DNA of 28,396 bases, taken from a virus. The stretch lies in the IMG/VR virus record IMGVR_UViG_3300044695_000691, positions 1-28,396 of that record. One strand, 5' to 3'. This document shows, piece after piece, positions 1 through 28,396 of the stretch. Numbering within the stretch: position 1 is the first letter of the stretch; the number at the start of each line of letters is the position of its first letter. Under the pieces are notes generated by a model. It made no database searches. It saw only the letters and a program-made list of their open reading frames with translations, and was not told the DNA's origin. Both the position numbers and the translations under genes were made by a program.

Positions 1-181
1 CTGTTGATGTCACTGCTGTTGCCAAAGCAACCTCTTTTGTCCTTGCAATAGCGTTTAAACGAGCAATCTCTAGTTGTTGAGAGACATTCTCATCATGCTT
101 GCCCTTGAAGTAACCACCCCCAAAAGAAATGGTTACAGACAAGACAAACCCTAAGATTACCCAAGGGTTAAAGATGCTCAT
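1..181 (-). CDS. Partial inner-membrane spanin-like protein (Rz-type)
   Basis: The gene begins with ATG at 181-179 and runs off the left edge, leaving 60 residues. The start shows one N-terminal membrane segment (about residues 6-24), then a polar, charged region with helical, coiled-coil character. That is the layout of Rz-like i-spanins, which join inner and outer membranes in the last step of Gram-negative lysis. Its ATG overlaps the stop of the upstream two-helix protein (ATGA), so translation is probably coupled; no Shine-Dalgarno site is seen. With the C-terminus missing, it could be another small anchored coiled-coil protein. Confidence 0.6.
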   Translation of the reverse strand, partial: MSIFNPWVILGFVLSVTISFGGGYFKGKHDENVSQQLEIARLNAIARTKEVALATAVTST

Positions 182-501
182 GGCGCAGGTGGCTCATCAT
201 TGTCATTAGCCTCTGCCTTGGCACTAGCATTGGCAATAGCCTTGACACCAGAACGACCCGCTACACCACCCAACACACCAGTGATAAACACCATGATGGT
301 GCTAATCTGTTGCGTGTAAACCTTGTCAATTGCCGCCATAGCACCATTCATAGGTTGAGTGACAAAAGAGACTGAGTACAGGAACATACCCATAGAAGCC
401 AAGAGGATGGTCACCAAGACCACGATAACGAATGCCCATACTCTGACCTCGATCTCGTCTGCGGTCAAACGGTTGTTTTGCTTGTATCCAACGGTTGCCA
501 T
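178..501 (-). CDS. Holin-like two-helix membrane protein
   Basis: 107 residues. Two hydrophobic segments are visible, about residues 21-45 and 67-90, with a charged N-terminus and an acidic, proline-ending tail (DNDEPPAP). Size and topology suit a phage holin, which permeabilises the inner membrane to start lysis, but no family-specific motif identifies it. Its ATG overlaps the upstream lipoprotein stop (TAATG), and a GGAG site lies 8 bases ahead. Neighbours are a lipoprotein and a spanin-like gene, which supports a lysis role. It could also be an unrelated small membrane protein. Confidence 0.5.
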   Translation of the reverse strand: MATVGYKQNNRLTADEIEVRVWAFVIVVLVTILLASMGMFLYSVSFVTQPMNGAMAAIDKVYTQQISTIMVFITGVLGGVAGRSGVKAIANASAKAEANDNDEPPAP

Positions 502-701
502 TACTTTTTCTCCTCTGGTTTGACTAACATATCAGGACAAGTACCTGTAGCGGTACAAATCGGCGGCTTACATTCATCCAGTTCCCAATTCAGCGGGTCT
601 TGGCAAGGGTAACGAAATCTATCCGAACAACCAGCCAATAACCCGCAAAGGATACCAACACAAATGGTCAGCATCACTACAGAAAAGTCATGTTTTGTCA
701 T
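501..701 (-). CDS. Small phage lipoprotein, possible outer-membrane spanin
   Basis: 66 residues. The N-terminus is a signal peptide ending in the lipobox LLAGC, so the mature protein should be lipid-anchored at Cys25. The mature part is short and Cys/Pro-rich (CQDP, CKPPIC, GTCP). ATG at 701 is chosen because AGGAG lies about ten bases ahead; an ATG seven codons upstream has no such site and sits deeper in the preceding gene. The gene overlaps that gene by 14 nt. A lipoprotein next to an Rz-like gene suggests an Rz1-type o-spanin, but similar small lipoproteins of unknown role are common in phages. Confidence 0.65.
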   Translation of the reverse strand: MTKHDFSVVMLTICVGILCGLLAGCSDRFRYPCQDPLNWELDECKPPICTATGTCPDMLVKPEEKK

Positions 702-855
702 TTTTGCGTTTCTCCTGTTCAATTTGCCGTCTTAATTTCTCTACCTTCTCAAGCTGTTCCTTGACCTCGTGCTTGGCCTCAAGGATGTCCAAGTACAGCA
801 TCGCACCTAAAGGCAAGAGCAAGGCCACCAACACACAAGCAGCTATCCATCCCAT
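688..855 (-). CDS. Small membrane-anchored coiled-coil protein
   Basis: 55 residues from ATG at 855, which overlaps the TAA of the preceding gene (TAATG), with a GGGGGA stretch just upstream. One membrane segment (about residues 3-23) is followed by a highly charged helix rich in Glu and Lys. A longer form from ATG at 978 (96 residues, with GAGG upstream) would overlap the preceding gene by 124 nt; this nested arrangement is possible but less likely. The role is unknown. Position next to lipoprotein and holin-like genes suggests lysis or envelope interaction. Confidence 0.55.
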   Translation of the reverse strand: MGWIAACVLVALLLPLGAMLYLDILEAKHEVKEQLEKVEKLRRQIEQEKRKNDKT

Positions 856-1553
856 TATGCTTTCCCCCAACGACTCAGTAGGAGAAGCCACAGCCACAGG
901 TAGAGGAGGAATATAGTAGTTGCCGCTAGGTACGCTAGTTTTAGCTGGAAGTTTCTTTCTTCCTCCTTTCGTAGCCATACTTCTTGCCTCTTTTTCGCCT
1001 CTTGCTTCAGCCTTGCTTGTTCTTGCTCCTCATCAATAAGCTCTTTCATGTCAAAAACTGAACTGTACAAAGCACCCATCTCGGGGGGACTCTGATAGAC
1101 CATTGTTTCCCTGATCTGGACAACAAGCCTGTCCATCTCTTGCTGTGCCATCACTCTTTTGAGTGCCGCCTCCATGTGGTTTTGATCTGGGTCGTAGACT
1201 GTTCTAGACTTTTCTTCTTCTTCTCGTATGTGTGCCGCAAGTTGTTCTTGAAGTTTAAAGAACTCAGTGAGGTTCTTAACAATGTCCACTTTGACTTGAG
1301 TTTCGTCAACAGCGACATAAGCAGACTTTTTAGCCTTTGCAACAGGTTTAACAGCTTTAGGCTTGGGACTAGAGCCAAAGAAACCGCTAAGTTTCGACCA
1401 GAAACCTTTAACCTCTCTACCAATAGCGATAACTTCATCCGCAGTGGCTCTAATCTCCACAAAAGACTCTTTAGCTTGTTTGTAAAGCTCACAGCCAGCT
1501 TGGATGTTCTTAACAAGACCAGCCGCAAGTAAACAGATGCTGATAGGGTCAAT
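855..1553 (-). CDS. Coiled-coil protein with C-terminal membrane anchor, apparent ATT start
   Basis: 232 residues if read from ATT at 1553. The N-terminus is hydrophobic/amphipathic (starts IDPISICLLAAG), the middle is a long charged helical region, and the C-terminus has a Leu/Trp-rich membrane segment (about residues 204-226) before a short basic tail. This layout recurs in a phage family encoded after ejection proteins; its function is unknown to me. AAGGA lies six bases ahead of the ATT. The only conventional alternative is GTG at 1460 (201 residues), which has no clear ribosome site and would discard the hydrophobic N-terminus. The reading frame continues directly from the stop of the upstream gene. 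Confidence 0.6.
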   Translation of the reverse strand: MDPISICLLAAGLVKNIQAGCELYKQAKESFVEIRATADEVIAIGREVKGFWSKLSGFFGSSPKPKAVKPVAKAKKSAYVAVDETQVKVDIVKNLTEFFKLQEQLAAHIREEEEKSRTVYDPDQNHMEAALKRVMAQQEMDRLVVQIRETMVYQSPPEMGALYSSVFDMKELIDEEQEQARLKQEAKKRQEVWLRKEEERNFQLKLAYLAATTIFLLYLWLWLLLLSRWGKA

Positions 1554-1562
1554 TTTGTATCC

Positions 1563-3674
1563 TTATTGAGCTTCAAGTGCTTTGAGAGCGTCTTGAATTT
1601 CTTGAAGTCTCACATTGTCATCCGTTGGCAAAGGAGGTTGTACTTCAGTTTGCATTTCTGGGCTCTCTGTTTGCAACATAGGCCCTGCTCTCACAGCCAT
1701 AATTGCCGCACCTTGAGATAGTGTTTTCAGCGCATTTGTAACCTTCTTTGTGGTTGTTTTAGCAGTAGACAAATCAATCATTGCTTTTCTGTAATCTGGG
1801 TTAAAAATTACATCAGCAAAATCTTTTGGATTTGCAACTACTCTTTGCAGCCAAGGAACAATCTCTCTTAGAGCCAATCTAGCAGGCGCACCTCCACCAG
1901 CCGCACCAGTAGCTGCATACACTTCCGCTCCAGACAATCCTCCAACACCACCAGCAGACTCTCCTGCCAATGTCCTACGCATCCAATTCATCGCCAATCT
2001 TGTCTCTACTGCATCTTTTGAATTTGGGAATAAATCAGCAAACTCACCTTTTTTATTGTCTAACTCAGTGAGTGCGGACTGAATGTTAAAAGTTGGGTCT
2101 GTTGAAGATGCCCCTTTGCTTTGAGCGGCAGTCAATACATCATTAAACTTTTCCCTGCGAATGGTATTTAAAACTTCATTTACTTGACTTTTTGGATGTT
2201 TCTCCATGACCTCAATTAAAAATTGACGCTGAGATAACGGTAACCTTTTTAGTTTTGAAATAACATCTTCATACACAAGAGCAGTAACATCTGGTACATC
2301 AAATTCTTTTGTCAAAGGCCTGTCCGCAAATTGTTCTATGCGAGCAATGTTTTCTTTAAATTTATCTCTTGCCTTTACAAGTTGGTCAGCACCAGCAACA
2401 TTGTTGTCAATTGCCTCATCCAAAGACTTTCTAAACCCATTCAGAACAGCTATGGCGATACCTTTTGCTTGTCCCGGCGCAACTCCGTCAAAGATATTTC
2501 CTTTTCCAAAGTTTGCCTCTCCAGAGTAAGCAGCTTCTCCCCATGTGGACAAATTTTTCTGAAGCCGATCAATATCAATTTTTAAGTTCGATGCTGGAGT
2601 TCCAGCAATAACATTCACAGATGCTGGTTGACCAGTAGGGCCAAGAATAGTTGACGGAATAGTTTGCGAAGGCACTTCAGGAATTACATATTCATCAATA
2701 ATACGTTGCATTGCATTTTTTACTGGGTCTTGCCCTTTTAATTCAGGAGGAATTTCGCCCAATTTACTTTTGATTGCGTCCACAACAGGAGTTGTATCAA
2801 TTAGTCCACCAGCTTTCTTTGCAGCACTAAAGTCAGTCCTAGCATCAGACCTTAATTTAGATGACAAAGATTTACCATAGTTGTTAAATGAAGACACAAC
2901 AGCTTGAGTAGTTTCTGATGGGCTTAGTGTTTTCCCACTTGCCTTGTTAAACAAGTTTGTCAAAAATGATTCAACATCATAGGCTTGTGCTTGTCTAAAT
3001 TCAACAGGTTTTTGTCCACTAGCAGGAGTGCCTTCAATGGCAGACTCTAAAGCCAACTGCTCTCTGTTTAAACCAAGTTCTCCGGGCGTTAAACGACCAA
3101 CTCTAGACAACTCAGTTGCTTCTGCAACAGGAGGAAAAACACCTTCTGGCTTAGTAAAAGCTCTTGTTGCTTGAGTAACACCACCCTTTATCGCATATGG
3201 TGTTGATTGGATGGCAAGTTGAGCAAATGGACTTTCAGGAGCAACAGTTTGAGCAAGCAATCCTGCTCCACCAGCAACACCAAACTCACCAGCAACACCA
3301 GCAGGAGTGCGGCTAAATAATCCGGGTAATCCAGCAGCAGTCAGAGCAGCCGCAGGAGCGCCAGCACGACCAAACTCATAAGCTCCTCTATAGCCTTCTA
3401 TGGACTGTAGATTTATACCAGTTAGGTTTTTAATTGCTTGTGATATGCCTGTACCTGAAAAAGCATTTGGGTCGTTGCTTTTTTTCAGATAATCATACAA
3501 AGTACCATAACCACCAACAATATCAATAATGCCTTTAGCAGGGCCTTTTAACGCAGATTCAGCAAACTTTTTGAACTCCTCATATGAAGTTCCTTCTGGC
3601 TCTAAAACGCTTGCGTCTGTTGTTGTTACTCCACGTTTTTGAAGTTCTGCTTGAATTTCAGCTAATGTTGCCAT
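1563..3674 (-). CDS. Large putative ejection / internal virion protein
   Basis: 703 residues. No catalytic motif is recognised. The first 50 residues are helical and charged. Residues about 90-190 are Ala/Gly-rich and moderately hydrophobic. The rest is long helical sequence rich in Lys, Asp and Gln, and the C-terminus is acidic and helical. A very large helical protein at the end of a tail gene set fits the internal virion (ejection) proteins of podoviruses such as P22 gp16 or T7 gp16, but homology is not shown. AAGGA lies six bases before the ATG. It follows the 474-residue gene by 9 nt. Confidence 0.5.
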   Translation of the reverse strand: MATLAEIQAELQKRGVTTTDASVLEPEGTSYEEFKKFAESALKGPAKGIIDIVGGYGTLYDYLKKSNDPNAFSGTGISQAIKNLTGINLQSIEGYRGAYEFGRAGAPAAALTAAGLPGLFSRTPAGVAGEFGVAGGAGLLAQTVAPESPFAQLAIQSTPYAIKGGVTQATRAFTKPEGVFPPVAEATELSRVGRLTPGELGLNREQLALESAIEGTPASGQKPVEFRQAQAYDVESFLTNLFNKASGKTLSPSETTQAVVSSFNNYGKSLSSKLRSDARTDFSAAKKAGGLIDTTPVVDAIKSKLGEIPPELKGQDPVKNAMQRIIDEYVIPEVPSQTIPSTILGPTGQPASVNVIAGTPASNLKIDIDRLQKNLSTWGEAAYSGEANFGKGNIFDGVAPGQAKGIAIAVLNGFRKSLDEAIDNNVAGADQLVKARDKFKENIARIEQFADRPLTKEFDVPDVTALVYEDVISKLKRLPLSQRQFLIEVMEKHPKSQVNEVLNTIRREKFNDVLTAAQSKGASSTDPTFNIQSALTELDNKKGEFADLFPNSKDAVETRLAMNWMRRTLAGESAGGVGGLSGAEVYAATGAAGGGAPARLALREIVPWLQRVVANPKDFADVIFNPDYRKAMIDLSTAKTTTKKVTNALKTLSQGAAIMAVRAGPMLQTESPEMQTEVQPPLPTDDNVRLQEIQDALKALEAQ

Positions 3675-3683
3675 GACTAATCC

Positions 3684-5108
3684 TTATGGTTTCTTGTTGC
3701 CCAATAATCTAGCTTCTTCGTCCAACAACTCTTGTCTTGTCATTTGGCTAACTGGTTTATCAGAAGCCATTGATTTAGGTGTTTCTAAATCGGTCATGAA
3801 AGGAGACTTGTAACCACGCAAACTATAATTGTTATCGTAGAAATAATTCTCAATTGCATCTGCATCTTTAACAACTTTTCTGGCTCTTTCTAACAAGAAA
3901 TTGATAAGGTCAGCATTTGTTTTTGTTCCTTTTTCCAGCGCAGGGCCGATGGTGCGTGCAAATTCTCGGTCTGTATCTGTAGGGTTTGAGCCAAGAGCTT
4001 TAATAAACGAAATAACTCTCTCCCCTGCAAGGGCATTAAATTTATCAGCATTTCCAAGTGCTTCATCATCTTTAGGACTTGTTAGACCAAATGTTGAGAA
4101 TACACGCAAAGCACCAACACGCACAGGTGCGCCAGAACCAGAAATAGGTTGAGGTGTTTTTAATAGTTCTTGCAATAAACCAGCTTGTTCCATAGCTTTA
4201 CCTGCTGATACTTTTGCGGCATCTACTCGTTTGGCACTTAATTCTGAAATAGTTTTAGCGCCTTCATCAGCCCCTTTTGAAGATGCAGACGCACTAACTT
4301 TGGAAGTTGTTTGGTCAATTCTTCCTTCAAATGGCACACGAATTTGTTTAGTTGGGTCTTTAGGGTCTTTCCTCTTTACAAATTGTAGGTCTTGATTTCT
4401 ATCATAAAAGACAGCTTCTCCTGTTGCTTCTGAAACACCAATTTTTGGTATATCTTGTTTTTCAGAACCCTCAATTGCTTGAATACTATCTTTAAGTCTT
4501 TGTATCGCTTCTTTGTTTTGAACTGGCTGGTTTTCTAAAACACGCAAGCTAGATTTCAATTCTTGCAATCTTGCTTCTTTTGCTTCAAATTCAAAAGGTT
4601 TGTTTGCCTGTCCAGCTTTGAGTGTAAGTTGGTCAAAACGCTCTTTATATGCATCTTTAAACGCTTGACTATCAGGAGTGCCAAACTGACTTGCATAAGC
4701 CAAGGCATTACGTTGCTCATTGGTCATCTTTTCAGCACCAAGTTGAGTAGCACGAGCCATCTCAGTCTTTGCTTTACGACCTTCTTGAGCAATAGCAATA
4801 GCAAACTGTGCATCACCCATTTGAGCAGCGGCTTGAGCAACCTTCATATAAGACTCAGGGTCATTTTGATCTAATCGACTAAGCAAAGCATTGCGTCTGC
4901 TAATCATGTCTAGTTGTGGGTCTGTACCACCCAAAGCACCACCAATACCACCACCCAACTGGTAGCCAGCCTGACGCATACCGATAGCGGCTTGTTGGAA
5001 TGGGTCTAACTGAACTTCATTAGCCGCACGTTGGCGAAACTGAGCCAACTGGTTTGCTTGATATTGTTCAGGAGATTGAAACAATCCTAAGATTTCTGAT
5101 GTTGCCAT
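3684..5108 (-). CDS. Putative internal virion protein
   Basis: 474 residues with a strong AAGGGG site. The protein is rich in Gln, Ala and Glu and predicted helical. A Gly-rich segment (about residues 49-63, GYQLGGGIGGALGG) is the only low-complexity patch. No enzymatic motif is seen. It is the middle of three large genes (485, 474, 703 residues) placed after the nozzle gene, where podoviruses encode proteins ejected with the DNA. The role is inferred from position and composition only. Confidence 0.45.
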   Translation of the reverse strand: MATSEILGLFQSPEQYQANQLAQFRQRAANEVQLDPFQQAAIGMRQAGYQLGGGIGGALGGTDPQLDMISRRNALLSRLDQNDPESYMKVAQAAAQMGDAQFAIAIAQEGRKAKTEMARATQLGAEKMTNEQRNALAYASQFGTPDSQAFKDAYKERFDQLTLKAGQANKPFEFEAKEARLQELKSSLRVLENQPVQNKEAIQRLKDSIQAIEGSEKQDIPKIGVSEATGEAVFYDRNQDLQFVKRKDPKDPTKQIRVPFEGRIDQTTSKVSASASSKGADEGAKTISELSAKRVDAAKVSAGKAMEQAGLLQELLKTPQPISGSGAPVRVGALRVFSTFGLTSPKDDEALGNADKFNALAGERVISFIKALGSNPTDTDREFARTIGPALEKGTKTNADLINFLLERARKVVKDADAIENYFYDNNYSLRGYKSPFMTDLETPKSMASDKPVSQMTRQELLDEEARLLGNKKP

Positions 5109-5118
5109 GTCTTACCCC

Positions 5119-6576
5119 TTATGTTCCAAAGATTCTTATGATGTCTTCTGCTGTGTATGTTTTTTGTTGTGGCTGAACACCAAACGCATTATTCAAGGCG
5201 CTACCAACCATCGGATTCTGAGCAAAACCAGACAACAAGTTACCAGATGCAGAGTAGGCATTTGCTGGAGCCATAGTAGCGGCTGCATTGATAATGCCTT
5301 CACCCAAGAATCTACCGCCAGCCGCTGTACCAGCAGTAGTTCTACCGCCAATATTTACTCCCATTTCTAGGGGTTGTTGTGCAAGATTCTCAAGACCAAC
5401 ACTTGTATCCATAGCGGTAGCAAATGGTTGATAAGCCGCTGTTTGACCAGTGTAGTAACGACCTTGCAAGTTAGCACCAGTGTCAAACAAACCAGCACCA
5501 AACTGAAGACGCTGTTGAGCCGCTTGATCTGCTTCAGCAGCAAGAACTAAGTCTTGTTGAGCCAAAGCGTTGTAGTAAGCCGCAAGTTCAGGGCTTGTAG
5601 CCATCAGGCTACCGCCTTGAGCAGTAGCCGCACCACCACGACCTTGTTGGAACAGTCGGTTTTGCAACTCAGCTAATTGATTTTGTCGGCTAGGACTAAT
5701 CAATGCCTGTTGTTTAGAGATGTAATCAGCCGCAGCTTGGTCAGGAGACTTAGCCAAATACTGATTACCCAAACTAAACAGACTCTGTGCCGCACCAGTC
5801 AAAGGCTGATAAGCGGCTCTTGCACCCTCAATGTCAGTCATGCCTTGACCAGCCAATGTAGACAAACGGTCTTGGTAACCACGAATCTCAGGACTTGCCG
5901 CATAACCAGCACCAATGACATTGCCTTCAGCATCAGTCGTAAAGGCTGATTGACCAAAACGAGTAGTTACGCCAACAGGACGGAACTTAGCGGCATCAGC
6001 GGCAATACGAGCAGCTTCAATCTGAGCATCAGCAGAAGTTTGTGCGGCTTGTCTAGCTTGCTCTGCCTGTTTGTTAGCGCCAGCACTACTAAGCAATGAC
6101 TGAACACCAGCAACACCAAGTTTTCCAACAGTGTCTGGAGTTAGTCCAGTAAAACTAGCTACTTTATCAACCACACCACCTAACAAGCCTTTTGAGGCAA
6201 CTTCACCACTTAACTCTGCAAGTTGCTGACGGCTAAAATCAACTGGAGTATTACCACCAGCAGAAGTACCAGCAGGGATAATTCCTGAATCGCCTCCAAG
6301 CAACCCACTACCAGATACTGCTTGTGAAATTCCAGCCACACCACCTGCTAAGACCGCATTCTTTAAGATGTCTTGCGTTGAATCTCCAGAAATAGCACTA
6401 GCCGCACCACTTAGAGCCGCTGCACCAGCAATACTAGCTGTAGCCGTACCAACAGCCGCACCAGTAATTGAAGCGCCAATGGCAGGGATTAAAGCAGGGA
6501 ATGCAATTGCCGCAACAGCCGCAACAGGTTTTGCTACCTTCTGAACAAACTTTTTAAATTTTTTCCAATTTGCCAT
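5119..6576 (-). CDS. Ala/Gly-rich putative ejection protein
   Basis: 485 residues. A basic N-terminus with KKFKK and VQKVAKP is followed by an Ala/Gly/Ile-rich hydrophobic stretch (about residues 16-60) that could insert into membrane. The middle is Ala/Gln-rich and helical (about residues 165-350), and the C-terminus is Asn/Gly-rich. This resembles the composition of membrane-active podovirus ejection proteins. AGGAG lies inside the last codons of the upstream gene, one nt away, so the two are probably translationally coupled. No motif proves the function. Confidence 0.45.
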   Translation of the reverse strand: MANWKKFKKFVQKVAKPVAAVAAIAFPALIPAIGASITGAAVGTATASIAGAAALSGAASAISGDSTQDILKNAVLAGGVAGISQAVSGSGLLGGDSGIIPAGTSAGGNTPVDFSRQQLAELSGEVASKGLLGGVVDKVASFTGLTPDTVGKLGVAGVQSLLSSAGANKQAEQARQAAQTSADAQIEAARIAADAAKFRPVGVTTRFGQSAFTTDAEGNVIGAGYAASPEIRGYQDRLSTLAGQGMTDIEGARAAYQPLTGAAQSLFSLGNQYLAKSPDQAAADYISKQQALISPSRQNQLAELQNRLFQQGRGGAATAQGGSLMATSPELAAYYNALAQQDLVLAAEADQAAQQRLQFGAGLFDTGANLQGRYYTGQTAAYQPFATAMDTSVGLENLAQQPLEMGVNIGGRTTAGTAAGGRFLGEGIINAAATMAPANAYSASGNLLSGFAQNPMVGSALNNAFGVQPQQKTYTAEDIIRIFGT

Positions 6577-6577
6577 G

Positions 6578-6859
6578 TCAAGCTCCTAACTCGCCAGAAT
6601 CAATCATTTCTTGAGCCATTTTTCCAAGAGTGGCAAAAACACCAATAAGTTCATAGTCAATCTCTGTTTCCAAATCTTCAGCTTCAGCCAAATCGCTATC
6701 AATAATGGCTTGCAATAATTGTGGATACAAAGACTTATCTTGCAAAACACGTTCAGCCAACTGACCAATGCTAATCAAGGTTTGAGGGCTAACACCCTCC
6801 TCTTGCATGGCTTGTCGAACCATTTGTTTTGTTTCTGCGACTTGTTGTGCTGTTGCCAT
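6578..6859 (-). CDS. Small acidic protein of unknown function
   Basis: 93 residues, strongly acidic in the second half (EAEDLETEIDYE) and predicted all-helical. It has a good AAGGAG site. It is tightly packed between a small tail-type gene and the Ala/Gly-rich ejection-type gene. I do not recognise the family. An acidic helical protein here could be a virion assembly chaperone or minor tail protein, but nothing in the sequence decides this. Confidence 0.6.
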   Translation of the reverse strand: MATAQQVAETKQMVRQAMQEEGVSPQTLISIGQLAERVLQDKSLYPQLLQAIIDSDLAEAEDLETEIDYELIGVFATLGKMAQEMIDSGELGA

Positions 6860-6870
6860 TGTTCTTCTCC

Positions 6871-7146
6871 TTAAATAGTGCCGTTAGCAACCACGTTGCC
6901 CAACACAGTGAAATTACCACTAGCATCAATCTTTGCAACAGCAGTAGATGAGTTGTAGATGTACAAGACGTTAGATGTCTCTACAAACGAGAAGTTCGTA
7001 AAAGTGCCATCAGCCTTGGTTGCAATGGCAGTCTGAATGTTTGTAAATTCAGTGTCAATCTCAGAACCCTTGACAACCTTACCCGCATTGCCAGAAGCCA
7101 AAGCATCTTTAGCGGCGAAATTCGTGGTTTTTGTGTAATTACTCAC
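6871..7146 (-). CDS. Small tail-appendage-like protein
   Basis: 91 residues, initiated by GTG with AAGGAG about five bases upstream. The N-terminus (NYTKTTNFAAKDAL, then KGSEIDTEFTNIQTAI) resembles a segment I know from phage tail-fibre N-termini. The C-terminus (SGNFTVLGNVVANGT) resembles the last residues of the 685-residue fibre at 15434-17491. This suggests a small accessory to the tail fibres, perhaps a connector or capping piece. It lies directly after the nozzle gene with 9 nt between them. Confidence 0.6.
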   Translation of the reverse strand: MSNYTKTTNFAAKDALASGNAGKVVKGSEIDTEFTNIQTAIATKADGTFTNFSFVETSNVLYIYNSSTAVAKIDASGNFTVLGNVVANGTI

Positions 7147-7155
7147 TGTATCTCC

Positions 7156-8715
7156 TTAAACCGTTTTGCCATCTTTGGCTTGAATCTCAATCTTTTGAAT
7201 GCTGATTGGCGAACCATTGATCTGCACTTCATATCCAGTCTGCACAACATTACCAAACCCTGATGCTGGTGCAGTCAACGTACTCAATTGAATACCAGAA
7301 GAATAATAAGCAACAGGAACACCATTGTCGCCATACTCAGCCCTTCCATACTCAGCAACAGTAGTCACAGGAATGTTAAGTGTTGCCGAATAATATTGAC
7401 CAGAGAAGTCGTAACCCCACTTGATGATGAAGCCTTGATTAGAGCCACCAATCACAACAACCGAAATCCTCTTGAGAACAGATGTAACCTCTGACTCGTT
7501 AAGGTTTGCGTAGTTGGTGAAGTACTGCATACGGTATGTCGTAGCATGGTCTAGATAAGTACCATACTTGCCAACATAACCATTCTTGCCAATCAGCAAG
7601 TCACCATTCCGTCTGGAGTACAGAGAAGTAGGTTCAATAGTGTCCCAAGTTGTTACTCTTGCTGAACCATCTTGTAACTGTGCCTTTGTATCAAATACAT
7701 AGGTCATCTTAGTAACAGGCAAGTTCAACAAGTAGAAACCGTTAGATTCTGAGTAAACAGCCTTGATGTTTGCCAAGACTTCAGAACTAACATTGGTCAT
7801 CAAGTCATTACGCACATTCTTTGACAAGTCTCGCAAAGGTGCAGACTTCTCTTGAATAGTACGCAACAGACTACGCACACCACTGTTTGACAAGAAGATG
7901 ATGTCAGTGCCAGTAGTGGCAATAGAGTCTCTAGACAAGCAACCAATCTCTGCGATGGTGTCAGCCAAAGCCATAGTCGAAGGCGTTGTAGCACCTTCAT
8001 AAACCAAGATTTGACGCTTGCCAAAGATAAAGAAGTAATTGTTATGAGCAGCCAAGCCCATGATCTGATCTGCGCCATTAGGCCAAACCCTAGATACATC
8101 TAACGTGCCTGAAGTGCCACCAGTCCACACATGACCAGCCAACAAGTCAGAGAAGGTGATAGTCACGTTGTCAGTAGATGTCTCAGCAACCCACAAGCGA
8201 CCAAAGGCAGAAACAACAATGTTTCCAAGCGGAACAGTACCAGCATAGCCAGATTTTTCTGACACTCTACGGTATGTAGATGTACTTACAGCGGGGTCAT
8301 AAATCAGTGGAGTATGACCAAGCTGGAAGAAGTAAGTGATGCCATTCAAGGATGCACACTGCCAGTTACTAGCTGTGATGGTAGGAGCAGTACCCCCTCC
8401 CCCATAGGTCAACTCAACAACAGCATTGGTTCCATCCAACTTGAATAGCTTATTGTTGCCAGCAAAAAGGGTAGTCAAAGTACCGTCAACTTGGACTAAT
8501 TCATGGATAACACCAATGTTGTTTGCGCCAAGATTGCCTGAAGACGAGTTAACCCTTGACCAACCCTTGCGTGAGCCAACACGACCATACTGGTCAATAA
8601 CGCAATTAGTGGCAATAGACGCAAACCCAGACACCAAATCTAAAGGCGAGTCTTGGGTATTCAGCCCGAAAAAGCCGGGGGCTGAGATGCCATAGATCAT
8701 CAATGGCTTGCTCAT
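7156..8715 (-). CDS. Tail nozzle / stabilisation protein (P22 gp10- or T7 gp12-like)
   Basis: 519 residues, beta-rich. The N-terminus has the recognisable pattern GLNTQDSPLDL followed by CVIDQYGRVGSRKGW, typical of podovirus nozzle and stabilisation proteins that close the head-to-tail channel. Repeated aromatic/Gly strands suit a beta-propeller fold. The start overlaps the adaptor stop (ATGA), and adaptor-nozzle adjacency is the standard podovirus order. The family call rests on the N-terminal pattern, length and neighbours. Confidence 0.65.
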   Translation of the reverse strand: MSKPLMIYGISAPGFFGLNTQDSPLDLVSGFASIATNCVIDQYGRVGSRKGWSRVNSSSGNLGANNIGVIHELVQVDGTLTTLFAGNNKLFKLDGTNAVVELTYGGGGTAPTITASNWQCASLNGITYFFQLGHTPLIYDPAVSTSTYRRVSEKSGYAGTVPLGNIVVSAFGRLWVAETSTDNVTITFSDLLAGHVWTGGTSGTLDVSRVWPNGADQIMGLAAHNNYFFIFGKRQILVYEGATTPSTMALADTIAEIGCLSRDSIATTGTDIIFLSNSGVRSLLRTIQEKSAPLRDLSKNVRNDLMTNVSSEVLANIKAVYSESNGFYLLNLPVTKMTYVFDTKAQLQDGSARVTTWDTIEPTSLYSRRNGDLLIGKNGYVGKYGTYLDHATTYRMQYFTNYANLNESEVTSVLKRISVVVIGGSNQGFIIKWGYDFSGQYYSATLNIPVTTVAEYGRAEYGDNGVPVAYYSSGIQLSTLTAPASGFGNVVQTGYEVQINGSPISIQKIEIQAKDGKTV

Positions 8716-9359
8716 ATAGCCACAAACTCCTGATTTTCAGGGTAACGAGTGCCTTCCAAAGCAATGTAATCAGACAACATAGACTTGTACAACAAGAATG
8801 CTTCAGAGGAAGTCAAACCACCGTCTTCGCCACGTTCAACCAAAGCACGAGAATAAGCATTCTGGACAACCAAAACATCAGGAACAAGCACTACAGTCTG
8901 GTCTAACGTCAATGTGGCCTGTGGCACTGACAAGCTAAATGGGATGGTATACACGCCATCAGGACGAGGGTAAATATTTACCTTAGTGTCGTAGCTTCCA
9001 TTAACGCCATCAAATGCATATTCTGAAGGGATGCCACTGACAGGCGTAGAGAAATTCTGTTTGCGGTTCATTGACGCAAAGTCAATGTTCTTCATACCAA
9101 TATTGCTAGTTGTGTTCAGAACATCAATAACTTGAAACTTCTGACCAGAACCAGTCAAGGCATAGGAGTAAGTACCAGCCGATGTGGTGATGGTAATTGT
9201 TGTACCCAAGATATTCCACGAAAAAGCATCTTCAATCTGACGCTTTGCATCATTGACAAACTTGCCAATCAAAGTGGAATAGCTTGTTGCAGTAACGGTT
9301 GCTACAGTTGGTTCACGCAACCGAATTAAGACATCGTTTACAAGTTCTAGGTATGTCAT
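8712..9359 (-). CDS. Head-to-tail adaptor protein (P22 gp4- or T7 gp11-like)
   Basis: 215 residues. The N-terminus (TYLELVNDVLIRLREP, then VNDAKRQIEDAFSWNIL) is the helical opening typical of podovirus adaptor proteins, which bind under the portal and connect it to the nozzle. The rest is beta-strand-rich with a helical C-terminus (NAYSRALVERGEDGG). It overlaps both neighbours by ATGA, which suggests coupled expression with the nozzle. Confidence is good for the family, less for individual contacts. Confidence 0.7.
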   Translation of the reverse strand: MTYLELVNDVLIRLREPTVATVTATSYSTLIGKFVNDAKRQIEDAFSWNILGTTITITTSAGTYSYALTGSGQKFQVIDVLNTTSNIGMKNIDFASMNRKQNFSTPVSGIPSEYAFDGVNGSYDTKVNIYPRPDGVYTIPFSLSVPQATLTLDQTVVLVPDVLVVQNAYSRALVERGEDGGLTSSEAFLLYKSMLSDYIALEGTRYPENQEFVAI

Positions 9360-9667
9360 CTGCTTTTAGCCTTTGCTTTGTTCCTTGCGGATATAGCTTG
9401 AGCTTTTGCCTTTGCGTCAGCTTTGGAGTTAGCACCCCAAGCCTTTAGCGAAAGAAGCAGTCTTGTTGGTTCACCTTTCTTGTCGTATTCAGCGCCATCA
9501 TTGCCACTCATACGAGCCAAGAAACTTGCTCTGCGGGGGTTATCCCCCGACTTTACTGGTGCTTTGAGATTACCACCAGTTTCTGCATTATAAGAGGCTC
9601 TCCCCTTGGCATTCAAGCCGCCACGAGGATTTTGACCAGCTTTTGTTTGCCAAGTGGGAGATTTCAT
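9356..9667 (-). CDS. Small basic phage protein, DUF6321-like
   Basis: 103 residues, very basic. The motif series GGLNAKGRASYN, DNPRRASFLARM and LSLKAWGANSKADA matches a conserved family I recall as DUF6321, common in phage and environmental viral genomes, with unknown function. High Lys/Arg and Ala near the C-terminus suggest nucleic-acid binding. It overlaps the adaptor gene by ATGA. No strong ribosome site is seen, so translation may depend on the gene ending 2 nt upstream. Confidence 0.7.
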   Translation of the reverse strand: MKSPTWQTKAGQNPRGGLNAKGRASYNAETGGNLKAPVKSGDNPRRASFLARMSGNDGAEYDKKGEPTRLLLSLKAWGANSKADAKAKAQAISARNKAKAKSR

Positions 9668-9669
9668 AA

Positions 9670-10020
9670 TTAACGGCGTTTTAGGAATTTACTTGACAAT
9701 CCACCAACCAATCTGCCGACAGGTTTATTGGCTTGTGATGCGACCGCTTTTTGCAATGCTGGTTTTTTTGCAACAGCAGTTTTGACATTAGCAGCCATTG
9801 ACTTTACTGAAGACCGAAGGTTGCTCAGAGGTGCTTTACTAGGAGCTTGTGCAACAGCACCGCCTAAAGCTGGTTGAATTTGCTTAGAAGCAGCAACAGC
9901 ACCACCAAGGGCAGGAGTCATCTTTTTTGGAGCAGCAGCCACAGCACCCCCCATAGCAGGAGCCATTTTCTTACTTGAGGCAATTGCGCCACCACGAACC
10001 AATTTTTTCAACATTTTCAT
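9670..10020 (-). CDS. Ala/Lys-rich basic protein with three internal repeats
   Basis: 116 residues, strongly basic, with almost no acidic residues. Three tandem copies of a 14-15 residue unit occupy about residues 17-60; the core is PA(M/L)GGAVA preceded by KKM or KQI. A shortened related unit (GGAIASS) lies just before. The C-terminal half is Ala/Lys/Val-rich and histone-H1-like in composition. GGAG lies about seven bases before the ATG. It may bind DNA or sit in the virion, but I do not recognise a family. Confidence 0.6.
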   Translation of the reverse strand: MKMLKKLVRGGAIASSKKMAPAMGGAVAAAPKKMTPALGGAVAASKQIQPALGGAVAQAPSKAPLSNLRSSVKSMAANVKTAVAKKPALQKAVASQANKPVGRLVGGLSSKFLKRR

Positions 10021-10048
10021 ATCTATCTCCAGTTAAACTTACACAAAC

Positions 10049-10207
10049 TTACACAGCCTTTTTTGGCTTCTTTGCAGTCTTAGCCGCCTGTTTGAAGTCG
10101 GCGGCTGTAGGTGCGGCTTTAGAACCTACCTTGTTCATCTTCTCACCAGAACCAGCTTTGATTCTGGCTCTTTTAGCTTGAAGGTTGCTATAAAGTCCTT
10201 GTTTCAT
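10049..10207 (-). CDS. Small basic phage protein, unknown function
   Basis: 52 residues, starting MKQGLYSNLQAKRARIKAGS and ending in a Lys-rich tail. The N-terminal pattern (MKQGLY, then AKR, then AGSGEKM and a PTAADFKQAAKTA segment) is one I recognise as a conserved small phage protein without known function. It starts inside the stop of the upstream gene (ATGA). Its very high Lys content suggests nucleic-acid or capsid association. Confidence 0.7.
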   Translation of the reverse strand: MKQGLYSNLQAKRARIKAGSGEKMNKVGSKAAPTAADFKQAAKTAKKPKKAV

Positions 10208-10359
10208 TTCTTTTTAGCCTTTCCCGCAACTGATAACGCAATTGCAATTGCTTGGTCTTTAGACTTGACAACCTTGCCATTCTTACCAGAGTGCAAAGTG
10301 CCTTCCTTGTACTCCCCCATGACCTTCTTGACCTTTTTCTGAGATTTAGTCATCTTCAT
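10204..10359 (-). CDS. Small basic phage protein, DUF6496-like
   Basis: 51 residues. The core KVMGEYKEGTLHSGKNGK followed by KDQAIAIALSVAGK closely follows a widespread small family I recall as DUF6496 (pattern KVM-hydrophobic-FKEGTLHSG, then QAIAIALSEAGK). The function is unknown. The start chosen is the first of two close ATG codons (10359), with AAGGG upstream. Its stop overlaps the next start by ATGA. Confidence 0.72.
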   Translation of the reverse strand: MKMTKSQKKVKKVMGEYKEGTLHSGKNGKVVKSKDQAIAIALSVAGKAKKK

Positions 10360-10370
10360 AGGGTTATCCC

Positions 10371-10655
10371 TTAGTACATGATTTTGGCGGTAATCGTGCC
10401 AGTTACATAAACTGTGCAGTTTGCTCTCAAATACTTGGGAGCATTGGCAACTGTAACGAGTCCATCAGCAGTTAAAGCAGTTCCAATGGTTGACCAATTT
10501 GTACCGTCAAGGCTACCTTGCAAAGCAACAGTGGCAGAAGTAATGCCACTAACTTGCAAAAACGCTGGTTGACCAGAATCAACTTGAACTGCTTTAGAAG
10601 CACCTGTTGCGACAACAGCACTCAACAAGGTGACAGGAGTGGTTAAAGATGACAT
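10371..10655 (-). CDS. Small beta-rich protein, possible capsid or tail decoration domain
   Basis: 94 residues, alternating short beta strands. The segment LQGSLDGTNWSTIGT, then PKYLRANCTVYVTGTI resembles small beta-sandwich domains in phage accessory structural proteins. No signal peptide or membrane segment. Its ATG overlaps the upstream stop (TAATG). Position in the head gene cluster supports a virion role; which surface it decorates cannot be told. Confidence 0.5.
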   Translation of the reverse strand: MSSLTTPVTLLSAVVATGASKAVQVDSGQPAFLQVSGITSATVALQGSLDGTNWSTIGTALTADGLVTVANAPKYLRANCTVYVTGTITAKIMY

Positions 10656-10843
10656 TATTTACCTCTTGAAGATTTCTTCATCATGTTGGTAGCGGTACGA
10701 CCACCACGCATGGGCATACCCATTTTTGGCTTGCCAACAGCAATCATGACAGTCACAGGGACACCCTTTTTCTTGCCGTACTCTTTGGCTTCTTTCTCGC
10801 CTTTTTCAGAGTAGGGAAACTTCTTTTTTCCGACCATAGGCAT
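10655..10843 (-). CDS. Small basic Gly/Lys/Met-rich protein
   Basis: 62 residues from ATG at 10843, chosen because AAGGAG lies six bases upstream; an earlier in-frame ATG eleven codons before has no such site and lies inside the previous gene. The N-terminal half (MPMVGKKKFPYSEKGEKEAK) and the Met-rich, Arg-rich tail (GMPMRGGRTATNMMKK) recur in small phage proteins of unknown role. It belongs to a run of very basic small genes. Confidence 0.6.
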   Translation of the reverse strand: MPMVGKKKFPYSEKGEKEAKEYGKKKGVPVTVMIAVGKPKMGMPMRGGRTATNMMKKSSRGK

Positions 10844-10853
10844 AGCGTTCTCC

Positions 10854-11057
10854 TTATTTCCAGATACGATCAACAATAAAGGTAACGATACCGCCCATGA
10901 ATGAAGCGATAGTCATACCCATCCAAAAACCACCTTTACCCTTGTTGGCAAGTTCCAACAGGGATTTGACATCAGCACTCAATAAGTGCATCTCCTTCTG
11001 GAGAGCCTCGACTTGAGCTTCTAATTTGCCGAAATCTCTGGCATCAATATCAGACAT
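10854..11057 (-). CDS. Coiled coil plus membrane helix, XhlA-like topology
   Basis: 67 residues. A charged heptad-like helix (about residues 8-40) is followed by GKGG and one membrane segment (about residues 44-64) ending in basic IWK. This matches the topology of haemolysin XhlA-type holin-associated proteins, but such short proteins are hard to classify. It is unusual among head genes, far from the lysis-type group at 1-855. It overlaps the upstream gene by 8 nt. Confidence 0.55.
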   Translation of the reverse strand: MSDIDARDFGKLEAQVEALQKEMHLLSADVKSLLELANKGKGGFWMGMTIASFMGGIVTFIVDRIWK

Positions 11058-11268
11058 TTACAACCTTTCGGGGTCTACCCATACGTTTAATTGTGGGAAT
11101 GACAGGCGCACGAAAGGCGGTATCTGTACGCACAGAATCATGAGACTCTATGGTTACTTCTGGCTCATCTACCCTCACATAACCCTGATGACCCTTCATG
11201 GAATCAATGTCATGTTGCAAGGTGAAAGTCACGGTATTACCTGACTGGAGACAACGAAAAGTAGCCAT
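11050..11268 (-). CDS. Small protein of unknown function
   Basis: 72 residues from ATG at 11268, with GAGGGG four bases upstream. An ATG four codons earlier overlaps that ribosome site and is less likely. The first half is beta-like (TFRCLQSGNTVTFTLQHDID). The C-terminus is basic and contains MGRPRK, a possible AT-hook-like minor-groove motif. It is the first gene after a strong terminator-like hairpin, so its expression and that of later genes may depend on read-through or an unseen promoter. Confidence 0.55.
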   Translation of the reverse strand: MATFRCLQSGNTVTFTLQHDIDSMKGHQGYVRVDEPEVTIESHDSVRTDTAFRAPVIPTIKRMGRPRKVVNV

Positions 11269-11278
11269 AAAACCCCTC

Positions 11279-11306
11279 AAAAAGAAAGGGGGGGACTAGC
11301 CCCCCC
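11279..11306 (-). terminator. Rho-independent terminator, minus strand
   Basis: Read on the minus strand, seven G (11306-11300), a five-base loop CTAGT, seven C (11294-11288), then TTTCTTTTT. The stem is perfect and entirely G:C. It lies between the decoration gene and 11050-11268. Confidence 0.75.
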
Positions 11307-11310
11307 ATCA

Positions 11311-11637
11311 TTAAACTACAGGACGACCAATGATAAGTTGCAATGTAGTTGAATCCAAGTCAACAGAACCTGCTGTTGGGTTATATGTCACGATAGTCAC
11401 AGTGTTTGCGGCTGAAACATAGGCTCGGCGAACCAAACCAGCTTCACTAACACCAATGGCCATACCAATAACCATGTCACCCAAAGCAACTCCTGCAACG
11501 GTTACTGTGTCTGTAGCTGTAGCTGTAGTAGCAACTGAGCCGCTATCTAGAGTACAAGAAACATCCCAAGTGTCTGTAAACAAGCCACGAAATTGATCGT
11601 TTCCACGGCGGGAAACTACTGCTGTTGCTGCTGCCAT
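11311..11637 (-). CDS. Head decoration-like protein
   Basis: 108 residues, beta-rich, with Thr/Val/Ala-rich strands. The pattern VAGVALGDMVIG, then RRAYVSAANTVTIV and NPTAGSVDLDSTTL is one I recognise from small proteins encoded directly after phage major capsid genes, thought to decorate the capsid lattice. GGAG lies upstream of the ATG. The gene is bracketed by two strong terminators, which would set its output apart from the capsid gene upstream and the rest downstream. Confidence 0.65.
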   Translation of the reverse strand: MAAATAVVSRRGNDQFRGLFTDTWDVSCTLDSGSVATTATATDTVTVAGVALGDMVIGMAIGVSEAGLVRRAYVSAANTVTIVTYNPTAGSVDLDSTTLQLIIGRPVV

Positions 11638-11659
11638 TTTGATTTCTCCTAATTAAGTT

Positions 11660-11690
11660 AAAAAAGTCCCCCCACCACTAGGGCAGGGGG
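11660..11690 (-). terminator. Rho-independent terminator after the capsid gene, minus strand
   Basis: On the minus strand CCCCCTGCC (from 11690) pairs with GGTGGGGGG over nine positions (two G-U pairs) around a short loop, then AC and TTTTTT (11665-11660). It sits 12 nt after the major capsid stop. Confidence 0.75.
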
Positions 11691-11701
11691 CGCAACTGCA
11701 A

Positions 11702-12685
11702 TTAGCTAGGAACAACCAAAGCGAACATGGAAGAAGACTTAGCTGCTCCCACAGAGGCGGCATCACGCAAAGCGGCAACACCGTACAAAGTGTCAGAAGT
11801 GAACAGAGTAGCCAAATACTCTTGTTTGTACTGAACTTGTGAACGGACACCAACTTGCTCAACCAGAACCATGGAGTCCTTGTGACCCATCAAGCAGACA
11901 CGAGCAATAGCAGAACCACTTGCGGGGAAAGTGGAAGTTGCAGATGCAGAGTCAGCATTGCTGGAAGTGAACACAGGGATACCATACAGGTTACCGATTT
12001 CACCGTTGCGGATAGCATCGCCATTACCGACAAATGCTTGTTCGGTGTAACGAGCCAGACCCATCAGGGTGTTGCGGCTTGATGGAGGGATGATAAAGAA
12101 ACGATTGTCCATAGGAGTATCGTTGTCATCCAAACGCTGAATAGTGCGGCGAATAGCGGCATCAGTCAGGGCGGAAGCGTTACCAGTGTTGGTGTTAGCT
12201 GTGTAGTCAAAGGTAGTTGTACCGTCACCACCGATGAAGGCAGAACCGTAACGTGCGCCAGAAGAACCACCGTTAGCCAAACGACCCAACTGAATCAAGT
12301 CGGTATCAACTTGACGAGACAGGGCGTAACCAGCATCAGAAGTGTAGAACTGACGCATAGAGTTCAGTGCTTGGGCTTCCACGATGTCCTCGATCAAGCG
12401 GCTATATTCATAGTGCTTGTTGATAGACACAGTAACTTCAGACTCAGTAGCGGCAATCAAAGTGACTGCTGTCTCAGCGGCTTTAGCAGAAGCAGAACCA
12501 CGGGTAGGTGCAGGAATGTGAACAACGTCACCTTTCTTGCCCTTGAAGTTCATCTTCATAACAAGGTTAGCAAGAACTAAGTTTTTCTTGTAAGCCGCTA
12601 CGATTTCATCTGACCAAATCTCTGGGATGAATGTTGCGCCAGTGCTTGTGGTCACTGAATTGGTGGGGGAAAATGATGTTGCCAT
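11702..12685 (-). CDS. Major capsid protein
   Basis: 327 residues. The N-terminus (TGATFIPEIWSDEIVAAYKKNL) and the segment GDVVHIPAPTRG match the N-arm and early core of HK97-fold capsid proteins of small podovirus type. Later parts (YEYSRLIEDIVEAQA, then GNLYGIPVFTSSN) are typical of the P- and A-domain regions. The gene follows the scaffold gene by 30 nt and has GGAG eight bases before the ATG. A strong terminator after it and a scaffold before it fit a gene expressed at high level. It forms the icosahedral shell. Confidence 0.88.
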   Translation of the reverse strand: MATSFSPTNSVTTSTGATFIPEIWSDEIVAAYKKNLVLANLVMKMNFKGKKGDVVHIPAPTRGSASAKAAETAVTLIAATESEVTVSINKHYEYSRLIEDIVEAQALNSMRQFYTSDAGYALSRQVDTDLIQLGRLANGGSSGARYGSAFIGGDGTTTFDYTANTNTGNASALTDAAIRRTIQRLDDNDTPMDNRFFIIPPSSRNTLMGLARYTEQAFVGNGDAIRNGEIGNLYGIPVFTSSNADSASATSTFPASGSAIARVCLMGHKDSMVLVEQVGVRSQVQYKQEYLATLFTSDTLYGVAALRDAASVGAAKSSSMFALVVPS

Positions 12686-12715
12686 GTTGTATCTCCAATA
12701 AAATCAAAAGTTAAG

Positions 12716-13477
12716 TTATTTGACTCGTCCCTCTGCGTATGCCTGCATGATTTCATCACTCAAAGCATCGTAGCGGTTCGGGTCTTGCATCTTCAGCCGA
12801 ATAAGGTCAGCCCTTCGGTAAACTCTTTTTCCAGATTCACCAGTACCACCTACATCTACAGATGCGGCTTTGAGATTAGTCTTGCGTTGGGCTTCCCCTG
12901 CATCGCTAGTCTGTTTAGCCTTAACACCCTTCAACTGCTTGTAGGTACTAAGCAGTTCGTTAGCACTGTCATAGTCATACTCACCATCAGCTTTAGCGTA
13001 CAAACCAATGCGAACAGGAGAAGATTTCACCCAATTCACAAAGTCCGCATCCTGAGCAATCTGACCGAAATCAGGGTGTTCAGCCGCCAGCTTTTGCTGA
13101 ATCTGCATCTTTTTGAACTCAAGAGCCGCTTGGCGACCCGCAAGGACATCAGGATGGTTATCAACAGTCTTACGAACAGCCGCTTGTGGATTCTCGAAAA
13201 AATCTACTTCTGGCTCGTCCTCTTTAACAACTTGAGACTTTCCCGCAAGGTTCTGCTTAATGAGTTCATCCGCTAATTTGCGTACTTCACCCACTTCTTG
13301 AGCTTGCTTGCCAATCAGCTTTTCAGCCTCTTGGTGCATCTTGATAATGTCTGACAGTTCTTTGCCCCGATACTTGTCGGGAATGTCATCACTAGCTTGC
13401 TCAACTGTGGAATGAAGTTTCTGCTTTTCAACGACTTCTAATTCACTTTGCAACTCGTCTGGGTTATCAATCAACAT
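12716..13477 (-). CDS. Scaffolding protein
   Basis: 253 residues, highly charged and helical, with no hydrophobic core pattern. The pattern DIPDKYRGKELSDIIKMHQE followed by a long Glu/Lys/Gln helix is typical of phage scaffolds, which direct capsid assembly and then leave the head. The C-terminus is basic (KRVYRRADLIRLK), as expected for the capsid-binding end. It precedes the major capsid gene directly. AAGGA lies before the ATG. Confidence 0.82.
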   Translation of the reverse strand: MLIDNPDELQSELEVVEKQKLHSTVEQASDDIPDKYRGKELSDIIKMHQEAEKLIGKQAQEVGEVRKLADELIKQNLAGKSQVVKEDEPEVDFFENPQAAVRKTVDNHPDVLAGRQAALEFKKMQIQQKLAAEHPDFGQIAQDADFVNWVKSSPVRIGLYAKADGEYDYDSANELLSTYKQLKGVKAKQTSDAGEAQRKTNLKAASVDVGGTGESGKRVYRRADLIRLKMQDPNRYDALSDEIMQAYAEGRVK

Positions 13478-13535
13478 TGTTTTTTCCTTTTTCCTGCCAC
13501 TTTTGGGTTCTAGGAGATCACAACGGCATAAATGC

Positions 13536-13763
13536 TTATGTTGTGGCTTTGCGCTCTGCCGCTAACTTTTCACGGTGTTTATGGTCAAACTGCATATGTG
13601 CAGTAGGGAAATGACCTGACCACCCTTCCAATTTAACGCTAGGTGCGCTCATGATGCGACTGGCTGAACCACCGCACTCACACTGAACAGACTGCAACTC
13701 ATAATTGCAATACCGTTCAATTTTGTGTCCGTTTTCACAGACAAATTCATACATTCTTTTCAT
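13536..13763 (-). CDS. Small zinc-ribbon protein, FmdB-like
   Basis: 75 residues. Cysteines at 9, 19, 28 and 30 (spacing ending CEC) with a nearby His form a probable zinc ribbon like that of FmdB-type small regulatory proteins. The C-terminus is polar and basic. GAGGA precedes the ATG by about five bases. It overlaps the upstream gene by 17 nt. Its role in a head/tail operon is unclear; similar zinc ribbons occur in other phages. Confidence 0.6.
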   Translation of the reverse strand: MKRMYEFVCENGHKIERYCNYELQSVQCECGGSASRIMSAPSVKLEGWSGHFPTAHMQFDHKHREKLAAERKATT

Positions 13764-13986
13764 TCAATTCCTCGTAGGCTCGTTCGCTGACCTCTTTCAA
13801 GGTTTTCAGCCAAGTCAAGATGGAAAGTTCACCTTTTCTGAACATCAAGGTCTTTTCATCAGGAATCACGCTTATATTATTCAAGGACTCTATCATATTG
13901 TCAATGTCAATAGTCAAGTCCTTCCAGCCTTCCATGCTCATCATGTCAAAGCGGGACTCGTAATAGCGTTGGAGTTCTGGTGTCAC
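13747..13986 (-). CDS. Conserved small phage protein near the scaffold
   Basis: 79 residues from GTG at 13986, which overlaps the preceding stop as GTGA and lies seven bases after AGGAG. TTG at 13989 is an alternative with poorer spacing. The pattern TPELQRYYESRFDMM, then DEKTLMFRKGELSIL is one I know from phage structural regions, without known function. Predicted helical. It ends overlapping the zinc-ribbon gene. Confidence 0.65.
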   Translation of the reverse strand: MTPELQRYYESRFDMMSMEGWKDLTIDIDNMIESLNNISVIPDEKTLMFRKGELSILTWLKTLKEVSERAYEELNEKNV

Positions 13987-14273
13987 CAAGGCACTCCTGT
14001 GGCGGTTGTTGGATTCTTCTTGGCTTCAATCTGTGCCGCTAAAGAAGCCTCAACAGCGTCCTTGTCCACACCATTTGCCCAAATCCATCCCAACACGGTT
14101 TCTTGTGTCAACTGGTTATAGGCAACAGTAGGAGTGCCATCAGACCATGAGCAGGTGGCGTAGGTGGATGCTGAGTAGTCACCATCAACTGCTGTGGCTT
14201 GCCAGTGGGCAGTTGTTACAAATCCATCAGAGGTTTGACGGTCAAGCTGTGAAATGTTCCAAGTTACGCTCAT
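13983..14273 (-). CDS. Small tail-fibre accessory protein, DUF7936-like
   Basis: 96 residues. The pattern SVTWNISQLDRQTSDGFV, then WSDGTPTVAYNQLTQE and WIWANGVDKDAVE closely resembles a conserved phage protein I recall as DUF7936. It is usually found beside tail fibre genes and might assist fibre folding or attachment. AAAGGAG lies inside the last codons of the fibre gene, and its ATG overlaps the fibre stop (ATGA), so expression is coupled to the fibre. Confidence 0.7.
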   Translation of the reverse strand: MSVTWNISQLDRQTSDGFVTTAHWQATAVDGDYSASTYATCSWSDGTPTVAYNQLTQETVLGWIWANGVDKDAVEASLAAQIEAKKNPTTATGVPW

Positions 14274-15421
14274 GCTGATGCTCCTTTAAGGGCGGCTACG
14301 TCTGCCTGTAATTGGGTGATGAGGGCTTGTTGTTCTTGTATGGCTTTGACAAGCACTGGAATAAGTGTGTCCTTGTCCAACATTTTTTGGTTATCTATAG
14401 ATTTGGACATTGATTCATCCAATGTCGTAACTGCTTCTGGAATTACTGTTTCTACTTCTTGAGCAATAAAACCCAAGTTAGTTTTTCCATCACCATTTAT
14501 CCATTCAAAACTTACTGGTCTAAGAGCACTGATTTGTTGTAACCCATAACCAATTCCAACAATGTTTTCTTTCAATCTTTCATCGGAAGTTGTTACAAGC
14601 AGTCCTGATACAGTATCAATATATGATTTCAATGTTTCAGTTCCACCAGAATTTGAATTGAAAATAACAATGGCAGAAGCTGAAGTAGTTCCTTGTCTAT
14701 AAAATTGAGCCGCATTATTATCGCCACTTGATTTAACATTTAATCTTGAGGTATATATATTTGCTGTAGTCCCCACCAGCAAGTTACCGCTGGAGTCGAT
14801 GCGGGCACGTTCATTTGTATAGCTCAAATCATAGAAACGATGATTTGTTGATGCGTAAAAATTGTCGTTGCTTTGCCCAACAATAAGACCAGCACCACCA
14901 GTGGCGGCTACAGCAAGTCTTCCTGATGGCGAACTCGTACCAATCCCCACATTACCAGAGGTATCAAGCACCATACGAATAGCACTTGCTGTGGAATCGT
15001 AAAAATACAGATTGTTTGCATAACCAGCCGCCGCCGCATTACCGCCAACACCAATCTCGTAAGTTTTTCCAGAAGCACCAGAATTTGATAATCTGAATGT
15101 ACTGTAACCGGAAGTTGAACTTCGGCTGACTTCTAATTGTGCGCCGGGCGAAGCAGTACCAATCCCCACATTACCGCTTGAGTCAATCCTCATCGACTCC
15201 ACACCGCCTTCAGAGAAAGCAATAGTGTCAGCCGCAGGGAAGAAGATGCCTGTGTTGGTGTCGCCTGTAGTTGTGATGGCAGGAAGTGCCGCTGTACCAG
15301 CTACAAAAGCCGCTCTTTGGCTTGTGTCAATCGTGACAGCGGTGGTTGTTCCATTGGTCTTCAGTGCAAGGCTACCAGCACTATCTATTGAGCCGTTATT
15401 AAGAGTTACTTGAGTTGCCAT
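14270..15421 (-). CDS. Tail fibre with C-terminal S74 intramolecular chaperone
   Basis: 383 residues. The shaft has three related beta repeats ending in D(S/T)SGN(V/L)-x-(I/V)GT, near residues 80, 152 and 209. A C-terminal peptidase S74-type chaperone begins about residue 279 (SDERLKENI); Ser279 and Lys284 are the expected self-cleavage dyad. Such domains trimerise beta-helical fibres and are released by autocleavage. The C-terminal helix (residues 345-380) matches the usual coiled-coil end. Good AAAGGA site. It lies directly after another fibre gene. Confidence 0.85.
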   Translation of the reverse strand: MATQVTLNNGSIDSAGSLALKTNGTTTAVTIDTSQRAAFVAGTAALPAITTTGDTNTGIFFPAADTIAFSEGGVESMRIDSSGNVGIGTASPGAQLEVSRSSTSGYSTFRLSNSGASGKTYEIGVGGNAAAAGYANNLYFYDSTASAIRMVLDTSGNVGIGTSSPSGRLAVAATGGAGLIVGQSNDNFYASTNHRFYDLSYTNERARIDSSGNLLVGTTANIYTSRLNVKSSGDNNAAQFYRQGTTSASAIVIFNSNSGGTETLKSYIDTVSGLLVTTSDERLKENIVGIGYGLQQISALRPVSFEWINGDGKTNLGFIAQEVETVIPEAVTTLDESMSKSIDNQKMLDKDTLIPVLVKAIQEQQALITQLQADVAALKGASA

Positions 15422-15433
15422 GTTTTATTTCCT

Positions 15434-17491
15434 TTAAGGTGTTCCATTTGCGACAATGTTTGTCGCAGAAGTGATGACTCCAGTTGAAGACATAGAAGCA
15501 ATTGTCGTTGCTCCATACTTAAACAGCAATTTACCGCCAGATTCTTCAATTGTAAAGTTTGTGGTCAGCAACTTGGGTGTAGATGCGGCAGTCCCTGTTG
15601 TGTTCTGGTTCAACGTAGGAATGTCAGCCGCAACAATCGCCCTGAATGTAGGCACTCCAGCAGAAGCATTAGGGGCGGCTAAGACATAGTTTGCAGTCTT
15701 AGAAGCATAAGGGTTCTGAGTGTCTCCATAACCAGAAGCCAAGCTAATAGCGGGAGTAGTACCACCAGAGGACGCAACAGGAGAAGTACCAGTGACAGAA
15801 GTCACAGTCCCTGTAAAAGCATCATTTGAGGTGATTGTGAAGTTGGGATATGTACCACTGATAGACGTTGTACCCGCACCAGTCAAAGAAACAGTCTGGT
15901 CAGGGGCAGAATTGGTAATGGTAATAGTTCCAGCACCCTCAGTAATGCTGATACCTGTGCCATCAGTTAGAAAAGCATTTTCCCAAACACCAGCCACAGC
16001 ATCGTAAATCAAGGTGTTGCCAGATGCTAACGATGTGAAGTTGACATTTCCATCTGTTCCACCCAATACAGAACCAAATGAAGGACGAACAAACAATACG
16101 CCATTTGAGGAGCCAACATGAACAACAGCCGCCACAATGCAAATAGCATTAGGCACTGCTGGCTTGGTCTTGGTCAAACCACCTGTGACAGATGGGTTGT
16201 AGTAAAGAACATCACCTTGCGCCCAACTCTCTGCTCCACCAGTTGTGTTGATTGACTTAACTTCACCAAAAGTCGTGACAAAAACCCAATCGTTTGTAGA
16301 GCCAGTTTCAGCGGCAACACCAAGAATGTAGTGTGCTTGTTCTGGTTGCAAACCTGTAGCTGGTGCGGCTCTCAATCCACCACTAGCACCAAGAGTACCA
16401 GTGAACATCAACACTTGGCCTTTGGTAGCCGCAGAAGATAACTTGACTCGGTAATACAGTTCTTCACCAATGTGCTGAACCTGATTGCCATTCATATGGA
16501 ATGACAATGTTTGGAATTGATCTTCAGCGTTGTAATACAACTTACCAGTTGCATTCGTAACAGTTGCGGCAGTGTCAAACTGGATGAAATCAGGTGATGA
16601 GATACCACCTGTGATGCCAGTCATTGATGTGATGTTGTCGTTTGCACCAGCAATCGCCCAACTTTGGTCAATCTTCTGCCAAACAGACCCGTTGAAAATC
16701 AACCAGTCCCCTGCTTTCCAGTCAGTGATGCCGTTTAGGTTTGTAGAACCAGCAGTGTCAACAACATAATAATAGCCGCTTGTTCCAACACTAGAGGTGA
16801 GAGTAGGAGTGTTTGTAGACGCATTCCATGTTCCTTGGTAATTCAAAGCACCAGCAACATTACCCCATGAAAGGGTAGAACCATTGGTAGTTAAGAACTT
16901 GCCAGAATTCCCTGATTGGCTAGGAATCAGGTTGTTAATCTGGGTTTGAAGTGAGGCTAGAGTATCAAGTACAGACTGAGAAGTGCCGCCACCGTTAGTA
17001 ATGACTTTGATGCGTTCTGCAAGATCAGGAGCAACAACTTCACCAACATTGAGTTCACGACCAGAAGACAGTGTAATAACAAGGCTACCGTCAAAATCAA
17101 TGCGAGCAGCGGTAACAGAAACACCGTCAGTACCATCCACTCCATCACGCCCATCTCGACCAGCGTCACCTCGATCACCTTTAGCGCCATCTTTGCCTGA
17201 TCGTCCATCTTTTCCATCTCGACCATCCTTGCCATCAGCACCATCACGACCATCTTTGATGGAGGCTACACGCTTTTCAATGGAGTTACCCACATCGTCA
17301 AAGCGGGAACGAATGTCAGATTCAATCTTCTTGAGAGCCTGAACAACTAGGTCAACATTCTCACCAATCTTGCGCTTTTGCACTTCTTTTGCTTGAGCAA
17401 CAGACTGCCGAACAGAATCCAAAACAGCCATTTGCTGCTCTGGAGTCATGTTTTTAAGGATTAACTCCTTGGCAAGATTTTCGACATTCAT
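15434..17491 (-). CDS. Tail fibre with collagen-like segment
   Basis: 685 residues. Residues 1-80 form a charged coiled coil. Residues 81-123 hold fifteen Gly-X-Y triplets rich in Asp, Arg and Lys (GRDGADGKDG and similar), a collagen-like trimeric rod. The remainder is Thr/Ser/Gly-rich beta structure typical of fibre shafts. The C-terminus (SSTGVITSATNIVANGT) resembles the end of the 91-residue protein at 6871-7146. Its ATG overlaps the portal stop (ATGA). It is most likely the first or attaching fibre component, with the S74 fibre next in line. Confidence 0.8.
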   Translation of the reverse strand: MNVENLAKELILKNMTPEQQMAVLDSVRQSVAQAKEVQKRKIGENVDLVVQALKKIESDIRSRFDDVGNSIEKRVASIKDGRDGADGKDGRDGKDGRSGKDGAKGDRGDAGRDGRDGVDGTDGVSVTAARIDFDGSLVITLSSGRELNVGEVVAPDLAERIKVITNGGGTSQSVLDTLASLQTQINNLIPSQSGNSGKFLTTNGSTLSWGNVAGALNYQGTWNASTNTPTLTSSVGTSGYYYVVDTAGSTNLNGITDWKAGDWLIFNGSVWQKIDQSWAIAGANDNITSMTGITGGISSPDFIQFDTAATVTNATGKLYYNAEDQFQTLSFHMNGNQVQHIGEELYYRVKLSSAATKGQVLMFTGTLGASGGLRAAPATGLQPEQAHYILGVAAETGSTNDWVFVTTFGEVKSINTTGGAESWAQGDVLYYNPSVTGGLTKTKPAVPNAICIVAAVVHVGSSNGVLFVRPSFGSVLGGTDGNVNFTSLASGNTLIYDAVAGVWENAFLTDGTGISITEGAGTITITNSAPDQTVSLTGAGTTSISGTYPNFTITSNDAFTGTVTSVTGTSPVASSGGTTPAISLASGYGDTQNPYASKTANYVLAAPNASAGVPTFRAIVAADIPTLNQNTTGTAASTPKLLTTNFTIEESGGKLLFKYGATTIASMSSTGVITSATNIVANGTP

Positions 17492-19566
17492 CGCACAATT
17501 CCTGTCTGGGAAGCATTCAATTGTTGCGTCAGTTGGTTGAGGAAGTCTTCTTCCATGCCAGCCATCTTGTTATTCTTCTCTGACATCTGCAATTCAACAA
17601 TCTTAGACTTGTTCTTGATGTCGGCTTCTTTCAACATCAGTTCAGCAATCTTAACCCGCTTGTCAAACTCACGAGAAGCCGCTTCATCCTCATTGGGCAA
17701 GTTCTTAGTGGTTGCACCAAGCACTTTAGCCTGAATCTCTTGAGGCATCAACTGTGCTTCCATCGACAACTTCACAGCATTTGCTTTGTTTTCTTCAGCC
17801 TGAGTCGTGTTGACAGCAATCTGAGCCTGAGCCGCTTGCATTGCCAATTCAGCTTGCATTTGTTGCATTTGCTGTGCTTGCGGGTTAGGCGCACTCATCT
17901 CATCCAAAGCCGCAACCAACTCATAACGGTTGGTTAGGCTAGAGTTAGACAAGATGCCCTTCAAGATGATAGGCAGGACAGGAGTATCAGGGCCAAGAGT
18001 CTGCAACAAGCCAATGAACAGCTTTTGTTCGTACTCACGAGCAATGATGCCCAAAGTGGCAGTCGGGATAAAGTTCATGTCCACAGAAGGATAACGCTCT
18101 GGGTCAAACTGCATATAGCGGAAAGCAGCCTTCTTGATGAATGGAATCAGGAAGTCTTCTTGGAAGTTAACTAGTGTGCGCTTGTACTTCTTGATGATGG
18201 TGGCAACAGCCATAGACATACCATCACCATCACGAGCAGAATTACTAACCATTCCCTGTGAATCAAGAGTGCCAGTGGCTTGCAACAACATACGCTCAAA
18301 CTCTTTGGCGGTTGCCAAGTTGTTAGGGTCTGTCTCGCCAAACTTAAATGGCATCAAAATCTCTGTTGGAGAGCCGTTTACAAGGATAGCTTTTCCGGGC
18401 TTGACCTCAAACTTAGCACCACGAGGCAAACGAGTTGCATCCATTGCAATCATTGGGCTAGTGGTCAGCGCCAAAGAGTCTAAGTGGCTACGAGTCTGGG
18501 CATCAATAGCTTTTTGCATATTGAAAGCCTTCTCAACCGTACCCCGACCCAACAAACGGTTAGGAATCGTGTCATCTTGATAGCTCAAGACTGGACGATC
18601 TTTCATCATGTAAGGGTTTTCTTCAGCTTTGAGCAACAAACCATCGTTGGCAATGACCACAATGGCCTCAACCATGTCTGTGTAGTCTTCAGCGGCTGAA
18701 TTTTCAGGGAACAACTCGACAATTTCTTTGTTTTCTGTCAAATTGTTCAGGTATTCACGAGGCACAAGACCGTAATAGGTCAGCAAAAGCACCTTTTCGT
18801 CCTGATATTGGCTAACCTCTTGGGTTGGTTCAAGATCGGTGTCTTCATAGGTAGGGGTGATGTCAACCTTTCGGTAGATTCCACGTTCAATACCTTCAAC
18901 AACCTTATGAATTGACACGTATTTCTCGATTGCCACGCCCATACAGTCATCAATGCTTGTCCCATTAGGGTCAAACAGGAAGTTCTTGGGGTTCACAGGG
19001 ACAATCTTGACCGCAATGCGGTTAGTCTCAGTCACACCAATAGCCGCCTGACCTGTTTGGTTAGGGATGGCACGAGTTGTAGGGATGTATTCCTTCTCAG
19101 TCTTGACGATGATCTCGCCAATACCTGTTCCATAGATTTCAGCCATCAACTCGATCTGGTCGATAGATTTCCTGATTTTGTCTTTCTTGAAATCTTCCAT
19201 GAGTTGAGCCTTGATAGCTTCAACGTCTAATGGATTACCGTCAATATCCTTGATGTCATCTTGGATGTCAAAGAATTCGCCCTGACCAAAGATAGCTTCC
19301 ATGATCTCAGCATGGCGGGTTTCTACGGCTTGTTGTGTGGCAGGGGTGACGATGCGGCTACGCTCAGATTCACGAGTCTTGTCTTCAGAAGCCCATTGAC
19401 CACGGAAGATGCGTTCGTACTCTAGCCAATCTGGGAGGAAGTTGACATCACGGTAATCACGCCAGCGTTGGCAGTGGTCAACAACAAATGCAGTGATTTC
19501 CTTGTCAGCCTCTGTTGGCTGATAAAACTGGTTCTGCTCTAACTTCACTTGTTTGTCTGTTGCCAT
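17488..19566 (-). CDS. Portal protein
   Basis: 692 residues, close in size to the P22 portal (725). The N-terminal part (residues 29-90) carries the wing-like opening with YERIFRGQWASEDK and SRIVTPATQQAVETRHAEI. The C-terminal third is long and helical, very rich in Gln, Met and Ala (about residues 570-640), fitting a barrel. It follows TerL and one small gene, the standard place. The translation start lies in a 21-nt repeat shared with the upstream gene. It forms the dodecameric DNA channel at the capsid vertex. Confidence 0.85.
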   Translation of the reverse strand: MATDKQVKLEQNQFYQPTEADKEITAFVVDHCQRWRDYRDVNFLPDWLEYERIFRGQWASEDKTRESERSRIVTPATQQAVETRHAEIMEAIFGQGEFFDIQDDIKDIDGNPLDVEAIKAQLMEDFKKDKIRKSIDQIELMAEIYGTGIGEIIVKTEKEYIPTTRAIPNQTGQAAIGVTETNRIAVKIVPVNPKNFLFDPNGTSIDDCMGVAIEKYVSIHKVVEGIERGIYRKVDITPTYEDTDLEPTQEVSQYQDEKVLLLTYYGLVPREYLNNLTENKEIVELFPENSAAEDYTDMVEAIVVIANDGLLLKAEENPYMMKDRPVLSYQDDTIPNRLLGRGTVEKAFNMQKAIDAQTRSHLDSLALTTSPMIAMDATRLPRGAKFEVKPGKAILVNGSPTEILMPFKFGETDPNNLATAKEFERMLLQATGTLDSQGMVSNSARDGDGMSMAVATIIKKYKRTLVNFQEDFLIPFIKKAAFRYMQFDPERYPSVDMNFIPTATLGIIAREYEQKLFIGLLQTLGPDTPVLPIILKGILSNSSLTNRYELVAALDEMSAPNPQAQQMQQMQAELAMQAAQAQIAVNTTQAEENKANAVKLSMEAQLMPQEIQAKVLGATTKNLPNEDEAASREFDKRVKIAELMLKEADIKNKSKIVELQMSEKNNKMAGMEEDFLNQLTQQLNASQTGIVR

Positions 19567-19578
19567 AGTGTTACCTTA
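19558..19578 (-). repeat. Translation-start repeat, copy 2 (portal gene)
   Basis: Twenty-one bases identical to 20021-20041. On the minus strand it holds TAAGGT, the portal ATG and the first codons. It also contains the stop of the 152-residue gene. Confidence 0.8.
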
Positions 19579-20029
19579 TAGATGTGCCAATTGTGCTACC
19601 AAAAGGGTCAGCATAAACTGGAGATGATTCAGGCATAGGCATCCGCAAGTCTTGTGGTGTTGCAAATGGACTCATGCCTTGTCTTATCCGATCTAAAGCA
19701 AACTGCTGTGCCTTAGTATAAATCTCTGGTGTAGGTTCACCACCCATTTGCAACAACTGAAGCTCTTGTGCAGTCAAGGTGGGAACAATCAAAGGGTGCT
19801 GTATTACTTGACCATCTAACTCAAATGACGATGACAACTCTGTCATTGGCATCCCTTCAGATGTCGGGATAGCTCCAAAATAACCACGGCCTTTAATCTG
19901 AGGTTGGTCGGCTACCGACTCTGAATAGCGCAATCCATAGGGGGCAAGAGGGTTTACATCTGGCGCACTGAAATAGTCAGGAAACATCCCGCCAACTATT
20001 CCTTGTCCTTGATTCCCCATTGTTGCCAT
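19571..20029 (-). CDS. Conserved small head protein between terminase and portal
   Basis: 152 residues. The pattern KGRGYFGAIPTSEG, then MTELSSSFELDGQ, HPLIVPTLTAQELQLL and KAQQFALDRIRQGMSPFA is one I recognise as a domain often encoded near phage terminase and portal genes; its role is unknown. The N-terminus is Gly/Pro/Asn-rich and probably flexible. Its start lies in a 21-nt repeat shared with the portal gene. It follows the terminase with 9 nt between. Confidence 0.68.
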   Translation of the reverse strand: MATMGNQGQGIVGGMFPDYFSAPDVNPLAPYGLRYSESVADQPQIKGRGYFGAIPTSEGMPMTELSSSFELDGQVIQHPLIVPTLTAQELQLLQMGGEPTPEIYTKAQQFALDRIRQGMSPFATPQDLRMPMPESSPVYADPFGSTIGTSIR

Positions 20030-20041
20030 AGTGTTACCTTA
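20021..20041 (-). repeat. Translation-start repeat, copy 1 (152-residue gene)
   Basis: Twenty-one bases identical to 19558-19578. It carries the ribosome site, ATG and first codons of the 152-residue gene and the last base of the terminase stop region. Confidence 0.8.
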
Positions 20042-21298
20042 AAAACCCGAAATTACGTCAAGGGGCTCCCACTCATCTTCTTGGTCATCTTGGAAGTATG
20101 AAGTGACAGCCAGTTGGTCAATGTACGATAGGGCATCTGGTAGGTCATCATGCACACCTTGGGATGGGAACATCAAGAGTTGATCTTTGAATTCATCCCA
20201 ATCTTCCTCGGAGTTCAGCACAATTCTGCCATGCTCAAACCGTCCTTGAAGTGACCAAATGATACGGTCGGTTTTTTTACGATTACCGTGGGTCAAGTCA
20301 ACTATGTGCGAATATACATTATTCTTCCGCATCAAGTCACTCAAATACGGCAAAACTGCGTTTTTTAGCGCACCCTTCTCAATTCCTATGGAAAGTGGCC
20401 TGTATTCCCGAATCTTGAGCAAAATGGTGGCGGCAGTCTCCCGAATGTCCCACCGTCCATAAACAATCTCTTTGACGAACCATTTACCCTCGTCTGTCAC
20501 CTTGACCACAGCAATGGCAGTCTGGTCTAACCGCTTCTTGGAGTTAGCCGCTTGTTTAGCAACCTCCTCAAAACCAGCCAAGTCAACAGCAATGTAGTAG
20601 CTACCATACTCAGGCTCAACACCGTATTTCAGCCATTCTTCCTTGAAAACGTCAGAACCAGCGTTTGTGAACGAGGCCATATATTCTTGCTTGAAAGCAA
20701 AGGAGGAGAGGGTTTTCTTGGCAGACTCAATCTCAGTTGGGTCGATCAGGGGATTGTCTTGGGTAGTGAAATGCCAAGATTTCCAATCTGGGTCAGATTC
20801 GCTCTCGCCCAATCTAAACAAATCGTAGAACCAGTTTCGACCTTTTGGAGTGCCCAAAAATAAGGCTCTACCTTTTCTGTCTGACAGAGATGCTCGAATA
20901 ACTTGCTCCCAAGCCTCTGGCTTAATGTCTGCTACCTCATCCAATACGGCATAGGTCAAACTCACGCCACGGAGGGTATCTGGTCTATCAGCACCACGGA
21001 CGTATATGGTTGCCCCATTGATTGTGGTGATGTCTTGATTATTGATGTGTGCAGATTGGATAACCTCTTTACCAAGTTCCATCAAGACTTGCCAAATAAT
21101 CTGCCTTGCTTGACCGTTGGTTGGAGCCACATAAAGTACAGCAGAACCTTGTGGACAACGTAAAGCCTCAATCAATAGAGTAATAGCGCATAAACGAGAT
21201 TTACCACACCGTCGACCAGCAGCTACGACCTTGAACCTCGATGTGTCTTTAAAAACTTCCTCTTGCCACGGCAACAGAGAAAAATTCAAATCAGCCAT
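20039..21298 (-). CDS. terL: Terminase large subunit
   Basis: 419 residues. Walker A is AAGRRCGKS at 26-34, Walker B ends in LDE at 119-121, and the coupling motif LGTPKGRN is at 148-155. The C-terminal nuclease of RNase H type shows Asp239 (YIAVDLAG), Glu307 (GIEKG) and the HDDLPDA motif at 383-389. The ATPase pumps DNA into the prohead and the nuclease cuts concatemers. Start at 21298 is chosen because GAGG lies six bases before it; an ATG 18 codons upstream has no ribosome site and lies deeper in the preceding gene. It overlaps the TerS-like gene by 8 nt. Confidence 0.93.
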   Translation of the reverse strand: MADLNFSLLPWQEEVFKDTSRFKVVAAGRRCGKSRLCAITLLIEALRCPQGSAVLYVAPTNGQARQIIWQVLMELGKEVIQSAHINNQDITTINGATIYVRGADRPDTLRGVSLTYAVLDEVADIKPEAWEQVIRASLSDRKGRALFLGTPKGRNWFYDLFRLGESESDPDWKSWHFTTQDNPLIDPTEIESAKKTLSSFAFKQEYMASFTNAGSDVFKEEWLKYGVEPEYGSYYIAVDLAGFEEVAKQAANSKKRLDQTAIAVVKVTDEGKWFVKEIVYGRWDIRETAATILLKIREYRPLSIGIEKGALKNAVLPYLSDLMRKNNVYSHIVDLTHGNRKKTDRIIWSLQGRFEHGRIVLNSEEDWDEFKDQLLMFPSQGVHDDLPDALSYIDQLAVTSYFQDDQEDEWEPLDVISGF

Positions 21299-21698
21299 TT
21301 TTTGCCTCAATATCCTCTGCGTCGACCACTGGTGCATGGGAAATCTCCCCAATGCCTGTGATGTTGATTGTCACTGCTGATCGCTGCTTTCCTTCTTTCT
21401 CAAACAGGGAGACAGGGAGCATTCTGTCCATACAGAGTTTGATTGCAGCCATCTGAGCAGGGTGTTCGTCATTCATGGCAATCTCAACTGCCTTGTGGAC
21501 AACGTTAGAACCAGCACTGTTTATCAGGAGTTCTTTGAGTTCTTTGACTCTTTGAAGTTCAGTCTTGGGAAGTAGAGCAGGAGGACTATCGGCATAGCGA
21601 GCCATAGTCATAGGTTTGGGAATAGCAACAGCTACAGGCTTGGGCGGCCTACCACGAGGCTTTTTCAGTTTGTCAGGTAAAGCGTCTATTGCATTCAT
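21291..21698 (-). CDS. Putative terminase small subunit
   Basis: 135 residues directly upstream of TerL, overlapping it by 8 nt. The N-terminus is basic with KKPRGRPPKP, an AT-hook-like minor-groove motif (about residues 12-21). A helical centre (about residues 46-95) is followed by a short beta-like, acidic tail. TerS proteins recognise the packaging site and hand DNA to TerL; position, size and a DNA-binding N-terminus fit. No known family is proven. No strong ribosome site precedes the ATG. It is the first gene of the leftward block. Confidence 0.62.
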   Translation of the reverse strand: MNAIDALPDKLKKPRGRPPKPVAVAIPKPMTMARYADSPPALLPKTELQRVKELKELLINSAGSNVVHKAVEIAMNDEHPAQMAAIKLCMDRMLPVSLFEKEGKQRSAVTINITGIGEISHAPVVDAEDIEAKNG

Positions 21699-21730
21699 CT
21701 TTTGTCCACAGGAGGGAAGTTAGCGATTAC

Positions 21731-21759
21731 TTTACATCAGAATAGGAATCTTGTATAGT
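21731..21759 (+). promoter_or_regulatory. Sigma70-type promoter, rightward
   Basis: TTTACA (21731-21736), a 17-base spacer, then TATAGT (21754-21759), each hexamer one mismatch from consensus. Transcription would start near 21766 and run toward the early block, with about 665 untranslated bases before the first ORF. Confidence 0.6.
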
Positions 21760-21765
21760 GCAGAC

Positions 21766-22400
21766 AAACGGGGATCAGAACCCATCCCTCTATGCGGTTG
21801 AGCCGACCAAGTAGGATAAACAGGTAAATCATGTGGTTTCTAGTAGGCTCCCTCATGTCGTGATGACATCATGGGAAAGCTGAACAGGACAAGTTGCGTG
21901 AACAGGTCTGTCTAACAGATATAACTGTAACCAAGATAAACGAGAGGCTCACTCCTTACTTAGGAGTATTACCCGTCTTCCCCCTCGGGTTCTCGTCCAT
22001 TGTTACTGCTACATAAGAACATTCCTTCTTTTCTTAAAGCCAGTCTTGTTGTGTCAAACATCTAGATTTAGCTTTTCGAGTGGGAGGGAGGCTACAACAA
22101 TATTCTCTCTACTCACCCACCCCCTCCCCCCCATAGTAAGCACTCACACTAGGCGAAGTAAGCGCACACTAACTAGCGGCTTGATACGACAGATATTATG
22201 TTAACTAGTTGGGCATAGGGAAGTGATGCACCATTTCAGGGCATCCTAGGGAATCCAATTCATACCGCATTATGTTAAATAGATAGAACCTATTGATTAG
22301 CAGTTATTAATAGATATAAATAGGGGATAGATTAGGGTTTGTCCTAATGTTTATTGTTTGACATTACCCGATAATATATTCACTGCAAACGAAAAGCAGT
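21766..22400 (+). ncRNA. Gene-free, hairpin-rich region; candidate noncoding RNA or leader
   Basis: No credible ORF lies here. From the left, hairpins are visible at 21771-21788 (GGGAT/ATCCC), 21795-21808 (CGG/CCG or GGT/ACC), 21849-21876 (TCCC plus ATGTC pairing with GACAT plus GGGA) and 21907-21919 (TCTGT/ACAGA). A three-way junction at 21940-21996 has outer stem ACGAGA/TCTCGT enclosing ACTCCT/AGGAGT and ACCC/GGGT. Further right are a purine/pyrimidine tract (22079-22132) and an AT-rich stretch (22262-22380). The last part has ATTAGG/CCTAAT (22331-22348). A promoter precedes it. It could instead be an origin or a set of regulatory sites. Confidence 0.4.
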
Positions 22401-22404
22401 GTTT

Positions 22405-22430
22405 CAACAATCAACTCAATAGGTGTAAAG
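22405..22430 (+). repeat. Early-gene leader, copy 1
   Basis: Consensus leader with AACA, CAACT, then AATAGGTGT. AGGTG at 22421-22425 can pair with the 16S rRNA 3' end, five bases before ATG 22431. A CACTGC/GCAGTG hairpin (22381-22401) lies just before it. Confidence 0.75.
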
Positions 22431-22616
22431 ATGAGTACATTTCCTAAGACAGCACAAGAAGCATTAAGCCAACTACAAGCCATTCCTACAATCAAGGAGG
22501 ACTACAGTGCCTTCAGATTAGACAGGTTATTCCACTATGACCCATATTGCCTAGAAGGGTATTCCGTAACAGAAAAGCAATGGGTGGTCTTGTGGTATCC
22601 AGAAATGATTGATTAA
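22431..22616 (+). CDS. Small early protein, unknown function
   Basis: 61 residues. The first half is helical (AQEALSQLQAI). The second half is aromatic-rich with Tyr/Trp/Cys (HYDPYCLEGYSV, then QWVVLWYPE). No known motif. It is the first gene of the rightward block, preceded by leader copy 1, and is followed by a TTCG-loop hairpin. Small host-takeover proteins are typical of such positions, but no function can be assigned. Confidence 0.6.
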   Translation: MSTFPKTAQEALSQLQAIPTIKEDYSAFRLDRLFHYDPYCLEGYSVTEKQWVVLWYPEMID

Positions 22617-22632
22617 TCTGACAGTTCAGCGT

Positions 22633-22650
22633 TAAGCCCTTCGGGGCTTA
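22633..22650 (+). other. TTCG-loop hairpin
   Basis: TAAGCCC and GGGCTTA pair around a TTCG tetraloop. No T-run follows, so it may stabilise the transcript 3' end or act as a processing site rather than terminate. The same stem recurs at 24910-24925 with a T-run. Confidence 0.7.
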
Positions 22651-22675
22651 TCAGTGCATTGTCAAATGTGCTATT

Positions 22676-22702
22676 TCAACAACAAACTTAATAGGTGTTC
22701 AC
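22676..22702 (+). repeat. Early-gene leader, copy 2
   Basis: Contains TTCAACAACAAACTTAATAG; AGGTG is at 22693-22697, five bases before ATG 22703. Nearly identical to copies 1, 3 and 4. Confidence 0.78.
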
Positions 22703-22927
22703 ATGAAATATCAAAAGCCAATCAATATCTGGAATGTCGTTCCCGCATCACGCATCAAAGACATTCAGCCGGGTCAATGGGTCTATGCTGGAGACAAGGC
22801 GGACAAGGGAATTTTCTTAGGTGTAAGGGATAGTGGTGTAGTGGTTTGTGCTTGGTATCACAATGCTAAAAATTCCAAAGACTTTAGGGGTTATGTTAAA
22901 ACATTGAGACAATATGCCATTCGTTAA
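22703..22927 (+). CDS. Small early protein, unknown function
   Basis: 74 residues. Predicted beta-rich: the centre IQPGQWVYAGDKADKGIFLG then VVVCAWYHN suggests a small SH3-like barrel. The C-terminus is basic (FRGYVKTLRQYAIR). No family recognised. Preceded by leader copy 2 and followed by two hairpins. A nucleic-acid-binding or host-modulating role is possible but unproven. Confidence 0.62.
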   Translation: MKYQKPINIWNVVPASRIKDIQPGQWVYAGDKADKGIFLGVRDSGVVVCAWYHNAKNSKDFRGYVKTLRQYAIR

Positions 22928-22938
22928 ATTCTAGGGTT

Positions 22939-22990
22939 AAGGGTATTGGAAGCAGTACCCTTGCACCTAGGGATTTTCCTAGGGCTTTTT
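22939..22990 (+). terminator. Tandem hairpins with T-run, possible terminator
   Basis: First stem AAGGGTA/TACCCTT (22939-22962), then CCTAGG/CCTAGG (22966-22983), followed by GC and TTTTT. The second hairpin looks like a weak rho-independent terminator that would attenuate downstream genes. Confidence 0.5.
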
Positions 22991-23003
22991 AATAGGTGTT
23001 CAA
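22988..23003 (+). repeat. Early-gene leader, copy 3
   Basis: TTTAATAGGTGTTCAA leads to ATG 23004; AGGTG is at 22994-22998, five bases before the start. It overlaps the T-run of the preceding hairpin. Confidence 0.75.
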
Positions 23004-23309
23004 ATGGATAAACAAGTGCAACAAATGGAAAGCCTAAACAGGGCCAAAAATGGCGATTCTCTGGCAAACTTTCCCGCCATTATTTCGGGCTTTATGGATA
23101 AGGGAATCAATGCTAGCGACATCATTCCAAGGGTTAATGTGTTCACCTATAACGCTTGGAAAGCCCTAGGCCGTCAAGTAAACAAAGGCGAGCATGGCGT
23201 GAAAGTAGTTACATGGATAGATACACATGACAAGGCCACAGGGATGCCTACAAAGTTATGCCGCCATTCGACTGTTTTCCATATCTCGCAAACTAATCCC
23301 ATTCAGTGA
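23004..23309 (+). CDS. Short ArdC-N-like protein
   Basis: 101 residues. The segment TYNAWKALGRQVNKGEHGVK (48-67), then VVTW and VFHISQT near the end matches the N-terminal single-strand-DNA-binding domain of ArdC-type antirestriction proteins. The usual C-terminal metallopeptidase part is absent; the protein stops soon after the domain. It may bind single-stranded DNA at entry or interfere with restriction. The similarity is to a domain, so antirestriction activity is an inference. Confidence 0.65.
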   Translation: MDKQVQQMESLNRAKNGDSLANFPAIISGFMDKGINASDIIPRVNVFTYNAWKALGRQVNKGEHGVKVVTWIDTHDKATGMPTKLCRHSTVFHISQTNPIQ

Positions 23310-23316
23310 TTATTTG

Positions 23317-23346
23317 CTACACCTAGGGTTTGTCCCAATGGTGTAG
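23317..23346 (+). other. Hairpin with embedded GGG/CCC stem
   Basis: CTACACC (23317-23323) pairs with GGTGTAG (23340-23346), with an inner GGG/CCC stem around TTTGT. The inner part repeats an element at 22331-22348. It separates the ArdC-N-like gene from the next cassette. Confidence 0.6.
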
Positions 23347-23373
23347 TGTTCAACACTATCACACAATCAATCG

Positions 23374-23397
23374 TCAATCAACTTAATAGGTGTTCAC
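23374..23397 (+). repeat. Early-gene leader, copy 4
   Basis: Same consensus as copy 2 (CAATCAACTTAATAGGTG); AGGTG is at 23388-23392, five bases before ATG 23398. Confidence 0.78.
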
Positions 23398-23589
23398 ATG
23401 AAATTTGCATTCATCCCAAAAGCCCAATACAAAATCGGGCAAATCATTCAAGTGCATGGTAAGCCCATGCGTGTAGAGTCTTACACACACACTGGCAAGA
23501 ACGTCACAGTACACACGCTAGAGAATGCCCCTAAGTTTCAGAGAATCATCTGCATCTGTACCGATGCACCCTCAATCGAAGGGGTTTGA
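23398..23589 (+). CDS. Small early protein, unknown function
   Basis: 63 residues, probably beta-rich (YKIGQIIQVHGKPMRVES, then VTVHTLENAP), ending with two Cys (ICICTD). No family recognised. Size and strand pattern suggest a small barrel like the 74-residue neighbour. It is preceded by leader copy 4, and a 27-residue membrane micro-ORF starts one base after its stop. Confidence 0.6.
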   Translation: MKFAFIPKAQYKIGQIIQVHGKPMRVESYTHTGKNVTVHTLENAPKFQRIICICTDAPSIEGV

Positions 23590-23590
23590 C

Positions 23591-23674
23591 ATGGATAAAT
23601 CAGAAATTCTTTACGGTATCGTGTGCGTGATTGTATTTGCTTGCATCGGTATCATGCTTGCATGGCGGGGTTAA
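23591..23674 (+). CDS. 27-residue single-helix membrane micro-protein (candidate)
   Basis: ATG at 23591, one base after the preceding stop. After a short charged start (MDKSEI) nearly the whole peptide is one hydrophobic helix, ending in basic WRG. A GAAGGGG stretch lies about seven bases upstream. Tiny membrane peptides of this design occur in phages, often modulating host membrane enzymes or lysis. It is too short for composition to prove coding. Confidence 0.45.
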   Translation: MDKSEILYGIVCVIVFACIGIMLAWRG

Positions 23675-23753
23675 GAATACAAACCATTGCCCTTGTTCTA
23701 GGGCTTTGGCTTGCATTTTGACAATGTAAGGCTTGCAGGGGCTTGCCTGTGCT

Positions 23754-23771
23754 TTTGAATAGGTGTTAATC
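23754..23771 (+). repeat. Early-gene leader, copy 5
   Basis: TTTGAATAGGTGTTAATC before ATG 23772; AGGTG at 23761-23765 is six bases before the start. It also shows that GTG at 23763 belongs to the ribosome site and is not the start codon. Confidence 0.7.
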
Positions 23772-24014
23772 ATGATTCAACCTTCACACTTCACAAGAAT
23801 CAAGAATGACGTTAATGGCAATCCTCGTCATGTTTGTCATTTCTTGATGTTTTCCCGCAATTATGAAGATGCGTTAGCCATTGCTAAAACATTGGGCGGC
23901 AAAAAATTCCATAATAAACAATACGGCGGCGGCATTGTGTTTCAATCGTACAGCTTGCCAGAGTTATGCAAACGCATTAACGAAATCACCCAAAAAACAG
24001 AGGTGGCAGCATGA
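23772..24014 (+). CDS. Small early protein, unknown function
   Basis: 80 residues from ATG 23772. Contains HVCHFLMFSRNYEDALAIAK then a Gly-rich turn (LGGKKFHNKQYGGGIVFQSY) and a helical end (LPELCKRINEITQK), suggesting a small alpha/beta fold. No family recognised. Its stop overlaps the next ATG (ATGA), starting a chain of coupled small genes. Confidence 0.6.
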   Translation: MIQPSHFTRIKNDVNGNPRHVCHFLMFSRNYEDALAIAKTLGGKKFHNKQYGGGIVFQSYSLPELCKRINEITQKTEVAA

Positions 24015-24298
24015 ACGACAAACTTGAATGGAAAGCCCTTTGGGATGCAATGGATTCAAACCCTGACCAATGGATACCCACAACAGAATCAATGTATTGG
24101 GAAATGCTGGAAGTCTTGCCGCCTGAAATAATGGCTAGAACGGCCTTTTTGGTTGGTGAAGCCACACGCCACACAAAAGACGGTAAAGCTGTCTATTCAT
24201 GCTTTAAACAAGTAAATGATGATTATTTTGCAAAGCATTTAACAGTCGCAGAGTTTAAAAATCAATTTGTACCGCTGAAAGGATGGGTTTCAGCATGA
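24011..24298 (+). CDS. DUF1419-like small protein
   Basis: 95 residues. The pattern YWEMLEVLPPEIM, then FLVGEATRH, YSCFKQ and LTVAEFKNQF is one I recall from the DUF1419 family, found in proteobacterial phages and mobile elements with no known function. It begins inside the stop of the previous gene and ends with ATGA into the next, so four ORFs are probably translated in relay. Confidence 0.6.
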   Translation: MNDKLEWKALWDAMDSNPDQWIPTTESMYWEMLEVLPPEIMARTAFLVGEATRHTKDGKAVYSCFKQVNDDYFAKHLTVAEFKNQFVPLKGWVSA

Positions 24299-24450
24299 GC
24301 AAAAAAGAATATCTGCAATGTGTTTTGCGCCTGTTAACTCCTGAACAAATTTTGCTCAGTGCATCAAATCCAACACCTTACATGAAGCCAATTCACATAA
24401 AGCTGCATTATGTGGCTCTGCGTCGATTAGGTCATGAGGTGACAGCATGA
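24295..24450 (+). CDS. 51-residue basic protein, unknown function
   Basis: Starts MSKKEYLQCVLRLLTPEQIL and continues helical and basic (HIKLHYVALRRLG). No domain recognised. Both ends overlap neighbours by ATGA, which supports real translation by coupling even though it is short. Confidence 0.5.
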   Translation: MSKKEYLQCVLRLLTPEQILLSASNPTPYMKPIHIKLHYVALRRLGHEVTA

Positions 24451-24617
24451 CGCAAACCCAAGCCCTGACCCAAGCCCTTGTTTTGGCTATAACTGCACCT
24501 GATGACCAAAAGGCGCAGATGGCGATTGATTTATCTCTTGAGCTTGCAAAGCGTTTAAACGCTGCGGATGTTGAACGCTGCAAAGCTGATGCTCTGCTAA
24601 TTTTGGGGACAACATGA
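24447..24617 (+). CDS. 56-residue helical protein, unknown function
   Basis: Starts MTQTQALTQALVLAITAPDD, then an Ala/Leu-rich amphipathic helix (QMAIDLSLELAKRLN) and a C-terminal helix. The composition suggests a small helical bundle or oligomerisation domain. It is linked by ATGA to both neighbours. The function is unknown. Confidence 0.5.
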   Translation: MTQTQALTQALVLAITAPDDQKAQMAIDLSLELAKRLNAADVERCKADALLILGTT

Positions 24618-24670
24618 TTTATGCCACAGTTGCCTTATTGCTTAGGATAATTTTTCGCAAACAAACTTAA
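24614..24670 (+). CDS. 18-residue hydrophobic peptide (candidate)
   Basis: ATG overlaps the previous stop (ATGA). The peptide is a short hydrophobic run (IYATVALLL) followed by a basic end (RKQ). It ends three bases before the next leader. It is listed because it completes a chain of four ATGA couplings, but such a short ORF may be chance. Confidence 0.25.
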   Translation: MIYATVALLLRIIFRKQT

Positions 24671-24682
24671 AAGGTGTTAAAA
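24659..24682 (+). repeat. Early-gene leader, copy 6
   Basis: AAACAAACTTAAAAGGTGTT then ATG 24683; AGGTG at 24672-24676 is six bases before the start. One base differs from the AATAGG core. It overlaps the end of the 18-residue ORF. Confidence 0.68.
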
Positions 24683-24886
24683 ATGAAAACAGTTTCAATA
24701 GGTTATTTTCGTGAAGATGGTGACTTTTCTTTGTTCGCCACGCTGAACAACCTTGACGAGCACATGAGTCAAGATGAATTCATGGAGTTAGTTAACAGCG
24801 TTGCGTCTGAATTGTGCAGGGCAACAAGGGGAGAGGTGCATACGCTTGAACGAGAAGATGCGCCCGATTATGTAACCTTAGACTAA
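24683..24886 (+). CDS. Small acidic early protein, unknown function
   Basis: 67 residues from ATG 24683; GTG nine bases upstream is part of the ribosome site. Acidic: DEHMSQDEFMELVNSVASEL, then LEREDAPDYVTLD. A beta N-terminus (TVSIGYFREDGDF) is followed by a helix. It could be a DNA-mimic or inhibitor type of protein, but only net charge suggests this. Last gene of the rightward block, before a clear terminator. Confidence 0.6.
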   Translation: MKTVSIGYFREDGDFSLFATLNNLDEHMSQDEFMELVNSVASELCRATRGEVHTLEREDAPDYVTLD

Positions 24887-24908
24887 GTTAGTGAGCACTT
24901 TCCTAAAT

Positions 24909-24929
24909 TAAGCCCTTCGGGGCTTTTTT
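24909..24929 (+). terminator. Rho-independent terminator of the early block
   Basis: AAGCCC and GGGCTT pair around TTCG, followed by TTTT. It ends rightward transcription before the convergent leftward genes. Confidence 0.85.
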
Positions 24930-24982
24930 CTTGTCTGCCTATACCTTACCCTTCCCAAGCCAAAAAACCCGCCTAAAACGGC

Positions 24983-25225
24983 CTATAAATCGTCTGCAAG
25001 GTCATCGTCAACAAACAAACAGATTCCGACATGGTTAAGGTCATGGTCAGGCCGCAAACCAACACGCCAAAAATGTGCTGCCCATCGGACAGAGATTCTT
25101 GCCCCTTCAGCTACCGAACCGCTGCCAATGTGGGAGAGTGCCTTTTTTTCTTGTTCAGAATAAAAAACAACTTGACCCTTTTTGCCTTCAGGCTTGGGTG
25201 AGCGCTTTTTTGGCTTCAATTCCAT
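24983..25225 (-). CDS. Small basic protein, unknown function
   Basis: 80 residues. The N-terminus is Lys/Pro-rich (MELKPKKRSPKPEGKKG), the middle is helical, and the C-terminus is acidic (FVDDDLADDL). It overlaps the RuvC-like gene by 38 nt. GAGG lies about eleven bases before the ATG. It ends convergent to the early block. The charge split suggests DNA or protein contacts; no family recognised. It could start later, but no in-frame Met follows. Confidence 0.45.
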   Translation of the reverse strand: MELKPKKRSPKPEGKKGQVVFYSEQEKKALSHIGSGSVAEGARISVRWAAHFWRVGLRPDHDLNHVGICLFVDDDLADDL

Positions 25226-25682
25226 TGATGGTGTGCCTCAAATATTCTGCGATTAGTAGGGCTTCGGCTTTGTTTATGTCCTTTTTGAGCTTTAGTTTGG
25301 CTTCAGGCCATAAGTATCTAGCCATGTCCAGTGATTCGTTTTTGTCTGCGGTTAGGTGAAAGTGTTTTTTCCAGCGTTGTGGAGTGACCAAATGCACAGG
25401 GTATCTTGTCAACTCGCAAACCGCCGAAATCACACCCACAGCCCTGCCAAACGAAAAGGTAGAGCTAACCCCTTGGTTTGGCATTGAATGGACTTGTTCC
25501 ATGCAAATCTCTGCACCCTCTTTAGGGTCTACTAGGCCAAGAATCCTGCTTTTGAAAACCAAGGCCAAGATGTGTTTGTCTTGGTGTTCAATGTTGAAGG
25601 CTTCCAAGTAATTGCCATGATGGTCAACTGCCCCAAGTGCGCCATTGATGCTGCCCGGGTCTACGCCCAAGTAATAAGTCAT
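25188..25682 (-). CDS. RuvC-like Holliday junction resolvase
   Basis: 164 residues. GVDPGSINGALGAVD (6-20) carries Asp8, ICMEQVHSMP holds Glu62, and the C-terminal KKDINKAEALLIAEYL holds Asp135 and Glu140; these fit the acidic centre of RuvC/RNase H-fold nucleases. FSFGRAVGVI and TPQRWKKHF are typical of the phage branch. It should cut branched DNA made during replication or recombination, preparing concatemers for packaging. Its start overlaps the upstream stop by ATGA. Confidence 0.85.
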   Translation of the reverse strand: MTYYLGVDPGSINGALGAVDHHGNYLEAFNIEHQDKHILALVFKSRILGLVDPKEGAEICMEQVHSMPNQGVSSTFSFGRAVGVISAVCELTRYPVHLVTPQRWKKHFHLTADKNESLDMARYLWPEAKLKLKKDINKAEALLIAEYLRHTINGIEAKKALTQA

Positions 25683-25921
25683 TGATTTTCCTTTACTTTT
25701 TGCAAGAATTCCTCTTGGATGCCCTTGTAAAACCCATAAATGTCATTCTCCAACTCTTTCACCCTGTGCCATGCATGGTGCTTGAACCCCTGTGTTTTCG
25801 CCATCCTGACAAGATGCGATAAGGTCTGGTATCGGTGTTCCTCGGAGGTCGCCACATATCCACAATGCTCTGGTGACTGCAAGTTTGGAATAGTTGTTGA
25901 TTCCATTTTTGTGTTCATCAA
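25679..25921 (-). CDS. Small protein, unknown function (overlaps next ORF)
   Basis: 80 residues, His-rich and polar (EEHRYQTLSHLVRMAKTQGF, then HHAWHRVKELENDIY). The C-terminus is helical. It overlaps the ORF at 25743-25949 by 179 nt in another frame and ends with ATGA into the RuvC-like gene. Ribosome site is weak (AGAGG about 14 bases away). I favour this frame for the shared stretch because its composition is more protein-like there. Confidence 0.5.
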   Translation of the reverse strand: MMNTKMESTTIPNLQSPEHCGYVATSEEHRYQTLSHLVRMAKTQGFKHHAWHRVKELENDIYGFYKGIQEEFLQKVKENQ

Positions 25922-25949
25922 GTAGTTGGTTTGCCTCTAGCCTAGTCAT
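25743..25949 (-). CDS. Small protein, unknown function (alternative-frame overlap)
   Basis: 68 residues. The first 35 (TRLEANQLLDEHKNGINN, then TRALWICGDL) look like a real small phage protein. The remainder (after about residue 38) is less convincing and shares DNA with 25679-25921. Its ATG overlaps the methyltransferase stop (ATGA). It could be a genuine overlapping gene, or the two ORFs could be one gene split by a frameshift or sequence error. Confidence 0.4.
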   Translation of the reverse strand: MTRLEANQLLDEHKNGINNYSKLAVTRALWICGDLRGTPIPDLIASCQDGENTGVQAPCMAQGERVGE

Positions 25950-27061
25950 ACAAAATCCAATACAAATTGTTGTAATCTTTTATCTTGCAAGGGTTTGTAA
26001 TCTAAATTAAGTTCACATCCAAGATATTGTCGGTTTAAATGTTTTGCTACTTGAGCTGTCGTGCCGCTACCCATAAAAGGGTCAAGGACTATGCCGCCAA
26101 TGGGCGCGCCAGCAAGGATGCAAGGCTCAATCAAGTCTGATGGGAATACTGCGAAATGTGCGCCAGCGTAGGGTTTGGTTGTGACTGTCCACACACTTCG
26201 TTTGTTTGCCATTCCACCCGCAAGGGTTGTTTTGTTTTCTTCTCCAATAACTTGATATTTTTCAATATTTGCTTTAACCCCTGCATCTGCTTTTTTATTA
26301 CCCCATGATGTTTTTTTTCTTGCGTGTTCTTCAGCATATGCGGCTGGTTCTGCAATCGACATTCGGTCATAGTAATATTTTTGTGACTTGCTCAACAAAA
26401 AAATGTACTCATGCGCCTTGGTGCATCTGTCTTGCACCGACTCAGGCATAGGATTTGGCTTGTGCCAGATAATGTCTTGACGTAGATACCAGCCATCAGC
26501 CCTCAGTGCAAAGGCAAGCATCCAAGGGATGCCAATAAGGTCTTTGGTCTTTAAGCCTGTCTCATGCAGTTTGTCCAGCTTTCTGTCATTGGCTGGCATA
26601 TTGTTTCTGCCTTCACGTTGGTACTCAGGACTAGCCCTTGCAAAGCCATTGCTGTTGCAATAACTATCCCCAATGTTTAGCCATAGCGTCCCATTGTCCT
26701 CAAGCACATCCCAAACGCATCGAAACACCTCAACCATTGCCTTGATGTATTCCTCTGGTGTTTCTTCTAATCCAAGCTGTGCATCAATTCTTGTTGCGCC
26801 ACATTTGTGGCAGTGAGTGGATGAACCGCCTCGATGTGCTGTTTCAGGTCTTAAAACACTTGTTCCACGTTTGGGGTCATTCCATTTTGTGGGCATGGAG
26901 ATTGAGTGTTCGCAGTCAGCATCACCACCTTCCCACTTGGCTGTTCCATAGTCACGCAAACCATAGTAAGGAGGGCTAGTTATGCAGGTTTGTGCTTTGA
27001 TTCCATGTTCTTTCCACTTACGCATGGTTTCTCTGCAATCACCAAATTCAATTTTATTCAT
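25946..27061 (-). CDS. Orphan DNA methyltransferase, beta-class N4/N6 type
   Basis: 371 residues. Catalytic motif IV is TSPPYYGLRDYG (28-39), and the AdoMet-binding motif I is DPFMGSGTT (327-335). Motif IV before motif I marks the beta class; SPPY is usual for N4-cytosine but also occurs in adenine enzymes. A Cys/His group (CEHS, then HCHKCG) may bind zinc. There is no restriction enzyme gene beside it, so it likely protects phage DNA or marks it. The AGAGG site lies six bases before the ATG. It overlaps the replication-type gene by ATGA. Confidence 0.87.
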   Translation of the reverse strand: MNKIEFGDCRETMRKWKEHGIKAQTCITSPPYYGLRDYGTAKWEGGDADCEHSISMPTKWNDPKRGTSVLRPETAHRGGSSTHCHKCGATRIDAQLGLEETPEEYIKAMVEVFRCVWDVLEDNGTLWLNIGDSYCNSNGFARASPEYQREGRNNMPANDRKLDKLHETGLKTKDLIGIPWMLAFALRADGWYLRQDIIWHKPNPMPESVQDRCTKAHEYIFLLSKSQKYYYDRMSIAEPAAYAEEHARKKTSWGNKKADAGVKANIEKYQVIGEENKTTLAGGMANKRSVWTVTTKPYAGAHFAVFPSDLIEPCILAGAPIGGIVLDPFMGSGTTAQVAKHLNRQYLGCELNLDYKPLQDKRLQQFVLDFV

Positions 27062-27480
27062 GTTCTACCTCTCAAAGCCGCCAATTTAGCCCTGATTTCG
27101 TCAGGCATAGGCACTGATGACCTTCTGCTGTGTTCAATGGCTTCTAGGGCTGTTTCTGTGCGTTTAATCTCAGGAATCTCAGCACCATCCCATCGTTGTT
27201 GGTTCAGGTAGACCAAAGGCGCAGGGATGAAAGCACCATTTGACTTTAGCCATTGCTCTGTTGTCTTGAGCCATTGAACGTGCTTGATGATTTGGTCTGC
27301 TTGGGTGTCGCAGTAGGACTTTATCCACACCTGTTTGCATTTGGACTTAGCCCCTTTTCTTGGGTTACTAGGCCATACTTTCCAGAAGTCTTCAAACATT
27401 GCATTCTCTTTAGACATAGGTTCTCCAAGGGTGGATAGACAAGAATCTATCCTCTCCTCTCCAGACAGTTTAGTGTTCAT
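27058..27480 (-). CDS. Small replication-type protein
   Basis: 140 residues. The segment FEDFWKVWPSNPRKGAKSKC, then IIKHVQWLK and FIPAPLVYLNQQRWDGAE matches the C-terminal domain of phage replication initiation and primosomal proteins (pattern FW-x-x-(Y/W)P near the start and P-x-x-(W/Y)LN-x-x-RW). Such domains load helicase or contact DnaB. An N-terminal DNA-binding domain is absent, so this may be a stand-alone loader. AGGAG lies eight bases upstream of the ATG. It overlaps the methyltransferase by ATGA. Confidence 0.68.
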   Translation of the reverse strand: MNTKLSGEERIDSCLSTLGEPMSKENAMFEDFWKVWPSNPRKGAKSKCKQVWIKSYCDTQADQIIKHVQWLKTTEQWLKSNGAFIPAPLVYLNQQRWDGAEIPEIKRTETALEAIEHSRRSSVPMPDEIRAKLAALRGRT

Positions 27481-27826
27481 TCATTCACTCCTATTAAAAT
27501 TGAAAAACCAAAAAGCCCCAAGTGCGCTTGACGGATTTGTTCGCTTATACAACTGGCCTTGTTTACCACCGATGTACCAGTTGCTTTACCAGTCGCCAAA
27601 TCAACGCTGGTCACGTTTTGCACAAGGGGTGTACTTGTGTGCGGTGTTTTCTTCCAAGCAGTCCATGCAGACCCACTAGTAACGTCTGGAGTACGGATGC
27701 GGAGTAGGAATAAAAAAAGCCACTTAGCTCTACCCTCGGTGAGAACCCTAAAGCAAAAACCAAGGGCGAGAGTAGAATTAAGTGGCTTCATTTCATTGCT
27801 TCTCACGGCAACGACTCAATGATACA
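27481..27826 (-). other. 346-base stretch without a convincing gene
   Basis: Minus-strand ORFs here are poor: one 109-residue reading passes through a long hairpin and lacks natural composition. A short Cys-containing ORF (MDCLEENTAHKYTPCAKRDQ) begins near 27666 but is only 21 residues. TATAAG on the minus strand at 27549-27544 could be a -10 box, without a good -35. The AGGAG at 27492-27488 serves the downstream gene. The main feature is the hairpin listed separately. Confidence 0.5.
27711..27786 (-). terminator. Long hairpin with U-tract, minus-strand terminator-like
   Basis: Positions 27767-27786 pair with 27719-27738: on the minus strand 17 Watson-Crick pairs, two G-U pairs and one A/C mismatch over 20 bases. 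The 28-base loop holds an extra CCCT/AGGG stem. Seven T follow (27718-27712). It is larger than typical terminators, so it may also be a structured small RNA. Confidence 0.65.
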
Positions 27827-27976
27827 TCAATAACAGTTTGTGTTGCAATTATTTCCCCAGCAACAGGTTGTGCAAGTCACATAACGACCATTTGCATAGT
27901 AGGTATGTGTTGAACAAGCCGCCCAAACTGTCAGGCTAGATACCGCTAAGTACGCACCAATAATGGCTTTTTTCAT
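27827..27976 (-). CDS. Exported Cys-rich micro-protein
   Basis: 49 residues from ATG 27976, chosen because AAAGGAG lies just upstream; an ATG 14 codons earlier is not preceded by such a site. A signal peptide (MKKAIIGAYLAVSSLTVWA) is followed by about 30 residues with six Cys at 21, 35, 38, 39, 44 and 48 (TCTTCCWGNNCNTNC). The mature part would be a disulfide-bonded periplasmic peptide. I recall similar CTTCC peptides in other phages with no known role. It lies between a winged-helix-like gene and a long hairpin. Confidence 0.65.
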   Translation of the reverse strand: MKKAIIGAYLAVSSLTVWAACSTHTYYANGRYVTCTTCCWGNNCNTNCY

Positions 27977-27986
27977 GATTTCTCCT

Positions 27987-28337
27987 TTAAACAAAGTAGT
28001 TGCTGAACCGACTCTCACACTTCAAAAAATCTAAAGCACCCCTACGATGAACAAGGTCTTTCCAGTTCCCTTGGACATAAGTCTCATGTGTCGTGCCATT
28101 GGCATGGCGAGGCGTATTCTCTGATTTAGTCTCAATCAGCTTCATCCGACCAGCATTGGTCAAGTGCCACATATCGCCAATCTCCACCACCAAACCATTC
28201 ATTTCAAGGTTTTTCAGGTGGGTGAGGCAGTGATACGAGCCAGGCGAATAAGTCTCTGTTGTGGTGAATGAAACGCTACTTCTAGCTCCGTTTGTCAGAC
28301 GTTTGAGGGTTTGCAGTTGTGGAATTGACAGTTTCAT
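27987..28337 (-). CDS. Winged-helix-like protein, putative regulator
   Basis: 116 residues. The N-terminus is helical (IPQLQTLKRLTNGAR). Residues 36-68 (HCLTHLKNLEMNGLVVEIGD then MWHLTNAGRMKL) read as a recognition helix and wing, typical of winged-helix DNA-binding proteins. The C-terminal part is basic and polar. It may regulate phage genes, but the similarity is weak. The upstream end of the operon lies beyond the window. Confidence 0.5.
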   Translation of the reverse strand: MKLSIPQLQTLKRLTNGARSSVSFTTTETYSPGSYHCLTHLKNLEMNGLVVEIGDMWHLTNAGRMKLIETKSENTPRHANGTTHETYVQGNWKDLVHRRGALDFLKCESRFSNYFV

Positions 28338-28396
28338 TGTTTAACTTCTTGTTGATGGATTGTGCCAACAGTTTACGCAACCAGTTGGCTCCTCCA

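Follow-up and report, generated by a model that had tools for sequence, protein, structure and literature searches.

Comparative evidence for a structured RNA that is exchanged with unrelated modules behind a phage promoter

The DNA analyzed here, referred to as the window, is the 28,396-base virus record IMGVR_UViG_3300044695_000691 of IMG/VR. Its leftward structural genes encode the portal, the major head protein and TerL, followed last by a gene that was named TerS because it is placed directly before TerL, its product having no library match of its own. Rightward early genes begin at 22431. The initial annotation had described the space between these blocks, from 21731 to 22400, as promoter-driven, gene-free and highly structured, and as a possible long structured phage RNA of the class that includes GOLLD and ROOL, or a regulatory leader. 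The gap is indeed free of genes, as the first ORF starts 665 nt past the expected transcript start at about 21766 and no supported ORF lies between. The features of the region are collected in Table 1.

Table 1. Positions and supporting observations for the genes, signals and RNA elements of the region
Feature	Position	Strand	Basis or remark
TerL (large terminase subunit)	20039..21352	-	phrog_2, E 1.4e-50
Putative TerS (small terminase subunit), divergent left neighbour	21291..21698	-	place directly before TerL
Sigma-70-like promoter TTTACA-17-TATAGT	21731..21759	+	spacer AGAATAGGAATCT, imperfect dyad
Left edge of exchange (TTGTATAGTG / module)	21760	+	adjoins expected start at about 21766
Type A structured RNA (predicted)	21766..22000	+	covariation; covariance model R1, 189.6 bits on the window
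Helix P1	21771-21775/21784-21788	+	loop CAGAACCC; GC:25, CG:5
Helix P2 (21789..21815)	21789-21793/21811-21815 around 21796-21800/21804-21808	+	
Helix P3, closing the central multibranch loop	21823-21825/21930-21932	+	covariation
Helix P4	21829-21834/21896-21901	+	4/6 pairs change on both sides
Helix P5	21839-21848/21879-21888	+	covariation
P5 extension hairpin	21851-21853/21872-21874; 21856-21859/21865-21868	+	covariation
Hairpin P6, fast-varying stem	21902..21928	+	21903-21927 CG/GC/UA
3' domain	21940..21996	+	invariant AUAAACGAGAGGCUC, P7, P8, outer stem
Hairpin P7	21951-21956/21962-21967	+	kept in 95/95
Hairpin P8	21971-21975/21986-21990	+	kept in 95/95
3' domain outer stem, ACGAGA/UCUCGU	21940-21945/21991-21996	+	partly conserved
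Right flank common to all module types	22013..22173	+	purine tract, CCCCCTCCCCCCC tract, AGTAAGC repeats
First early ORF downstream of the RNA	22431..22616	+	no family
Early ORF, N-terminal ArdC anti-restriction domain	23004..23309	+	PF08401, E 5e-07

Several features of the early genes deserve mention. The ArdC-like ORF holds the N-terminal domain alone (101 aa), with the protease part missing, and its product is thus predicted to be a truncated or split anti-restriction protein. A small early ORF at 23763-24014 matches PF24229 (E 1e-22), a family named after the Staphylococcus phage terminal-repeat protein TreK. In addition, the start regions before successive early genes (22405-22430, 22670-22702 and 22985-23003) are alike, with TTTCAACAA...CAAACTTAATAGGTGT or AATAGGTGT preceding the ATG.

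No DNA similarity to the stretch was found among 50,697 GenBank phage records, and the closest phage TerL proteins were less than 60% identical (about 26-33% among the matches listed), so that no cultured relative was found. A 20-mer search of GTDB genomes gave two matches, both within coding sequence and without the RNA. Relatives were instead taken from IMG/VR, where 80 loci were fetched with TerL, which served both as bait and as the basis of the tree, and at least 120 stretches with an exact 17-mer of the RNA; we take these records to come from an uncultured family of tailed phages. A search of the open literature, which leaves most subscription papers outside its reach, returned no description of the locus.

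The rightward promoter claimed in the initial annotation is present, and it is the sole plus-strand match in the 28 kb in a strict scan with a spacing of exactly 17 nt. Among related loci, 189 of 207 match the promoter at 8 or more of 12 positions, nearly always with the 17-nt spacing, in versions that include TTTACA/TATAGT (111 loci), TTGAAC/TATAGT (27) and TTGACA/TACATT (15). The RNA thus has its own promoter, kept across homologues, as is characteristic of phage structured non-coding RNAs. A dyad with arms of at least 4 nt occurs in 62% of 29 distinct promoter spacers versus 16% of shuffles (for example AGAATCAGATTCT and AGGGTAATCCCT, among others), and may perhaps represent an operator.

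Evidence for the RNA, designated type A, comes from comparison of its relatives. We counted covariation over 39 pairs in an alignment of 34 diverse sequences, with 500 shuffles and slid versions of the structure as controls. Standard pairs occupied 98.8% of the cells (shuffled 85.9%, slid 36-49%), 20 of the 39 pairs changed on both sides (shuffled mean 15.2, slid 2-6), cells changed on both sides numbered 186 (shuffled 65.8, slid 4-24), and the covariation score was 0.372 (shuffled 0.171, slid 0.03-0.08); none of the 500 shuffles matched any of these four measures. The structure was derived from the same sequences, which favours it over its slid versions, yet the gap to the controls and the compensatory types, such as CG/AU/GC/UA at 21847-21880, far exceed that bias. 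Similarly, stacked complementary column pairs ranked top in mutual information over 95 unique sequences, and the two sides of helix P3 were 100% complementary with changes on both sides. The RNA was assigned to the plus strand on account of several columns that are G-U in all or most sequences; read from the opposite strand, these would be A-C. In contrast to covariation, folding energy was neutral in comparison with shuffled sequence, with ordinary z values of -0.86 for 21766-22000 and -1.14 for 21766-22430. The description as highly structured is therefore not borne out by energy and required comparative evidence, which does support it. Compensatory changes, the mark of a phage structured non-coding RNA, had been proposed in the initial annotation as the check to make in related phages; they are clearly present, and a real conserved structured RNA in the stretch behind the promoter is strongly supported by the alignments. 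The covariance model R1 matches the RNA at type A loci only; a seeming off-site copy at L146 was a chance match without the RNA.

The helices differ in how they vary. The hairpins suspected near the 5' end correspond to P1 and P2, both confirmed by comparison. The P1 stem is GGGAU/AUCCC in the window and GGGG/CCCC or GGGC/GCCC elsewhere, the window-type rows being one base out of register in the 34-sequence alignment, and P2 is a nearly invariant core, 100% paired, with one compensatory change (L079, UCCAU/GUGGG). All three P3 pairs change on both sides and are 100% paired in the 34 sequences, and the P5 extension hairpin is missing from some relatives. A three-way junction had been proposed at the site of the 3' domain. 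Both of its inner stems are kept in all 95 relatives, the P7 stem in 11 sequence variants (shuffled control 22%), whereas the outer stem is only partly conserved, reaching at least 4 bp in 57 of 95 (20% when shuffled) and the full 6 bp in 6 of 95. The type A RNA is about 235-250 nt long and carries an intrinsic terminator in none of 142 loci. The right limit of 22400 given initially was too long, because the exchanged RNA unit ends at about 22012 and what follows, 22013-22430, is a flank of its own that every module type shares.

Type A has no match among the 4,227 families of Rfam 15, either at gathering thresholds over the whole window or at E ≤ 5 over 21600-22500. This search, including GOLLD and ROOL, had been suggested with the initial annotation, of whose interpretation the structured phage RNA behind a promoter stands, on covariation, and the assignment to GOLLD or ROOL does not. 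A group I or II intron was also rejected, as Rfam gave no match and the RNA is intergenic and behind a promoter, and no match to the phi29-type packaging RNA family was found in Rfam. Type A is accordingly placed, on its sequence, as a putative structured phage RNA of the general kind that lies outside GOLLD, ROOL and Rfam.

Elsewhere in the family, the space from this promoter to this right flank is occupied by modules unrelated to type A, termed B, C1 and C2. Module B is about 400 nt long and structured: in 13 sequences, 24 of its 127 predicted pairs change on both sides. An intrinsic terminator closes it in 21 of 24 loci. C1 and C2 have a common leader, in which a terminator-like hairpin leads directly to a T-run and an ATG. 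This leader is followed in C1 by an HNH endonuclease ORF (PF01844, E 3.6e-11) and in C2 by a short ORF (about 75 codons) that matches no family; the two modules are not pure RNA genes because they contain these protein-coding frames. A further RNA-like stretch follows the ORF in both, in which 9 of 62 pairs change on both sides in C1 and variation in C2 is too little to judge. R1 gave no sequence link from A to the B and C modules, and Rfam searches of the B, C1 and C2 loci, at gathering and relaxed thresholds, returned nothing beyond chance except a tRNA-like element near TerS. At least A and B, and probably C1/C2, are RNA families that are absent from Rfam and are backed by base-pairing evidence. 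An apparent likeness of segments of A and C1 to conserved stretches of 23S rRNA is, in our view, probable coincidence.

The modules are mutually exclusive. Of 51 loci that were chosen by TerL and include 500 nt upstream of TerS, 41 have a single module each (A in 27, B in 6, C1 in 5 and C2 in 3), and the 10 without a module are those with a distant TerS (57-63% identity). All 41 close relatives thus bear one module and none lacks one; the sampling followed TerL similarity and not the modules, and is unbiased in that respect only. No locus was found with two module cores, and the counts rest on labelling by module cores only. Pattern scans picked up stretches of type B (23), type C1 (30) and type C2 (10), and all A, B, C1 and C2 loci with enough flank have the module at the same site and in the same direction, divergent from TerS. 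The version of the promoter is independent of the module type, as TTGAAC precedes A (L007), B (L010) and C1 (L008).

The edges of the exchange are sharp. In every compared pair of phages with different modules, identity ends at the -10 box or start site; in nine pairs the last shared bases lie at or just past the -10 box, and between C1 and C2 they are the end of the common leader hairpin. Between the window and the type B locus L209, for example, identity is 100% over 21727-21760; there is no similarity over 21761-22012 (252 nt in the window against 399 nt in L209), and identity stands at 94% over 22013-22246, with no match over 22246-23745, which places the right edge of the exchange at 22013. 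On a TerL tree of 118 sequences, at least 34 module switches are required, the minimum possible being 3. L019 (B) and L018 (C1) differ in module with TerL 99.0% identical, and other phages with different modules have TerL 98-99% identical; recombination within TerL could inflate the switch count, but not these near-identical pairs. Mutually exclusive exchange at the predicted transcript start is shown by these comparisons, and what is new here is the RNA families together with the swapping of unrelated RNAs at one promoter.

The right flank and the region upstream of TerS show further elements. At 22083-22132, a conserved purine tract followed by CCCCCTCCCCCCC, kept in most of the distant module-less relatives too, is a possible packaging or replication signal. 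Exact DnaA boxes (TTATCCACA), 2-5 per locus, lie upstream of TerS in L016, L026, L064, L068, L074, L076 and L077, which suggests a replication origin in these module-less relatives. L074 also has a private insert at the equivalent site, about 220-300 nt from TerS, with a GTTGGCGCA ... TGCGCCAAC stem and then nine T, perhaps a further small RNA. Directly before TerS, L023 (2352-2459, plus strand of the loci) carries the tRNA-like element, as do L018, L019, L020, L022 and L052. Its acceptor, D and T arms are good (44 bits with the Rfam tRNA model), but a 54-nt insert takes the place of the normal anticodon arm and ARAGORN did not accept the element as a tRNA; its T-arm sequence occurs in 16 of 236 TerS loci. 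A second variable spot, absent from the window, was seen in 72 of 236 loci, L023 among them, on the opposite strand in the gap that separates TerS from the promoter. Its hairpins have conserved arms (CGCAUGGAGAUUG ... CAGUCUCCAGCCGUG) and variable interiors, sometimes in two copies, and the spot may be a further structured RNA, belonging to the TerS leader.

To our knowledge, GOLLD and ROOL had no clear function for years. Both are structured non-coding RNAs of phages that were found by comparative genomics, and they are unrelated to each other although their settings are similar (PMC12286853). The modules described here resemble them in being structured phage non-coding RNAs found by comparative genomics, and in being mutually unrelated in similar settings. 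They differ in length, since GOLLD and ROOL span roughly 600-800 nt and the exchange unit is 252 nt in the window (A) and 399 nt in B, so that type A is not a giant RNA. They differ also in that A, B, C1 and C2 are without Rfam matches, that no tRNA island is present, and that all of them use a single promoter slot next to TerS, where they swap among near-identical phages. HK022 put, a structured RNA of about 70 nt and two hairpins, likewise lies just behind an early phage promoter; it is, however, not known to be replaced by unrelated RNAs, whereas modules of 235-400 nt swap behind one promoter here. P4 CI and P1/P7 c4 are short antisense immunity RNAs of phages with targets in their own leader, and share with the present RNAs a position in an early leader and alleles that differ among relatives. 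For the RNAs described here, no Rfam match to this group and no leader target were found, and the inverted repeats are short and imperfect. At intronless homing loci with free-standing HNH genes, exchange through flanking homology occurs as in C1, which likewise has an HNH gene; A and B, by contrast, are without a protein, and the swapped cargo is structured RNA.

We consider that these observations are best explained by a small RNA gene in an allele-exchange slot, the product of which would be a discrete early RNA acting on the host (probability roughly one half). The conserved host-type promoter would start an RNA whose anatomy, as covariation shows, comprises a hairpin domain at the 5' end, a multibranch domain in the centre and a 3' domain with two hairpins, and which is predicted to end at about 22000-22012. 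As the comparisons show, the slot holds one of several unrelated modules, A, B or C1/C2 with its small ORF, and never two. Since the exchanged segment begins at the start site and stops where the common right flank starts, the modules are likely to be swapped by homologous recombination through that flank and the promoter/TerS side, and in C1 the module-encoded HNH endonuclease could drive its own spread. The RNA may then be made at once after infection and act in trans, a reading that we base on the following: B has a terminator, the unrelated RNAs exclude one another and turn over, the slot stands first in a mosaic early region, and this region has the ArdC-like ORF, which may provide a local counter-defence context for the slot.

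The strongest competitor is a cis-acting leader of the early operon, by which polymerase would be modified or termination controlled, through processive antitermination as in HK022 put or through attenuation, the modules being regulatory specificities. We hold it to be a tentative but serious alternative. The RNA lies directly behind the early promoter and ahead of the rightward early genes, type A is without a terminator, so that read-through into these genes is possible, a dyad lies within the promoter spacer, and the terminator at the end of B and the terminator-like hairpin at the start of C1/C2 are possible antitermination points. However, A and B are far larger than put, the first gene lies 430 nt past the RNA, and action in cis only gives less reason for the frequent exchange of unrelated RNAs. 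An RNA linked to replication, in an origin region and with a role in priming or copy control like plasmid RNAI/RNAII, would make the modules incompatibility groups. The AGTAAGCACTCAC repeats and AT-rich stretch of the right flank, and the DnaA boxes that distant module-less relatives have in the same intergenic region, are in line with this; we nevertheless judge it unlikely, given that exact DnaA boxes are almost never found in module loci (means 0.00-0.02), that the repeats are few and uneven, that the module is missing from distant relatives and that no antisense partner is encoded.

Two further explanations are much less probable. That the modules merely parasitise the locus, C1 by HNH homing into the site, with RNAs useless to the phage, would agree with the HNH protein of C1 and the frequent, site-specific exchange, but A and B are without protein genes, no other module is as common as A, the type A structure is under clear purifying selection, and every close relative has a module; we see very little room for it. 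A packaging RNA like phi29 pRNA is slightly less credible still: the modules do adjoin TerS/TerL in loci with enough flank, but the phage has a TerS-like gene and a TerL with the ordinary two domains, no Rfam pRNA family matches, and unrelated modules interchange while TerL remains 98-99% identical, unlike a fitted motor part.

With regard to what the discrete early RNA would do, action on the host, for example takeover of the cell or the blocking or decoying of a defence, is put forward as somewhat less than an even chance, because mutually exclusive alleles that turn over rapidly where a mosaic early region begins are typical of loci with such functions, and cis control of early-operon transcription is nearly as likely. 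Phage early regions are generally mosaic, and exchange alone is therefore not proof of counter-defence.

The pattern suggests one fast-changing job done by interchangeable RNAs. It is conceivable, although we advance it with less assurance than action on the host, that unrelated RNAs (A, B, C1/C2 and possibly more) interchange in an RNA-allele slot as solutions to one fast-changing problem, such as evading or silencing host defences; if so, RNA counter-defence would be an exchangeable repertoire, as protein counter-defence genes are. The family, which is abundant, offers a natural experiment in which near-identical genomes carry a different RNA behind the same promoter, so that function may be tested by module swapping. 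Thus, RNA, besides protein, may serve as the cargo of fast-evolving early loci.
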